Shown here: positions 1-63,028 of the stretch, piece after piece
Layout of the letters: each line of letters starts with the position of its first letter
Position numbering within the stretch: position 1 is the stretch's first letter
Assembly: GCA_001800315.1 (NCBI GenBank)
Contig: MGVE01000012.1
Span: 1-63,028, forward strand
Direction of reading: 5' to 3'
DNA from: Elusimicrobia bacterium RIFOXYA2_FULL_47_53
Lineage (GTDB): Bacteria > Elusimicrobiota > Endomicrobiia > Endomicrobiales > XYA2-FULL-47-53
DNA: 63,028 bases
Program-made: the position numbers and the translations under genes
The notes under the pieces: model-generated
The model's database searches: none
What the model was told of the DNA's origin: nothing
The model's input: the letters and a program-made list of their open reading frames with translations, nothing else

Positions 1-104
1 CCCAGCCGGCTGCGCACACTACCATCATTATTATCGCCAAAACCCTGCGTTCCATAACGCTCCGCACTTTCACAAACCTCAAAACTAACACATATTTCAA
101 TACA

Positions 105-132
105 ATTATACCATAGAAATAAAAAAACACAA
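105..132 (-). promoter_or_regulatory. Possible sigma-70 promoter reading out of the window
   Basis: On the minus strand a TTGTGT box is followed after 16 nt by a perfect TATAAT, in an AT-rich stretch downstream of queA. It would drive a gene beyond the left edge. The -10 is convincing and the -35 is only partial, and AT-rich sequence makes chance matches likely. Confidence 0.35.
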
Positions 133-177
133 GATTTTATTATACAGAGACATACTTATAGAAACAACGAATTCTGG

Positions 178-1308
178 CTAAAATATAAGCATTGCGTCGC
201 CGTATGAATAAAACCTATAACCTTCTTTTATAGCATCGGCGTAGGCGCGAAGAATAGTATCTCGTCCGGCGAAAGCGCTTGTCATTATCAGAGGAGATGA
301 ATGAGGAAGATGAAAATTAGTTATCATGGCATCCACGACACCAAAACTAAATCCCGGATAGATAAATATTGAGGTCTCGGAATTTACAGACTCCGAAGAA
401 AAACCATCGGGCAGATTGAGCGACGGGTAAAGCAAATTCAATGATTCAAGAGTTCTAACCGAAGTGGTTCCTACGGCAACAACCCTGTTTCCACTGTGTC
501 TTGCCGATTTTATCTCATTTATTGCGGCAGTATTAACCTCAAAATACTCGGGAAGCATAGTGTGCGCGGATATGTTATCAGATTCTACCGGCTTAAAGGT
601 TCCCCACCCGACATGCAAAGTGATTTTGACCACTTTCACTCCCTTTGCCCTTATCTTTTCAAGCAAAGCCTCAGTAAAATGAAGGCCTGCCGTTGGAGCT
701 GCGATTGAACCGGCCTCTTTTGCGTAAACAGTCTGATATCGGAGTTTGTCCGCATTTATTTCTGTTTGATGAAGCGCGGCGGCGGAAGAGGCGGCCTCAG
801 AATTATCTTCCAGAGAACCATCTTTCGGCCTTTTGATGTAGGGCGGCAGTGGCATTACCCCGTATTTATCCAGGTATGCTATTACATCTGAGATATCGGC
901 GGAGATCTCAATTCCGCCTTTCTCATCTCTCCCGACAACAGCAGCCTCAATCGCTCCCGGAAGAATTATTTTAGAACCGGGCCTCTGAAAAGGTTTCAGC
1001 AGGACTCTAAAAACACGACTCTTACTCCCCGAAAATGGGCCCATAAACAGAACTTCCACCCTGCCGCCCGTGGGCTTTCGGGCGAAAATTCTAACCGGTA
1101 TCACTCTCGTTGAATTTATTACCAGGCAGTCTCCGGCATTTAAAAATTCATGTATATCTGAAAATTTCCTATGAAAAAACTCGCCGCTGTCCTTAACAAG
1201 AACCAACAGCCTTGATTCTTCTCTTTCAGGACGCGGGGCCTGTGCGATCAATTCTTTAGGAAGGGTATACTCGTACGACGAAAGAAGCAGGTCTTCAGAA
1301 CGCGCCAT
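178..1308 (-). CDS. queA: S-adenosylmethionine:tRNA ribosyltransferase-isomerase
   Basis: QueA transfers and isomerises the ribosyl group of S-adenosylmethionine onto preQ1 in tRNA, giving epoxyqueuosine at the wobble base of GUN anticodons. The sequence has the family landmarks in order: LPKELIAQAPRPERE near the start, the RVIPVRIFARK strand, SIAAPTAGLHFT, HVGWGTFKPV, and a C-terminal YRFYSYGDAMLI. At 376 residues it is full length. I chose the second ATG because it overlaps the spoIID stop as TAATG, which suggests translational coupling; the in-frame ATG four codons upstream lies inside spoIID. queH, which reduces epoxyqueuosine, lies about 1.4 kb upstream in the same direction, so two queuosine steps are neighbours. 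tRNA-Asp, a queuosine substrate in most bacteria, is encoded in this window. Confidence 0.96.
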   Translation of the reverse strand: MARSEDLLLSSYEYTLPKELIAQAPRPEREESRLLVLVKDSGEFFHRKFSDIHEFLNAGDCLVINSTRVIPVRIFARKPTGGRVEVLFMGPFSGSKSRVFRVLLKPFQRPGSKIILPGAIEAAVVGRDEKGGIEISADISDVIAYLDKYGVMPLPPYIKRPKDGSLEDNSEAASSAAALHQTEINADKLRYQTVYAKEAGSIAAPTAGLHFTEALLEKIRAKGVKVVKITLHVGWGTFKPVESDNISAHTMLPEYFEVNTAAINEIKSARHSGNRVVAVGTTSVRTLESLNLLYPSLNLPDGFSSESVNSETSIFIYPGFSFGVVDAMITNFHLPHSSPLIMTSAFAGRDTILRAYADAIKEGYRFYSYGDAMLIF

Positions 1309-2450
1309 TACTCGTCCCATCTTTCAACCGTAGCGCCCGGATAATAAAAATGCAGTATTTCTTCGTAGTTATAGTTTTTGTCCGCCATAAACTTAGCTCC
1401 CCATTGACACATGCCGACTCCGTGCCCCCATCCCCTGCCCCTGAACTCAAAAGAATCCCCATAGCTCAATATATCCGTGAAAAGAACGCTCTTTATCAGC
1501 CAGGGATCAACCGCCAGCCTGAACTTAGCGGCATTAATATTTAATGTGCCGGCAGAGCTGACAATTTTCAGATATTTCGCCCTTCCAGACCTGTTCCTGC
1601 CGTCTACTGATATTTTCTTAATATCTCCGAGTTTATAACCGGCCTTGATAAGCCTGTTTTTTATTTTAGCGCCTTCTATTCTGCCTTTCCAGTAATTGTG
1701 AGGAGATTGCGAACAATACTTGTCCCTCCTGCCCTCCAGATACTTGGGCGGTTTGCTGTCCCAGATCCAGACATAGTTCGGGTTTTCCGTATACCCTCCG
1801 CAGGCGGCATGAAAAAGAGATTGCGCCAGTTGGCCTTCAAAAGTAAGCACCTCGCCCCTTGTCTTTTCAACGGCAAGATTTGTCCTCTCCTTTTCCGACT
1901 CTATCCCGCCGTAAACCTGGCAATGTGTCTCAGTGCATAAGTCAAAATTATCCCTGTCATGGCGCCTCATATTGCGCAGAGCATAGGTCCTGCTGATCAC
2001 CGCTTGGGCCTTCAGAGCTTCCATTCCCCATTCCGGATTAACCTCCCTGGGAAGAATGCCGCAGAGATAATCCTGAATACCGAGCTCATTTATGACATTG
2101 AACTTTGAGTTCTTTACCGTAACCAGCAGGTTATCCTTGTAACGCCGGCCGTTAACCCTGATACTGCTGGCAGCATTCTCGGAGACAAGCCTTATGGACG
2201 GGTTAAAAGGCTTGGAATCAAAATATATCCTCCCCCCGGATAATTTCATCAGATGGTCGTCAAGAGGCTCAATATAGGTTTTCCTGCCGGTATTGATCTC
2301 GTAAATGTAATACTTTCCCTCGCAGGAAACATTAATTGAATTCGCGTTTAGAATTATGCCGACCCTCACAATGCTTTCGGGCAGCCTTTTGGGAAAAGCG
2401 AAAACAACAGGGATAGACAATAAAGTTATGATAATAAGAGTTTTTTTCAT
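1308..2450 (-). CDS. SpoIID/LytB-domain protein, probably secreted
   Basis: This 380-residue protein starts with a short basic, then hydrophobic segment (about residues 1-20) that looks like a signal peptide. It carries the SpoIID core: YLCGILPREVNPEWGMEALK with QAVISRTYALRN in the middle (about 130-165), and GRGWGHGVGMCQWGAKFMAD with HFYYPGAT near the C-terminus. In Bacillus SpoIID is a lytic transglycosylase that trims denuded glycan; homologues in non-sporulating bacteria are linked to cell-wall remodelling, and nothing here suggests sporulation. The stop overlaps the queA start as TAATG. A weak ribosome site (TTAGG) precedes the ATG. The gene lies behind a 275-bp gap holding an inverted repeat, so it may begin a new transcript. 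Confidence 0.9.
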   Translation of the reverse strand: MKKTLIIITLLSIPVVFAFPKRLPESIVRVGIILNANSINVSCEGKYYIYEINTGRKTYIEPLDDHLMKLSGGRIYFDSKPFNPSIRLVSENAASSIRVNGRRYKDNLLVTVKNSKFNVINELGIQDYLCGILPREVNPEWGMEALKAQAVISRTYALRNMRRHDRDNFDLCTETHCQVYGGIESEKERTNLAVEKTRGEVLTFEGQLAQSLFHAACGGYTENPNYVWIWDSKPPKYLEGRRDKYCSQSPHNYWKGRIEGAKIKNRLIKAGYKLGDIKKISVDGRNRSGRAKYLKIVSSAGTLNINAAKFRLAVDPWLIKSVLFTDILSYGDSFEFRGRGWGHGVGMCQWGAKFMADKNYNYEEILHFYYPGATVERWDE

Positions 2451-2514
2451 TATTTATACCTAATCACGCATAGTGCGGCAAAAACTTTTTTTTTAGAAAT
2501 TACAAAACCGGTTT

Positions 2515-2583
2515 GTCATGCCGGAATTGTGTTATTAATGACTTTTTGAAATTGATACCCGGCAAACAAATTCCGACATGTCA
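2515..2583. repeat. Intergenic imperfect inverted repeat
   Basis: Arms TGTCATGCCGGAATT and AATTCCGACATGTCA (reading the plus strand) are nearly reverse complements and enclose about 35 nt. The element lies between queH and spoIID and resembles the short palindromic intergenic repeats that begin GTCAT-CCGGAAT in many genomes. The rest of the 2451-2725 gap shows no gene. Confidence 0.6.
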
Positions 2584-2725
2584 TCAAAAAAAGCAAACTT
2601 GAGTCAATTGAAAAAGCCTGTTTCAGGAGCAAAATTAAAGAGGTTTTTCAACCGACTCAGCTAATTATAACACTTAAAACCTCGGATGTCATTATCAGAA
2701 AATTCACCTCGTATTTCTGACACGC

Positions 2726-3268
2726 CTAATCTGTATTCTTTCTTTTCTTTTTCTCCTCTATAGAAAAAATACATCCGCAGTACTTCTGCATATAAGACCC
2801 CGACTTGTACGCAATATCCTTGCCTTCATAATAGGTGTCTCTGAAATCAATGTAAAGAAACCTGGCCCTGGAGCCGGCCTGAGCCAGTTCTCCGGACCTT
2901 TTAACTTTTTCGTGTTTTTGATACGGGCTGGAAAGGAGCGTCGTTGAGAAGAATTCACACCCTAAGATATCCGCCTGCTCGGCGGTTTTCCTAAGCCTTA
3001 TCTGATAGCACGCTTCGCACCTTTTATCGCCTGACAAACCTCTTATTTTATCAAACCACTCCTGAGAACCCGACTCTTCATTTACGACCAGGGGGATCAC
3101 GGCGACACCCGCGTACCCCTCAAGGGATTTTTTTCTGCTTTTATATTCCTGTTCGGGCTGAATGTTTGGATTAAACCAAAAACCCGTTATTTCGTGGTCT
3201 TTTTTTAAACGCTCAACCACTTTGGGCGAGCACGGAGCGCAGCAATGGTGAAGCAGAAGTTTTTTCAT
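2726..3268 (-). CDS. queH: Epoxyqueuosine reductase QueH (DUF208)
   Basis: QueH is the cobalamin-independent enzyme that reduces epoxyqueuosine to queuosine in tRNA, an alternative to QueG. Family marks are visible: LLLHHCCAPCS at residues 4-14 with the conserved paired Cys, FWFNPNIQP, CEACYQIRLRKTA, FSTTLLSSPYQKHE, FRDTYYEGKDIAY and a C-terminal YCGC. Several of these Cys are the metal and iron-sulfur ligands in characterised members. The length of 180 residues is slightly below the usual 190-220. Its ATG overlaps the stop of the upstream radical SAM gene as TGATG, so the two are translationally coupled. queA lies downstream beyond spoIID. Confidence 0.93.
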   Translation of the reverse strand: MKKLLLHHCCAPCSPKVVERLKKDHEITGFWFNPNIQPEQEYKSRKKSLEGYAGVAVIPLVVNEESGSQEWFDKIRGLSGDKRCEACYQIRLRKTAEQADILGCEFFSTTLLSSPYQKHEKVKRSGELAQAGSRARFLYIDFRDTYYEGKDIAYKSGSYMQKYCGCIFSIEEKKKRKNTD

Positions 3269-4140
3269 CAGTTCACCGGGAAAGAGGAATGAAGATCCAC
3301 AGGCCAGGGTATTTCATCCTCTACCGGAAGCGAGAGGCCAAGCTTGTGTTTCACCGAGAGTTCCATTAAAAGAGCATTTAACTCGCACAGGTACTCTTCC
3401 GACGGCAGGGCGGATTCGCCGTAAAGCCTTGAGATTTTTGAAGCCTCCCGCGGGAAACTTTTTAAAAGCTCATCAGTGCAACCGCCTTTAAGCTTTTTAT
3501 TGTTAAATGAAAGAACGGCCGGGATAATATAGTCCGCGCCGCACGAGGCGGCAAGCCTGAAAATTTTCTCCAGATCCTTTTTAGAATCGGTTACATAAGG
3601 TATTACCGGCGAGAGCAAGACTCCGGCGAATATACCGCTTTTTTTGAGTTCAGCTAAAAGCTTGGCTCGCTCGGAGGGAAGAGGCGAACCGCGCTCTATA
3701 ATTCGGGCTTTGCCCGAATTAAGCGTTGAGATAGAAACGCTTACCGCAAGAAGGCCCTGCCGGGAATGATTTCGCAACAGGTCCATATCCCGGAGCACAA
3801 GGTTAGACCTCGTGAAAATCTGAACCGGGAGCTTTCTACGCGCAAGCAGCTCAAGGGTGTGCCTGGTAAGGTTAAATCTTTCTTCGGCGCCGCAGTACGG
3901 TTCACAGGCGGTCCCGAGCCCCACATGCAAAACACTTTTCAGTCTATCAAGCTCCCTGGACAGCAGGTGCAGAAAATCCGTCTTAACCATTACCTTACCG
4001 CTGCATTTATCGTTGCAGTAAACACAGGAACACGAACATCCGGCGTAAGGATTCAAGGAAGCATCTATCCTGAGAAGATAATGACGATTTTCAAGGATAT
4101 GAAGAGCTGCGCTGGATTTTAGATAGTGGATTGTTTCCAT
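3268..4140 (-). CDS. Radical SAM protein, spore-photolyase-like family
   Basis: A 290-residue radical SAM protein. The Cx3Cx2C cluster motif is C35, C39 and C42 within AGCSCSCVYCNDKC, with an additional C37. VGLGTACEPYCGAEERFNLTR and LLARRKLPVQIFTRSNLVLRD follow, an arrangement typical of the group related to spore photoproduct lyase and Rv2578c-like proteins. Whether it repairs DNA or has another substrate cannot be told from sequence. It sits between ruvB (15 bp away) and queH (1-nt overlap). The ruvABC genes upstream make a DNA-repair link possible but do not prove it. Confidence 0.82.
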   Translation of the reverse strand: METIHYLKSSAALHILENRHYLLRIDASLNPYAGCSCSCVYCNDKCSGKVMVKTDFLHLLSRELDRLKSVLHVGLGTACEPYCGAEERFNLTRHTLELLARRKLPVQIFTRSNLVLRDMDLLRNHSRQGLLAVSVSISTLNSGKARIIERGSPLPSERAKLLAELKKSGIFAGVLLSPVIPYVTDSKKDLEKIFRLAASCGADYIIPAVLSFNNKKLKGGCTDELLKSFPREASKISRLYGESALPSEEYLCELNALLMELSVKHKLGLSLPVEDEIPWPVDLHSSFPVN

Positions 4141-4155
4141 CGGTTAACGGGTGTT

Positions 4156-5196
4156 TTAGCTGAAAAGATCGCCATTTTCCTGAACCGAAGCCGGAGGCTT
4201 AAGGCCAAGATGCTTGTAGGCGTGAACGGTCACGACCCTGCCGCGCGGGGTTCTTGCCATAAATCCTGATTGTATGAGAAACGGTTCGTAAACATCGGTT
4301 ATAGTATCAACTTCCTCCGACACCGCTACCGCGAGCGTATCAAGCCCAACCGGCCCGCCGGAAAACTTTTCAATAATAGCCATGAGAATACGCCTGTCCA
4401 TTTTATCCAGGCCTGCCTCGTCAACCTCCAGGGCCTCCAGGGACTTGCGGGCGATATCAACATTCAGTTCACCCTTTGAAATTACCTGGCTGAAATCCCT
4501 GACTCTTCTGAGCAGCCTGTTGGCTATCCTCGGGGTTCCGCGGGAACGGCGCGCGACTTCCTCCGCGGCCTTGTCGTCAATATTAACGCCGAGAATGCCG
4601 CTGGAGCGAAACACAATTTTCTTTAATTCGCCGAGCGTGTAATAATTCAAATGATTGACTATGCCGAATCTGTCGCGCAACGGGCTGGAAAGAAGCCCCG
4701 CCCTGGTCGTCGCGCCGACAAGCGTGAACTTTGGCAGAGGAAGTTTTATCGTCTTTGCAGACGGCCCCTGCCCGATAATGATGTCCAGCTCAAAATCTTC
4801 CATAGCCGGATAGAGAGCCTCTTCCACAAGATGGTTCATTCTGTGAATTTCATCTATAAAAAGTATATCGCCCTGGGCCAGATTTGTCAAAATCGCCGCC
4901 AGGTCACCGACCCGCTCCAGCACGGGGCCCGATGTAGTCCTCATGCTGCTGCCCATCTCTCGGGAAATAATATGAGCCAGGGTGGTTTTGCCGAGGCCCG
5001 GAGGCGAATAAAAAAGGCAATGGTCCAAGGCCTCACCTCTTTCCCTGGCAGCCTGCATAAATATTTTAAGGTTTTCCTTTAGTTTATCCTGGCCGACGAA
5101 CTCGTCAAGCGCCTGGGGCCTTAAAGTATTCTCCAGCTTCTGTTCCTCCGGCAAAGTCTCTGGCTGAGCCACTCTTTCAATTTCGTTGTTTTCCAT
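4156..5196 (-). CDS. ruvB: Holliday junction branch-migration helicase RuvB
   Basis: RuvB is the AAA+ motor that, guided by RuvA, drives branch migration of Holliday junctions during recombination. The 346-residue protein has Walker [11 protein letters not shown], Walker [11 protein letters not shown], sensor [20 protein letters not shown], the arginine motif [13 protein letters not shown], and the C-terminal winged helix with [12 protein letters not shown]. The ruvA stop and this ATG are adjacent (TAAATG), giving a tight ruvC-ruvA-ruvB order. Confidence 0.98.
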
Positions 5197-5802
5197 TTAT
5201 AAATGCCTCAGAGCGGCCTTGATAATATCCGCGACTTTGTTTAATTTATCCGCGGCATTAAGCGCCTTTTCAACTGCCTCGCGGGCATGCGACTCTCTGT
5301 ACCCAAGCGAAACAAGGCCTGAAATCGCGTCAGCGGACGGCGTTGATTCGGAGGCCGCCTTCCACTTTTCCTGTCCGGAAACCGCGAACGCGCCGATTTT
5401 ATCTTTTAATGCCGCCACAAGCTTATCGGAAGTTTTCTTTGTAAAACCGAATATACCGGATATGCCGGCCGCGTCTTTATTGCCCACGAACCGCTTAAAA
5501 TCCGCAGGCGATTTGGATATTTTATCCAGATAGTCCATTGCCTTTTTCGCGCCGGTACCCGGGACTTCTTTAAGAAGCAGGAAAATTCCTCTCTCCTCAT
5601 CGGTCAGAAAACCGTAAAGAGAGACTCCTCCGCCGTACATAGGCACGGACTCAACAATATACAACTTAATCTCAGCCCCTATCCCGGGCAATTTGTCATA
5701 TGCGGAAACCGCAGTCTGGACCTCATAACCAACGCCGCCCGCGTCTATGACGACCGAGCCCTGCGACTTGCTGTCTAATGTGCCTCTTAAATGAGTGATC
5801 AT
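5197..5802 (-). CDS. ruvA: Holliday junction DNA-binding protein RuvA
   Basis: RuvA binds four-way junctions as a tetramer and loads RuvB. The N-terminal OB fold starts MITHLRGTLDSKSQGSVVIDAGGVGYEV, followed by helix-hairpin-helix segments (LKEVPGTGAKKAMDYL and ISGIFGFTKKTSDKLV) and a C-terminal domain III (about 155-201, AISGLVSLGYRESHAREAVE) that contacts RuvB. Length 201 is normal. It lies 2 bp after ruvC and directly before ruvB. Confidence 0.97.
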   Translation of the reverse strand: MITHLRGTLDSKSQGSVVIDAGGVGYEVQTAVSAYDKLPGIGAEIKLYIVESVPMYGGGVSLYGFLTDEERGIFLLLKEVPGTGAKKAMDYLDKISKSPADFKRFVGNKDAAGISGIFGFTKKTSDKLVAALKDKIGAFAVSGQEKWKAASESTPSADAISGLVSLGYRESHAREAVEKALNAADKLNKVADIIKAALRHL

Positions 5803-5804
5803 AG

Positions 5805-6302
5805 TTACATCCGCCTTAAAGCCGGTGAAATCTTAACCGTGGTAAGGTGGCATATGGCTATCGCGACGGCATCGGCGGCATCATCTGGTTTGGGGATCTC
5901 TTTAAGCTTCAGAAAAGCCTTAACCATCTGCTGTATCTGATTTTTATCAGCGGAACCGTAGCCGGTCATTGATATTTTGACATGCCTCGGATTATACTCA
6001 ATAACGGGTATTTTCGCCTTTGCCGCCGCAAGCAGTATTACCCCTCTTGCCTGGCATACCGCCGCTACGGTTCTTGCCTCTTTGGAGAAAAACAATTCCT
6101 CAATGGCCATCTCCTGAGGAGCGTGCTTCGCGATTATTTCACATAACGACGAATTTATTATTTCAAGCCGGTCAGCCAGCGGCCTGTCCGGTTTTGTTTT
6201 TATGCAGCCGTACTCAATAAGAGCCAAAGAACCGTTCGCCGCGCGGTTAACCACTCCCCAGCCCGTAAGCGACAGCCCGGGATCAACCCCTAGCGTTATC
6301 AT
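5805..6302 (-). CDS. ruvC: Holliday junction endonuclease RuvC
   Basis: RuvC cuts Holliday junctions symmetrically after RuvAB migration. The acidic catalytic residues are visible as D7 in LGVDPGLSLTGWG, E68 in MAIEELFF, and the Asp pair in PDDAADAVAIAICH near residue 140. Length 165 fits. The start overlaps the yebC stop as ATGA, so yebC-ruvC-ruvA-ruvB are probably one coupled transcript, a gene order found in many bacteria. Confidence 0.97.
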   Translation of the reverse strand: MITLGVDPGLSLTGWGVVNRAANGSLALIEYGCIKTKPDRPLADRLEIINSSLCEIIAKHAPQEMAIEELFFSKEARTVAAVCQARGVILLAAAKAKIPVIEYNPRHVKISMTGYGSADKNQIQQMVKAFLKLKEIPKPDDAADAVAIAICHLTTVKISPALRRM

Positions 6303-7060
6303 TTATTCCGTTCCGCCTCTATTTTTTCCATATCGGCTTTGGAAATATCAAAGTTAGAGAAAATATTCTTAACATCGTCGTGCCCTTCAAGGTCATCCAT
6401 TAGGTTAAGCATGTGCTCGGCGTCTTTGCCTGTCAAATTTATGTAGGTTTGAGGCAGCATGGAAAGCTCGGCGCTTGATATCGGCACTCCCGCCTTTTCC
6501 AGTTCGCCCTTAATTTTCTCGTAGTCTCCCGGCTTAGTCATGACCTCATAAACATCCTCGTCTTCGGATTTAAAATCATCGGCTCCCAGGTCAAGGGCCA
6601 GAGTCATTAATTTCTCTTCGTCAAATTTGCCTTTTTCCACCGTTATATAACCTTTCTGGGAAAACATCCAGGAGACACAGCCGTTCTCACCTAAGTTTCC
6701 GCCGTTTGAAGAAAATATTTTCCTTATTTCTGATGCCGTCCTGTTTTTATTGTCCGTTGTCGCCTCAACAAGAATGGCTACGCCGGCCGGGCCGTAACCC
6801 TCATAATTAATTTCTTCGTACATCACTCCCGGCAGCTCGCCGGTTCCTCTTTGAACAGCCTTTTTAATGTTGTCAGCAGGCATATTAGCCTCGCGCGCCA
6901 TTTCAACCGCCTTACGCAAACGCGCGTTATTCTCCGGGTTGCCGCCGGTTTTCGCGGCCACCACGATTTCCCTGATTAGCTTGGTGAAAACCTTTCCCCT
7001 TTTCGCGTCAATAATGGCCTTTTTGTGCTTAATTCCGGCCCACTTGGAATGTCCTGACAT
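6299..7060 (-). CDS. yebC: YebC/PmpR family protein
   Basis: A full-length (253-residue) YebC-type protein: MSGHSKWAGIKHKKAIIDAKRG at the start, NARLRKAVEMAREANMPADN, YEEINYEGYGPAGVAILVE and GENGCVSWMF. Members have been described as DNA-binding regulators and more recently as factors that help ribosomes stalled on proline-rich sequences. The neighbouring ruv genes are a conserved partner set rather than a clue to mechanism. It overlaps ruvC by 4 nt and lies 27 bp after the PilZ gene. Confidence 0.95.
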   Translation of the reverse strand: MSGHSKWAGIKHKKAIIDAKRGKVFTKLIREIVVAAKTGGNPENNARLRKAVEMAREANMPADNIKKAVQRGTGELPGVMYEEINYEGYGPAGVAILVEATTDNKNRTASEIRKIFSSNGGNLGENGCVSWMFSQKGYITVEKGKFDEEKLMTLALDLGADDFKSEDEDVYEVMTKPGDYEKIKGELEKAGVPISSAELSMLPQTYINLTGKDAEHMLNLMDDLEGHDDVKNIFSNFDISKADMEKIEAERNK

Positions 7061-7087
7061 AATTGCTCTCCTCCGAATATAGTATTA

Positions 7088-7393
7088 TTAAACAAGTTTA
7101 AGAATAAAAGTCGCCTGGTCCGGCAGAAACTTCATACCGTAGGCCTTTGATGAAATAGAGGCTTCATCAATATGCACTATCTTGCCCGCGAAATCAAGGC
7201 GCCAGCCGTTAGGCAGCCTGAAATCAACCACGAGTTCGGCTCCGAGCTTCAGCTTTTCCTGAGTCAGAAGCAGAACGCCGTCTTCGTTGATATTTGTGAC
7301 AAAACCCTCGCCGATAAGTTTCTTCCTTTCTGCCGAGTAAATACTGACGGGCGCCACGGTCTGCTTTCTTGTCAAGTTTCTTCTATTATCCAT
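7088..7393 (-). CDS. PilZ-domain protein
   Basis: This 101-residue protein looks like a single PilZ domain. It has an RxxxR motif at residues 5-9 (RNLTR) and then a beta-rich stretch with NINEDG where the second c-di-GMP motif (D/N-x-S-x-x-G) is expected; the Ser is Asn here, so ligand binding is uncertain. Its position between an O-antigen-ligase-like gene (32 bp upstream) and yebC suggests a role in envelope polysaccharide or surface control, but this is inference. Confidence 0.75.
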   Translation of the reverse strand: MDNRRNLTRKQTVAPVSIYSAERKKLIGEGFVTNINEDGVLLLTQEKLKLGAELVVDFRLPNGWRLDFAGKIVHIDEASISSKAYGMKFLPDQATFILKLV

Positions 7394-7425
7394 TATTGCC
7401 TTTTATAACGGCAGACAAGCCACCC

Positions 7426-9786
7426 TTATTTTGACATTGAGTTAAGCTGCTGAAGCTTCTCTTTCGCCAACTCATTGTTTGGATTAATTTCAAGCACCTT
7501 CAAAAAAGCCTTTCTGGCCTGAGCATATTGCTTTGATTCGCTGTACAGCAGGCCCAGGTTACCCCAGACAGCCGGGTTCTGAGGCTCTATTTTAAGAGCT
7601 TCGTTGTACTGAAGTTCCGCCTCGGCAAGATCGCCTATCGTAAACCTGACATTGGCGAGATAAAACCTGGCTTTAAAACTTCCCGGAAACATTTTTACAA
7701 GCTGTTCGCATGTTGAAAGAGCGCGTTTCCAGTCCTTTTCAGTTATATATTTTTCAACTCTGGAAAAAAGCTCATCGGACTGTTCAAGAAAATTGTCACG
7801 CTTCCCAAGCCTGCCCAGGGATACTTTAACATTTCTTTTTGCCAAATCAAAATCAGGATCTATTTCAAGAGCCTTCTTATAGGCGTCCACCGCCCCCTGA
7901 TTGTCGTTTGTCCTGGTATAAAAAAATCCCAGGTTATTCCAGATATCTTTGTTTCTGGGAAAAATCCTGACGCACTGTTTAAAAAGTTCTATGCCGGCCT
8001 TTGCGTACTTCTCGGGTGTTTGCAGAAAAATGCTTCCCAAAGCGTTGTAGCTCTCCGCGGAAAGCGGATTTATGTATAAGGATCTGGTGTACTCCTCTAT
8101 AGCGTCTTTTATATCTCCTTTCTGCGCCAGCACCGTGGCCATGTTGAAATATATCTCGTCATATCCTGCATTGGCCCTCAACGCCTCTTTATATGCGAAC
8201 AAAGCCTTGTCTCTTTGATTTGTGCGGGCATAGGCATTGGCAAGCTCGTAATTATTGTTAACTTCAAACCGCTGCAAGGAATGAGCGCGCTCAAGGTAAG
8301 GAATGGCGGCCTGAACGCTCGCGGTCTTTGAAGCCTTAAAACCCTTAAAATAATTCATCTCTCCGAGAAAATTATTTGAATACCGGTAAGCGGCCGCCGC
8401 GGCAAGTATTATCAGCGCCCAGGATAACGCCGAAGTATATCGGTTTTTAAATTCATAAACGCTCAAACGGTTTTTCTCAAGCCCGGAGAGTATGCCCATA
8501 TTCCACCAGAAAAGAAAAGCCGGTATGGCAAAATGAAGAGAGACATTCAGAAGATTGTCTGTCCACATGCCAGCGAGAGACGCGAACAGCCCTATGGCGA
8601 GATACCGCTTCTGGCCTTTGAGATTCTTCATCAGGCTAAAAGCGCTGACCGACAAAGCGGCAAGCATCCAGATATAAATCGCGAAACCAATGGTGCCTGA
8701 CTGGGACCATATTTCAAGTATTTCGTTATGAGTATTGTTAGCGTGCGTCCTGAAATCACGATAGACAGGCAGAAAGAGGTGCCTGCCCTGATAGGAAGGA
8801 TAAAATAATTCAAAACATCCCCAGCCTTTACCGAGTACAGGGTTTTCCTTGACCATGAACCAGGCGCAGGACCATATAAGGCGTCTCTGGTGCCAGGGGG
8901 CGTAATAAGTGGTTTCTACCTTGGCGCTCTCGGTCAACCTCTCCACAACCGAGGGTCCGTACCCGGAAACCCGGCTTTTCGGCCAGAACACCATAAGCGC
9001 CAGAAAAAATATAAAGGGCAGAAACAAGACTTTCTTTTTCTCTTTAAAGGACAAGGGCTCGTATTTCCAAACGGCAAAAACCACGAATGTCATCGCGACA
9101 GCCAGCCCGAGCCATGACGAACGGGTCAGGGTGCACAGCAGCGCGGCAAAATAGGTCATCAGCAGGGAAATGTAAAAAAACCTTCCGGAGGGCTTCTGCG
9201 CCTGCAGGTACCCCGTATAAATAAGGGGCATAACCATAATCAGGTACGAAGAAAGAAAGTTGGGATTGCCAAAAGTAGAAACGCTTCTGCCGCCAAACGG
9301 GTTTAAAACTTTGGGCCATATTAATTCAATGCCAAAATACTGAAGTATAGCGTAAACCGACGCGACAAAACCGGCCAGGATTATGGTATTATAAAACCTC
9401 GGCCTGTTTTCGTCGTCAACAAATATAACGGCGGCATAATAAACCATTATGCAGTTTACTAAAAGGAAAAGCCATCTTTTCAAACCCTCGCTGTAAACTC
9501 CGTAGACCAGGTAAGGATGCGAGTAGTTAAAAGCGATAGAAACAAGCCAGGATAAAGTCGCGGCGGCAAAAAAGGACCACATCGGCAGGTCCAGGGGGGT
9601 GCGGTACACGAGCAGTCTTTTATTTTTTACCCCCTCGCCGTAAAACCAGTACGAGAAAAGAAGCAGGGTCAGCGCGTTAACCAGCACTATCTGAAAGTAA
9701 TACGGATTTCTTGTCAGGTCCGTGAAGAATATTAACGGAGGAACGAATAAAACAATATAAAGGATAAAATTAATATATTTTTTCAT
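7426..9786 (-). CDS. O-antigen ligase/polymerase-like membrane protein with C-terminal TPRs
   Basis: A 786-residue protein with about ten hydrophobic segments in the first 450 residues. The Wzy/WaaL-like core carries FGNPNFLSSYLIMVMPL, TLTRSSWLGLAVAM and the loop NPVLGKGWGCFELFYP with TRTHANNTHNEILEIWSQSG-like spacing. The last 300 residues are tetratricopeptide repeats (for example EIDPDFDLAKRN and INPNNELAKEKL). Such proteins join or polymerise surface glycans; the TPR tail is commonly fused in deep-branching phyla. I start at MKKYINF (position 9786), 12 bp after the upstream paralogue, rather than 26 codons earlier inside that gene. It is a paralogue of the next gene upstream. Confidence 0.85.
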   Translation of the reverse strand: MKKYINFILYIVLFVPPLIFFTDLTRNPYYFQIVLVNALTLLLFSYWFYGEGVKNKRLLVYRTPLDLPMWSFFAAATLSWLVSIAFNYSHPYLVYGVYSEGLKRWLFLLVNCIMVYYAAVIFVDDENRPRFYNTIILAGFVASVYAILQYFGIELIWPKVLNPFGGRSVSTFGNPNFLSSYLIMVMPLIYTGYLQAQKPSGRFFYISLLMTYFAALLCTLTRSSWLGLAVAMTFVVFAVWKYEPLSFKEKKKVLFLPFIFFLALMVFWPKSRVSGYGPSVVERLTESAKVETTYYAPWHQRRLIWSCAWFMVKENPVLGKGWGCFELFYPSYQGRHLFLPVYRDFRTHANNTHNEILEIWSQSGTIGFAIYIWMLAALSVSAFSLMKNLKGQKRYLAIGLFASLAGMWTDNLLNVSLHFAIPAFLFWWNMGILSGLEKNRLSVYEFKNRYTSALSWALIILAAAAAYRYSNNFLGEMNYFKGFKASKTASVQAAIPYLERAHSLQRFEVNNNYELANAYARTNQRDKALFAYKEALRANAGYDEIYFNMATVLAQKGDIKDAIEEYTRSLYINPLSAESYNALGSIFLQTPEKYAKAGIELFKQCVRIFPRNKDIWNNLGFFYTRTNDNQGAVDAYKKALEIDPDFDLAKRNVKVSLGRLGKRDNFLEQSDELFSRVEKYITEKDWKRALSTCEQLVKMFPGSFKARFYLANVRFTIGDLAEAELQYNEALKIEPQNPAVWGNLGLLYSESKQYAQARKAFLKVLEINPNNELAKEKLQQLNSMSK

Positions 9787-9797
9787 CGCTTTAATTT

Positions 9798-12041
9798 CTA
9801 CCGTCCCTGAAATACCCGCTGGACATCCGGGTCGTTTGGCGACAGTTTCCTTGCTTTCTGCCAAAGCTCAGTAGCCTGCTGAATCTGTCCCTGCCTGCCG
9901 AGCAACACCGCAAGGTTTTTAATCGCGTTAAGAGAATCAGGCGATAAAGCTACCGCCTTCTCGTAGTATTTCTTTGCCTCATCCATATTGCCGGCCATAA
10001 ATTTCATATTGCCGAGATTAACGCAGGTTTCAGAGTATTCGCCGGCACGGCGGACAGCCCAATCCTCAACCCAGGCGTTATGCGGATAACTTTTTAGCTT
10101 CTCCGGAAACTCAAGATGATCCTTGTACATCTGCTCGGCTTTGTCCTGTCTGCCGAGCTGCATAAATATCCAGGCCATCCTGTAATAATTTAGCGGAAAT
10201 ATAGGGTCAATAGTGCGGTATTTTTCAAACTCTTTCATAGCCTTATCCCAGAGCTCAAGCTTTTTCTTCTCATGCTCGCGGGCAGCGTTAGCATTTCCCT
10301 GGGCCCTGGCCTGATCCGCGAACCGCTTCTCGTCTTCGCCCCACTTCAGATATATCAACCCGGCCTGATGATGGGACTGGACATAGTTCGGCGCGAGCTT
10401 CCAGACATCTTTATATTTTTCTATGGAGCGCTCCGCGTCGCCGCTTGCCCAGCGGTCATTATAGACATTCCCCATGAAATAGTGCGCCATAATAAATGAC
10501 GGATTCTGTTTCGCGACATTTGAATAGGATTCAAGAGCCGGGATCCACTGGCCCTGCTTGGAGTAAAATATCGCCAGGTTATGTTTCACATCGGCGTTAA
10601 AATATCCGTAAAAAACCCACATCAGATAAAGCGCCAGCGCGGCCACGCCACCCTGCAGCAGTTTCTTGAAACCGGAAGGGAGCAACGGTTTGGACGGCTC
10701 CGAATTCTCCCTTGCTCCCTGCCTGTAATGAATATTCAGGGCCCCGATAAGCCCAATGAGCAGCCATAGGAATACACCCGAAGAAACAAAACGGAGCGAG
10801 ACACAGACAAAGTTATGTATAAGCTGAGCCGAAATCGCCGTAAAAATACCCAGTTGATAATAGGGCCTCAGGTCCGCCTTGGTTTTATCGGTTGTCTGTT
10901 TGCTGAATACCTGAAGGTTTTTAAAACCAACCATAAGAAACACCGCCAAAAGCCACAGGAAAATACCAAGGCCAACCAACCCTTCATCATAAGCGACTTC
11001 CAGGTATTCATCTTCCGGATGGTCCGTTTCAGTGTTATGCCTTCCCTCAATAAAAAATATCTGCGGCCTTCTCCAGGCCGGGTAAGTCACATAAAAGGAG
11101 CCTATGCCCGTGCCGAGCACCGGGTTTGTTTTAATCATTTCTATCGTTGAAAGCCATGTGAATATACGGAATGAGGAGCTGTCGGGCCTGCCTTTCATCT
11201 GGTGGAACATGCCGCCGCCGACCAGCAGAATTGTGCCCAGAAGCATCGCAAAAAGAATCCTCTGAACCTTGGCTTTCTGGGCGTGAATAAAGAAGCCGAC
11301 CATCAAGAACACAAAAATTAAAAGGCCCGCGGCAAACCCGAGCCACGCGCCCTTTGAATAAGTATAAATTGTGTTAAAGGCTATAAGAAGCCACAGAAGA
11401 ATGAAATGAAACTTCCGGGTTTTCATGTACATCGCGAGCGTTATAGGGCTCATTACCACAAGAAAATCGCCGAAGAAATTCGGGTTGCCGAAAGTGGAGA
11501 ATATGCGCGAGCCGAACGCCTGTCTCCATATAAAAGGATCCAGCCCCGGCTCCGGAGGAGACGGAAAGAACCTGTAATCCAAAAACTGTATGACCCCGTA
11601 AATCGTCGCTACGAAGGCCGCGGCAAAAAGCCAGTTGAACAGTTTTTTTAGTTTTTCCTCGCTGTCAAACTCTTTAACCACAAGCAGGGCAATGCCTATA
11701 TATATTACGCGCCTGACAAGCTCATTGCCGCTCGCGTAAGGAAAGGGGCTGCGAAAATACGAAATGACGCCTGAAACAAGAAAAGCGAAAAGCGGCAGGA
11801 CGATTATGGCGTTTTTCTTAAAGAAATCCCAGCCGTCTTCTTCCACTATCTTTATCAACCAGGTGGCCAGCAGGGCCGTGCCGCCCATCTGAATAAGGGT
11901 TATTTTGATCTGCGCAGAATCGTAGGTTCTCAGATAAAAGGCGACTGAAATAAGGAAATACAGAACCGGCATTCCCAGAAATATCACTTTCTCGGAAAAT
12001 TCAACGACGCTATTTTTTATTTCAGCCGCAATTTTAGACAT
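9798..12041 (-). CDS. O-antigen ligase/polymerase-like membrane protein with TPRs (paralogue)
   Basis: A 747-residue protein of the same architecture as its downstream neighbour: a multi-pass N-terminal half with FGNPNFFGDFLVVMSPI, YSKGAWLGFAAGL and TNPVLGTGIGSFYVTYPAW, then a periplasmic loop with His and Asp residues (RHNTETDHPEDEYLEVAYDEG), then TPRs (about 480-747). Shared motifs show the pair arose by duplication. Likely substrate is a lipid-linked or surface polysaccharide. It follows the PorV-like gene by 9 bp and probably belongs to the same transcript. Confidence 0.85.
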   Translation of the reverse strand: MSKIAAEIKNSVVEFSEKVIFLGMPVLYFLISVAFYLRTYDSAQIKITLIQMGGTALLATWLIKIVEEDGWDFFKKNAIIVLPLFAFLVSGVISYFRSPFPYASGNELVRRVIYIGIALLVVKEFDSEEKLKKLFNWLFAAAFVATIYGVIQFLDYRFFPSPPEPGLDPFIWRQAFGSRIFSTFGNPNFFGDFLVVMSPITLAMYMKTRKFHFILLWLLIAFNTIYTYSKGAWLGFAAGLLIFVFLMVGFFIHAQKAKVQRILFAMLLGTILLVGGGMFHQMKGRPDSSSFRIFTWLSTIEMIKTNPVLGTGIGSFYVTYPAWRRPQIFFIEGRHNTETDHPEDEYLEVAYDEGLVGLGIFLWLLAVFLMVGFKNLQVFSKQTTDKTKADLRPYYQLGIFTAISAQLIHNFVCVSLRFVSSGVFLWLLIGLIGALNIHYRQGARENSEPSKPLLPSGFKKLLQGGVAALALYLMWVFYGYFNADVKHNLAIFYSKQGQWIPALESYSNVAKQNPSFIMAHYFMGNVYNDRWASGDAERSIEKYKDVWKLAPNYVQSHHQAGLIYLKWGEDEKRFADQARAQGNANAAREHEKKKLELWDKAMKEFEKYRTIDPIFPLNYYRMAWIFMQLGRQDKAEQMYKDHLEFPEKLKSYPHNAWVEDWAVRRAGEYSETCVNLGNMKFMAGNMDEAKKYYEKAVALSPDSLNAIKNLAVLLGRQGQIQQATELWQKARKLSPNDPDVQRVFQGR

Positions 12042-12050
12042 TCGCCATCC

Positions 12051-13016
12051 TTATTTAATGTTATTGCCGATACGCGAAACCACCGTCAACCTGTGAGACT
12101 GGCCAAAATCTCCGTATGGCACCCACGCGTAATCAATAGAAAAGCGTTTCAGATTAAAACCTATCCCGCCGGTAATATTCACATTGGACTCAGAACCTAT
12201 GCCGCGCGTGCTTAGCGGATACCTGTATCCGCACCTGAAGGCCACAGTATTGTAAATATCAAATTCAAAACCGGTCCTCAATTCGCTCACTTGATCTATA
12301 TAACTTACAATTTCAGCGGTCCAGAACGCATTTTTGGTAAACCAGTAGCCGTAATTTAAAAATCCGCCGGTAGGCAGGCTGTAACCTTTCACCGGGAAAC
12401 CGGCATCAAATATTCCGAACCCCAGCTGCCAGTCGCCCACATAATCCGCCTGCCTGGGGCCTCTGTAGCGAAGCTCCTTGTGAAAGTAATATCCGCCGAT
12501 AGATAGGGCCAGTCCTGAAGCGCTGTTTGAATCTATTGTTTCGGTCAGAGCTTTAAGAGAGGCTCCCCACGAAAATGACCTAGATAACTTCTCAGAATAG
12601 CCGAAAGCCGCGACAATATCGCTGTAGGCAAGAGAGCCGGACTCCGAAAAACCGTCCGCTTTGGAACTGTCGTATACTGTCTTGGTCATTCCACCCGCTC
12701 CAAGATAGCCTAGTGATCCCATGACGGCCGCGTTATTGCCCATATTTCGGACATAATGAACCGCGCTGTAATTAATTTCTGAAAGATACTGAAGGTGTTC
12801 TATGGAGAGCTCGCTCCGGCCGTCAAACGCCGCGACCGCCGGATTAGAAAATAGATTTTGGGATGTTACCATGCCAATGACATCGCCGATAGCCGCGCTT
12901 CTTGCTCCGGGATTGATTTTTAAAAAGCTGAAAATGCTTGTGCCAGGGGAAGCCGCGTTTAAAGCCGCGGCTGTAAGGTAGGAAAAAACTATTACTATTG
13001 CTCTCTTTGTCCTCAT
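12051..13016 (-). CDS. PorV/PorQ-like outer-membrane beta-barrel protein
   Basis: A 321-residue protein with an N-terminal signal peptide (basic MRTKR, hydrophobic stretch, cleavage probably near NAAS). The mature start, FLKINPGARSAAIGDV, followed by NLFSNPAVAAFDGR and EINYSAVHYVRN, is the pattern of the PorV/UPF0164 family. Alternating hydrophobic strands run to a C-terminal DYAWVPYGDFGQSHRLTV, typical of FadL-like barrels. PorV acts in type IX secretion in Bacteroidetes; in other phyla the homologues are of unknown role, and no other type IX genes are seen here. The neighbours suggest an envelope operon. Confidence 0.8.
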   Translation of the reverse strand: MRTKRAIVIVFSYLTAAALNAASPGTSIFSFLKINPGARSAAIGDVIGMVTSQNLFSNPAVAAFDGRSELSIEHLQYLSEINYSAVHYVRNMGNNAAVMGSLGYLGAGGMTKTVYDSSKADGFSESGSLAYSDIVAAFGYSEKLSRSFSWGASLKALTETIDSNSASGLALSIGGYYFHKELRYRGPRQADYVGDWQLGFGIFDAGFPVKGYSLPTGGFLNYGYWFTKNAFWTAEIVSYIDQVSELRTGFEFDIYNTVAFRCGYRYPLSTRGIGSESNVNITGGIGFNLKRFSIDYAWVPYGDFGQSHRLTVVSRIGNNIK

Positions 13017-13099
13017 TTAGAAACATCCGAAATACTGCATAAACCGAGTTCCTGTGTAAATAGCCGCGCCCAGGATAACTTGACTGCCGACGAATCATA

Positions 13100-13300
13100 C
13101 TTCAAATCCGGTTTTTTTAAAAGCCAGTTGCAGCGCGACGAATAAGTCGCGCATGACTGCAACGGGAGCGAGTGGTGAGCGACCCGGATGGGATTTCTTC
13201 TCCCTCGCCGCTGTCGCGGCTCATCCGAAGCCCGCCCCCCTCGCTTCTTCTGCCTCTGGCAGCGCTCGGGTTGGCTTCAAATCCGGTTTTTTTAAAAGCC
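13100..13300. repeat. Palindrome-rich element bounded by 26-bp direct repeats beside tRNA-Thr
   Basis: The 26-bp sequence starting CTTCAAATCCGG and ending AAAAGCC occurs at 13100-13125 and at 13275-13300. The second copy includes the discriminator and last bases of tRNA-Thr. Between them is a GC-rich stretch with a perfect hairpin GCGCGAC-gaataa-GTCGCGC near 13132-13151, a second GCCGC-tgt-CGCGGC hairpin inside CGGATG...CATCCG arms, and a short resemblance to the tRNA-Thr T-arm. No gene is visible here. Confidence 0.7.
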
Positions 13301-13368
13301 GGGGATGGGATTTGAACCCACGGCCTACGGTTTACGAAACCGTTGCTCTACCACTGAGCTACCCCGGC
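13297..13368 (-). tRNA. tRNA-Thr (CGT)
   Basis: Full cloverleaf on the minus strand: acceptor GCCGGGG pairs with CCCCGGC, D-arm GCTCAGTGGTAGAGC, anticodon stem ACGGT/ACCGT around the loop TTCGTAA (anticodon CGT, reads ACG), T-arm GTGGGTTCAAATCCCAT. The discriminator is T and CCA is not encoded. Confidence 0.95.
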
Positions 13369-13400
13369 AAACTCAGGCAATTCCAATTAAAACTTAAAAA

Positions 13401-13473
13401 TGCTGGGGGTCAGAATCGAACTGACGACACCAGGTTTTTCAGACCTGTGCTCTACCGACTGAGCTACCCCAGC
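13401..13473 (-). tRNA. tRNA-Phe (GAA)
   Basis: Acceptor GCTGGGG pairs with CCCCAGC, discriminator A. The D-arm is GCTCAGTCGGTAGAGC, anticodon stem CAGGT/ACCTG around CTGAAAA (anticodon GAA), and the T-arm contains GTTCGATTC. CCA is not encoded. It lies between the YtxH-like gene and tRNA-Thr. Confidence 0.96.
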
Positions 13474-13483
13474 ATTTTATATC

Positions 13484-13765
13484 TTATTTGTGCTCGTAAG
13501 CCTTTTTGCCGGCTTCAAAAGCAGACTCAATTTTATCTTTCTGCGACATTATCTTATCTTTTACATCGTGAACAACATGTTCGGCTTTTTCTATTACATC
13601 TCCGCCCATGTCTTTTAGCTTATCCGTCAAATCATCGCCAAGGCCGTGAAGCCTCTCTCTGGTTTCCTTGCCGGACCTGGGGGCGTAAAGTATTCCTATA
13701 GCCGCGCCAACTATTCCACCCAGCAAAAACGCAAGCAAAACATCTCCCGAATTTGAATCAGACAT
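13484..13765 (-). CDS. YtxH-domain small membrane protein
   Basis: A 93-residue protein with one transmembrane helix (LLAFLLGGIVGAAIGILYAP, about 9-28), then RSGKETRERL and a long charged helix, the usual layout of YtxH/general-stress proteins. It lies 9 bp after the DUF948-like gene and probably shares its transcript. Function is not established for the family. Confidence 0.75.
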   Translation of the reverse strand: MSDSNSGDVLLAFLLGGIVGAAIGILYAPRSGKETRERLHGLGDDLTDKLKDMGGDVIEKAEHVVHDVKDKIMSQKDKIESAFEAGKKAYEHK

Positions 13766-13774
13766 ATTCCCTCC

Positions 13775-14062
13775 TTAGACCTGCTTCTCGTCTCTGGACT
13801 TCCTGTGTCTCATAAAAAAAGCCGAAGCAATGCCGCTTACTATTGAACCGACCTTAAGCCACGGAGAACTCAAACTCTGCGCAAAACCCGCGACATTTGA
13901 AGCTATTTTTCCCACCAGCGCGGCATCCTGATTCAGCTGAATTAAAAGCTTTTCCGCTTCGCCTGCCGTGCGCCTGATCTGAATGAGAGCGCGGATCAAA
14001 AAAACCGAAACCACAATAAAAGCAACCGCGATGACCGAATGCACCACAATTAAAGCAATCAT
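13775..14062 (-). CDS. Small membrane protein, DUF948-like
   Basis: A 95-residue protein with an N-terminal transmembrane helix (about residues 3-27), then an amphipathic helical stretch (RRTAGEAEKLLIQLNQDAAL) and a second weakly hydrophobic segment, ending RHRKSRDEKQV. This resembles DUF948 proteins, often found next to YtxH genes. The start overlaps the response-regulator stop as ATGA. Function unknown. Confidence 0.6.
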   Translation of the reverse strand: MIALIVVHSVIAVAFIVVSVFLIRALIQIRRTAGEAEKLLIQLNQDAALVGKIASNVAGFAQSLSSPWLKVGSIVSGIASAFFMRHRKSRDEKQV

Positions 14063-14457
14063 TTTTTCGCGTCCTTTTTCTGCTTTAGTTTGGATATTGA
14101 AGAAGTCACTTTAGAAACCACATCCCGCATCTCAAACGGCTTGGTTATATAATCGGTCGCGCCAAAAAGCATCGCGTCGTGGTAAGTTTTGTCATCGGAA
14201 AACGCCGTCAGCATTATTATCGGGACTTCGCTCGTCTCGGGCGCGAAGCGTATTTCTCTGCACAAGCTGATGCCGTCAACACCCGGAATATTTATGTCCA
14301 TCAAAATTGCATCAGGTATAATCTTAGAAAGAACATCCTTGACCTGCGCGTAACTGGTGGCCGTTGACACTAAAAACCCCGCCATTTCCAAACCCTTTTT
14401 AAGTATTTCTACTATTAGAGGGTCATCGTCAACGACCAGAACCTTTTTGTTATCCAT
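14059..14457 (-). CDS. Single-domain response regulator (REC)
   Basis: A 132-residue CheY-like receiver with no output domain. The acidic pocket is D10-D11-D12, the phospho-acceptor is D54 in ILMDINIPGVDG, the switch Thr lies in MLTAFSDD, and the conserved Lys in YITKPFEM. It heads a three-gene set with the DUF948-like and YtxH-like proteins. Its partner kinase is not adjacent. A strong promoter lies so close that the mRNA would have almost no leader. Confidence 0.92.
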   Translation of the reverse strand: MDNKKVLVVDDDPLIVEILKKGLEMAGFLVSTATSYAQVKDVLSKIIPDAILMDINIPGVDGISLCREIRFAPETSEVPIIMLTAFSDDKTYHDAMLFGATDYITKPFEMRDVVSKVTSSISKLKQKKDAKK

Positions 14458-14466
14458 TTTCAGTGT

Positions 14467-14495
14467 ATTTTACCAAAACAAATACCGGTTGTCAA
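14467..14495 (-). promoter_or_regulatory. Sigma-70 promoter of the response-regulator operon
   Basis: TTGACA and TAAAAT are separated by exactly 17 nt on the minus strand. The -10 ends 9 nt before the ATG of the response regulator, so transcription would start about 0-4 nt before the start codon, and no Shine-Dalgarno is visible. Confidence 0.75.
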
Positions 14496-14507
14496 ATATT
14501 AATTATT

Positions 14508-15137
14508 TCACGCCTGAATTGAGGATGAAGGGCAGATATCTTCCAACGGGCAGGAAGCATGGGCAGGATTTCTGGCCCTGCAAATATCGCGCCCGAAAGC
14601 CTGCAGAAGATGAGAAAATACAAACCAATCCTTCTTATGCACCTGCTTCATCAGGTCAAGCTCTATCTTCTCGGGAGCACTGTTTTTGGTCAGGCCGAGC
14701 CTCTGCGAGATTCTTATGACATGAGTATCAACAACAATCCCCTCAAACTTATTGAAAGCGTTTCCCATCACGACATTTGCAGTCTTCCGAGCGACTCCCG
14801 GCAGTTTCAAAAGGTCTTCCATTTCGGATGGCACCCGGCCGCCGAACTGATCAACGATCATTTTCGCGGATGCTATAATGTTTTTTGCCTTATTCCTGTA
14901 AAACCCCGTTGAATGAATATCTCTCTCAAATTCCTTAATATCTGCCTTAGCGAATGCTGCGGCCGACCTGTACTTTTTAAAGAGCGTTTTGGTGACCTTG
15001 TTTACTCTTTCATCGGTGCACTGCGCCGACAAAATAGTCGCGACCAGTATTTCAAGCGGATTGGAAAATTCAAGCTTTGTACCCGCTTCAGGGTAATGTT
15101 TTTTCAGCCTTTTAACGATTTCTTTCGCGTCAGCCAT
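14508..15137 (-). CDS. nth: Endonuclease III (DNA glycosylase/AP lyase)
   Basis: Nth removes oxidised pyrimidines and nicks the abasic site. The helix-hairpin-helix GPD core is clear: LLKLPGVARKTANVV carries the catalytic Lys, and IVVDTHVIRISQRLGL the catalytic Asp. The C-terminal iron-sulfur loop is expected as Cx6Cx2Cx5C, but the residues are C186, H193, C196 and C202, so the second ligand is His (codon CAT). Length 209 is normal. It directly abuts the ferredoxin gene upstream. Whether a cluster still forms is open. Confidence 0.95.
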   Translation of the reverse strand: MADAKEIVKRLKKHYPEAGTKLEFSNPLEILVATILSAQCTDERVNKVTKTLFKKYRSAAAFAKADIKEFERDIHSTGFYRNKAKNIIASAKMIVDQFGGRVPSEMEDLLKLPGVARKTANVVMGNAFNKFEGIVVDTHVIRISQRLGLTKNSAPEKIELDLMKQVHKKDWFVFSHLLQAFGRDICRARNPAHASCPLEDICPSSSIQA

Positions 15138-15323
15138 TTAACCCGCCTTAATCGCGTTTACCGGACAATCCTTAACCATTTGAGCCGCGCATTTTTCATT
15201 TTCAGGCGATATATCGCCGGCCAAGACCACGGCGATTAAGCCGTCCATCTCAAACACATCCGGACAGGATGAAGCGCACAATCCGCATCCTATACAAACA
15301 GCGCTGTCCACCGAAACTTTCAT
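15138..15323 (-). CDS. Single-cluster [4Fe-4S] ferredoxin
   Basis: A 61-residue ferredoxin with C10-x2-C13-x2-C16 and C53-P as the likely cluster ligands. C20 and C45 are placed like the extra pair that can form a disulfide in Pyrococcus/Thermotoga-type ferredoxins. It is a soluble low-potential electron carrier. It lies directly before nth (adjacent stop and start) and 18 bp after the phosphatase-like gene. The redox partner is unknown. Confidence 0.92.
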   Translation of the reverse strand: MKVSVDSAVCIGCGLCASSCPDVFEMDGLIAVVLAGDISPENEKCAAQMVKDCPVNAIKAG

Positions 15324-15341
15324 GTTTATCCTTGCCTTGAA

Positions 15342-16115
15342 TCAATTAATCAACTTAATAATGGCTTTATGAAGCCTTCCGTTTGAAGCGGCCATCGTCT
15401 GTCCGAAAAGAAAATCGGGTGTATTGCCGTAGCTGGATATTTTTCCGCCGGCTTCTTTTAAAATAAGCGAACCGGCCGCTATATCCCAGGCTTTGAGTCC
15501 TTCTTCCCAGAAAAAATCCAGCCTTCCGCAGGCAACATAACACAGGTCTATTGCCGCAGACCCGAGCCTTCTCATGCCCTGCACTTTTGTCAAAACATTA
15601 GAAAATATTTTCAGGGGCCTTTTGTTATCGGAATGAACATAATACGGGAAACCTGTTACCGCGAGAGACTTTATAAGTTCGGACTTAGCGGAAACCCGTA
15701 TCTTTTTTCCGTTTAAAAACGCTCCGGCTCCCTTTTGAGCCACGAACAATTCTTTCAGGGCCGGCGCGTAAACAACCGCGGAAACCATCTCGTTTTTATA
15801 CCGCAAACCTATGGAGACAGAAAAAATCGGAAGCCCGTGTATATAATTCACCGTGCCGTCAAGCGGGTCTATTATCCAGCAGTAATCCCCCTTGATTTCT
15901 TTCTGTTCGCCTTCTTCGCCCATAAACGAGTGCGCGGGGAATTTGCGTTTCAATATTCTGATTATGGTATCCTGGGAGGAACGGTCAGCAACCGTAACGG
16001 GATCTATTTTGCCCTTATAGTTTATTTCAATTGGCTTATTGAAATATTTAAGAAGCACTTTTCCCGCGGCAGTCGCCGCGATTACGGCTGATTTCGTGTA
16101 TTGGTTGGGTTTCAT
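15342..16115 (-). CDS. Inositol-monophosphatase family protein
   Basis: A 257-residue Mg2+-dependent sugar-phosphatase-like enzyme: FMGEEGEQ supplies the first metal-binding Glu, WIIDPLDGTVNYIHGLPIF is the signature metal site, and KAWDIAAGSLILKEAGG the C-terminal site. Possible substrates are inositol-1-phosphate, fructose-1,6-bisphosphate, NADP or PAP; sequence alone does not decide. It is first of a set with ferredoxin and nth, just downstream of tRNA-Asp. Confidence 0.9.
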   Translation of the reverse strand: MKPNQYTKSAVIAATAAGKVLLKYFNKPIEINYKGKIDPVTVADRSSQDTIIRILKRKFPAHSFMGEEGEQKEIKGDYCWIIDPLDGTVNYIHGLPIFSVSIGLRYKNEMVSAVVYAPALKELFVAQKGAGAFLNGKKIRVSAKSELIKSLAVTGFPYYVHSDNKRPLKIFSNVLTKVQGMRRLGSAAIDLCYVACGRLDFFWEEGLKAWDIAAGSLILKEAGGKISSYGNTPDFLFGQTMAASNGRLHKAIIKLIN

Positions 16116-16201
16116 TTTGGGAGGGATTTAATTCCAGTGTTAAGGGAATATCGTGAATGAACTGAGCCTTCAACTTACAACATGCATCTTATCTCTTAAA
16201 G

Positions 16202-16280
16202 TGGCGGGGATGACGGGATTCGAACCCGCGGTCTCTGCCTTGACAGGGCAGCGTGTTAAACCGGGCTACACCACATCCCC
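16202..16280 (-). tRNA. tRNA-Asp (GTC)
   Basis: Intact copy with acceptor GGGGATG/CATCCCC, discriminator G and an encoded CCA. The D-arm is GTGT-AGCCCGGTTTA-ACAC, anticodon stem CTGCC/GGCAG around CTGTCAA (anticodon GTC), and T-arm GCGGGTTCGAATCCCGT. Its GTC anticodon is a queuosine target, and queA and queH are in this window. Two broken copies follow at 16446-16531 and 16793-16851. Confidence 0.96.
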
Positions 16281-16364
16281 AACATTACATTATCTTACAG
16301 GAGCGGGTTCAAATCCTGGGATTCCCTTCCGCTCCATATTTCAAATTTGTTGTCGCTACAGGCC

Positions 16365-16445
16365 CGGGCACTCACGAACTCGTGCCCGCGCAAATTCTCG
16401 TCCAAAGTTCCCATCCGCATTCTGCGGATGACTTTGGACTTGCGC
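16365..16445. repeat. Nested hairpins adjoining a broken tRNA-Asp copy
   Basis: Two strong palindromes in tandem. The first is GGGCAC...GTGCCC (16366-16387). The second (16388-16445) has outer arms GCGCAA/TTGCGC around GTCCAAAGT, CATCCGCA-ttc-TGCGGATG and ACTTTGGAC, a stem of about 17 bp. The second ends exactly where similarity to tRNA-Asp resumes, so it replaces the T-arm and 3' end of that copy. Confidence 0.8.
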
Positions 16446-16531
16446 CCCGCGGTCTCTGCCTTGACAGGGCAGCGTGTTTCACCCTACGGGTGATGACCCG
16501 AAGGGTCAAAACCGGGCTACACCACATCCCC
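16446..16531 (-). pseudogene. tRNA-Asp partial copy B with a 30-nt double-hairpin in the D-loop
   Basis: The copy matches the intact tRNA-Asp from its first base through the anticodon arm to the variable region. It is interrupted between GGTTT and AACACG by 30 nt at 16479-16508: TCACCC-tac-GGGTGA followed directly by TGACCC-gaa-GGGTCA, two perfect 15-nt hairpins. After CCGCGGG the sequence runs into the nested palindromes and no T-arm or acceptor 3' strand follows. The 5' end also provides the last codons and stop of the GIY-YIG gene. Confidence 0.9.
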
Positions 16532-16786
16532 AACATTTAAAGATCTCTCAAGAGAAGCGAACAACAATTCTTTTCTTTGACTATGTTTTTTTAATTCAAT
16601 CTCTCGTTTTCTGGCATCAGCACTGCTCAGATATGCCTCGTAATAAACAAGTACATATGGGACATATGCTTTCGTTGAAGATACTTTACCTGCATTGTGC
16701 TCACGGTAACGCTTTCTTAAATCACTAGTATAACCAATATATGTTCTATCTAACTTCTTACTCTTTAGCAGGTATACATAATACAT
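16517..16786 (-). CDS. GIY-YIG nuclease-domain protein
   Basis: An 89-residue stand-alone GIY-YIG protein: YYVYLLKSKK, then RTYIGYTSDLRKRYREHNAG with the catalytic Arg and His, YVLVYYEAY, and RKREIELKKHSQRKELL. It is of the short UPF0213/YhbQ type. Its last residues NVGDVV and stop are encoded by the 5' end of tRNA-Asp copy B (GGGGATGTGGTGTAG). Copy A of the same tRNA fragment lies 7-65 bp before its ATG, so the gene is framed by two broken tRNA-Asp copies. No good ribosome-binding site is seen. AT-rich relative to the neighbours. Confidence 0.85.
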   Translation of the reverse strand: MYYVYLLKSKKLDRTYIGYTSDLRKRYREHNAGKVSSTKAYVPYVLVYYEAYLSSADARKREIELKKHSQRKELLFASLERSLNVGDVV

Positions 16787-16792
16787 TAGATT

Positions 16793-16851
16793 CGTGTTTC
16801 ACCCTACGGGTGATGACCCGAAGGGTCAAAACCGGGCTACACCACATCCCC
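16793..16851 (-). pseudogene. tRNA-Asp partial copy A (5' fragment) with the same 30-nt double hairpin
   Basis: The first 23 nt or so of tRNA-Asp (GGGGATGTGGTGTAGCCCGG) are followed by the same 30-nt insert at 16799-16828 and then AACACG, after which similarity stops. It lies just upstream of the GIY-YIG gene. The insert and its position are identical to copy B, so the insertion preceded the duplication. Confidence 0.88.
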
Positions 16852-17001
16852 AGAAAACCAGTTCTAAGCTATAAGTTAGCAGTTTTAAGTAATCTAATAA
16901 CTTACAACTTAAAACTTATAACTAACAGAGGCGTATTATACTACGAATGCAGATAATTGTCAAATGAGGCCTGTTTAAAATAACTTTATCAATGTCTCGT
17001 C

Positions 17002-17163
17002 ATTTCACTTTATTGGACATTTTAGCAAGAGCGCTTGGTTTCGTAGTGCTTTTGACACTTCAAGATGTTACAAGTTCATTTTGATAAACACACTCAGGGA
17101 TTGTAGCGAGGTTTAGCTATTTCACTTTTTTTGACATTTTAGCAAGAGCGCTTGGTTTCGTAG
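17002..17163. repeat. 45-bp direct repeat near tRNA-Val
   Basis: The segment beginning ATTTCACTTT and ending GGTTTCGTAG occurs at 17002-17046 and 17119-17163, differing at only a few bases within the T-run. Spacing between starts is 117 bp. The second copy forms the left part of the larger palindrome described next. The intervening DNA shows no gene. Confidence 0.8.
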
Positions 17164-17296
17164 CGAGCTGCAAAGATTTGGAGTGAAGCGAAGAAATTTT
17201 TGACAAGGTGTAGCACAGCTACATGAGTCAAAAATTTCAAAGCTGCAACCCGAATATTTGCAGCGCAGTAGAAATAAGAGTGCTCTTGCTAAAATG
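17135..17296. repeat. ~160-bp nested palindrome ending in tRNA-Val
   Basis: Outer arms CATTTTAGCAAGAGCGCT (17135-17152) and AGTGCTCTTGCTAAAATG (17279-17296) match at 17 of 18 positions as an inverted repeat. Inside are GCTGCAAA/TTTGCAGC arms, then GAAATTTTTGAC/GTCAAAAATTTC (17193-17204 and 17227-17238), then GTAGC-aca-GCTAC at the tip. The right arm ends in the discriminator and last base of tRNA-Val. It looks like a MITE-like or RNA-forming element; no coding capacity. Confidence 0.8.
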
Positions 17297-17366
17297 GGCA
17301 ATGCAGGGCTCGAACCTGCGACCCCTTCCTTGTAAGGGAAGTGCTCTTCCGCTGAGCTAATTGCCC
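17295..17366 (-). tRNA. tRNA-Val (TAC)
   Basis: Acceptor GGGCAAT pairs with ATTGCCC, discriminator A, CCA not encoded. D-arm GCTCAGCGGAAGAGC, anticodon stem CTTCC/GGAAG around CTTACAA (anticodon TAC), T-arm GCAGGTTCGAGCCCTGC. Confidence 0.96.
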
Positions 17367-17753
17367 AATTTCCCGTTTTAAACGCCTAAAATCTAATTTA
17401 TCGTCAGAGTTTTATGCGTATTTCTTAATTTCTGACAACTTCTGAAAAACTGGAAACAGCATCTTTTAGCCAAATTTACGGATTGTATATGCATAGAATC
17501 TGTCAAGAACCCAATAATAAAACAACTTAAGCAGTATTAAATACCGCTTAAGCGGTCATCCTTACTTAAAACCACATAGGGATATTAGCAAATTTCAAAT
17601 AATTTGACAAGCGACGCGCACACCCCATTATGTCAAGATTCTCGCGGACATACTCACGACTGTGTCTGTTTTCTATCGGCTCAAAATACTGCTTTAAATA
17701 TCGTGACAATTCAGAACACATACAAAAATTGGCGCTCTCCTGACGAAACCGCT
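17367..17753. other. Gene-free stretch between tRNA-Val and the P-type ATPase
   Basis: No convincing gene on either strand. It contains a perfect 14-bp palindrome ACCGCTTAAGCGGT (17543-17556) with a diverged half-copy CTTAAGC just before it, and is otherwise AT-rich. Confidence 0.5.
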
Positions 17754-20477
17754 TTAAACAATATTTTTTACATCTTTTCCTGCCCGTGATGAAATAAGTT
17801 TTTCAAGGCCGACAATTATTGATATGGCAAGCCCCACCGCGATTATACGCAGCCAGGCATCGGGGGACAACGGGGCGCTATGAAAAAAAACATTCATAGC
17901 TTTTGAATGAGCAAATATTATCTGAGAAACCGTCATCACGAATACACCGAGCCATATCCAGAGATTAGAAAACAGGCCCACGCTCAAAAATGATTTTTCA
18001 AAAGACCTGCAGTTAAAAAGATAAAACAACTCCGTAAAGACAACCACGCTGACAGCCGCCGTGCGCGCGGCCGCGAGAGAAGCGCCATTTCGCATTTCAT
18101 AGTTGAACAATATAAACACACCCGCCACCATAAGAGAGCCCACATATATGGTTCTGATAACAATGCCTCCGGTCATAATGGGCATATCAGGCTTGAATGG
18201 CGGGCGCTTCATTATACCGGCTTCTTTCGGCTCAAACGCAAGCATCATGCCTAACAGCACAGCTGTAGTCATATTAATCCAGAGGATCTGCACCGGAAGT
18301 ATTGGCAAAACAACGCCCGCGAAAATAGCAACGATTATCGCCAAACCCTCGCCCAGATTCGTCGGCAGCGTCCAGGCAAAGAACTTTCGCAGATTGTCAA
18401 AAACACAACGCCCCTCTTCCACCGCGGCCTCAATCGTAGCAAAATTGTCATCCGTTAATACCATATCGGCGGACTCCTTTGCCACTTCGGTGCCGTTCTT
18501 CCCCATCGCGACGCCAATATTTGACTGTTTTAAGGCCGGAGCGTCATTTACACCGTCACCCGTCATGGCAACTATATTGCCCTTATGCTGGAGCGCCCTT
18601 ACAAGCCTGAGCTTTTGTTCCGGAGTGACACGGGCGAAGACATCTGTTTCTTCAGCTAAAACCAACAATTCCTCATCAGTTTTATTTTCAAGCAGTTTAC
18701 CTGTAAGCGTTTTTATAGTTCCCGTAACATTCCCCGGGCCGCGCTGGAATCCCATCATAAGCGCTATTGCAGCCGCCGTGTCCGGATGGTCACCGGTTAT
18801 CATCTTAACCCTTATGCCGGCCGTATGGCAGTTTTTTATGGCCGCAATGGCTTCCGGCCTGGGCGGATCTATCATACCCTGAAGCCCAAGAAAAATAAAG
18901 CCGCCCGCCGCATCCTCATGCGTGACTGTAGCCTGCTCCACCGGTACCGTTTTTTTTGCCAAAGCCAGCACCCTCAATCCCGATGCAGCCATTTTACTTA
19001 CCCATTCATTAACTTTCGCGCTATCCAAAGGCTCAACGCCGCCCTCATCAGCCATAAACGAGCAGCGTTCAAGAATCTGTTCAACCGAGCCTTTCAAATA
19101 AACTATATTTTCACCATCGCTTTTATTAAGCGTCACCATATACTGGTGTTCAGACTCAAACGGCACGGCATCTAACCGAGGGAAGGACTCCAAGGCCTCA
19201 TTATGATTGATCCCGGCCTTAAGAGCAGAAACTATCAGGGCGCCTTCGGTCGGGTCTCCTTCAACAAAAAATCCATTTTCTCCGGACTCAAGCCTTGAAT
19301 CGTTACATAAAAGCCCGGCCAAAAGGCATTCACGCAAAACGCTTTCCTTTGTAACGGCGAGCGGAGAATTGTTAAAAAATACCCCTCCTTCCGGCAAATA
19401 GCCGGCGCCCTTAAATTCGTAAGCGCCGGACAAAGTATAAGCAAACTGCACGGTCATCTCATTTTTTGTAAGCGTGCCTGTTTTGTCAGAACATATTACG
19501 GTAGTACTGCCTAATGTTTCAACGGCAGGAAGCTTGCGCACAATGGCCCTGCGTTTTGCCATTCTGGATACGCCTATCGCGAGCGTTACCGTAAGCGCGG
19601 CAGGCAAACCTTCAGGTATCGCGCCGACAGCCAAAGCTACGGCCGCCATGAACATCTCAACCACACCCTGCCCGCGAAGAACGCCGACTAAAAATGTCAC
19701 AAACGAAACCGCCATAATAACCCACAAAAGCAAATGACTAAACCGGCCAATCTTTATTGTCAGAGGCGTTTGCAGGCTATCGGCGCTCTGTATGAGTTGT
19801 GAAATGCGGCCTATCTCGGTATCGTCACCGGTAGCAACAACCACGCCTTTGGCCTTACCATAAGTCACAAGCGTAGAGGCATACGCCATATTTTTTCTGT
19901 CAGCCAAAGATTCTGTTGCGGCTAAAACCTCAATATGCTTTTGAACCGGCAAGGACTCTCCGGTTAGAGCTGATTCATTTATCTGAATATCTTTGCTGCC
20001 GACAAGCCTTAAATCGGCCGAAACTTTGTCACCGGAAACTAAAATAACAATATCTCCCGGGACCAGGTCCTCAGAAGAAACTCGCACCTCTTTCCCATCA
20101 CGCACGACGACAGCAAGAGTTGTCATGGTTTTAGAAAGAGCGTCCAGAGATTTCAGGGCCTTTGCTTCCTGAATAAAACCAACGACAGCATTAACTAAAA
20201 CCACAAGGAAAATTACTAAAGAATCAACATACTCTCTGAGCAGAAAAGTAACTATGGCCGCGGCGAGCAGAATATATACCAGGGGCTGGCTAAACTGCAT
20301 AAGAAACCGAACAAAAGCGCCTGTTCCCTTCTTTTTAGTTAAAACATTCGCGCCGTACCGCAGGCGCCTCTGCTCAACTTCTCCCGCGGATAATCCTTTC
20401 CGCGGATCAGAGTTCAGTAAACGAAGCGCTTCGTTAATATCAACATTGTGCCATAAAACATCAATTTGAGAATTCAT
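17754..20477 (-). CDS. Cation-transporting P-type ATPase, CtpF-like
   Basis: A 907-residue P2-type pump. The N-terminal cation ATPase domain starts WHNVDINEALRLL. Visible are TGES (actuator), AIPEGLPAALTV in M4, DKTGTLT (phosphorylated Asp), the KGSVEQIL nucleotide-site region, TGDHPDTA, and MTGDGVNDAPALK. M6 reads WINMTTAVLLGMMLAFEPKE, matching the CtpF-type group; the Asp used for Ca2+ in SERCA M6 is Ala. Ca2+ export is plausible but not proven. I start at ATG 20477, behind GGGGAAGG, not at the upstream TTG. It lies 33 bp after mscS. Confidence 0.92.
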   Translation of the reverse strand: MNSQIDVLWHNVDINEALRLLNSDPRKGLSAGEVEQRRLRYGANVLTKKKGTGAFVRFLMQFSQPLVYILLAAAIVTFLLREYVDSLVIFLVVLVNAVVGFIQEAKALKSLDALSKTMTTLAVVVRDGKEVRVSSEDLVPGDIVILVSGDKVSADLRLVGSKDIQINESALTGESLPVQKHIEVLAATESLADRKNMAYASTLVTYGKAKGVVVATGDDTEIGRISQLIQSADSLQTPLTIKIGRFSHLLLWVIMAVSFVTFLVGVLRGQGVVEMFMAAVALAVGAIPEGLPAALTVTLAIGVSRMAKRRAIVRKLPAVETLGSTTVICSDKTGTLTKNEMTVQFAYTLSGAYEFKGAGYLPEGGVFFNNSPLAVTKESVLRECLLAGLLCNDSRLESGENGFFVEGDPTEGALIVSALKAGINHNEALESFPRLDAVPFESEHQYMVTLNKSDGENIVYLKGSVEQILERCSFMADEGGVEPLDSAKVNEWVSKMAASGLRVLALAKKTVPVEQATVTHEDAAGGFIFLGLQGMIDPPRPEAIAAIKNCHTAGIRVKMITGDHPDTAAAIALMMGFQRGPGNVTGTIKTLTGKLLENKTDEELLVLAEETDVFARVTPEQKLRLVRALQHKGNIVAMTGDGVNDAPALKQSNIGVAMGKNGTEVAKESADMVLTDDNFATIEAAVEEGRCVFDNLRKFFAWTLPTNLGEGLAIIVAIFAGVVLPILPVQILWINMTTAVLLGMMLAFEPKEAGIMKRPPFKPDMPIMTGGIVIRTIYVGSLMVAGVFILFNYEMRNGASLAAARTAAVSVVVFTELFYLFNCRSFEKSFLSVGLFSNLWIWLGVFVMTVSQIIFAHSKAMNVFFHSAPLSPDAWLRIIAVGLAISIIVGLEKLISSRAGKDVKNIV

Positions 20478-20510
20478 TAGCCTTCCCCATAACAACAGAT
20501 TTTATCGGAC

Positions 20511-21563
20511 TTATTTACTGGACATGACAATTGTCTGCGTGGGATACGCAAAATCTATTTTGTGCCTTTCAAACTCTTCCTTAATTCTAAGATTAATATC
20601 CTGTTGAATATCCATATACTTATTGTAATCACTTCCTAATACAAAAAATACAACTTCATAAATGAGAGCAAAATCCCCATAGGAGAAAAAGTGGGCTCTA
20701 TCAAAAACCGTATCCGCTAAACCGGAGATTATTTCCTTTACTATCGCGGGTATTTTCGCCGCCTGTGCGGAAGTTGTCTGATAAGTTACCCCGAATTTAA
20801 ACACAACCCGGCGCCTTTCCATGCGTTTGAAGTTCCTAACACGGGAATTTGTCAAATCAGTATTTGAAAAGACCAGCTGCTCTCCGCCTAAGCTGCGTAT
20901 GCGCGTTGTTTTAATTCCAATGTGTTCAACTGTGCCCATAAACTCGCCTATAACTATAAAGTCGCCCGTGTCAAAAGGACGGTCAAATATGATAACAAAA
21001 AAACTGAACAGGTCTCCAAGTATAGCCTGGGAAGCGAAGGCGACCGCGAGCCCCCCTATTCCAAGCCCTGCCACGAGAGCCGATATTTTCACGCCCATAT
21101 TATCAAGCAAAATTATAGCCGCTACAACAACAACAAAAATCTTAGCCGCAAGCATTACAGTTTTCAGGCTTAAATTACGAACATCCGCGTTTGGATTTTT
21201 AAGCGCGTAAGATTTCAGCGCATAATCTAAAAGCGACAAAACAAATCTGACAACTAACGCGGCAACCAGTATCAAACCAAATATGTAAATTACCCTGCCC
21301 GCGAAACCTGGAAGCACGAGAGTTTTGACACTCAAATAAAACGCAAAGAACAATACGAACGGCAGCAGCGTTTGATAGATATGCCCAACCAAAAAGTCGT
21401 CAAAGGTTGTTTCTGTTTTGCGCGCCAAATTTCTCAAACGGCCGACCACAAACACTTTTATGAATATTACCACGGACACCAGAACCAGAAATGTGACAGA
21501 CACAACCAGATAATCGTATATTGAATTGCCAAAATAGTTTCTGCCCAACAAATCGTTCATCAT
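20511..21563 (-). CDS. Small-conductance mechanosensitive channel (MscS family)
   Basis: A 350-residue channel with four hydrophobic segments and the pore/beta-domain signature VAGLGIGGLAVAFASQAILG followed by FFVIIFDRPFDTGDFIVIGE and VEHIGIKTTRIRSLGGEQ. It opens under membrane tension to release solutes in hypo-osmotic shock. It follows the 46-residue membrane peptide; the stop of that gene merges with the ribosome site (TAGGAG) of this one. The P-type ATPase is next. Confidence 0.93.
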   Translation of the reverse strand: MMNDLLGRNYFGNSIYDYLVVSVTFLVLVSVVIFIKVFVVGRLRNLARKTETTFDDFLVGHIYQTLLPFVLFFAFYLSVKTLVLPGFAGRVIYIFGLILVAALVVRFVLSLLDYALKSYALKNPNADVRNLSLKTVMLAAKIFVVVVAAIILLDNMGVKISALVAGLGIGGLAVAFASQAILGDLFSFFVIIFDRPFDTGDFIVIGEFMGTVEHIGIKTTRIRSLGGEQLVFSNTDLTNSRVRNFKRMERRRVVFKFGVTYQTTSAQAAKIPAIVKEIISGLADTVFDRAHFFSYGDFALIYEVVFFVLGSDYNKYMDIQQDINLRIKEEFERHKIDFAYPTQTIVMSSK

Positions 21564-21573
21564 TTAAATACTC

Positions 21574-21714
21574 CTATTTCTTATCCTTTTCATTTTTCTT
21601 TTGCTGTGTTTCATTCTTTTTGCCATTAATGGCCAAATACATTATTCCGCCAACAAACAATATCATTACAACAAGCGCCAGCCAATCCTGTGAAAAGTTA
21701 AAAAAAATCCTCAT
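21574..21714 (-). CDS. 46-residue single-pass membrane peptide
   Basis: A short gene with a perfect GGAGG six nt before the ATG. The product starts MRIFFNFSQDWLALVVMILF, has one transmembrane helix (about 11-30), then a strongly basic Lys-rich tail (NGKKNETQQKKNEKDKK). Its stop is 10 nt before mscS, so the two are co-translated. It may be an accessory subunit or just a small envelope protein; I know no family for it. Confidence 0.7.
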   Translation of the reverse strand: MRIFFNFSQDWLALVVMILFVGGIMYLAINGKKNETQQKKNEKDKK

Positions 21715-21817
21715 TTCATGCCTCCATTTAACCAAAATATTTCATCTTGTCTCAAAACCAATCTCACCGAAAAGCGGCACTATGAACAGGAATACCCGTA
21801 TCACCGCAACTCACAGC

Positions 21818-21857
21818 AAAAAATAAGCTGACAACCGGACTAATCCAGTTATCAGCT
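21818..21857 (-). terminator. Rho-independent terminator
   Basis: On the minus strand an imperfect 14-bp stem, AGCTGATAACTGGA with TCCGGTTGTCAGCT, loop TTAG, is followed by TATTTTTT. It would end transcripts from purB before the mscS operon. Confidence 0.75.
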
Positions 21858-22393
21858 CAAAAATCTGACAAGGCATCATCTGGAATAATCCAGATGGCGG
21901 CCCGACCATCTAATCCTCCGGGAAACAGCTCCCGAACCCTTTGTTATTTGTATGTTGAGTCAGCTAAAAATATCCTTCAGACGGCAGTTTCGGTTTTCGC
22001 CCGCAGCTTAATGGCCTTGAGCCTGCAAACACCCCACCAGAGACTCAAAGCTCTGGCCTCCCTGCTTCGCTCAAAACCAAAATTTCACTCCTGCCGCAGG
22101 TTTTTCACTTGGTTCAAGTTTACAATAATTAAATATTATTCACAAGATCCTGTTAAGACCCCTAATCCTCAGATAGGGCCCAAGTCTTCACCAGACATCT
22201 AAAGTCACCCTGAACATTTCAAGTTATAAGTGAACGACGGTGTTTTGTGGATTCCGAACAGAAACTCTCCGGAAGGACGGAAAAGCAAGATTCTTCTCTC
22301 CCTTCGGGAGATCAGAACGACTGCGCCGCCTTACCGGAGTATTAGGGTTAGCCCCAATATCGGCGCGATTACGCGAAGAAAGCGCAACCGGAA
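21858..22393. other. Gene-free stretch downstream of purB
   Basis: About 540 bp without a convincing gene. It has small hairpins (CTGGA-ataa-TCCAG at 21881-21894; CTCCC-ttc-GGGAG near 22299) and a stretch around 22288-22325 similar to the intergenic element at 24780-24820. Confidence 0.5.
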
Positions 22394-23689
22394 TTACAAC
22401 CAGAGGACTCTTTTGTAAATCTTGTCAATGTTCTTAAAATGTCCGCTTAAGTCAAAACACTTTGTTATTTCGGCGCGGTTTAACAGCTTTAAAATCTCGC
22501 TGTCTGATTTCATGTAATCTTCCAGACTGACATTTTTTTCCCTGGCAGAAAAGGCAGCTTTCTGAACAAGCGCGTAACCGGCCTCCCTGGTCAGGCCCTT
22601 TTCAACAAGCGCCAGAAGCACCGTGCCCGAGAAAATAATATCCTGCGATTTTTTAAGATTTTTCATCATATTTTCAGGATAGACTTGAAGCCCGGAAAGA
22701 AGATAATTAATCCTTACCAGCATAAAGTCTAATATAATGGACGCGTCCGGCAGAACCACCCTCTCAACCGAGGAATGGCTTATATCGCGCTCGTGCCAGA
22801 GGGCGATATTTTCAAGCCCTGCCATCGCGTAGCTTCTAAGCAGCCTTGCCATACCGCAGATATTCTCGGAAAGAATAGGATTGCGTTTGTGAGGCATAGC
22901 GGAAGAACCTTTCTGTCCCTTGGTAAACGGCTCCTCGGCCTCAAGCACCTCTGTTTTCTGAAGGTGCCTTATTTCCGTGGCTATTCTCTCAAGGGAAGCG
23001 CCGACTATAGCAAGGCGGCACAGGTATGTCGCGTGTCTGTCGCGCGGCACCACTTGGGTAGAAACCGGCTCGGGTTTTAAACCCATGTGCTTGCAAATAT
23101 ATTCCTCTACTTTAGGGTCAAGATGCGCGAAACTGCCTACGGCTCCCGAAACCTTGCCGAAAGAGACAACTTCTTCCGTAGCCTTTATGAGCGCGCTGGC
23201 CCTTTTAATTTCACTGTACCAGGAAGCGGCTTTAAGCCCGAAAGTCATAGGTTCGGCGTGCACGCCGTGAGTCCTACCCATCATAGGGGTCTTTTTATAT
23301 TTTATCACCAACGCTCTTATAGTCTTTAGCAGATTATCTATGCCGGCTTCCAGCATCTTGCACGATTCTTTCAGTTGAGCGCCCAGAGCGGTGTCCAAAA
23401 CATCCGATGAAGTCATTCCTTTGTGCAGATATCTTGACTCCGGTCCAATCGTTTCGTTCACCTGAGTCAGGAAAGCTATGACATCATGTTTAACGGTCGC
23501 CTCTATCTCTAAAATTCTTTTGGGGTTGATTTTTGCCCGTTTTCTTATCTTTGCTACGGCCGATTTAGGCACGAGCCCCATTTTAGACATGGCTTCAGCG
23601 GAAAGAATTTCCACTTCAAGCATTTTCCGGAACCTGTTTTCGTCCGACCATATTGCGGCCATTTCAGGCCTGGTGTAGCGCGGTATCAT
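22394..23689 (-). CDS. purB: Adenylosuccinate lyase
   Basis: PurB removes fumarate from SAICAR and from adenylosuccinate, so it acts in both the IMP pathway and the AMP branch. The 431-residue protein has MIPRYTRPEM at the start, MTSSDVLDTALGAQLKE, GRTHGVHAEPMTFG with the catalytic His, and the lyase signature GSSAMPHKRNPILSENICG with the mobile-loop Ser. An AAAGGAG ribosome site precedes the ATG. It is the last gene of the nucleotide cluster in the reading direction, followed by a terminator. Confidence 0.97.
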   Translation of the reverse strand: MIPRYTRPEMAAIWSDENRFRKMLEVEILSAEAMSKMGLVPKSAVAKIRKRAKINPKRILEIEATVKHDVIAFLTQVNETIGPESRYLHKGMTSSDVLDTALGAQLKESCKMLEAGIDNLLKTIRALVIKYKKTPMMGRTHGVHAEPMTFGLKAASWYSEIKRASALIKATEEVVSFGKVSGAVGSFAHLDPKVEEYICKHMGLKPEPVSTQVVPRDRHATYLCRLAIVGASLERIATEIRHLQKTEVLEAEEPFTKGQKGSSAMPHKRNPILSENICGMARLLRSYAMAGLENIALWHERDISHSSVERVVLPDASIILDFMLVRINYLLSGLQVYPENMMKNLKKSQDIIFSGTVLLALVEKGLTREAGYALVQKAAFSAREKNVSLEDYMKSDSEILKLLNRAEITKCFDLSGHFKNIDKIYKRVLWL

Positions 23690-23743
23690 TTAAAGTCTCC
23701 TTTGACAACAGCGATTAGCGGTAAGGGCTAAGCGATAAGTGAA

Positions 23744-24103
23744 CTACACTCTAAGCAATAGCTTTTTTTGTAATCCACCCAGCATCTTCCCAATTTCCTC
23801 ACATTTGGCATTTAAAAATTCAAAATCTTCACAAACGATATAGCTGAGATCGCGGCTGAGTATTAAATGGTATTTAGTTTCTTCCAATGAAGAATCGGCG
23901 ATATTTAAGAAATGTAGATATTCCCTGGTACTACTTCTTTTAAAACCTTCCGCGATATTTGCTGGTATGGAAGCGGACGAACGGCGTAGTTGAGACACTA
24001 AACCATACCTCTCCTCAACAGGAAAACATTTTGTTATTCTATAAATACTCAGTACCAGTTCGTGAGATTTCTGCCAAACAAGCAATTCTTTAAAACTCTT
24101 CAT
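23744..24103 (-). CDS. Four-helix-bundle protein (23S rRNA IVP family)
   Basis: A 119-residue all-helical protein with the family pattern FKELLVWQKSHELVLSIY, FPVEERYGLVSQLRRSSASI, PANIAEGFKRSSTREYLHFL and SLEETKYHLILSRDL. Such proteins were first seen in intervening sequences of 23S rRNA genes but also occur alone, as here; function unknown. It interrupts purB-purN and is framed by GGTAAGGG-type repeat arms (23712-23741 and 24108-24140), suggesting it arrived as a small insertion. Confidence 0.88.
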   Translation of the reverse strand: MKSFKELLVWQKSHELVLSIYRITKCFPVEERYGLVSQLRRSSASIPANIAEGFKRSSTREYLHFLNIADSSLEETKYHLILSRDLSYIVCEDFEFLNAKCEEIGKMLGGLQKKLLLRV

Positions 24104-24132
24104 CCCCCCACCTACCCCTTATCCCTTACCGT

Positions 24133-24723
24133 TTACCCCTGCTTTAGTATTTTAAGGATCGCTTCCGGATAGGCTATATGCTCAACGGCAAGCACGCGGG
24201 CCGCAAGTTCCTCGGGGGTATCATTTATTAAAACCGGAACTTTCCGCTGAAGAATTATTTCACCGCTGTCATATACTTCGTTTACCCAGTGGACCGTCAC
24301 CCCCGATTCCGACTCACCGGCGGCTATTACCGCCTTATGCACATGATGCCCGTACATTCCCTTGCCTCCGTATTTAGGCAGAAGCGCGGGATGAATATTT
24401 ATTATTTTATTCTTAAAATCATTCAGCAAACAGGGATCTATAAGGCTCATATAGCCGGCAAGGCAGACAATATCAACTTTATGCTTTCTAAGCTCGCCTG
24501 AAATCATAGAGCAGTAGGCGGAGTTCGCGTTAAAATCCCTGGGATTGAAAAAAAACGCCGGTATTTTATGTTTCTCGGCTCGTTCAAGCCCGTAGGCATC
24601 GGCCCGGTTTGAAACAACGACAGCTACCCGCGCGAGGCCTTTTAGTATTCCGGACTCACAGGCGTCTATAATAGCCTGAAGGTTACTCCCACCTCCTGAA
24701 ATCAGAACTCCGATATTTTTCAT
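24133..24723 (-). CDS. purN: Phosphoribosylglycinamide formyltransferase
   Basis: PurN transfers a formyl group from 10-formyl-tetrahydrofolate to GAR. The 196-residue enzyme shows ISGGGSNLQAIIDAC at the start, VVSNRADAYGLERA, VCLAGYMSLI, and the catalytic segment INIHPALLPKYGGKGMYGHHVHKAV with Asn and His. The catalytic Asp lies in YDSGEIILQ. It lies upstream of the four-helix-bundle gene and 180 bp after purM. Confidence 0.97.
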   Translation of the reverse strand: MKNIGVLISGGGSNLQAIIDACESGILKGLARVAVVVSNRADAYGLERAEKHKIPAFFFNPRDFNANSAYCSMISGELRKHKVDIVCLAGYMSLIDPCLLNDFKNKIINIHPALLPKYGGKGMYGHHVHKAVIAAGESESGVTVHWVNEVYDSGEIILQRKVPVLINDTPEELAARVLAVEHIAYPEAILKILKQG

Positions 24724-24779
24724 ATTTTTCCTAAACAGGACTCTTACTCCTCGGCGGACTCACAGACTGACAACAAACC

Positions 24780-24820
24780 ACGAGATTGCTTCTCTCCCTT
24801 CGGGAGATCGCAACGACACC
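24780..24820. repeat. Short intergenic palindromic element
   Basis: CGAGATTGCTTCTCTCCC-ttc-GGGAGATCGCAACG forms a hairpin between purN and purM. A close relative lies at 22288-22325 downstream of purB. The GAGATTGCTTC start is shared with the larger elements at 26599, 31511 and 40501. Confidence 0.65.
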
Positions 24821-24903
24821 AGCTTCTACGAGGCGGACTCACGGACTGACGGGTACAGAAACTCTTTTCAAACCAGAAAACACATACCATAATACGACTG
24901 AGA

Positions 24904-25857
24904 TTATACTATTTCCACCCCTCGGACGCCGCTGACAACTTTTCCTATTACCATTGAACCCTTGACAAGTTTCAGGACTTTCAAGGCTGAAGATTTTTCA
25001 ACTATCAGAACCATACCGATACCCATATTCAACACTCTGTAAATCTCTTTATCCGCAACTTTTCCTTTTTTCTGGATAAATTTAAATATTTCAGGGACCT
25101 TCCAGCTGTTCTTATTAATAACAACTCTTATATTTGCCGGCAAAATTCGCTCTATCTTGTCATAAAAACTGCCGCCTGTAATATGCGCGATACCGTGAAC
25201 AACAGGGGTACGGAAAGCGTTTAATAGTTTTAGAACTTCCTTTACATAAATCCTCGTAGGAGCCAGTAGTTCCTTGGAATATTTCTTTAGTTCCGGTTTT
25301 GAAAAGACTTTTCTAATAAGTGAGTATCCGTTTGAATGCGGGCCTGAAGAAGGAAGGCCAATTACCACATCACCCGGCTTTATTTTTCTTCCTGTAATTT
25401 CCCGGCCCTTTTCCAGCGCGCCCACCGCGAAACCGGCCACATCATATTCACCCGGAGGGTAAAAACCGGGCATCTCGGCAGTTTCTCCGCCGACAAGCGC
25501 GCAGCCGGATATCTCGCAGCCTTTAACAATTCCGGATATCACGCTCTGGGCAGTATCCACATCAAGTTTACCGCAGGCGAAATAATCCAGAAAGAAAAGA
25601 GGCTTCGCGCCGCAGCAGATAATATCGTTCACGCTCATGGCGACAAGATCTATGCCGACAGTGTCATGCTTGTCAAGCATAAAAGCGAGTTTTAGCTTTG
25701 TGCCGACTCCGTCGGTAGAGCTGACAAGGTTATACTTTGTGTCCGGCAGCGGAAACAAACCTCCGAAACCGCCTATTTTGGGAAGTTTTTTCTTAATTCT
25801 TCTGACCAGCTCGTTGCCCGCGTCAATGTCAACACCGGACTTTTTGTAAGTAATCAT
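24904..25857 (-). CDS. purM: Phosphoribosylformylglycinamidine cyclo-ligase (AIR synthetase)
   Basis: PurM closes the imidazole ring of AIR using ATP. The 317-residue protein has [18 protein letters not shown], the [12 protein letters not shown] signature, [57 protein letters not shown] and [11 protein letters not shown]. It is slightly shorter than many homologues (about 340) at the C-terminus. Confidence 0.97.
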
Positions 25858-25942
25858 TATTTGGCTCCTGATTCAGTAGTATGTTATTTTTAACCAAGGG
25901 GCTCACTTACCGCCTGCCCTTATCTCTTACACTTGTAATAAA

Positions 25943-26530
25943 CTATTTCGTTTTTGTCCTTGAACCCGGTTTTATAACGGGTTGTCCGGCCTTACACAGC
26001 GGACACTCTTCCGGCTTGTAACTTTTCACCTCAAGCGATAACAAAGAGAAACGCGGCACGCCGAAATCCACTTTTCCGCCGCTTCTATCAACCAGCGAAG
26101 CCACGGCGACAACATCTCCGCCAAGAGACTTAACAACCTCAACCACCTCGCCGGTTGAAAGGCCCGTTGTTATCACATCTTCAACCACAACGCACTTCTC
26201 GCCCTTTTCTATTTTAAAACCACGCCTTAGGACAAGCTTCCCCTCTACTCTTTCGCAAAATATCGCTCTGCGGCCGAGCGCCCGTCCTACCTCCTGGCCT
26301 ATTACAATTCCTCCCATGGCGGGAGAAATAACAAGATCAATCGCGTCAGCGCCCAACTTGCCGGAAATCAGCTTTCTGAGTTCCTGCGCCAGCTTCTCGG
26401 CGGTATCGGGATACTGCAGAATCAGCGCCGACTGAAAATATGTGTCTGAATGAAGGCCGCTTGAAAGAAGAAAATGTCCGTTAAGCAGAGCTTTTTTCTC
26501 TTCAAATAATTTTCTTAAATCGTTTGACAT
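25943..26530 (-). CDS. pyrE: Orotate phosphoribosyltransferase
   Basis: PyrE joins orotate and PRPP to give OMP. The 195-residue protein carries the PRPP-binding motif CVVVEDVITTGLSTGEVVE, a HFLLSSGLHSDTYFQSALIL N-terminal region and a C-terminal CPLCKAGQPVIKPGSR with a CxxC pair, as in the Thermus-like group. It lies upstream of purM and downstream of pyrF, where an intergenic repeat intervenes. Confidence 0.96.
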   Translation of the reverse strand: MSNDLRKLFEEKKALLNGHFLLSSGLHSDTYFQSALILQYPDTAEKLAQELRKLISGKLGADAIDLVISPAMGGIVIGQEVGRALGRRAIFCERVEGKLVLRRGFKIEKGEKCVVVEDVITTGLSTGEVVEVVKSLGGDVVAVASLVDRSGGKVDFGVPRFSLLSLEVKSYKPEECPLCKAGQPVIKPGSRTKTK

Positions 26531-26560
26531 AACTCACCTTTCCGTTGAATGACTTTTTTA

Positions 26561-26665
26561 GCAGAGCAAGCTCTGCGACTACAAAACCATTTTAACGGCG
26601 AGATTGCTTCCCGCCACTAAACATTCGGAGGACTGCCGCGTCGTTACACTCCTCGCAAAGACGGC
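26561..26665. repeat. Composite intergenic repeat before pyrE
   Basis: A perfect hairpin GCAGAGC-aa-GCTCTGC (26561-26576) followed by GACTACAAAA, then a GAGATTGCTTCCCGCC element ending CTCCTCGCAAAGACGG. The same two parts occur in the same order at 31457-31578. The second part belongs to the widespread GAGATTGC...CGCAA-GACGG palindromic repeat type. Confidence 0.75.
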
Positions 26666-26741
26666 ATGAAAGACTCTTTCAACTAATTCAAATCAACCAC
26701 TTTGGTGTCATACTGACAGAACATATTAAAACGACGGCTCT

Positions 26742-27398
26742 TTATATCGTCCCCGAAGCGGCCGCTATTTCTTCGCTCATTTGCTTCGCGACGGCGCGAG
26801 GGTCTTTGGCCTCAATAATAGGCCTGCCTACAACTATATAATCAGCGCCGTCTCCTACCGCAACGGAGGCGCTGGCGATTCTTTTCTGATCGTCATTTCC
26901 TGCCGCAGGCCTTATGCCGGGCGTCACCACGGTAAAATCATAACCACAGGCTTCCTTAATCGCTTTAATTTCCAGAGGAGAAGCTATAACTCCGTCAGCT
27001 CCGGATTCCCGCGCGAGTTTTGCCCTCTTAATTACTTCCTGAGGATCAGTCAGCTGGCTGGTCAGCACCGTAACGGCCCATATTTTGGGCCGGTTATTCA
27101 CGCTCGCGGCGGCTTCTATCATTTCCCGTCCGCCGGATGAATGAATTGTAAGGCTGTATACGCCCAGTTCGGCGGCAGACTCAACGGCTCTTTGCACTGT
27201 CGCGGGAATATCGTGAAACTTTAAATCAAGAAAAACCTCTTTACCCATTTTTTTTATCTCTTTTACCAGCGTCTGTCCGGATTTGATGAAGAGTATGGGG
27301 CCGACCTTAAAAATATCAACCCACGGTGAAAGGTCGCTTGTCAGGTCAAGAGCCTGCTTCTCAGTTTTTACATCCAGGGCAACTATAATTTTTTTCAT
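26742..27398 (-). CDS. pyrF: Orotidine-5'-phosphate decarboxylase
   Basis: PyrF decarboxylates OMP to UMP. The 218-residue TIM-barrel protein shows IIVALDVKTEKQAL with the first active-site Asp, FKVGPILFIKSG, FLDLKFHDIPATVQRAV with the catalytic Asp-Lys-Asp set, and a C-terminal VTPGIRPAAGNDDQKR plus DYIVVGRPII phosphate loop. The ATG overlaps the pyrD stop as ATGA. Confidence 0.97.
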   Translation of the reverse strand: MKKIIVALDVKTEKQALDLTSDLSPWVDIFKVGPILFIKSGQTLVKEIKKMGKEVFLDLKFHDIPATVQRAVESAAELGVYSLTIHSSGGREMIEAAASVNNRPKIWAVTVLTSQLTDPQEVIKRAKLARESGADGVIASPLEIKAIKEACGYDFTVVTPGIRPAAGNDDQKRIASASVAVGDGADYIVVGRPIIEAKDPRAVAKQMSEEIAAASGTI

Positions 27399-28306
27399 TG
27401 GCTAAGATTCCCGGTTATTGCCGAAAGAGAGGCAATATTATTTTTCTTCACATAAGCCTCAATACCCGAAGCTATATCTTTAATCGCGTTAACATCCTTA
27501 AAAAGCGCAGTCCCCACGGAAACCAGAGTAGCTCCGGCGAGTATAAACTCAACCGCGTCGTCTCCCGTAACCACGCCTCCGCCGCCTATGACAGGTATCT
27601 TTACCGCCTTTGACGCGGCATAGACACAGCGCAAAGCCAGGGGTTTTATCGCGGGGCCCGACATTCCGCCGGTAATCGTTGAGAGCTTAGGCTTGCGCGT
27701 ATTGATATTTATCGCCATCCCGGGGAATGTGTTGACCAGTGATACCGCCCCGGCCCCGCTTTCTTCGCATAAAACCGCCAAAGCCGCGATGTCGCTGACC
27801 ATAGGCGATATCTTGGCTATAACAGGTAGTTTTGTGGCCTCTCTTACACCCTTTACTATCTGGCTGACAAGTTCGTTGTTCTGACAGATTATCTGCTTGC
27901 GCAGGTTTGGGCAGGATAGGTTGAGTTCAATTGCCGCAGCCGAACATTTATCCGAAACCGCGCGCGCCATCTTAATGTAATCCTCCGGAGTTTCACCGGC
28001 CACGCTTACAAAAACCGGGGCGCTCAGGTTCGCGAGTTTAGGCCATTTTTCGTCAAGGAATCTGTCAAGCCCCACATTCTGCAAGCCGATGGTATTGAGC
28101 ATTCCGGCCTCAACTTCAGCCAGCCTCGGAGGCGGGTTGCCCGATTTTTGCTTTAGCGTTATGGTTTTTGTCACAACAGCGCCAATGCTGTCGTAATCAG
28201 CCAGATCCCGGCTTTCGTATCCGTAGCCGAAAGTTCCGGAGGCCGTGACAAGAGGCGTTTTAAGTTCAATGCCGAAGATTTTTACACTGATATTTTTTTT
28301 CACCAT
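27395..28306 (-). CDS. pyrD: Dihydroorotate dehydrogenase, class 1B catalytic subunit
   Basis: PyrD oxidises dihydroorotate to orotate with FMN; class 1B enzymes pass electrons through PyrK to NAD+. The 303-residue protein has PLVTASGTFGYG, NTIGLQNVGLDRFL, AIELNLSCPNLR with the Cys base of class 1, VIAKISPM, MSGPAIKPLALRCVY and IPVIGGGGVVTGDDAVEFI. It overlaps pyrK by 7 nt and pyrF by 4 nt, so the three are coupled. Confidence 0.97.
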   Translation of the reverse strand: MVKKNISVKIFGIELKTPLVTASGTFGYGYESRDLADYDSIGAVVTKTITLKQKSGNPPPRLAEVEAGMLNTIGLQNVGLDRFLDEKWPKLANLSAPVFVSVAGETPEDYIKMARAVSDKCSAAAIELNLSCPNLRKQIICQNNELVSQIVKGVREATKLPVIAKISPMVSDIAALAVLCEESGAGAVSLVNTFPGMAININTRKPKLSTITGGMSGPAIKPLALRCVYAASKAVKIPVIGGGGVVTGDDAVEFILAGATLVSVGTALFKDVNAIKDIASGIEAYVKKNNIASLSAITGNLSQ

Positions 28307-29064
28307 TCTATCTGCCTTATATCAAAAACCGGACCATCCGAACAGACCATTTTATACTCGCCTGATATCTCAACGGCACAGCCCTGGCAATTGCCCATGC
28401 CGCAGGCCATCATCTCTTCAAGGGAAGCGTAGCCCTCCACACCGGCCTTTATCGCGATAGTGGCCGCTGTTTTAAGCATTAAGTGCGGGCCGCAGGCGTA
28501 AATGACGCAATTGCTGCCGTGCTTTTTTACTGCGGCCTCTATTCCTTCGGTTACATACCCTTTTTTGCCTTTAGAACCGTTGTCGGTATATATTCTTACA
28601 TCCCAGCCGAGCTTTTTAAGGTTATCGGTGGAAGCCAGGTCATTTTTAGTTTTTGCCCCGTAGAGCACAATCCCGGGAACGGAAAGCTTTTCGGCGGCGC
28701 AATTAAGCGAAGCCAGGCCGGTGCCGCCGGCAAGAAGGACAACGCATTTCTTACGGGCAGAGCTCAGGTCGTAGCCGTTGCCGAGCGGGCCGAATACTTT
28801 AAGAACCTCGCCCTTTTTTAATTGAGAGAGGTTTTTAGTTCCTTTTCCGATTACTCTGTAAAGAAAACTTACCTCTCCCTTCTTTACCGAGTAAACGCTT
28901 AAGGGCCGGCGCAGGAATACTCCGGGCACATTAAGCATATAAAACTGCCCCGGAATAGAAAACCGGGCTAGATTTTCAGATTTAAAACTTAAAATATAAT
29001 AGCCCGGGCCTGCCGATTTATTGCGGCTTATTATTACTGATTGATACCTTCTTTTTCCGACCAG
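28300..29064 (-). CDS. pyrK: Dihydroorotate dehydrogenase electron-transfer subunit, probable CTG start
   Basis: PyrK carries FAD and a [2Fe-2S] cluster and links PyrD to NAD+. The C-terminal cluster motif is CGMGNCQGCAV...MVC; LLAGGTGLASL and IYACGPHLML are the NAD domain. The only ATG start (28938) would delete the N-terminal FAD-domain strands, because in-frame upstream codons encode VIISRNKSAGPGYYILSF and then SIPGQFYMLNVPG, which match PyrK. No ATG, GTG or TTG lies in that stretch. A CTG at 29064, nine nt after a perfect GGAGG, gives 254 residues, the normal length. This start overlaps pyrC by 31 nt. Confidence 0.85.
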   Translation of the reverse strand: MVGKRRYQSVIISRNKSAGPGYYILSFKSENLARFSIPGQFYMLNVPGVFLRRPLSVYSVKKGEVSFLYRVIGKGTKNLSQLKKGEVLKVFGPLGNGYDLSSARKKCVVLLAGGTGLASLNCAAEKLSVPGIVLYGAKTKNDLASTDNLKKLGWDVRIYTDNGSKGKKGYVTEGIEAAVKKHGSNCVIYACGPHLMLKTAATIAIKAGVEGYASLEEMMACGMGNCQGCAVEISGEYKMVCSDGPVFDIRQIEW

Positions 29065-30329
29065 ACGATTTTACCTCCGGCTATGGTGTATTCAGCGGCG
29101 CCCTTCATCTTTTTGCCTATATAGGGCGAGTTCTTACTCTTTGAGAGAATGCTGTTCTTTGTCAGCACAAATTCTTTCAGCGGGTCAATAACGACTATGT
29201 CGGCGACGCAGCCTGATTTTATCTTTCCCCTGCCGTTTAAGCCAAATATGGACGCCGGGTTGCCGGACATAAGGCATATAGCCTGCGGCCAGGATAATAT
29301 TTTTTTATCAATCAGGTCCATTATCACGAGGCTTAGAGTGCTTTCAAGGCCGATAATCCCGAATGGGGCCAGGTCGTACTCCTTATTTTTTTCTTCTTCC
29401 GTATGCGGAGCGTGATCGGAGGCTATGCAGTCTATTGTGCCGTCGCTTAAACCTTTTATTATGGCCTCAACATCTCTCTGAGCGCGAAGCGGCGGCTTCA
29501 TTTTCGTGTTCGTATCGTAATTTTTAACCGCTTCGTCCGTAAGAGTAAAGTAATGAGGGCAGGTTTCGGCGGTAACTTTTATTTTATTTTTCTTGGCTCG
29601 CCTTATCAGGTCAACGGAGCCTTCCGTTGAAACATGCGCCACATGCAGATGTCCGCCTGTAAGTTCGGCAAGCATTATATCGCGGCTGACCATAATGTCT
29701 TCGCTCTGATTCGGTATACCTCTTAAACCAAGAACTGTTGAAACGCCGCCCTCGTTCATAACGCCGTTTTTAGAAAGGTTTTTATCTTCAGCGTGCGATA
29801 TAACCGGCAGAGAAAACATTTTCGTGTATTCAAGGGCATGGCGCATAACCTGAGAGTCCATAACGGGGTTGCCATCGTCAGAAATCGCTATAACGCCGGC
29901 GCTTTTCAAGACGCCTATCTCGGCCAGCTCAACTCCGGCCGATTCTTTCGTGATGCAGCCTATGGGGAAGACATTTATAAGCCCTTCTTTCTGGGCTTTC
30001 ATGAGCACAAATTCCACCGCCGGCGCGTTGTCAAGCGGCGGGTGCGTGTTAGGCATGCAAAAAATTGAAGTATATCCGCCCTTGGCCGCGGCCCGCGTGC
30101 CGCTGGCTATAGTTTCCTCTTCCTCGTGGCCCGGTTCCCTTAAGTGCGTATGAATATCTATAAGCCCCGGAGCCACTATCTTTCCCCGGGCGTCTATTTT
30201 CGTATCGGCTTTGTCGGTTATCTTATCGGCGACCCTTTCAATAACTCCGTCAGAGATTAGCAGATCCATTTTTTTATCTGATTTAAAGGCCGGGTCAATT
30301 ACTCTTCCGCCGGAAATCAATATTTTCAT
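29034..30329 (-). CDS. pyrC: Dihydroorotase
   Basis: PyrC closes carbamoyl-aspartate to dihydroorotate. The 431-residue amidohydrolase has the zinc motif DIHTHLREPG, HEEEETIASGTRAAAKGGYT, NTHPPLDN, VISHAEDKNLS, HVAHVSTEGSVDLI, AETCPHYFTLTD and the catalytic Asp in IDCIASDHAPHT. It is the class I (AllB/PyrC-like) type of about 430 residues often paired with PyrB. It overlaps pyrB as TGATG; its 3' end carries the ribosome site of pyrK. Confidence 0.97.
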   Translation of the reverse strand: MKILISGGRVIDPAFKSDKKMDLLISDGVIERVADKITDKADTKIDARGKIVAPGLIDIHTHLREPGHEEEETIASGTRAAAKGGYTSIFCMPNTHPPLDNAPAVEFVLMKAQKEGLINVFPIGCITKESAGVELAEIGVLKSAGVIAISDDGNPVMDSQVMRHALEYTKMFSLPVISHAEDKNLSKNGVMNEGGVSTVLGLRGIPNQSEDIMVSRDIMLAELTGGHLHVAHVSTEGSVDLIRRAKKNKIKVTAETCPHYFTLTDEAVKNYDTNTKMKPPLRAQRDVEAIIKGLSDGTIDCIASDHAPHTEEEKNKEYDLAPFGIIGLESTLSLVIMDLIDKKILSWPQAICLMSGNPASIFGLNGRGKIKSGCVADIVVIDPLKEFVLTKNSILSKSKNSPYIGKKMKGAAEYTIAGGKIVWSEKEGINQ

Positions 30330-31291
30330 CAGCTGTTCCTCGCGATTTTTTGTTTATGCTCGCCGCCCGCTTTGGCGGAGAGGAGATACAAAACTGCCAT
30401 TCTCACGGCTATTCCGTTTGTAACCTGCTCGTTTATCACGGCCGCAGGGCTGTCAGCGACCTCGGAAGATATTTCAATGCCGCGGTTCATGGGGCCGGGA
30501 TGCATCACCAGCACATCAGGCTTGGCGTACTTCAGGCGGTCGCCGGTCATCTGGTAAAGTTCAATATATTCATGCATTGACGGAAAAAGGTTGTCCTGCT
30601 GGCGCTCCATCTGAATCCGCAGGATGTTAACCACATCAACCCCTTTAAGAGCCTCGTTTAAATCGTAAAACACTTTTACGCCCATATTCTCTATGCCCGC
30701 AGGAATAAGGGTCGGTGGGCCGGCGACTCTCACCTGGGCGCCCATCTTTATAAGCCCCCAGATGTTTGACTTGGCGACTCTGCTGTGCAGAATGTCTCCG
30801 ACTAAAAGAACCTTTAGACCCTCTATTTTTTTCTTCTTATCAAGTATTGTGTAGAGATCCAGCAGCCCCTGAGTGGGATGCTCATGGAAGCCGTCACCCG
30901 CGTTAATAATTGAAGAGTGGAGGTTTCTACCAAGGACAGCGGGAGCGCCCGCGAGGTTATGGCGAATTATTATTATATCGGCCTTCATCGCCTCAAGCGT
31001 CTTGCCGGTATCAATAAGATTTTCACCTTTTACAACGCTTGAAGAACTCGTAGCGATGTTAACGACATCGGCGGAAAGCCTTTTGGCCGCGATTTCAAAA
31101 GAAAGCCTGGTTCTGGTGGAGGGTTCGTAAAAAAGATTTACTACGGTTTTGCCCCTGAGGGTGGGAACCTTTTTAATGCTTCTGGTAAAAAGGCTTTTAA
31201 AGGGGCGGGCTGCCTCAAGTATCAACTCAATTTCTTTGCGGTCCAATTGCTCTATCCCGAGCAAATCTTTACGCTGGAGCTGCATTTTCAC
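30329..31291 (-). CDS. pyrB: Aspartate carbamoyltransferase, catalytic subunit
   Basis: PyrB joins carbamoyl phosphate and aspartate. The 320-residue chain shows the carbamoyl-phosphate motif [30 protein letters not shown]-like segment ([14 protein letters not shown]), [24 protein letters not shown] and [13 protein letters not shown]. No regulatory pyrI gene is nearby; control may come from PyrR encoded upstream. Coupled to pyrC by a 1-nt overlap. Confidence 0.97.
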
Positions 31292-31635
31292 CTCTTTAGA
31301 ATTTAAATGAATTCACTGTTCGCGCCGAAAACCAGGATTGCCACACACCTTGAACTCACGACGAAACCGTTCCCGTACCCAACCACAACTTCTTTCTATG
31401 GCCGTCTTATATGGATTCCCGACTAAGTATTTCGGGAATGACGGACTCTGATGAATGCGCAGCAAGCTGCGCGACTACAAAATCCCTTATTTCTGATTCC
31501 TGTGCAAACGTCGATATTGCTTCCCGCCACTAAACCTTCGGCGGACTGCCGCGTCGTTACACTCCTCGCAAAGACGGACTAAAACAGTATCCAACTGAAT
31601 CTACTTAAAACTTATAGCTTATAACTTAAGACTGA
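31292..31635. repeat. Intergenic repeat mosaic between pyrR and pyrB
   Basis: This 344-bp gap has no gene. It contains a hairpin ATTCCCGA...TCGGGAAT (31414-31438), the hairpin GCGCAGC-aa-GCTGCGC with GACTACAAAA (31457-31482), a GATATTGCTTCCCGCC...CGCAAAGACGG element (31511-31578), and AT-rich CTTATAGCTTATAACTT stretches near 31605-31632. I looked for a PyrR-type RNA attenuator here and saw no clear binding loop. Confidence 0.65.
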
Positions 31636-32205
31636 TTACTTCTTCTCTCTTAAAACAACCCTGTCCTGGCCGTCAACTTCCTCCAGCTCCACGGCTATGG
31701 ACTCGTCTTTTGAGGTTAGAAATTTTTTTCCGACGAAATTTGGCTCTATCGGCAGTTCCCTGTGGCCTCTGTCAACAAGCACTGCCAGTTCTATCGTTTG
31801 CGGCCTGCCGAAATCCATTATTTCGTCAAGCGCCGCCCTTATGCTTCTTCCGGTAAATATGACATCGTCAACTAAAACTATTTTCTTGCCCACAATATCA
31901 AAGGAGATATCGGTTTCTCTTACCTGCGGCGGCAGATCCATGGAGCCGACATCGTCGCGGTAAAGGTTAATATCAATCATGCCGAACGGGATATTCTTGT
32001 TGCCCTCCGAAAGCCCGCCGGAAATAATCTCATTATGAATTCTTCTGGCTACCGGGACGCCTCTGCTCTGAATGCCTACTATACAAAGATCCTTTACTCC
32101 AAAGTTCTTTTCAACTATCTCGTGGGCCAGCCGCTTTATGGTTCGGCTGATCTCAACTTTATTCATTATTACTTTTTTTTCAATATCTTTGTCAGTTTTT
32201 GCCAT
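31636..32205 (-). CDS. pyrR: PyrR, pyrimidine regulator / uracil phosphoribosyltransferase
   Basis: PyrR binds pyr mRNA leaders in response to UMP/UTP in Gram-positive bacteria and has uracil phosphoribosyltransferase activity. The 189-residue protein has VEISRTIKRLAHEIVEKN, CIVGIQSRGVPVARRI and the PRPP loop VLVDDVIFTGRSIRAALD with DRGHRELPIEPNFVGK. It lies 10 bp after purE and upstream of pyrB, consistent with control of the downstream pyr genes. Confidence 0.95.
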   Translation of the reverse strand: MAKTDKDIEKKVIMNKVEISRTIKRLAHEIVEKNFGVKDLCIVGIQSRGVPVARRIHNEIISGGLSEGNKNIPFGMIDINLYRDDVGSMDLPPQVRETDISFDIVGKKIVLVDDVIFTGRSIRAALDEIMDFGRPQTIELAVLVDRGHRELPIEPNFVGKKFLTSKDESIAVELEEVDGQDRVVLREKK

Positions 32206-32215
32206 GATAACCCGG

Positions 32216-32746
32216 TTATTTTTTAACAGATTCTATATATTTTTCCACGCCCATTTTCTGAAGCGCGGCGTCCTTTTTTTCAATGCCGAGAGCCATCTTC
32301 TTTCTGTAAGCTGTGAGTTTTGCTTTTATCGGTCTATATTTAACAGAAAGTATCTCTGCCGCTAAAACCGCGGCATTTACAGCGCCGGCCTTACCTATAG
32401 CAACGGTCGCCACGGGTATGCCCGGAGGCATCTGAACTATTGAAAAAAGAGAGTCAAGCCCGGTTAGGGACTTGCCTTCAATGGGTATGCCTATTACCGG
32501 CTGAGTAGTTTCCGAAGCGACCACTCCGGGCAGCGCGGCGGCCATACCCGCGGCCGCGATGAAAACTTCGGCTCCGTTAGACTGGGCTGACCTGACGCAT
32601 TGTTTAACTTTCTGGGGAGTACGGTGAGCGGAAGCGACATTTACGCTTGACTTGATTCCTAAATTATCCAGGGTTTTGACCGTTGAACTTATTATCGGAA
32701 GGTCTGAATCCGAGCCGACTATTATCGCTACCTGTATTCTGGGCAT
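32216..32746 (-). CDS. purE: PurE, AIR carboxylation (N5-CAIR mutase or AIR carboxylase)
   Basis: PurE makes CAIR, either from N5-CAIR (class I, with PurK) or directly from AIR and CO2 (class II). The 176-residue protein has GSDSDLPIIS, SAHRTPQKV with catalytic His41, and the loop AGMAAALPGVV. In classical class I enzymes this loop is AGGAAHLPG; here its His is Ala71. SIVQMPPGIPVATVAIG follows. No purK is in the window, so the class is unsettled. It overlaps purD by 1 nt. Confidence 0.93.
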   Translation of the reverse strand: MPRIQVAIIVGSDSDLPIISSTVKTLDNLGIKSSVNVASAHRTPQKVKQCVRSAQSNGAEVFIAAAGMAAALPGVVASETTQPVIGIPIEGKSLTGLDSLFSIVQMPPGIPVATVAIGKAGAVNAAVLAAEILSVKYRPIKAKLTAYRKKMALGIEKKDAALQKMGVEKYIESVKK

Positions 32747-34053
32747 TATTTTACACGCTCCAACGCTCTTTTAGCAATGTCTTTTCTAAAGTGCATGCCG
32801 TCAAATGATATTTCCGAAACGACTTTGTATGCAGTATTGACAGCGTCCTTGATGTTATCCCCCCAACCCGCGGCGCCAAGAACCCTGCCGCCGGCCGTAA
32901 GAAATATTTTGTCATCAGAAATAGGATTCTCAAAGTTCGTGCCTGCGTGAAAAACCGCGGAATTCTGTATCGCCGCGGCCTTATCAAGGCCTTTTATCCC
33001 GGCGCCTTTTTTGAAAGAACCCGGATAACCGCCCGAAGCCATAACGATACAAACCGCGGATTTATTATACCATTCTATTTGGACATTGTCTAACCTGCCT
33101 TCAACTGTTTTTTCCATAATTTCCAGCAGGTCGGTTTTTAGAAGCGGCAGTACAACCTGGGTCTCAGGATCGCCAAACCTGCAGTTAAATTCCAGAACAT
33201 ACGGTTCGCCGGCGCAAATCATTAGCCCTATATAAAGAACCCCTTTATAATCAATCCCCTCATTCTTAAAACCCGCGATCAGCGGCTTAATGATCAAGGC
33301 TTCAAGTTTAGCGCGGATACTATCGTCAAAAACCGGAGCCGGAGCGTAGGCCCCCATGCCGCCTGTATTGGGCCCCAGGTCGCCGTCGTTGACCCTCTTA
33401 TGATCCTGGGATGAAACCATTATCTTATAATTTGTGCCGTCAAGAAAGATGTGTATGGATGCTTCCTCGCCGTCCAAAAACTCTTCAACTACCGCGACGG
33501 CGCCTGCCCCGCCGAACAACTTATCCGACATTATTTCTTTTACCGCGTTTTGAGCCTCAGCGCGGCCCTTGCATACATAAACGCCCTTGCCGGCGGCAAG
33601 ACCGTCGGCTTTCACCACAACCGGTTTATCAACAGGCCATTTTTCAATAAATTCCGAGGCGGTTTTATAATCAGTGAAGGTGTCGTAAGAGGCCGTGGGT
33701 ATGCGGTACTTCTTCATCAGGTCTTTGGAGAATACTTTGCTTGACTCCAGCCGGGCGGATTTCTGGTTTGGGCCGAATATTTTAAGGTTCTTTTTCATAA
33801 AATAGTCGGCTATCCCAGCCGCAAGCGGAGCCTCGGGGCCCACAACCGTAAGCCCCACGCCGTGATCCTCCACAAAACCTGAAAGCGCCTCAAAATCGTC
33901 GGCGCGAATGGGAAGCAGTTCAGCAAGAGAAGCCATGCCGGCGTTTCCTGGCGCGCAGAAAATCTTATCAACACCCGGGCTTTGCCTCAATTTCCAGGCT
34001 ATCGCGTGTTCGCGGCCGCCGCTGCCAATAACAAGCACATTGGTTTTCTTCAC
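32746..34053 (-). CDS. purD: Phosphoribosylamine-glycine ligase
   Basis: PurD makes GAR from phosphoribosylamine, glycine and ATP. The 435-residue ATP-grasp enzyme shows VLVIGSGGREHAIAWKL at the N-terminus, IFCAPGNAGM, VVVKADGLAAGKGVYVC, EEFLDGEEASIHIF, QDHKRVNDGDLGPNTGGMGAY and EFNCRFGDPETQVV. The start codon is GTG, one base after the purF stop. Confidence 0.97.
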   Translation of the reverse strand: MKKTNVLVIGSGGREHAIAWKLRQSPGVDKIFCAPGNAGMASLAELLPIRADDFEALSGFVEDHGVGLTVVGPEAPLAAGIADYFMKKNLKIFGPNQKSARLESSKVFSKDLMKKYRIPTASYDTFTDYKTASEFIEKWPVDKPVVVKADGLAAGKGVYVCKGRAEAQNAVKEIMSDKLFGGAGAVAVVEEFLDGEEASIHIFLDGTNYKIMVSSQDHKRVNDGDLGPNTGGMGAYAPAPVFDDSIRAKLEALIIKPLIAGFKNEGIDYKGVLYIGLMICAGEPYVLEFNCRFGDPETQVVLPLLKTDLLEIMEKTVEGRLDNVQIEWYNKSAVCIVMASGGYPGSFKKGAGIKGLDKAAAIQNSAVFHAGTNFENPISDDKIFLTAGGRVLGAAGWGDNIKDAVNTAYKVVSEISFDGMHFRKDIAKRALERVK

Positions 34054-34054
34054 C

Positions 34055-35416
34055 TTAACATCCCCCGCAGCCTATTTTATATTTTCCCGTAAAGCAGGCG
34101 TCGCAAAACTGGCGGCCCTGGCACCCGGTGGAAGCTTTCATTCCCTCCAGGCTCAGGTAACTTAAGCTGTCCACCTCAAGATATTTCTTTATTTCATTTA
34201 TCGTGTTTTTTGAAGCGATCAGCTCTTTTTTCGTGGGAGTGTCTATGCCGTAGAAACAGGACGATATTATCGGAGGAGAGCTTATCGCGAGATGCACCTG
34301 CTTTGCGCCCGCGTTTCTGATCATCTTGACGAGTTTTCTGCTCGTGGTGCCGCGCACGATAGAATCATCCACCACCACAACGCTCTTACCCTTGAGCACA
34401 TCCTTTACGGGGTTGTATTTTATCTTGGCCCCAAAATCGCGGATATGCTGGCTGGGTTCTATAAAAGTTCTTCCTATATAGTGGTTTCTGATAAGCCCAG
34501 TCTCATAGGGAAGCCCCGATGCCTGGCTGTATCCTATCGCGGCGGTGTTTGCCGAATCGGGAACCGAGATCACGATATCCGCTCCGGCGGCTATGTCTTT
34601 TGTTTCCTGAGCGAGCCTGGCTCCAAGCTCCCTGCGCACCGAATAAACGCTCTTATCAAAAATCATGCTGTCCGGCCTGGAAAAATAAATAAATTCAAAA
34701 ATGCAGAGCGCTAAATCGGGCTTGGGCTTTGCCAGTTTGACTGACTTGACCCCGCTTTTTGATATTACAATCATCTCGCCCGGTTCCACTTCTCTTACAT
34801 ACTTTGCGTTGATGATGTCAAAAGCGCAGGACTCCGAAGCTACAACCCAGCCTGTTCCGATTTTGCCGAGGCAAAGCGGCCTTACTCCCCAAGGGTCGCG
34901 CGCGGCGATAAGTTTTTCCGGCGTCAGGACAACGACGGAATAGGCCCCTTTTACCTTTGAAAGCGCGTATTCCACAGTCTGCTCAATGGTGCCGTGCCCG
35001 TTCGCTTTTGCCACAAGGTGCAGAATAACCTCGCTGTCGGAAGAGGTTTGAAAAATTGAACCGTCTTTTTCAAGCCTTTCACGCCATTCTGCCGCGTTTG
35101 TCAGGTTGCCGTTATGGGCGAGCGCCATCTGGCCTCTCGCGTAATTAATAACCAGAGGCTGAGCGTTCTTTACCGAGCTGATACCGGTAGTGGAATATCT
35201 GACATGTCCGATAGCAGAGTTCCCAGAAAGTTTCTGCAGGTTGTCCTGGTTGAATATATCGGCGACAAGCCCCATCTGCACGAAAGAGTGAATCTGCTTA
35301 CCGTCAGAAGAAGCGATACCGGCGCTCTCCTGCCCCCTATGCTGAAGGGAATAAAGACCAAGATAAGTCAGCTTTGAAGCTTCCGGCCCGTTAAATATTC
35401 CGAATACTCCGCACAT
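34055..35416 (-). CDS. purF: Amidophosphoribosyltransferase, Fe-S type
   Basis: PurF commits PRPP to purine synthesis using glutamine. The N-terminal nucleophile domain starts directly at MCGVFGIFNG, where Cys2 is catalytic, without a propeptide; SLQHRGQESAGIA follows. The phosphoribosyltransferase half has SVVVVDDSIVRGTTSRKLV. Four Cys are placed as in the Bacillus-type [4Fe-4S] enzyme: one in DLALCIFEFIYF, one in IISSCFYGIDTP, and two in QFCDACFTGKY. A GCGGC tail adds more Cys. Length 453. Confidence 0.97.
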   Translation of the reverse strand: MCGVFGIFNGPEASKLTYLGLYSLQHRGQESAGIASSDGKQIHSFVQMGLVADIFNQDNLQKLSGNSAIGHVRYSTTGISSVKNAQPLVINYARGQMALAHNGNLTNAAEWRERLEKDGSIFQTSSDSEVILHLVAKANGHGTIEQTVEYALSKVKGAYSVVVLTPEKLIAARDPWGVRPLCLGKIGTGWVVASESCAFDIINAKYVREVEPGEMIVISKSGVKSVKLAKPKPDLALCIFEFIYFSRPDSMIFDKSVYSVRRELGARLAQETKDIAAGADIVISVPDSANTAAIGYSQASGLPYETGLIRNHYIGRTFIEPSQHIRDFGAKIKYNPVKDVLKGKSVVVVDDSIVRGTTSRKLVKMIRNAGAKQVHLAISSPPIISSCFYGIDTPTKKELIASKNTINEIKKYLEVDSLSYLSLEGMKASTGCQGRQFCDACFTGKYKIGCGGC

Positions 35417-35432
35417 AAAATCTCCCGATGAA

Positions 35433-35753
35433 TCAAATTAACCAAAAAATCATTCCCAGAAACAGCGCCGCGAAAACAGTAGCCAGGATTATGCTCAAAT
35501 ATATATCGTCCGAAAAACGCCTTACCTCAATGACCCTCTTTTTTGGGTCTACATGAGGCCCGGGGATAGCCCTTCTCGCGGAAATAGTGGCTCTTGCCAC
35601 CGTGTATATCTCAACTTTAGGCACATATTCTATAAAACTTCTGCATCTGGCGAGGCCGACCTGCCAGTCTCTTTTGAACATGCAAAATTCCGCAGCCACT
35701 TCATTCTTATCTTTTTTTATCAGATATAAGCAGTTTCTGCATGTTCCCGGCAT
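35433..35753 (-). CDS. Small Cys-rich protein with C-terminal membrane anchor, unknown
   Basis: A 106-residue protein I do not recognise. The first 40 residues carry C5-x2-C8-x15-C24-x12-C37, a likely metal or Fe-S site; the last 22 residues (IYLSIILATVFAALFLGMIF) form a transmembrane helix. It sits between purQ and purF with short gaps (20 and 16 bp), so it is co-transcribed with purine genes, but no purine role is known to me. It could be a tail-anchored zinc-ribbon protein. Confidence 0.7.
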   Translation of the reverse strand: MPGTCRNCLYLIKKDKNEVAAEFCMFKRDWQVGLARCRSFIEYVPKVEIYTVARATISARRAIPGPHVDPKKRVIEVRRFSDDIYLSIILATVFAALFLGMIFWLI

Positions 35754-35773
35754 ATTTATTTTTATCCAAAGCG

Positions 35774-36586
35774 CTATTCGGCGGCTTTAACGGCATTTAT
35801 AAATATCTTAAGCCCCCACGCGGAATCGCCGGAAATAATATCAGCCTCATCCTTTGACGGGCTCTGCCAGGCATGGACGAAGCGTTCCGGGTGAGGCATG
35901 AGCCCAAACACATTGCCTCTTTGATTGCATATTCCGGCTATATCGTTAGTGGAACCGTTGGGATTGAAAGGATATTCAGGTTTAACTCCGCCGGGAGCGC
36001 AGTACCTGAAAGCCACCTGGCCGTTGTCCTCAATTTTATTTAACGCGGAGGATTCTATTGTCACAAATTTCCCCTCGCCATGGGCGACGGGCAGGCGGAT
36101 TACCTCCGGCATTCCGTCAATCCAGAAATTATTTACGGCCTTTTTCGGCCCCTTACCTCTCACGCCTGCTCCCTGGCGCTTTAGATACACCCAGCGGCTC
36201 TCAAATTTGTCGGAATCGTTGAAAGTCAGGGTCGCGGTCTGAGCGTAATCCTTCTCACCGGGCAAAATACCCATTTTGACAAGCACCTGGAAGCCGTTGC
36301 ATATTCCTATAATCGGCTTGGACGCGAAATCAAATTTCCTTATTTCGTCGCCGAGCCTGTATTTCAGCTCGTTAGCCAGAATCTTTCCCGAAGCAATATC
36401 ATCGCCGTAAGAAAAACCTCCGGGAAGCGCCAGTATTTGAAAATCAGAGAGCTTTACCTCCCCGCGGATTATGCTGTTAATATGCACGCGGTCGGCCAAG
36501 GCCCCGGCCATTTCAAAAGCGGCTTTTGTCTCGTAATCGCAGTTAGTGCCCGCGGTTCTTAATATTATAGCTCTGGGTTTTTTCAT
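35774..36586 (-). CDS. purQ: FGAM synthase glutaminase subunit PurQ
   Basis: PurQ releases ammonia from glutamine for PurL. The class I glutaminase has LALPGGFSYGDDIASGKILA, the nucleophile Cys in GICNGFQVLVKMG, and HPERFVHAWQ with the catalytic His and Glu. At 270 residues it is longer than Bacillus PurQ (about 227), matching the longer PurQ form. It follows purL by 24 bp. Confidence 0.95.
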   Translation of the reverse strand: MKKPRAIILRTAGTNCDYETKAAFEMAGALADRVHINSIIRGEVKLSDFQILALPGGFSYGDDIASGKILANELKYRLGDEIRKFDFASKPIIGICNGFQVLVKMGILPGEKDYAQTATLTFNDSDKFESRWVYLKRQGAGVRGKGPKKAVNNFWIDGMPEVIRLPVAHGEGKFVTIESSALNKIEDNGQVAFRYCAPGGVKPEYPFNPNGSTNDIAGICNQRGNVFGLMPHPERFVHAWQSPSKDEADIISGDSAWGLKIFINAVKAAE

Positions 36587-36610
36587 AATTATTCCGTTTG
36601 CTGCGGTAAA

Positions 36611-39007
36611 TTACCAGGCGAGTCTGGCGCTCCAGGCGCCGTGCAGATCAGCAAGCGCCTCGTCAATGAGCTTTTCGTTTTTAATTCCTTTTACTGTGAA
36701 ACGGCCGCCGTTTGCGACTCTGCCGATCATGACGAAATTAAGTCCCGCGAGCTCTCTCTCAAATTTCGCGGCTTTATCGGCCTCAATCTCAACCACAAAG
36801 CGGGAATTTGATTCAGAGAACATAAGCTCGGCGTTTCCCATTTTATTGGCAGGCATGTTAAAGAGCGAACACTCAACGCCTTTATTGCCGGCAAAGGCCA
36901 TCTCGGCAAGCGCCACGGCAAGCCCGCCTTCCGAACAATCGTGACAGGAAGCGACAAAACCTTTGACGATAGCCTTATGAAGAGAGGACATTACACGCTT
37001 TGAAACCGAAGCCTCAACCTTAGGCAGGATGCCACCCTTAATATTTTTTATCTTATTGTAATGCGAGCCGCCCAGTTCGTTCTTTGTCTCGCCAACCACA
37101 TAAATGAGGCTTCCGGGACTCTTAAAATCCATCGTGATTGTTTTTCTGATATCTTCAATCAACCCCATCGCGGAAATAAGCAGGGCCGGCGGTATAGAGT
37201 AAAGCTTCCCCTTAACGGCATATTCGTTATGCAGGCTGTCCTTGCCGGAAATAAACGGGGTTCCGAAAACCTTTGCCATATCATAGCACGCCAGAGAGGC
37301 TCTGACCAAACCGCCCAGCTGATCGGGCCTGTTTGGGTTGCCCCAGCAGAAGTTATCCAGTATGGCTATCTTTGAGGGATCGGCTCCTACGCAGACGGCG
37401 TTCCTTAAAGCCTCGTCAATCGCGGAAGCGGCCATCCAGTAAGGGTCAATCTTTCCGAATTCAGGATTAAGCCCGTTTGAAAGCACTATGCCCTTATAAC
37501 TGTTTTTAACTATCGTGTAGGGCCACACCACAGCGGCATCGCCGGGCCCCTGTTTTGATATATCGCTTCCCTGCAAAGGCTTTATGACGGTCTGGCCCTG
37601 AACTTCATGGTCGTACTGGCGGATTATCCATTCCTTAGAGGCTATATTCAAAGAGCTAAGCAGTGTTTTCAAATCTTTGCCGGCTGAGGATTTTGCGGGC
37701 AGCTTGCCCGCCTTTTCATGTTTCTGCGTCCAGGAAGCTTTGCGAGTCGGGCGGGGCACTCCCTTGTGCATAAATTCCATATCCAGTTCGGCCAAGGCCT
37801 CGTTTTCATACATTACCGTTAAAATCCCGTCGTTGGTGAATTCTCCGATAAAGGTTGCTTCCACATTTTCATCTTCAAACACTTTCAGTATTTTATTTTT
37901 GTTCTTTTTTGGCACCGCCAGAACCATTCGTTCCTGCGCCTCGGAGATCCAAATCTCCCAGGGTTTTAAACCGGGGTATTTAAGGGGCACCTGCTCCAAG
38001 CTCACCCGCACTCCGCATTCCTCGCCGAGCTCGCCCACCGCGCTTGAAAGGCCGCCGGCGCCGCAATCGGTTATCGCCCTGAACAGGCCTAGGTCTCTGG
38101 CTTTAAGCACCGTATCCAGGACTTTCTTTTCAACTATCGCGTTACCTATCTGCACAGCGGTAACATCGCTTTCCTGGTCCAGCTGAACAGATGAAAAAGT
38201 CGCGCCGTGAATGCCGTCGCGCCCGGTTCTTCCTCCGACAACAAGCACCAGGTCGCCGGGCAAAACTTTCTTGAAACATTTATTTTTAGGAATTATCCCC
38301 ATGGTTCCGCAGTAAACAAGCGGATTTGAAGTGTAACCTTCGTCAAAATATACCGCGCCGTTTACTGTCGGTATACCCATCCTGTTGCCGTAATCGCGCA
38401 CGCCGGAAACCACGCCTTTTGCTATTCGCTTGGGATGCAGCACGCCCTCGGGCAGGCGGGACCATTCAAGTTCCGGCTCGCCGAAACAAAAAACATCGGT
38501 ATTGGCCAGAGGTTTTGCGCCAAGCCCAACGCCTAAAACATCTCTTATCACTCCGCCTATGCCCGTCGCGGCGCCTCCGTACGGCTCTAGCGCTGACGGG
38601 TGGTTATGGGTTTCAACCTTAAAGGCTATACCGTATTCCTTATCAAACTCAATTACGCCGGCGTTATCCTTGAAAACCGAAATACACCACTTCTTATTGA
38701 GTTCCTGCGTGGCCCTGAAAACCGTCTCTTTCAAAAGATTATTAAATATCCGCTTATGGGTTTTGCCTTTTTCGTCGGTAAAAGAATATTCCACTATGCC
38801 CGTAAGCGTCTTATGCTTGCAGTGCTCGCTCCAGGTCTGGGCCATGGTTTCCAGTTCCATATCGGTGGGATTTCTCCCCTTCTTATGGAAGTAAGACTTA
38901 ATCCTTTTCATTTCCTCAAGCGAAAGCGACAGGACATTCTCCCTGCTTAACGCGAGAAGTTCATTGTCATTTAAATCCAGAATGTTAACATAATTTTTTT
39001 CAATCAA
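36611..39007 (-). CDS. purL: FGAM synthase synthetase subunit PurL (small type)
   Basis: PurL converts FGAR to FGAM with ATP and ammonia. The 798-residue protein starts NILDLNDNELLALSRENVLSLS and has TMAQTWSEHCKHKT, FKVETHNHPSALEPYGGAATG, VVGGRTGRDGIHGATFSS, TDCGAGGLSSAVGELG and SGKDSLHNEY, i.e. both halves of the small PurL. The start is a TTG overlapping the purS stop by 8 nt, with GGA upstream, so translation is coupled. It needs the separate PurQ and PurS partners that flank it. Confidence 0.96.
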   Translation of the reverse strand: MIEKNYVNILDLNDNELLALSRENVLSLSLEEMKRIKSYFHKKGRNPTDMELETMAQTWSEHCKHKTLTGIVEYSFTDEKGKTHKRIFNNLLKETVFRATQELNKKWCISVFKDNAGVIEFDKEYGIAFKVETHNHPSALEPYGGAATGIGGVIRDVLGVGLGAKPLANTDVFCFGEPELEWSRLPEGVLHPKRIAKGVVSGVRDYGNRMGIPTVNGAVYFDEGYTSNPLVYCGTMGIIPKNKCFKKVLPGDLVLVVGGRTGRDGIHGATFSSVQLDQESDVTAVQIGNAIVEKKVLDTVLKARDLGLFRAITDCGAGGLSSAVGELGEECGVRVSLEQVPLKYPGLKPWEIWISEAQERMVLAVPKKNKNKILKVFEDENVEATFIGEFTNDGILTVMYENEALAELDMEFMHKGVPRPTRKASWTQKHEKAGKLPAKSSAGKDLKTLLSSLNIASKEWIIRQYDHEVQGQTVIKPLQGSDISKQGPGDAAVVWPYTIVKNSYKGIVLSNGLNPEFGKIDPYWMAASAIDEALRNAVCVGADPSKIAILDNFCWGNPNRPDQLGGLVRASLACYDMAKVFGTPFISGKDSLHNEYAVKGKLYSIPPALLISAMGLIEDIRKTITMDFKSPGSLIYVVGETKNELGGSHYNKIKNIKGGILPKVEASVSKRVMSSLHKAIVKGFVASCHDCSEGGLAVALAEMAFAGNKGVECSLFNMPANKMGNAELMFSESNSRFVVEIEADKAAKFERELAGLNFVMIGRVANGGRFTVKGIKNEKLIDEALADLHGAWSARLAW

Positions 39008-39449
39008 TGGAGTATTCCTGAATAATAGGATTTGCGAGAAGCTTTTGCGCTATCTCGGCGGCGGATTTCTTATCAACCTTGCCGGCCAGAATGTATTTAT
39101 GACCCGTGTTCACTTTTACTGGTTTTACAATGCCCAGATCCCTCACGGCCTTAACGACACTGTCGGAAACGGTATCCGTAACGCCTTTTTTAAGCCACAC
39201 TTCAACTTCAACCGTACCGGCCTTCTTTAAGGGGGCAAGAGAGTAATTTTCCGTAACCGGGTCAATGAGAAGTTTCGCCGCGATATCGTTAAGCTCGCTT
39301 TTGCCGAGTTCGCCCTCAATTCTGTACACGGGGTGATATTTGACATGAGGGCGGGACTTCAGATTCATCTCAGCTATTTCATGGCTGATATGCTCGCCGT
39401 GCCTGTCCCGAAAACTGGGCTTTAAATTAATCTGCACTTTTGAAATCAT
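39000..39449 (-). CDS. purS: PurS, tandem two-domain form
   Basis: PurS is the small bridging subunit of the PurLQS complex, normally about 80-90 residues acting as a dimer. This protein has 149 residues and two successive PurS-like units. Unit 1 (about 1-71) begins VQINLKPSFRDRHG and ends KLLIDPVTENYS; unit 2 (about 79-149) begins VEVEVWLKKGVTDTVSDSV and ends KLLANPIIQEYSI, the typical PurS ending. Unit 1 is more diverged. The fusion would give a covalent PurS dimer, as in the N-terminal domain of large PurL. Overlaps purL by 8 nt. Confidence 0.9.
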   Translation of the reverse strand: MISKVQINLKPSFRDRHGEHISHEIAEMNLKSRPHVKYHPVYRIEGELGKSELNDIAAKLLIDPVTENYSLAPLKKAGTVEVEVWLKKGVTDTVSDSVVKAVRDLGIVKPVKVNTGHKYILAGKVDKKSAAEIAQKLLANPIIQEYSID

Positions 39450-39459
39450 TGGTCATCCT

Positions 39460-40347
39460 CTAAAAAGGTTTTCTTCCTGTTATTTTCACATAGGCATCCA
39501 TGTACTTGGCCCTTGTTCCCTTAACGACATCTTCCGGCAGAGTCGGAACCGGAGGCTGTTTATTCCATTTAATTTTCTCAAGATAGTCGCGGACATATTG
39601 TTTGTCCAGGCTGTCCTGGGGCCTGCCTTCGGCGTAAATATCTTTTTCCCAGAAACGCGAAGAATCCGGAGTAAGTATCTCGTCAATCAGAATAACTTTG
39701 CCGTCAAAAATACCGAACTCAAACTTAGTATCGGCAAGAATTATCCCTTTTGTTTCGGCAAAATCCCTGGCCTTACTGTATACTTTTAAAGAATATTCCT
39801 TTAGTTCGTCGGCCAGCTTCTGCCCGACGCGCCTGACGGTTTCCTCAAAAGAAATATTCTCGTCGTGCAGGCCTCCGTCCTCTTTGCTGGAAGGAGTAAA
39901 AATAGCTTCGGGCAGTTTTGAAGATTCCTGCAAACCTTCAGGGAGCGGAATACCGCAAACAGTTCTGGACTTCTGGTATTCCTTCCAGCCGGAACCGGCA
40001 AGATAGCCTCTTACTATGCACTCAATATCAATTCTCTTGGCTTTCTTGACAAGCATGGAGCGGTCTTTGAGAAATGCGTATTGTTTGAGTTTCTGAGGAA
40101 AGTTCTCGTACTCGCCCGTAATCAAGTGGTTTGGCACAATTCCCTGGACAAAATCAAACCAGAACATGGACAGCTTATGCAATACCTTGCCCTTATCCGG
40201 TATTATTGTAGGAATTACATGGTCAAAGGCCGATATGCGGTCTGTTGCCACTATCAGCAGCTGCTGATCTAAATCGTAAACATCTCTTACTTTGCCTCTG
40301 TGCAGAAGCGGTAAATCAATAAGTTCTTTTTCCATTGTCTGAGCCAT
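39460..40347 (-). CDS. purC: SAICAR synthetase
   Basis: PurC joins CAIR and aspartate. The 295-residue protein is of the longer bacterial/yeast type: HRGKVRDVYDL, IVATDRISAFDHVIP, ECIVRGYLAGSGWKEYQ, FTPSSKEDGGLHDENISF, LADTKFEFGIF and ILIDEILTPDSSRFW. The ATG at 40347 follows GGAAGGAAGA. It begins the purC-purS-purL-purQ order after a repeat-rich gap. Confidence 0.97.
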   Translation of the reverse strand: MAQTMEKELIDLPLLHRGKVRDVYDLDQQLLIVATDRISAFDHVIPTIIPDKGKVLHKLSMFWFDFVQGIVPNHLITGEYENFPQKLKQYAFLKDRSMLVKKAKRIDIECIVRGYLAGSGWKEYQKSRTVCGIPLPEGLQESSKLPEAIFTPSSKEDGGLHDENISFEETVRRVGQKLADELKEYSLKVYSKARDFAETKGIILADTKFEFGIFDGKVILIDEILTPDSSRFWEKDIYAEGRPQDSLDKQYVRDYLEKIKWNKQPPVPTLPEDVVKGTRAKYMDAYVKITGRKPF

Positions 40348-40678
40348 TCTTCCTTCCCCCTGTTTATTTGCGCAAGCCTTTTTAAGTTATAAGTTGTAAG
40401 TTTTAAGTTATAAGATAAAGTCTATTGAAAAACCCTTAATAAGACCCTGTCATTGCGAACCCGCAGGGTGAAGCAATCTCGCTTTTCCGTCGGGAACGAC
40501 GAGATTGCCGCGTCGTTGCACTCCTCGCAAAGACGGCACGAAACACTTTTTTAACTGACTCAAGTTATAAGCTATAAGTCAACATCATAAAAAGCAAACA
40601 TCACACTTCATGCAGGCCTTGAACGCCCGACTTACACACGGAGCGAGGGTTGATTCAACAAACCACTCTTCCACACCA
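40348..40678. repeat. Repeat-rich gap between guaA and purC
   Basis: No gene. From the right: AT-rich AAGTTATAAGTTGTAAG words (40383-40430); a large palindromic element (40447-40540) with CATTGCGAACCCGCAGGG, GAAGCAATCTCG, CGAGATTGCCGCGTCG and CTCCTCGCAAAGACGG, the most complete member of this repeat type here; another ATAAGCTATAAG word; and near 40609-40678 a diverged half copy of the guaA-flanking element. Confidence 0.7.
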
Positions 40679-40791
40679 GCGAGTAATAATTTTACATGCA
40701 GGCCTTGAACGCCCGACTTACACTTCTGGGAGGGCGTTCACGGAGCCGATGGCGTGTGGACATCGGCGTCCTGCAGAAAATTATTACGAGC
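40679..40791. repeat. 113-bp three-stem palindrome after guaA (copy 1)
   Basis: Outer arms GCGAGTAATAATTTT-CATGCAGG and CCTGCAG-AAAATTATTACGAGC pair over about 20 bp. They enclose two further hairpins: GAACGCCC...GGGCGTTC and GCCGATGG...CATCGGC. As RNA this would fold into a three-way junction. It starts 4 nt past the guaA stop. The second copy at 42942-43054 is identical at 111 of 113 positions. Confidence 0.88.
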
Positions 40792-40795
40792 GAAA

Positions 40796-42325
40796 CTATT
40801 CCCATTCTATCGTGGCAGGCGGTTTTTGCGATATATCGTAAACCACGCGGTTGACTCCGCGGACTTCGTTAATTATCCTATTGGATATCTTTCCAAGCAC
40901 TTCGTAGGGTATCTTGGCCCAGTCGGCCGTCATGGCATCGCCGGATTCAACTATTCTTAAAGCAACTACATTTTCATAAGTCCTTGAATCGCCCATAACA
41001 CCAACGGTTTTAACAGGAAGTATAACAGCAAACGCCTGCCAGAGCTTCTCGTAAATGCCGGCCGCGCGGATTTCCTCTTCAACTATCCAGTCGGCTTCTC
41101 TTAAAATATCAAGCCGCTCTTTTGTGACCTCGCCCAGCACTCTTATCGCCATTCCAGGGCCCGGGAACGGGTGACGGGTTAATATCTCGGACGGTATTTT
41201 AAGCTCTTTTCCGAGGAGTCTTACTTCGTCTTTAAACAGGAACCTTAAAGGCTCAACAAGCTTCATCCTCATTTTCTCGGGAAGACCACCCACATTATGA
41301 TGCGACTTTATGACCGCCGAGGGCCCCTTGACCGAAATGCTTTCAATGACATCGGGATAAAGAGTTCCCTGGACGAGAAAATCAATGTCTTTGAGCCTTT
41401 GCGCGTGGTCGTCAAATACCGCTATGAACTCGTGGCCTATTATCTTTCTTTTTCTCTCCGGGTCAACCACACCGGCAAGTTTATCCAAAAACCGTTTTGA
41501 GGCATCCGCAATTATCAGGTTCCTGCCGAACTTCGGGCCGAACACTTTTTTTACTCTTTCTTTTTCACCGAGCCTGAGCACGCCGTTATCAACAAAAATA
41601 CAGGTAAGCTGTTTACCTATGGCTTTATGGACAAGGACAGCCGCCACTGATGAGTCAACTCCGCCTGAAAGAGCGCAGAGGACCTTTCTTTTTCCGACCT
41701 GCTGGCGAATCCTTTTGATTTCCTCATCTATAAACGAGTGCATGTTCCATGAGCGTTTCTCGCCGCACACTTTAAAAATAAAGTTTTCTATTATCCGTCT
41801 GCCAAGAGGAGTGTGCCTGACCTCGGGATGAAATTGAACTCCATAAATGTTGCGGACAGTATCGGATATTGAAGCCATGGGGCAGTTTTTGGAATGCGCC
41901 GCGCGCTTAAATCCCGTCGGAAGTCTTGAAAGGCTGTCACCGTGGCTCATCCAGACGGGAGTATTGTTCGGGACACCGCTGAAAAGCATATTTTTTTCCG
42001 TAATGGCGAGCTGAGCAAGGCCGTATTCTCTTTTCGCGGATTTCTTCACCTTGCCGCCGAGCTTTTCAGCGATAAGCTGCATGCCGTAACAAACGCCGAA
42101 TATGGGTAATCCTAGATCCCAAATCTTGTCGTCAGGCCAGGGCGCGTTCTTCTCATAAACGCTGGACGGCCCGCCGGAAAGTATTATTCCCTTAACGCCT
42201 TCCAGCGACTGCATGTCAGATATCGGCCTGTTCCCCGGATAAATCTCGCAATAGACTTTCGCCTCACGGATCCTGCGGGCTATAAGCTGAGTGTACTGAC
42301 TTCCAAAATCAAGAATAAGAATCAT
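40796..42325 (-). CDS. guaA: GMP synthase (glutamine-hydrolysing)
   Basis: GuaA aminates XMP to GMP. The 509-residue protein has an N-terminal class I glutaminase ([34 protein letters not shown] with Cys nucleophile, [13 protein letters not shown]) and the ATP-pyrophosphatase P-loop [20 protein letters not shown], then the dimerisation domain ending [15 protein letters not shown]. Its template IMP dehydrogenase gene, guaB3, lies upstream beyond an AT-rich ORF and a copy of the palindromic element. Confidence 0.98.
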
Positions 42326-42343
42326 ATTTATTCCTTTTCATTG

Positions 42344-42817
42344 TTATACTGGCTTATACAAATCATCGTTAAAATATCTACGAAAGTGTTGACCTTTGTC
42401 GGTAAAAGCGTAATATGAACCACGATAGTTTTTATAACAATTAATTATTCCATGAGATAAGTAATATTCCACTGCATCTACATTAACTCTGTTTCTCGTA
42501 TCCCCATGGGTATTACATACCTCCACCAAACTTTTAAAATAGTTATAAACTTTTGGTATTTTCTTTAACTCCAAATATTCATCATAACAAGGCTTGACCT
42601 TAAAAACTGACAACTCTTCTTTCTGTTTAGCTATAAACCTCATCAAAATAAATATTATCAACAAATATGCAGTATGAAAACTCAACAGATATTTCGCAAT
42701 TATAGATAAAAATGTCACGGCTTCGCCAGAATCATGACTCCCATTGAAAACTATACCTAAAACTAAAAATATAGCTCCCTGGAACCATCCATTATTGAAT
42801 ATTTTATTCAGTTTCAT
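42344..42817 (-). CDS. Unknown membrane protein, AT-rich, probably acquired
   Basis: A 157-residue protein I do not recognise. Two hydrophobic segments (about 12-28 and 43-64) are followed by a soluble C-terminal half in which VDAVEYYLSHGIINCYKNYRGSYYAFTDKG could be a winged-helix-like fold. The DNA is clearly more AT-rich than its neighbours and the reading frame has no good ribosome site. It lies between guaB3 and guaA, next to a repeat copy, so it looks like a small horizontally acquired insertion. Confidence 0.6.
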   Translation of the reverse strand: MKLNKIFNNGWFQGAIFLVLGIVFNGSHDSGEAVTFLSIIAKYLLSFHTAYLLIIFILMRFIAKQKEELSVFKVKPCYDEYLELKKIPKVYNYFKSLVEVCNTHGDTRNRVNVDAVEYYLSHGIINCYKNYRGSYYAFTDKGQHFRRYFNDDLYKPV

Positions 42818-42941
42818 ACTAATGTCAACATAACCAGCTTCCAGTATCCCCTACAACCTTCAGTAGCGAGCATAATTTCATACAGGCCTTCACCCATAGC
42901 GAGGGTGGATTCAACAAACGACTCTATCATCCCACACCACT

Positions 42942-43054
42942 GCGAGTAATAATTTTTCATGCAGGCCTTGAACGCCCGACTTACACTTCCGGGAGGGCGT
43001 TCACGGAGCCGATGGCGTGTGGACATCGGCGTCCTGCAGAAAATTATTACGAGC
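42942..43054. repeat. 113-bp three-stem palindrome after guaB3 (copy 2)
   Basis: Differs from the copy at 40679-40791 by two substitutions. It touches the stop codon of guaB3, just as copy 1 touches that of guaA, so both have the same position relative to a stop. Similarity between the two loci continues more weakly to about 42863 (copy 2) and 40605 (copy 1). Confidence 0.88.
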
Positions 43055-44214
43055 TACTTCCCCATGCCGATTTTCTGCGCCTTCTGGAATATCTTCCCTT
43101 CGTGTTTAATATCGGGAGCTATGATGAGCTCGGAAAGCTGAAGTTCTTTAAGGTTTTTCGCGCCCACGGTACCCATGCAGGTGCGCACCGCGCCGACAAG
43201 GTTCTGCGTTCCATCGTCAAGGCGGGCCGGCCCGAGCATAATCTCTTCAAGGCTTCCGGTGACGCCTACTCTTATCCTTGTTCCGCGCGGCAAATTGTGG
43301 TGAGGAGTGGCCATACCCCAGTGGAAACCTTTGCCGGGAGCTTCCTTTGTTCTCGCGAAAGCCGAACCGACCATGACCGAATCGGCGCCGGAGGCGAAAG
43401 CTTTGCATATATCTCCGCCGGTGGACATACCGCCGTCGGTGATAATCGCGACATATTTTCCGGATTTTTTAAAGTAGAAATCTCTTGCCGCGGCGCAGTC
43501 TATGGTCGCGGTAACCTGGGGAACACCAATACCGAGCACTCCGCGCGAGGTGCAGGCGGCTCCGGGCCCTACGCCCACAAGAAGGCCGGCGCACCCGCTT
43601 TCCATAAGCTCAAGGGAAGCGTTATAAGTGACCACATTGCCGATGACTACCGGTATTTTCATGTCGGAACAGAACATTGAGAAATCCAGCGCTTTGTAGG
43701 ATGTCGCTATATGCCTTGCGGTTGTAACCGTGGACTGAACCACGAACAGGTCCGCGCCGGCTTCCTGAGCAAGCTTACCGAACTTCGCGGCGTTTGCCGG
43801 TATGCACGATACCGCCGCGGGAACCTTGCCTTTCTTTATCTGGGAGACTCTTTCAGCCACAAGCTTTTCTTTAATGGGCTCTTTATACATATCCTGAACA
43901 AGGGCCGTGGCTTCCTCGGGAGAGGCGTTGGCGATTTTTTGAAGTATCTCTTCGGGGTTCTCGTATCGGGTCTGGACACCGTCAAGGTTTAAAACCGCGA
44001 GCCCGCCGATTTTGCCCATGGCGATAGCGAACTTTACATCCACTACTCCGTCCATGGCGCTCGCCAGAAACGGCAGGTCAAGTTTAAGCGAACCGATTTT
44101 TGTGGCTATATCCACTTCGTCGGGATTAATGGTTACCCCTCCCGGAACTATAGCAACCTCGTCAAAACCGTAGGCCCTTCTTGCCTCTCTGTCTTTACCG
44201 ATAAAAAACGCCAT
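43054..44214 (-). CDS. guaB3: GuaB3-type IMP dehydrogenase
   Basis: IMP dehydrogenase oxidises IMP to XMP. This 386-residue protein has the IMPDH barrel but no CBS pair, and matches the GuaB3 group: MAFFIGKDREARRAYGFDE, LPFLASAMDGVVDV, GNVVTYNASLELMESGCAG, the Cys loop GVGPGAACTSRGVLGIGVPQ, ITDGGMSTGGDICKAFA and RTCMGTVGAKNLKELQ. I start at ATG 44214 because a perfect GGAGG lies 7 nt upstream; the longer reading frame adds 22 unrelated residues. With guaA downstream and no ordinary guaB in view, it is probably the working enzyme. Confidence 0.92.
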   Translation of the reverse strand: MAFFIGKDREARRAYGFDEVAIVPGGVTINPDEVDIATKIGSLKLDLPFLASAMDGVVDVKFAIAMGKIGGLAVLNLDGVQTRYENPEEILQKIANASPEEATALVQDMYKEPIKEKLVAERVSQIKKGKVPAAVSCIPANAAKFGKLAQEAGADLFVVQSTVTTARHIATSYKALDFSMFCSDMKIPVVIGNVVTYNASLELMESGCAGLLVGVGPGAACTSRGVLGIGVPQVTATIDCAAARDFYFKKSGKYVAIITDGGMSTGGDICKAFASGADSVMVGSAFARTKEAPGKGFHWGMATPHHNLPRGTRIRVGVTGSLEEIMLGPARLDDGTQNLVGAVRTCMGTVGAKNLKELQLSELIIAPDIKHEGKIFQKAQKIGMGK

Positions 44215-44239
44215 TTTAAAACCTCCGTTATTTTTAAAC

Positions 44240-44332
44240 CAGCGGTAAGGGGTACGCGGTAAGTGAAAAGTGAAAATCAATATCTTTGACTGTCACCTAA
44301 CCCTTACCCCTTATCACTTACCACTGTATTAA
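44240..44332. repeat. GGTAAGGGGTAAG-type inverted repeat between dcd and guaB3
   Basis: Left arm GCGGTAAGGGGTACGCGGTAAGTG and right arm with CCCTTACCCCTTATCACTTACC face each other across about 35 nt. The same word family occurs at 23712-23741 and 24108-24140, near 25895-25930, and at 54625-54712. All are intergenic. Confidence 0.65.
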
Positions 44333-44338
44333 CTCAAA

Positions 44339-44905
44339 TTATATTTTTGGCAGAGTTATTGTTTTCTGAGCCTGGTACTTGCCTTTTTTGTCGGCGTAAG
44401 AAACGGCGCAGACCTCGTCGCTCTCAAAAAATAAAACCTGCGCTATGCCCTCGTTGGCGTAGATCTTCGCGGGCACCGGCGCGGCATTTATTATGCTCAT
44501 TGTAACATAACCTTCCCACTCGGGCTCAAACGGGGTCACATTAACGATCACCCCGCAGCGCGCGTAGGTTGATTTACCGAAACAAACCGTTACCACATTT
44601 CTCGGTATCCTGAAATACTCAACGCTCCTGGCTATCACAAACGAGTTGGCTGGGATATTGACGGATCCGTCGGTTTTGATAATATCAAAAGCGCTCTCAT
44701 CAAAATTTTTGGGATCCACAACAGCGCCCTGAGCTATCTCAATATCCTTTTTAAAGACTCTAAACTCATTGGCGACCCGCATATCATAACCGTAAGATGA
44801 AGTTCCGTAAGAAATATTCCCGTCGCGGACCTGCCCGGGCTCAAACGGCTCTATCATTCCATGCTCTACACACATCTTCTTTATCCAGCTGTCCGGTTTT
44901 ATCAT
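44339..44905 (-). CDS. dcd: dCTP deaminase
   Basis: Dcd deaminates dCTP to dUTP, the route to dUMP for ThyX. The 188-residue protein shows [72 protein letters not shown] and a C-terminal [13 protein letters not shown]. It could instead be the bifunctional deaminase/dUTPase; no separate dut is seen. It follows nrdJ after a hairpin-rich gap. Confidence 0.94.
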
Positions 44906-44959
44906 TTATTCAGCCTTATAATTTTTCTATCTCATCAACAACGCCTACATTAATCAACA

Positions 44960-45124
44960 GAGGTTGTCTTGGCAACCTCAATAACTTAGCGAGGAAGCAG
45001 AGTTTTGAGCGAACCAAGGAATCTGAAACGATGCGTAGCAACGCTACGCGAGTTGAAGATGACGACGGTGCAGCCAAAACTACTGCTTCCGCAGTAGTTA
45101 GTGAGGTTGGCAAGCCAACCTCAC
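44960..45124. repeat. Four hairpins between nrdJ and dcd
   Basis: From the right: GTGAGGTTGGC-aa-GCCAACCTCAC (45101-45124, containing the nrdJ stop), AACTACTGC-ttcc-GCAGTAGTT (45078-45099), GCGTAGC-aac-GCTACGC (45033-45049) and GAGGTTG...CAACCTC (44960-44979). No T-run follows, so these are not simple terminators. Confidence 0.75.
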
Positions 45125-47436
45125 CAGCATTTTGAATAACCGCAGCTCCTGCAGACGACGCAGCCTTCTCCGAACTCAAGCATCTCGCCGCAATCCGGGC
45201 ACTGAGGGCACGAACCGATGAAATCGCGTTTATTCATGTTAAGCGAGCTGCCGGAATCGGTCTTAACCGGCTGAACTTCCGCGTGAGCGCCGCCCTCGGG
45301 AAGATCTTTCACGAAAAGGTCCGGTATCATTTTATCTTTCTTGTAGTTTAAAAGCGCTTTTGCTATGGCATCGGCGCAGGAAAGTATGGCTCCGCCCTCG
45401 GCGAGCGTCGGAGACGGGCACCTGATTCCCTTAAGCTGATACACTATTTCCTCGTGGCTTATGCCCGAGCGAAGAGCCAGAGATATCATGCGGCTGACCG
45501 CCTCGGACTGGGAAGCGGTGCATCCGCCGGATTTGCCCAGCTGGGTGAACACTTCGCAGGCGCCGTGTTCATCTTCATTTATGGTTACATACATCTTTCC
45601 GCAACCCGTGTGCATGAGCAGCGTTACTCCGTGCGTAACTCTCGGCCTCTGGCGCGGGCGCCTTTCCTTTAATACGGTGGGCTGCTTCGCGTCCTTAGTG
45701 CCGATGTTCAGCACCTGGGTATCTCTGCTGCCGTCGCGGTAAACCGTAACGCCTTTGCAGCCAAGCTTATAGGCAAGCGTGTAAACCTTGGCGACTTCTT
45801 CTTTCGTTGAATCGTGATGGAAGTTTACGGTCTTTGAGACGGCGTTATCAGTATATCTCTGGAAAGCCGCCTGCATGCGGACATGGTCTTCCGGCGTAAT
45901 ATCATGAGCCGTTACGAAAACCTTGCGGACTTTCTCGGGAATTTCCTTAAACTCTTTTATGCTTCCCTTTTCGGCGATCTTGGCCATAAGTTCAGGCGTA
46001 TAGAAACCCATTTCTTTGGCAGTCTTCTCAAAAAACGGGTTAACCTCAAGCATCTCGTTGTTGTCCAGACAGTTGGCTCTTTTGTAAACCAGCCCGAATA
46101 TGGGCTCAATTCCGCCCGATGCGCTGGCGATTATGCCGATGGTTCCTGTCGGGGCAATCGTAGTAAGGGTAGCGTTTCTTCTGGGGCCCTTATCCACAAA
46201 CACGCTCTTTTCGTAGTTCGGAAAACAGCCTCTCTTAACAGCGATGTCGTGAGAAGCGTCCTGGGCCTTGGACTGGATAAATGACATGACCTTTTCGCCC
46301 AGCTTGAAGGCTTCGTGGGAGTTATACGGGATTGAAAGCTGGATCAGCATATCAGCCCAGCCCATAACGCCAAGGCCGATTTTTCGGTTTGAGCGGGTTG
46401 TCTTCTCTATCATGGGGATAGGGAAGTTGTTCATATCTATCACATTGTCCAGGAAGTGAACCGAGGACTTGGTAACTTTTTCAAGCCTGGCCCAGTCTAT
46501 CTGGCCGTCTGAAACAAAATGCGAGAGGTTAATTGAGCCGAGATTGCAGGACTCGTATGGAAGCAGGGGCTGTTCGCCGCAGGGATTGGTTGATTCTATC
46601 ATTCCCACCGCCGGCGTCGGATTGGCCTCGTTCATTCTGTCTATGAAAACAATGCCGGGCTCGCCGTTTTTCCAGGCCTGGTCAACTATCTTTTCAAAAA
46701 CTTCTTTGGCTTTAAGCTGGCCGGCCTTTTCCTTGGTTCTGGGGTTGTAGAGGTTATACTCCCCGTCTTCCTCAACCGCGTCCATAAACTCCTGCGTGAG
46801 CGCGACCGAAATATTGAAGTTGTTGAGGCTGTCGTTTTTATCTTTACAGGTAATGAAATCCATTATATCCGGATGGTCAACTCTTAAAATACCCATATTG
46901 GCGCCGCGCCTGGTGCCGCCCTGCTTTATTGCTTCCGTCGCCGAGTTGAAAACCTGCATGAAAGAAACCGGGCCGGAGGAAACGCCGTGAGTGGTTTTAA
47001 CGACATCCCTGGACGGGCGAAGCCTTGAGAACGAGAAACCCGTTCCGCCGCCGGACTTATGGATAAGGGCGGTATTTTTGAGAGTCTCAAATATGGAATC
47101 CATTGAATCGTCTATCGGGAGGACAAAGCAGGCCGAAAGCTGCTGAAGAGCGCGGCCGGCGTTCATAAGGGTAGGAGAGTTAGGAAGGAAATCAAGAGTT
47201 GACATCATAACATAGAATTCCTGAGCCGTTGTTTCCACATCGGCCTGGGGATCATGAGCCTTATCGGCTTTCGCTATGTTTTCGGCGACACGCCAGAAAA
47301 GTTCTTCCGGCTTTTCCGCCACCTTGCCGTCGTTATCTTTCTGGAGATACCTCTTTTCCAGCACCGTCAGTGAATTCGGCGCCAACGCCGGCTTAACTTT
47401 TTCAAACAACTCTTCGCGATTCAGACTCATAACCAT
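45121..47436 (-). CDS. nrdJ: Adenosylcobalamin-dependent ribonucleotide reductase (class II)
   Basis: NrdJ reduces ribonucleotides with a radical generated from coenzyme B12, independent of oxygen. The 771-residue protein has SPTLMNAGRALQQLSACFVLP, GGGTGFSFSRLRP, TKHGVSSGP-type loop, ESTNPCGEQPLLPYESCNLG (substrate and radical Cys-Glu site), PTGTIGIIASASGGIEP, VYRDGSRDTQVL and a C-terminal zinc-ribbon tail CPQCPDCGEM...CRSCGYSKCW. The start at 47436 lies 5 nt after AGGAGG; the ATG six codons earlier would contain this ribosome site. nrdR is directly upstream. Confidence 0.97.
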   Translation of the reverse strand: MVMSLNREELFEKVKPALAPNSLTVLEKRYLQKDNDGKVAEKPEELFWRVAENIAKADKAHDPQADVETTAQEFYVMMSTLDFLPNSPTLMNAGRALQQLSACFVLPIDDSMDSIFETLKNTALIHKSGGGTGFSFSRLRPSRDVVKTTHGVSSGPVSFMQVFNSATEAIKQGGTRRGANMGILRVDHPDIMDFITCKDKNDSLNNFNISVALTQEFMDAVEEDGEYNLYNPRTKEKAGQLKAKEVFEKIVDQAWKNGEPGIVFIDRMNEANPTPAVGMIESTNPCGEQPLLPYESCNLGSINLSHFVSDGQIDWARLEKVTKSSVHFLDNVIDMNNFPIPMIEKTTRSNRKIGLGVMGWADMLIQLSIPYNSHEAFKLGEKVMSFIQSKAQDASHDIAVKRGCFPNYEKSVFVDKGPRRNATLTTIAPTGTIGIIASASGGIEPIFGLVYKRANCLDNNEMLEVNPFFEKTAKEMGFYTPELMAKIAEKGSIKEFKEIPEKVRKVFVTAHDITPEDHVRMQAAFQRYTDNAVSKTVNFHHDSTKEEVAKVYTLAYKLGCKGVTVYRDGSRDTQVLNIGTKDAKQPTVLKERRPRQRPRVTHGVTLLMHTGCGKMYVTINEDEHGACEVFTQLGKSGGCTASQSEAVSRMISLALRSGISHEEIVYQLKGIRCPSPTLAEGGAILSCADAIAKALLNYKKDKMIPDLFVKDLPEGGAHAEVQPVKTDSGSSLNMNKRDFIGSCPQCPDCGEMLEFGEGCVVCRSCGYSKCW

Positions 47437-47455
47437 CCTATCCTCCTGATTCAAT

Positions 47456-47980
47456 TTAGGTGTTTTTTTCGGATTTTACTTCTTTCCTGCCGGCCATGAC
47501 CTCCTGTAAACTGTTCTTTCCGTTTTTCATGGCAACTTTTTTCAGTTTCTTGAGTTCGTCCATGAAACGGTCAATATCGTCAAACTGCTGATAAACCGAA
47601 GCAAACCTGATATACGCGATAAGATCCAGATCCCACAGCTTTTTTAAAACCTTTTCCCCGATAATACGGCTCGGGACCTCCATAACATAGTCCTGAAGCT
47701 CATATTCAACCTCATTTACGATTTTTTCAACGGCATCGGAAGAAATGGGGCGCTTCTCGCAGGCCCTTATAATCCCCTCTCTGACTTTCTGCCTGTTGAA
47801 GGGCTCGCGACGCTGGTCGGATTTCACAACCATAAGCGACATCTCCTCAAGCCTCTCATAAGTGGTATAGCGCTTATGGCACTCAAGGCACTCTCTGCGC
47901 CTGCGTATCACAGAAGCCTGATCCATGGGCCGGGAATCAATAACCTGGTCTTCAAAACTATTGCAAAACGGACAGCGCAT
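47456..47980 (-). CDS. nrdR: Transcriptional repressor NrdR
   Basis: NrdR senses ATP/dATP through an ATP-cone and represses ribonucleotide reductase genes. The zinc ribbon is MRCPFCNSFEDQVIDSRP...RRRECLECHKRYTTYERLE, followed by the ATP-cone (VVKSDQRREPFNRQKVREGI, RYASVYQQF-like FASVYQQFDDIDRFM). The C-terminal tail after residue 150 is Lys-rich. It is followed by nrdJ and preceded by NrdR boxes, so it probably controls its own operon. Confidence 0.97.
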   Translation of the reverse strand: MRCPFCNSFEDQVIDSRPMDQASVIRRRRECLECHKRYTTYERLEEMSLMVVKSDQRREPFNRQKVREGIIRACEKRPISSDAVEKIVNEVEYELQDYVMEVPSRIIGEKVLKKLWDLDLIAYIRFASVYQQFDDIDRFMDELKKLKKVAMKNGKNSLQEVMAGRKEVKSEKNT

Positions 47981-48005
47981 TACTTATCCCCAATATGCAC
48001 AGTAT

Positions 48006-48021
48006 ACACAAGATATAGTGT
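48006..48021 (-). promoter_or_regulatory. NrdR box
   Basis: ACACAAGATATAGTGT matches the NrdR consensus acaCwAtATaTwGtgt at all but one position and is almost palindromic. It lies 26 bp upstream of the nrdR ATG. Confidence 0.8.
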
Positions 48022-48035
48022 TTTAGGCAGCCAAG

Positions 48036-48051
48036 CCCATACATATAGTTT
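48036..48051 (-). promoter_or_regulatory. Second, degenerate NrdR box
   Basis: CCCATACATATAGTTT keeps the ATATAGT half of the first box and lies 30 bp from it, close to the three-turn spacing typical of NrdR box pairs. The left half is poor. Confidence 0.5.
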
Positions 48052-48181
48052 CCCCGGAAAATAAAATTAGGCCCTACGGTTGAATGCTGCGCCGTTTGCC
48101 TGTCATTTAATCCAACTATTATCGCGGATCGGCTGTCTTCATTTATAAAACTTCTTTTCAAATTTTTTCTGTTGCGAACTG

Positions 48182-48210
48182 ATTATAACATAGACAAATT
48201 AATGTGTCAA
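48182..48210 (-). promoter_or_regulatory. Consensus sigma-70 promoter for nrdR-nrdJ
   Basis: A perfect TTGACA, a 17-nt spacer and a perfect TATAAT on the minus strand, just after the stop of the sensor kinase gene. The leader to nrdR would be about 195 nt and contains both NrdR boxes, so repression would act downstream of the start, or at a second promoter closer to the gene. Confidence 0.85.
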
Positions 48211-48237
48211 TAGTAAAAAAAATAAAATATTCGGGGA

Positions 48238-51200
48238 TCAATTAAATATTTTACCGACGGCAGAAATCAGCTGTTCCATAGAATATGGTTTCTGCAGAAA
48301 ATCAAAACCGCCGTCCCTGATATTTTTTTCGCTTACTTTTTCATCAGTGTAACCGCTGCACAGAATAACCGGCAGAGCGGGATTCATGGAACGGAGCTCG
48401 GTTACCACCTGAAAGCCGTTTTTATCCGGCAGGATAACATCGCTGAATATCAGGTCAAATTTCCCGTTTTCCTGATTGTACAAATCCATAGCCTTCTTTG
48501 CGTTTTCAGCGCTGTAAACGGCAAAACCGGCCATGGAAAGGACTCTGACAGCGAAACGGCGAACGCCATCCTCATCCTCAATGACAAGCACCTTTCTGTT
48601 ATTCGGTTCCTTGATATTTGATCCCGCGGATATTTTTGAACCGCCAGTCGCCTCGCGCGGCGGCAAACCCGCTCCCGCCGATACAGGAAGATAAATGAAG
48701 AAGCCGGTGCCTTTGCCGGGTGTGCTTTCAACCGTTATCCACCCTTCATGCTGTTTAATAATGCCGTAGGAGGTGGAAAGCCCCAGGCCCGTGCCTTTTC
48801 CCAACCCCTTAGTGGTAAAAAAAGGCTCAAACAATTTCTGCAATACATCGCTTGTCATTCCGGAACCGTTGTCCTCAACAGAAAACCTCACAAATCTTCC
48901 CTCGCGCGCGTCCGGGTGTTTCTCGCAATAACCGCCGTCAATATCCACAACCGCGGTGCCAAGCGTGATCTTTCCGCTATCGGCAATCGCGTCCCTGCCA
49001 TTTAAGACCAAATTGATAATAATATGTTCAAGCTGGACCCTGTCGGCAAAAACATGATCTATTTCGCCCCCGAGCTGAAGCTCAACTGAAACATTCTCCC
49101 CGATAGTCCTTCTGAGCATCTGCGTGGTGTCACGAATGACGGAATTCAGGTCAACATTCTCCCTGCGCAGCATCTGTTTTCTGCCGAAAGCCAGAAGCTG
49201 GCTTGTCAGAGCGGCAGCCCGCTCGCCCGCCATTTTTATTTCTTCAATTTCCTGACGCTTAGGGTCGCCGTTATCCATCTCGGCAAGCAGAACAGCGCAG
49301 TTGCCGAGCACCGCTGTCATTAAATTATTAAAGTCGTGAGCTATGCCGCCGGCAAGTTTTCCTATGGCTTCCATTTTCTGAGACTGCAAAAGCTGCTGTT
49401 CAACGGACTGCCTCTGCTCAATTTCCTTCTGGAGCCGGTCATTGGCGGCCACAAGCTCGGCGGTCCTGGCCTTAACCCTGCTTTCCATCTCGGAATACAG
49501 CTTGGCATTTTCAATGGAAATCGCCGCCTGGGCCGAAAGCATTTGAAGCACTTCCAGATGTTCATCCGTGAACGCGCCCGCCACTATATTGTTTTCGCAG
49601 TAAAGTATCCCGGAAAGCTTGTTCTGCTGCCTTATTGGCATGCAAAGAAGCGACTTCGGCCGGTTGCGTGCTATATAGTCATCGTTAAGGTATTTATCGT
49701 CAATTGAAGCGTCCTTAAGATTTACGCTTTCATGCGTTCTCCAGACATAGTTCACTATTGAAATTGAAATGCCGGAACTTTCGCTCAGCGGCCCCGGCAC
49801 AACCGTTCCCGATACATCTTCCCCCGAACCCGCCTCAACGAACAGCCTGCCGTCGCGCTCGGCTATAAGGAACCCTTTCTGAGCACCGGCATTTTTTATC
49901 AGGATCTCAACGAGGCGCTTGAGGAGTTTATCAAACGATATCTCTTCCGATATGGCCTGCGAACTTCTCAACACCGCGATGGAATCTAAATCCCCGCTCA
50001 ACACCGGTTCTTTTCCGGAAGCTTCGGCCGCAGGAATAGTCTTTATTAAGATTTCAGCGTATTTTTCATTAAAGCTTTTTACTTTTCCCGCGGCACCCCA
50101 CTGCTGGAAACAGCCACGGGCCTGGCGCAGGTATACCCCAGCCATATACTCCATGCCCTGAGAAATGCAATATAATGCCGCCAACTCGTTGCCAGCCCCT
50201 TCTTCCTGAATAAAACCGTATTTTCTTGACTCTTCAACCGACTTGGAATAATAGCGCAACGCCTTAAGGCCATTCCCCGAGATCCCGGCCAACTCGGCTC
50301 TCAGCAGGTAATACTTATTGGAATAATTTTCAGGGCTCGTTTTACTCCACTTCCTGTATTTATTCAGGCTTTGAAGCAGGCGGCCCAGATGACGAACGCG
50401 CTCCATCGCGCCGAGGCGTTTATCGCTCAAAAGCCTGGCCGAAACCACACCTTTATAAAATTCAAATACAGCGGCGTAATACATACCCGCTAAAACCACA
50501 AGTTTGCCGCTGAGCAGGTCACAAATCCTGCCGGCCGCCTCATATTCACCGTATGCAAACAACACCGAAAGCTTGAGTATATAATGCAGGCCCCTCATCA
50601 GGCCGGCTTTTTCTTCCTCTATCATGCTTACATGTTTTGACTCGCTGAAGGTTCCGTCGTCAAAAGAAATAGGGCTGGCTGTCCTGCCCGCCAGGCAAAG
50701 AGCCGAGTACAGCGAACTGGTAATGCTTAAAACCATGTCGGGCCGTTTCTGACGGGTAAACTCTTCCATCGCCGAACCGCAGCGGCTTAGAAGCTGTTCA
50801 AGATTCTCGCCCGAGAAATACTTAAGGCCCACCTGAGCAGCAAGGCACCAGCTGCTCAGTACAAAATTCCCCTGTCTGAGAGCGAATTCATGGCCTCTTA
50901 TATGGCAGTCTATGGCGTCTTTGAGAGGCTGTTTCCAGTGAATCACAAACATCCCGAAAATGAAATTATCATAAGCGATGTTATACTGATTTTTGTATTT
51001 TTCACCAAGCCTTAGGGCCATCACACCATATTCATAACCTGTTTTATACATCCCGAAAGCTCCGCATAAGACCGCGGCATAGAGCATATAGCCGTTTGAT
51101 GAACGATCGTCATTGCCGTACTTGACGGATATTCCGGCGCCTTTAAGCATGCTCACGGAAAACAAATCCTGAGAAATAAAATAAGTGGGCCCGCCCATAT

Positions 51201-53859
51201 CATAACATAGGGTTGCGGCAAGCTTTTTTTCCGGATCGGTCAGTTCTGGCTGGAGAAAAAGATCTTCCGGAGTGCGCCTTCCAATAATAAAGCGGACCCT
51301 TAAAAATTCCATTAACACCAAAAGTTTATTGGCTTTCTGCGGTATGAATACTCCGAGTGATCTCAGTCCGTCAATACCGGCAAGCACGGCTTCCCAAAAG
51401 CGCGACAAATGAGTATTTATAACCATCGCGCTCCAGTGTGCCTTTGCTTTTTCCGCGGCGGTACGGACATTTTTCATAAGTTCCCAGAATATGAGCTCGG
51501 CCTCTTTCTCGGAACCTGAGAGAAATAGAGACTCATACAAAGCCAGATTTACATTATAAGCCAATTCGTAATCTGCCCTCCATCCAGCCTGGCCGCCTGT
51601 ATATTCGCGGGCAGACTCAAGGTAGCGGGCTGCCAGTTCATATGAAGCGCCCCTCCTGGCCCGCTTACCGGCAGAGAAATTAAGCCTTGCGAATTTAAGC
51701 CTTGTCGCGGCATTACCCTCAATTGACTTCCCGAAATTGATGTGGTCGCACACCTCAAAAATTCGTTCCTCATTGTCAGGATCCGTGATTTTTTCAAGCA
51801 TCAGCCTGCCGATATTGTAATGAAGCTGTGGCCTTTCCCTTTCGTCCACCAGGCTGTAGGCGGCTTCCCGGATGCGGTCATGAGCGAAAATGTATTCATC
51901 GCGCCGGCTGTAAATCATGCCCTCGGAGATCGCCTCGTTAAGTTCCAAAAATACGGCCTCGGGAGATTTTCCCGACAGGGCGGCAAGGATTCCTATCCCG
52001 AAGCGCCCGCCGATAGTTGAAGCAAAGCGCAGGATACCCTGCGTCTCGGTTTTCAGCGTGTGAATTCTTCCAATCATCAGGCGCACCACATCTTCCGTGG
52101 CATCCATATCCTTTATGTCATTTTCGTCCCACTTCCAGTAACCGTTTATGCTCCTGAGTTTACCCTCAGAATGCATCTTAAGCATAAGGTTTTTGACAAA
52201 AAACGGATTTCCTCCGGCCCGCTGGTATACGATACGCGCGAGGCCCTCGGCTTTCAGCCAGTCAAAACCCGGGGTATCGGCTATAAGTTCGCTCACATTC
52301 CTTTCCGTAAGCATGGCGAGGGTTATATTCTCAATTCTGACGCCGGATTCCCGAACATGCTCCATCATCTTGGTGAACGGATGGAGTTTCCCTGTTTCAT
52401 TGTCGCGGTAGGAGAAAATTATCATTAAATTTGAAAAACGGTCATCGCTAAGCACCGCTTCCATGAGATTTATGCTTGCCAGATCGGCCCACTGCATATC
52501 GTCAAGAAAAAGCACAAGAGGTTTTTCTTTCCTGCAGAATACGCGGATAAAATCTTTGAAAACCATCATAAACCTGTTCTGAGTTTCAGTGGGGCCGAAC
52601 TCTTCCGCGGGTTCAATGTGGCCGACTATGTGCGAGAGCTCGCTTATCATATCCGAGACTACCACCGCGTTTTTGCCGAGTTCATCGGTTATTCTCCGCT
52701 TCCATTCACCGACCTCCTGGTCGCTGTCCATAAGCAGCTGCCTTATGAGTTCTCTGAAAGCCTCTAAAATTCCGGCATAAGGCACGAAGCGGCGGTATTG
52801 ATCGTATTTACCCTTAATAAAATAGCCGCGCGTTTGAGCTACCGCGGTCTGAAGTTCGCCTACCAAAGCGCTCTTTCCTATACCCGCGGGGCCGCTTACC
52901 GCGGCGACACAGACGGCCCCCTCTTCAATTGTTTTATTTAGAAGCTCTCTTAACTGTTTTATCTCCTCTTTTCTTCCGAAAAGGCGAAGCGGCATTCTCA
53001 GCACCGAACCGGCATCCCTCTGTCCGGCAGAAAAATCCGCTCGGTCGGATCCGAAAGCCCGGCACTCCCGCAGGTCTTCCCTTACCCCGGAGGCGCTGTA
53101 ATACCTGGTGTCCGGATCCTTAATTAAAAGTTTGGAAACTATTTTTGAGAGGCAGGTATGAAAACCGGGAACGGCTTTATACAATTCTTCGGCTTCCGTG
53201 GCGATATGCTTATAGACAAGTTCCGTAGCGTCGGAGGATTCAAAAGGGTATTTTCCGCTGGCGGTGTGAAACAGCACAATTCCAAGAGAGTACAGGTCGC
53301 TGCGGCAGTCAATCTGCCTGTTAAGGCGGCCTGTCTGTTCAGGCGATACAGACAAAAGCCTTGGATTAGGGGATCCGTCCGAAAGCCGCCACTGGGATAT
53401 TTCAAGCATGCCGATACCGCCGAGACGGACATCCCCGTGCGGGCCGGCATAAATATTGTGAGAGCTGACGCCTCCGTGTACTATGCCCTTTGAATGAAGA
53501 AATTCAAGCCCAAGACAGACCTGAGAACCGGCGTCAAAAAAAAGGCCCAGATCCTGAGGCCCGTTTACAATTTCGCTCAGCTGCCTCATTTGGCCTAAGT
53601 CTTCAACAATAAACAACCGGCCGCCGGACTCATAGACGCTTTCAACGCGAATCAGGCCTTTTAGATCCGGGGCAGACAATAAAGTACAGGCGGATTTTAT
53701 CCGGGAAATATCAGAGGAGCTTAACTCATTTAAATTATAGGCGCGCAGCAGCACGGCGCCGCCGGCTTCCCGCTCGGCGCGATATTCTTCGCATTCCCCC
53801 CAGAAACCGATGGGGCGAAGATTTTTATAACCGTTCAGTTGTTCGGGTATAGGTTCCAC
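48238..53859 (-). CDS. Giant hybrid sensor: pseudokinase-AAA ATPase-GAF-histidine kinase-receiver
   Basis: A 1873-residue soluble signalling protein. Order: Ser/Thr-kinase-like domain (about 10-270); AAA/STAND ATPase (Walker A GPAGIGKS at 323-330, Walker B LVLFLDDMQWAD) with a long helical-repeat region; GAF domain (about 1300-1460); coiled coil; histidine kinase (GGIAHDFNNLMTAVLGN, then DNGSGM and GKGTGLGLSTSYGI); C-terminal receiver with Asp in LIFSDVILPD. The N-terminal kinase looks inactive: HRD reads H128-G-G, DFG reads G148-I-G, and the ATP Lys is Arg39. No membrane segment or DNA-binding output. It lies between thyX and nrdR-nrdJ with its own likely promoter, so a nucleotide-stress role is possible but unproven. 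Confidence 0.92.
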   Translation of the reverse strand: MEPIPEQLNGYKNLRPIGFWGECEEYRAEREAGGAVLLRAYNLNELSSSDISRIKSACTLLSAPDLKGLIRVESVYESGGRLFIVEDLGQMRQLSEIVNGPQDLGLFFDAGSQVCLGLEFLHSKGIVHGGVSSHNIYAGPHGDVRLGGIGMLEISQWRLSDGSPNPRLLSVSPEQTGRLNRQIDCRSDLYSLGIVLFHTASGKYPFESSDATELVYKHIATEAEELYKAVPGFHTCLSKIVSKLLIKDPDTRYYSASGVREDLRECRAFGSDRADFSAGQRDAGSVLRMPLRLFGRKEEIKQLRELLNKTIEEGAVCVAAVSGPAGIGKSALVGELQTAVAQTRGYFIKGKYDQYRRFVPYAGILEAFRELIRQLLMDSDQEVGEWKRRITDELGKNAVVVSDMISELSHIVGHIEPAEEFGPTETQNRFMMVFKDFIRVFCRKEKPLVLFLDDMQWADLASINLMEAVLSDDRFSNLMIIFSYRDNETGKLHPFTKMMEHVRESGVRIENITLAMLTERNVSELIADTPGFDWLKAEGLARIVYQRAGGNPFFVKNLMLKMHSEGKLRSINGYWKWDENDIKDMDATEDVVRLMIGRIHTLKTETQGILRFASTIGGRFGIGILAALSGKSPEAVFLELNEAISEGMIYSRRDEYIFAHDRIREAAYSLVDERERPQLHYNIGRLMLEKITDPDNEERIFEVCDHINFGKSIEGNAATRLKFARLNFSAGKRARRGASYELAARYLESAREYTGGQAGWRADYELAYNVNLALYESLFLSGSEKEAELIFWELMKNVRTAAEKAKAHWSAMVINTHLSRFWEAVLAGIDGLRSLGVFIPQKANKLLVLMEFLRVRFIIGRRTPEDLFLQPELTDPEKKLAATLCYDMGGPTYFISQDLFSVSMLKGAGISVKYGNDDRSSNGYMLYAAVLCGAFGMYKTGYEYGVMALRLGEKYKNQYNIAYDNFIFGMFVIHWKQPLKDAIDCHIRGHEFALRQGNFVLSSWCLAAQVGLKYFSGENLEQLLSRCGSAMEEFTRQKRPDMVLSITSSLYSALCLAGRTASPISFDDGTFSESKHVSMIEEEKAGLMRGLHYILKLSVLFAYGEYEAAGRICDLLSGKLVVLAGMYYAAVFEFYKGVVSARLLSDKRLGAMERVRHLGRLLQSLNKYRKWSKTSPENYSNKYYLLRAELAGISGNGLKALRYYSKSVEESRKYGFIQEEGAGNELAALYCISQGMEYMAGVYLRQARGCFQQWGAAGKVKSFNEKYAEILIKTIPAAEASGKEPVLSGDLDSIAVLRSSQAISEEISFDKLLKRLVEILIKNAGAQKGFLIAERDGRLFVEAGSGEDVSGTVVPGPLSESSGISISIVNYVWRTHESVNLKDASIDDKYLNDDYIARNRPKSLLCMPIRQQNKLSGILYCENNIVAGAFTDEHLEVLQMLSAQAAISIENAKLYSEMESRVKARTAELVAANDRLQKEIEQRQSVEQQLLQSQKMEAIGKLAGGIAHDFNNLMTAVLGNCAVLLAEMDNGDPKRQEIEEIKMAGERAAALTSQLLAFGRKQMLRRENVDLNSVIRDTTQMLRRTIGENVSVELQLGGEIDHVFADRVQLEHIIINLVLNGRDAIADSGKITLGTAVVDIDGGYCEKHPDAREGRFVRFSVEDNGSGMTSDVLQKLFEPFFTTKGLGKGTGLGLSTSYGIIKQHEGWITVESTPGKGTGFFIYLPVSAGAGLPPREATGGSKISAGSNIKEPNNRKVLVIEDEDGVRRFAVRVLSMAGFAVYSAENAKKAMDLYNQENGKFDLIFSDVILPDKNGFQVVTELRSMNPALPVILCSGYTDEKVSEKNIRDGGFDFLQKPYSMEQLISAVGKIFN

Positions 53860-53891
53860 AAGAATTGCCTTTAAAACATTGGTGTGCCCAT

Positions 53892-53921
53892 ATTATCGCA
53901 TTAATTCACGCGAATATTCAA
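53892..53921 (-). promoter_or_regulatory. Possible sigma-70 promoter of the sensor gene
   Basis: TTGAAT and GATAAT are separated by 18 nt on the minus strand in the gap after thyX. It would give the sensor its own transcript with a leader of roughly 30 nt. Confidence 0.5.
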
Positions 53922-53949
53922 GGTTTTTTTTCTGAAAGGAGAAAATATG

Positions 53950-54618
53950 TCAGCTTTTTTTCCAGGGCGTGCCGCAGGGCTTTTCTTCGCGGCAGGAGTC
54001 GCTGACACAGTCTGGGCCTGCTCCGGCGAAAAGCAGAGGAGCGGCTTTCTTGGCCAGGGAGAGCATGCGGCAGGCAAGGCCGCGGATCTCCCACTGGGCC
54101 CTGTTGCAGCACCGAAGAGAAAAGAAATGCCGGAGCTCCCTTGTGTTCATAGTTAGTATTATTTTGGTGGAGGCGGACTGAGGGAGAATGTATCTGGCGT
54201 CTTCGGCAAGTATGCCGCGGGAGAGCATTTTGTCGTAGAGTTTTTTTGAATAGTCCAGAGCGTTGCAGTATTCGGAGAACAAATCGCCGTGCTTTTTGAT
54301 TTCAGGAGGCACAATAAACTCCAGAGAGCCCTTGAACTTTACATAGCGCTGGCTCTGCACTGAAAACGAAGCTATTCTGTGCCTGGTCAGCTGGGCGAGC
54401 AGGGCCCTGGAAACGCCCTCAACAGCGAATGTAAATGAGGCATGCTCCAGAACGGAAAGATGGCCTGAGGAAATTATTCTTGAAAGCAGGTCTTTTACGA
54501 CAGAGGGAGTGAGTTTTTCTGAAAGTTCTTCAATAGATACGCCGGAGTAACAAAGCCTTGCCGCGAGGGCGCAGGTTTTTTCCGGGTCAGTGGTATGTTT
54601 CAGGAGTTTTACCAGCAT
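53950..54618 (-). CDS. thyX: FAD-dependent thymidylate synthase
   Basis: ThyX methylates dUMP to dTMP using methylene-tetrahydrofolate and NADPH through FAD. The 222-residue protein carries the signature RHRIASFSVQSQRY (RHRx7S type), HLSVLEHASFTF, ARYILPQSASTKIILTMN and RELRHFFSLRCCNRAQWEIR. The C-terminal tail after about 190 is Cys-rich and unusual (CVSDSCREEKPCG). No thyA is present. It follows carB by 91 bp, a gap holding a GGTAAGGG-type repeat. Confidence 0.95.
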   Translation of the reverse strand: MLVKLLKHTTDPEKTCALAARLCYSGVSIEELSEKLTPSVVKDLLSRIISSGHLSVLEHASFTFAVEGVSRALLAQLTRHRIASFSVQSQRYVKFKGSLEFIVPPEIKKHGDLFSEYCNALDYSKKLYDKMLSRGILAEDARYILPQSASTKIILTMNTRELRHFFSLRCCNRAQWEIRGLACRMLSLAKKAAPLLFAGAGPDCVSDSCREEKPCGTPWKKS

Positions 54619-54709
54619 GGTTTCCAGTGATATGCGGCAAGCATTAAGTGAAAAGCAAAAACAACACCCGTCACTTACCCCCTACCCCTTACAGCTTACC
54701 CCTTGCCAA

Positions 54710-57700
54710 TTATTTCTTATAATATTCCTGCAGCGAATGAACCGATATTTCCCTGTTTTTCTGCGATTTAATGCCCTCTACCGTGGCCCGGGCCGCGGCA
54801 AGCGTCGTGAGTATTGGGATATTATAAATAACCGCGCTTCTTCTTATGTGGTAACCGTCGGCCCTGCTGACCTTGCCGGACGGCGTATTAATAATAAGGC
54901 TGACCTTTTTGTTTTTAATTATGTCCACTACATTAGGCCTGCCCTCGGAAATTTTATTTACAACAGTGACGGGAAGCTGGTGCTGGGCAAAGAATTCCGC
55001 GGTATGCGTCGTGGCCATTACCTCAAAACCCAGGTTCAGCAGTTCTTTTACCACAGGGAGCGCCTCCGCCTTATTGACGGGACCAAGGCTGACAAGAACC
55101 GCGCCGCTGCGAGGAAGCACAGAACCGGCCGCTATTTCGGCTTTGGCAAAAGCCCTGCCGAAATCGGAATCTATACCCATAACCTCGCCGGTACTCTTCA
55201 TTTCAGGTCCTAAAACCACATCCACATTTGAAAATCTTGTCCACGGAAGCACAACTTCCTTGACCGCTACATATTTTAATTTGGGAGGCGAGTCCTTAAG
55301 ACTGGAAGCCTTCATAATATTTTTTAATTTCTTCCCCACCATGACTTTCGCGGCCAGCTTGGCAAGGGCAAGCCCCGTTGCCTTGGAAACATATGGAATG
55401 GTTCTGGACGCGCGGGGATTTGCCTCAAGGATATACACCTTGCCGTCTTTTACGGCGAACTGGATATTCATAAGGCCCTTGACCTGCAGCATAACAGCCA
55501 GTTTGGTAGTGTATTGCTTAATTGTGGCTATTATTTCGGGGCTCAGGGTGTTCGGCGGGATAACGCAGGCCGAATCTCCGGAATGAATGCCGGCCTCTTC
55601 AATATGTTCCATTATACCGGCTATGTAAACATCCTTGCCGTCGCTTAAGGCGTCCACATCAACTTCAATGGCGTTATCCAGGAACTTATCAATCAGAATG
55701 GGCTTATCGGGAGAAACCTGGGCTGCCTGATTGATATATTCCGAGAGCATGTTATCGTCATAAACAACTTTCATGCCTCGGCCGCCAAGCACATAGGAAG
55801 GCCTGACCATGACAGGATAAGTAAGTTTATGAGCTATATCCCTCGCCTGAGCGAAGGAGAACGCCGTCCCGGAAGCGGCCTGGGGTATTTTAATTTTATC
55901 AAGAATTTTGCTGAATAATTTTCTATCCTCAGCGGTATCAATGGACTTAGGCGAGGTTCCGAGGATTTTCACACCGGCTTTATCCAGCGCGGGCGTGAGG
56001 TTAAGCGGCGTCTGCCCCCCGAACTGCACAACAACACCCATCGGCTTTTCTTTTTCTATGATATTTAATACATCTTCCGCGGTTAGCGGCTCAAAATACA
56101 GCCTGTCTGAAATATCGTAATCCGTGGACACAGTCTCGGGGTTACAGTTCACCATTATGGTTTCATAACCCTCGTCTTTCAAAGACATCACCGCGTGAAC
56201 GCAGCAATAGTCAAACTCAATGCCCTGGCCTATGCGGTTGGGCCCAGCGCCCAAAATCATCACCTTTTTCTTTTTGTCGGTCACAACCTCATCTTCCTGT
56301 TCATAGGTTGAGTAATAATAAGGCGTATAAGCCTCAAACTCCGCGGCGCAGGTGTCAACAAGCTTATAAGAAGGTTTTACCTTCAGCCGGTTTCTTAAAG
56401 CCCTAACCTTCTCGTGGCTCTGTTTGGTAAGGTAAGCTATCTGCTGGTCGGAAAAACCGAACTGCTTTGTGCGGTACAGAAAATCTTTTTTCTGCGCGGG
56501 CGGCATTTTGCTGAGCTGCGGTATCCGCAAAGCCCACTGGAATATCTCGTAAATCTGCTGAATAAACCAGGGATCTATTTTGCTGAGGCTTATTACATCT
56601 TCCTGGCTCAGGCCCAGCTGGAAAGCGTGCATAATATTGAATATTCTCTCGCAGTTAGGAGTATTGAGCTTCATCCTTACTTCATTAAGCACTTCCTCTT
56701 TGAGCTTGCCGCCCTCTTTTATGGCCGCTTCAACCCGTTTATCGCTGCCCTTGCCGTCAAAACTGAGCCCGTTCCTTCCGACTTCAAGGCCTCTTACGGC
56801 TTTCTGGACGGCTTCTTTGAATGTCCTGCCCAGAGACATAACCTCGCCCACCGACTTCATGGCGGTGTTGAGGGTCTGGTCGGCTCCGGTGAATTTTTCA
56901 AAGGCGAACCTGGGTATTTTAACCACACAATAATCTATGGTCGGCTCAAAAGACGCCGGGGTTTTCTTTGTTATATCGTTGGGGACTTCATCAAGCCTGT
57001 AGCCCACGGCAAGCAGGCTGGCTATCTTAGCTATTGGGAATCCGGTGGCTTTTGAGGCAAGCGCCGAGGAGCGGCTTACCCTCGGGTTCATCTCTATTAC
57101 GACTATCCTTCCGTCTTTCGGGTTTACGGCAAACTGTATATTGGAACCGCCTGTATCAACCCCAATGGCCCTTATGACCTTAAAGGCCCAGTCCCTCATT
57201 TTCTGATATTCTTTATCCGTCAGTGTTTGGGCCGGAGCCACGGTGATTGAGTCCCCCGTATGAACGCCCATGGGATCAAAATTTTCAATGGAGCAGATTA
57301 CCACGCAGTTGTCGGCACAGTCGCGCATGACTTCAAGCTCAAACTCTTTCCAGCCGAGCACCGATTCTTCCACCAGTATTTCCCCGATGGGGCTGGCGTC
57401 AAGGCCTATGGAAACAGCGTCCAGCAGTTCCTCTCTGGTGTATACCGTGCCAGAACCTATTCCGCCCAGCGTAAAAGAGGGCCTGATTATTAACGGGAAC
57501 CCTATTTTTTCTGCGATCTTAAGGGCCTCTTCAAGTGAATACGCGTATCCGCTCTGAGGCAGGTCAAGGCCTATGTCCTGCATAGTCCTTCTGAAAAGCC
57601 TTCTGTCTTCGGCTTTCTGTATCGCGGGCAGTTTGGCGCCTATAAGCTCAACATTATATTTCTTTAAAACGCCGCTCTCCGAAAGAGCGACAGCAAGATT

Positions 57701-57988
57701 TAACGCGGTCTGTCCACCCAGGGTCGGAAGCAGCGCCTCGGGCCTTTCTTTTTCTATTATCTTTTCTATCACATCGGGAGCAAGAGGCTCAATATAGGTG
57801 GCGTCGGCAAACTCGGGATCGGTCATAATCGTGGCCGGATTTGAATTTACCAGAACGATTTTATAGCCTTCTTTTCTCAGCGCCTTTATGGCCTGGGTGC
57901 CGGAATAGTCAAACTCGCAGGCCTGGCCGATAACTATCGGGCCGGATCCGATTATGAGTATTTTCTTGATATCTGTTCTTTTTGGCAT
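54710..57988 (-). CDS. carB: Carbamoyl-phosphate synthase large subunit
   Basis: CarB makes carbamoyl phosphate from bicarbonate, ammonia and two ATP. The 1092-residue protein has the two homologous ATP-grasp halves: [22 protein letters not shown] starts the first and [22 protein letters not shown] the second; [17 protein letters not shown] and [16 protein letters not shown] are the corresponding substrate loops. The C-terminal MGS-like allosteric domain (about 960-1092) is present. It follows carA by 17 bp. Confidence 0.98.
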
Positions 57989-58005
57989 AATATTCCTTAG
58001 TTAAA

Positions 58006-60512
<2,507 letters not shown>

Positions 60513-60526
60513 AAACAGCCAACCGG

Positions 60527-62536
60527 TTATTTTTTTAACCAATTATTAACGGACTGATAAAGCTTCTCCGGAGTGAAACCGTACACATCGCAAAGTTCTT
60601 CCGCGGGAGCCGAGGCGCCGAAATGGTCAATGCCTATCACAAGCCCGTCGCAGCCGACATACTTGTGCCATCCGCCGGAGCTTCCCGCTTCAATTGAAAC
60701 GCGCTTAATACAGTTTTTCGGAATTACCGATTCTTTATATTTTTCGTCCTGTCTTTCAAATATTTCAAGCGACGGCGCGCTGACCACCCTTGCTGAAACG
60801 CCCTCGCCTTTCAGCCTGGACTGAACCTCAAGCGCCGCGGAAACCTCGGAACCCGTGGCTATGATGATCAGCTCCAAAGCCTTGCCGCTTTCCGGGGATA
60901 TAATGTAGGCGCCTTTTAAAAGGCCGTCGGCGCTCGCGTATTTAGAACGGTCAATCTGGGACACATTCTGCCTTGTAAGTATCAAGGCCGCAGGGTTAGC
61001 TCCGTTATTCATAGCCTGCGCCCAGGCCGCGGCCGTTTCAGCGGCATCAGCGGGACGAATGACATCCAGTCCCGGAACCGAGCGAAGCCCCCAAATCTGC
61101 TCTATCGGCTGATGAGTCGGACCGTCTTCACCCACATAAAAACTGTCATGGGTAAGAATGTAAATTACATGAAGTTTCATTAAGGCGGCAAGCCTTATGG
61201 CCGGTTTCATGTAATCGGAAAATATTAAAAATGTAGCTCCGTAGGGAGTAAATTCCGAGTATAATGCCAACCCGTTGGCGACAGCGCCCATGGCGTGCTC
61301 ACGGACACCAAAATGCAGGTTTCTTCCGGTTCGCTCAGCCCTTGAAAACGATTTAAAATCCTTCAGGTAAGTGTTGTTTGACGGGCCGAGATCAGCGGAG
61401 CCTCCGACAAGCGACGGGTTAAGCTTAGCTATTTTCTGCATAACCAGCCCCGAGGCGCTTCTGGTGGCTATCTTGCCAGTTCCAAAATCAGTGTTCAATA
61501 AATCCTTAATATCAATTTCCCGTTTTTTGCTGAAATCGCGGTAAAAGGCATCTATATCGGGATTGTCCTTTAAGAATTTGGCGAAATCCAAGGTCCAGGA
61601 GTCGTATTCTTTTTTAAGCTGCGCGACGCGCAGCGCGGCATGCTCCCTGACTTCATCGGAAACGCAGAAAGACTCACTGCCCGTGACACCCATCTTGTCT
61701 TTGATTTTTCCTATTTCATCGCCGCCCAGCGGGGCGCCGTGGGATTTATGAGAACCCTCAAAATTTACGCTGCCCTTGGCGATAGTCGTCCTTGCCATGA
61801 CAAGCAGCGGTTTATCGTTGTTGCCGCTTGCTTTTTTTAGAGCGCCGTCTATCTGGGCGTAATCGTGGCCGTCAATTTTAACGACATCCCAGCCGAAGGA
61901 GCGGAAACGGCCTTCAACATCCTCGCTGAAAGCAAGCTCGGTGCTGCCTTCTATGGTAATCTTGTTATCGTCGTAAATCGCCACGATATTATTTAAGTTA
62001 AGATGCCCGGCAAGCGAAGCGGCTTCGTAGGAAATGCCTTCCATCATATCGCCGTCGCCGCAGAATACATATATCTTATGGTTAAGCGGTGAAATTCCGT
62101 TCTTTGAAAGCCGGCTCCTGAGCATCTCGTAACCGATGGCCATGCCGACCGCGTTGGCTATTCCCTGGCCGAGCGGGCCGGTGGATGTTTCCACACCGGG
62201 AGTGACACCGTATTCCGGATGGCCGGGCGTCCTGCTTTTGAACTGCCTGAATTTCTTTATGTCTTCCAGTGAGAGGTCGTAGCCGTAAATATGAAGCATG
62301 GAATAAAGCAGCATGGAACCATGTCCCGCCGAAAGAATAAAACGGTCACGGTTGATCCAGTTCGTATCCCGGGGGTTAAATTTGAGGTATTTCTGCCAGA
62401 GGGTATAGATAATGTCGGCGGCGCCCATGGGAAGGCCGGGGTGCCCTGATTTGGCTTTTTCAATAGCTTCCGCGGAGAGCAGCCTGACGCAGTTTGTAAA
62501 CTTATATTGGAGCGAATCTTTATCCGTGCTTGACAC
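60527..62536 (-). CDS. tkt: Transketolase
   Basis: Tkt exchanges two-carbon units in the pentose-phosphate pathway and so supplies ribose-5-phosphate for PRPP. The 669-residue protein has KSGHPGLPMGAADI, the thiamine-diphosphate motif GDGDMMEGISYEAASLAGHL...NN, GPLGQGIANAVGMAI, EDGPTHQPIEQIWGLRS and VSIEAGSSGGW. Start codon GTG four nt after GGAGG. It lies downstream of tRNA-Glu and a strong hairpin. Confidence 0.97.
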   Translation of the reverse strand: MSSTDKDSLQYKFTNCVRLLSAEAIEKAKSGHPGLPMGAADIIYTLWQKYLKFNPRDTNWINRDRFILSAGHGSMLLYSMLHIYGYDLSLEDIKKFRQFKSRTPGHPEYGVTPGVETSTGPLGQGIANAVGMAIGYEMLRSRLSKNGISPLNHKIYVFCGDGDMMEGISYEAASLAGHLNLNNIVAIYDDNKITIEGSTELAFSEDVEGRFRSFGWDVVKIDGHDYAQIDGALKKASGNNDKPLLVMARTTIAKGSVNFEGSHKSHGAPLGGDEIGKIKDKMGVTGSESFCVSDEVREHAALRVAQLKKEYDSWTLDFAKFLKDNPDIDAFYRDFSKKREIDIKDLLNTDFGTGKIATRSASGLVMQKIAKLNPSLVGGSADLGPSNNTYLKDFKSFSRAERTGRNLHFGVREHAMGAVANGLALYSEFTPYGATFLIFSDYMKPAIRLAALMKLHVIYILTHDSFYVGEDGPTHQPIEQIWGLRSVPGLDVIRPADAAETAAAWAQAMNNGANPAALILTRQNVSQIDRSKYASADGLLKGAYIISPESGKALELIIIATGSEVSAALEVQSRLKGEGVSARVVSAPSLEIFERQDEKYKESVIPKNCIKRVSIEAGSSGGWHKYVGCDGLVIGIDHFGASAPAEELCDVYGFTPEKLYQSVNNWLKK

Positions 62537-62564
62537 AATGCCTCCGGTACTCTATCCGTAAAAG

Positions 62565-62596
62565 AACCGTTTAAACCCATAATAGTTTAAACGGTT
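62565..62596 (-). terminator. Hairpin between tRNA-Glu and tkt (terminator or attenuator)
   Basis: A perfect 12-bp stem, AACCGTTTAAAC with GTTTAAACGGTT, 8-nt loop, followed by CTTTT on the minus strand. It would end the tRNA transcript; because no separate tkt promoter is visible in the 28 bp that remain, read-through into tkt is likely. Confidence 0.7.
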
Positions 62597-62609
62597 TTGA
62601 AAATCTATA

Positions 62610-62681
62610 CGCCCCCAAGGGGATTCGCACCCCTGTCGCCGCCTTGAAAGGGCGGTGTCCTAACTCCTAGACGATGAGGGC
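62610..62681 (-). tRNA. tRNA-Glu (TTC)
   Basis: Acceptor GCCCTCA pairs with TGGGGGC (one G-T pair), discriminator G as usual for Glu. Anticodon stem CCGCC/GGCGG around CTTTCAA (anticodon TTC), T-arm AGGGGTGCGAATCCCCT. CCA is not encoded. Confidence 0.95.
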
Positions 62682-62726
62682 ATCGTCAAAATATAATTCA
62701 AAACAGCTTTAACTTGACATTAAATA

Positions 62727-62799
62727 TGAGCCCGGAGTGATTTGAACACTCGACACCCTCATTAAAAGTGAGGTGCTCTGCCAGCTGAGCTACGGGCCC
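62727..62799 (-). tRNA. tRNA-Lys (TTT)
   Basis: Acceptor GGGCCCG pairs with CGGGCTC, discriminator A. D-arm GCTCAGCTGGCAGAGC, anticodon stem CCTCA/TGAGG around CTTTTAA (anticodon TTT), T-arm GAGTGTTCAAATCACTC. CCA not encoded. Confidence 0.96.
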
Positions 62800-62861
62800 A
62801 TGTGCGGAAAAATTAGTTTTGCAGGTTTGCTTTATAAAGAACTTGTTTTCAAAGCCGACTA

Positions 62862-62890
62862 ATATTAACAAATGTAAATACTTTTGTCAA
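62862..62890 (-). promoter_or_regulatory. Sigma-70 promoter for tRNA-Lys, tRNA-Glu and possibly tkt
   Basis: TTGACA, 17 nt, TAATAT on the minus strand, about 60 bp upstream of tRNA-Lys. The -35 is perfect and the -10 matches four of six. The remaining sequence to the right edge shows no convincing gene. Confidence 0.68.
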
Positions 62891-63028
62891 ATTTTAAAGA
62901 GATGGGGTAGTTTTATGGAAGGCGAAGCAGCTGGAAAAGATAATTCAGGACAGTCAAACAAGATGTTCGCAGCCGCGCAGCTTACCTCGCATTCGCACTA
63001 ATTAGTTAAAACCTTGCGGTTAAGCCGA

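Follow-up and report, generated by a model that had tools for sequence, protein, structure and literature searches.

Split tRNA copies, paired 15-nt hairpins and a GIY-YIG nuclease gene: a candidate mobile palindrome family in Elusimicrobiota and Patescibacteria

The tRNA-Asp locus

The window, i.e., the whole analyzed stretch of 63,028 nt from Elusimicrobia bacterium RIFOXYA2_FULL_47_53 (contig MGVE01000012.1), carries an intact tRNA-Asp gene and, adjoining it, two broken copies (A and B) split by the same 30-nt double hairpin (DH), all of which a preliminary description of this DNA had claimed and which were found in place (Table 1). The gene of a GIY-YIG nuclease, absent from that description, lies exactly between copies A and B. 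The tRNA sense is the minus strand; on the plus strand, the only exact matches to the 30-mer TCACCCTACGGGTGATGACCCGAAGGGTCA in the window are the two DHs of Table 1, compared with 0 expected by chance. In the rest of the 2.41-Mb genome, a pattern search and the covariance model were used to look for palindromes, and no further copy with up to 3 mismatches was found; the genome as a whole has only 2 copies of the DH. In both broken genes, the insert lies between GGGGATGTGGTGTAGCCCGGTTT (ending GGTTT) and AACACG. Since the empty site of the intact tRNA-Asp reads GGTTTAACACG, the insert is precise and without target-site duplication. In the tRNA sense it consists of TGACCC-TTC-GGGTCA followed by TCACCC-GTA-GGGTGA, both 15-nt hairpins being perfect. 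The 60-bp perfect direct repeat shared by the two copies flanks the 89-aa ORF; copy B ends 6 nt past its insert and copy A extends to the T arm. The predicted promoter upstream of copy B probably once belonged to tRNA-Asp itself and now precedes the entire array.

Table 1. Features of the tRNA-Asp locus in the window.
Feature	Position	Strand	Evidence
Intact tRNA-Asp (GTC), complete copy beside the element	16202..16280	-	ARAGORN; Rfam 69.4 bits
Spacer separating copy A from the intact tRNA, with nested palindromes and an opposite-orientation tRNA-like fragment	16281..16445	-	Direct reading
Broken tRNA-Asp copy A: 5' 23 nt, DH, 33 nt up to the T arm	16446..16531	-	Direct repeats D1, D2, D4
DH in copy A	16479..16508	-	Exact match; covariance model 41 bits
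GIY-YIG nuclease ORF, 89 aa, stop codon TAG inside copy A	16517..16786	-	Pfam PF01541 E=1.1e-14; model pLDDT 87
Broken tRNA-Asp copy B: 5' 23 nt, DH, 6 nt (AACACG), then ORF start	16793..16851	-	60-bp perfect repeat of copy A
DH in copy B, same sequence as in copy A	16799..16828	-	Exact match; covariance model
Consensus promoter TTGACA-17-TATAAT, upstream of copy B	16935..16963	-	12/12 matches

Eight relatives have one intact tRNA-Asp with no broken copy adjoining, i.e., empty sites, and in two of them (G001 and G003) tRNA-Val lies just upstream of tRNA-Asp, the same as in the window. Most simply, therefore, the broken copies and the ORF are an insertion in the lineage of the window. An assembly artefact is unlikely because many independent assemblies show the same anatomy.

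The nuclease is a bare GIY-YIG domain in which the conserved residues of the family are present (invariant: Y5, Y16, G18, R26, H30, E50, R61, and K66). By comparing its structural model with solved folds, the nearest was UPF0213 protein BH0048, then Slx1, and then I-TevI. No obvious target-binding domain was seen in the protein, and NCBIfam contains no family for it. The substrate of Slx1 is branched DNA, so an action of the nuclease on cruciform or hairpin DNA is plausible.

The double hairpin in other RNA genes

Allowing up to 3 mismatches, a search of 100 relatives found the 30-mer again in two further families of the order, which excludes its confinement to one locus. In one of these families (L008), the DH lies inside a broken 5S rRNA copy that has an intact 5S beside it. 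The pattern TNACCCNNNGGGTNATNACCCNNNGGGTNA was sought in 84,980 species genomes and matched 30 stretches, mostly from Patescibacteria. In about half of them the DH splits partial RNA genes (tRNA-Glu, -Ser, -Lys, and -Arg, the 16S 5' end, and 5S), nearly always with a complete copy adjoining, and precise empty sites for the DHs were found in tRNA, 5S, and 16S sequences. For instance, the same DH as in the 5S copy of L008 is located at the 16S 5' end in L010. Partial copies with a DH but without a nuclease gene occur at L010, L022, L024, and L035, and a solo DH interrupts the anticodon loop of an otherwise complete tRNA-Glu at L013. The pattern matches in Anaerolineae and Duganella (L032–L034) look like local repeats of other origin and were left uncounted. 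A viral vector was also considered; among IMG/VR contigs the pattern matched no more than two, of which one is a local array of similar units and the other lacks a DH by a stricter test.

The sequence of the hairpins varies from locus to locus, yet their pairs covary. In 23 distinct DHs, 96% of the cells are paired, double changes occur at 10 of the 12 pairs (53 double-changed cells), and the covariation score is 0.57, compared with 0.16 after shuffling and at most 0.13 after sliding; since a fixed pattern supplied part of the DH rows, the strength of this covariation is carried by the rows found via the nuclease. Folding the DH as one long 13-bp hairpin gave lower values (82% paired, covariation 0.42), and no terminator was found in the region. 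The two DHs of L123 differ by compensatory paired changes (G-C to A-T and C-G to T-A). Moreover, the inserts in nuclease-linked tRNA fragments fold better than their shuffles (mean z -3.1; 28 of 38 below -2).

Recurrent arrangement of nuclease gene and split tRNA

Five of the 30 stretches contain, between a broken and an intact tRNA, a GIY-YIG ORF 51–61% identical to that of the window. These five and the nuclease of the window make up profile A1, with which relatives were collected; the six seeds were picked for adjoining a DH and the remaining clade members were not, so part of the association between DH and nuclease is there by construction. A same-strand tRNA follows 58 of the 118 related ORFs, and in 42 of the 118 the ORF end falls between -60 and +20 nt relative to the start of a same-strand tRNA, the expectation being about 0.2% per gene at an assumed tRNA density. 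Upstream of the ORF, 38 of the 58 show the 5' part of the same tRNA, an insert, and a few nucleotides of tRNA (often 5–6) directly before the ORF, compared with 5 of 232 in a control with tRNAs of other isotypes. The inserts are mostly hairpins or double hairpins of differing sequence, e.g., TCAGCCAGAGGCTGACCACCCTCTGGGTGG, TCTGGCTGTGCCAGATCTGGCGGAGCCAGA, and CCTGCCTGCCGGCAGGCAGG; the hosts are Patescibacteria and Elusimicrobiota. No description of this arrangement of tRNA, hairpin, and GIY-YIG ORF was found in the literature covered, mainly open-access papers on Patescibacteria/CPR.

Insertion frequently hits a loop of the tRNA (D, anticodon, or T), and the broken left copy and the adjoining intact tRNA are often identical around the insertion point. 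Fragments of tRNA lie on both sides of the insert at L123, L163, L093, and L043, and a DH also occurs beyond the far side of the ORF at L163, L087, L076, L071, and in the window. The order at L123 is tRNA-Glu 1–35, DH, CATCC, ORF, intact tRNA-Glu, GGTTCT, a second DH, and tRNA-Glu 36–75. Because the 3' remnant at L123 and L093 starts exactly where the insertion occurred, these two loci suggest that the element brought the complete tRNA with it. For the window and L073, an alternative is that the intact copy was rebuilt from a duplicated 5' half. Inverted repeats around the intact tRNA are striking at L123, L014, and L035, but they are not enriched overall (10/58 vs 13/101 other tRNAs, at least 8 bp).

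Several related arrangements were also observed. The genome of the window has a second element at L006 (G000:C15, 1210–1840), with half a tRNA-Ser, a 46-nt double hairpin of different sequence, a GIY-YIG ORF, and an intact tRNA-Ser. At L088 (1390–1900), a GIY-YIG ORF lies in an apparent RNase P RNA gene with the inverted repeats CCCCGTGAGATA and TATCTCACGGGG on its flanks. The ORFs of L089 and L170 are located in the first variable region of 16S rRNA, that of L089 in the loop of a stem made by inverted repeats. In a further group (L130, L161, L138, L142, L169, and others), a C-rich CCCCnCACC-type motif precedes the start codon by about 20–60 nt; no hairpin-split tRNA copy was found with these ORFs.

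A tree of 85 nucleases was built from a short alignment of 84 columns. Mapped on this tree, the 15+15 type of DH requires 4 changes, compared with a mean of 17.3 after shuffling, and none of 500 shuffles was as low. One group of 18 tree rows holds 17 of the 19 cases, with modest support (86). The isotype of the target is also clustered (22 changes vs 26.8 shuffled, minimum 24). Many tRNA-linked members of other nuclease clades have different or single hairpins.

Dispersed palindromes and protein genes

The DH covariance model had matches in 70 of 287 Patescibacteria genomes, often in more than 10 places, although a palindrome may be scored once per strand. Open reading frames contain many of the dispersed copies. 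By comparison with solved homologues, in-frame inserts of about 10 residues were found at the DH in MnmA (L027), glutamate dehydrogenase (L031), AlaRS (L015), and ClpC (L259); these inserts in mnmA, gdhA, alaS, and clpC were seen in Patescibacteria and not in the genome of the window. The preliminary description had raised a minimal mobile palindrome as one possibility, and this is now well supported by the dispersal of the DHs, their presence at precise sites in tRNA, 5S, and 16S sequences with empty counterparts, and their in-frame presence in protein genes. Likewise, its comparison with the palindromic elements of Rickettsia is borne out by the in-frame entry into protein genes.

Genomes with a strong nuclease match have a DH in 18 of 36 cases, compared with 52 of 251 for the others (odds ratio 3.8, p = 3e-4, kinship ignored). 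Furthermore, DH and nuclease copy numbers correlate, with 7.1 nuclease genes per genome in 14 DH-rich and 0.6 in 16 DH-free genomes (p = 4e-5, kinship ignored). Many DHs are far from any nuclease gene, and genome G123 has 14 DH matches and 0 nuclease matches. Mobilization by HUH/RAYT transposases was also considered. Y1/RAYT transposases are absent from 6 of the 11 DH-bearing Patescibacteria genomes examined, several of them DH-rich, and thus RAYT does not appear to be needed.

Proposed mechanism and alternative explanations

We hypothesize that the palindromes of two adjacent 15-nt hairpins are a mobile family and the boundary module of a GIY-YIG element, which inserts itself into RNA genes and leaves one complete copy; on balance we consider this probable. 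Comparison of loci and genomes indicates that both the element and the palindrome are likely to be mobile. The core of the element would be the stand-alone UPF0213/Slx1-like nuclease, with structured-RNA genes, mostly tRNAs, as its targets. The resident RNA gene would be split at one point, often in a D, anticodon, or T loop, its 5' part (and at some loci also its 3' part) would be left behind marked with a hairpin, and a complete copy directly downstream of the nuclease gene would allow the host to survive. At the locus of the window, tRNA-Asp would have been invaded in this way, with two broken copies as the result. The nuclease may cut the RNA gene, the hairpin, or both and thereby drive the insertion of both element and palindromes, the adjoining intact tRNA being a putative rescue copy. 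The hairpin could then be either the recognition site of the nuclease or the mark of a copy that is no longer cleavable. Selection would retain only those events that leave a complete RNA gene. It counts against this explanation that the intact copy is often identical at the site and should therefore remain a target unless it is otherwise protected. So do the DHs located far from nuclease genes, the partial copies that have a DH but no nuclease gene, and the different or single hairpins in other nuclease clades. A more far-reaching version, which we put forward tentatively and would not expect to hold in full, is that this is a new kind of mobile element: a nuclease of about 85 aa would recognize or install its cognate hairpins, break essential RNA genes at loops, and carry or regenerate a working copy (a natural cleave-and-rescue), and its hairpin ends would spread alone as in-frame palindromes.

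A more specific form of the boundary-module explanation, overlapping with it, is homing with rescue. The nuclease would cleave the tRNA loop, the composite would be copied by double-strand-break repair with the tRNA halves as homology arms, and the hairpin would do no more than block re-cleavage of the displaced copy. It would account for the way in which target isotype tracks the nuclease tree and for the fragments flanking the insert on both sides at four loci, and I-TevI is among the fold matches. However, the protein is a bare catalytic domain with no obvious target-binding domain, and the same site sequence is often kept in the intact copy; in this narrow form we regard homing as possible but rather doubtful. 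The GIY-YIG homing endonucleases of the I-TevI type have the fold in common with the present nucleases, and a site-specific spread is presumed for both. They differ in that here there is no intron and no obvious target-binding domain, and a complete copy of the host gene adjoins the insertion in place of splicing.

The palindromes could also be an independent mobile family like REP or RPE, piling up in broken tRNAs only as harmless sites and unrelated to the GIY-YIG elements responsible for the breakage. The dispersed DHs with no nuclease nearby, their in-frame positions in protein genes, and the solo DH in the otherwise complete tRNA-Glu of L013 are in line with this, as are the other nuclease-linked tRNA copies, whose hairpins resemble other palindrome families. 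On the other hand, a hairpin sits at a single point in most displaced 5' fragments, and 5–6 nt of tRNA and then the ORF often come after it, the 15+15 type follows one nuclease clade, and the copy numbers of DH and nuclease correlate across genomes, which makes an independent origin unlikely. We also considered that a transcript of the 5' tRNA part, the hairpins, and the 6 nt guides the GIY-YIG protein, in a layout analogous to IscB/TnpB elements. The conserved hairpins directly 5' of the ORF, the target-identical sequence on either side of them, and the strong covariation would suit such a guide, but the adjoining intact tRNA would be a permanent self-target, the DHs dispersed in coding genes have no guide function, and we know of no precedent for the use of a guide RNA by a lone GIY-YIG domain; RNA guidance is thus very improbable. 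Least credible of all is that the hairpin acts in a functional tRNA, either like an intron or in processing. The position of the inserts near tRNA loops might recall this, but most of the tRNA is missing from the broken copies, the intact copy is adjacent, and there is no terminator-like site in the region. The processing signal that the preliminary description had named as its other possibility is unsupported.

Comparison with known systems

Rickettsia palindromic elements (RPE) and DHs are both dispersed short palindromes that occur in frame in protein genes, including essential ones. They differ in that the DH has just 30 nt and two adjacent hairpins, is hosted by Patescibacteria and Elusimicrobiota, occurs also in tRNA, 5S, and 16S sequences, and is linked to a nuclease gene. 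Features of RPE have been described together with the REPtron, in which a RAYT tyrosine transposase is flanked by REPs (PMC3733652). REPtrons and the present elements both have palindromes that flank the gene of a mobilizing enzyme (putatively so for the GIY-YIG nuclease) and that are also dispersed, sometimes inside genes. The linked enzyme here, however, is a GIY-YIG nuclease, an HUH/Y1 transposase was not seen next to DHs, and neither end of the DH sequences in alignment A2 bears the GTAG or CGTC tag of REPs. By analogy, the palindrome appears to work like RPE, and the palindrome with its enzyme like a REPtron, with a different enzyme, tag, and host range.

The preliminary description had also compared the insert with double-hairpin elements of fungal mitochondria, which holds for the form and not beyond it. 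The mitochondrial double-hairpin or repetitive hairpin-forming elements likewise consist of two adjacent hairpins and are dispersed and variable in sequence, but they are mitochondrial, mostly intergenic, and not reported there with an associated nuclease (PMC2800124). GC-rich hairpins of 30 nt are too short for descent to be judged. In the rRNA genes of CPR bacteria, GIY-YIG-encoding insertions of unclear origin have been reported that are neither group I nor group II introns (PMC11270868). Patescibacteria as hosts, an RNA gene as the target, and a GIY-YIG ORF are common to both cases; that study is confined to rRNA, and its main text mentions no tRNA, hairpin, or palindrome. These insertions may be of the same kind as the present elements, which may account for such puzzling non-intron GIY-YIG insertions.

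In essential RNA genes, the elements could act as a natural form of cleave-and-rescue. To our knowledge, the movement of short palindromes such as RPE is unexplained, since RAYT accounts for REPs only. One palindrome family now has a candidate enzyme, associated with it at the level of a clade, at defined sites and with intact empty copies alongside, so that the question of palindrome mobility becomes testable. The elements also distort annotation, through tRNA pseudogenes and through inserted peptides in conserved proteins, e.g., HPSGDHPKGD and SAKGGSASGG.

Additional features of the window

Nested palindromes, e.g., GTCCAAAG..CTTTGGAC around CATCCGC..GCGGATG, and also GGGCAC..GTGCCC, occur in the spacer that separates copy A from the intact tRNA-Asp. 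The tRNA-like fragment in it (GGAGCGG..GGTTCAAATCC..CCGCTCC) lies at about 16300–16336 on the plus strand. No Rfam introns were found in the window at gathering scores. At 16894–16923 there is a 30-nt AT-rich repeat, AACTTACAACTTAAAACTTATAACT, with more than 10 copies in the genome. An imperfect inverted repeat of about 160 nt (17135–17296) adjoins tRNA-Val and has relatives elsewhere in the genome and in G003. Finally, a match to the nhaA-I riboswitch was observed at 21892–21939.
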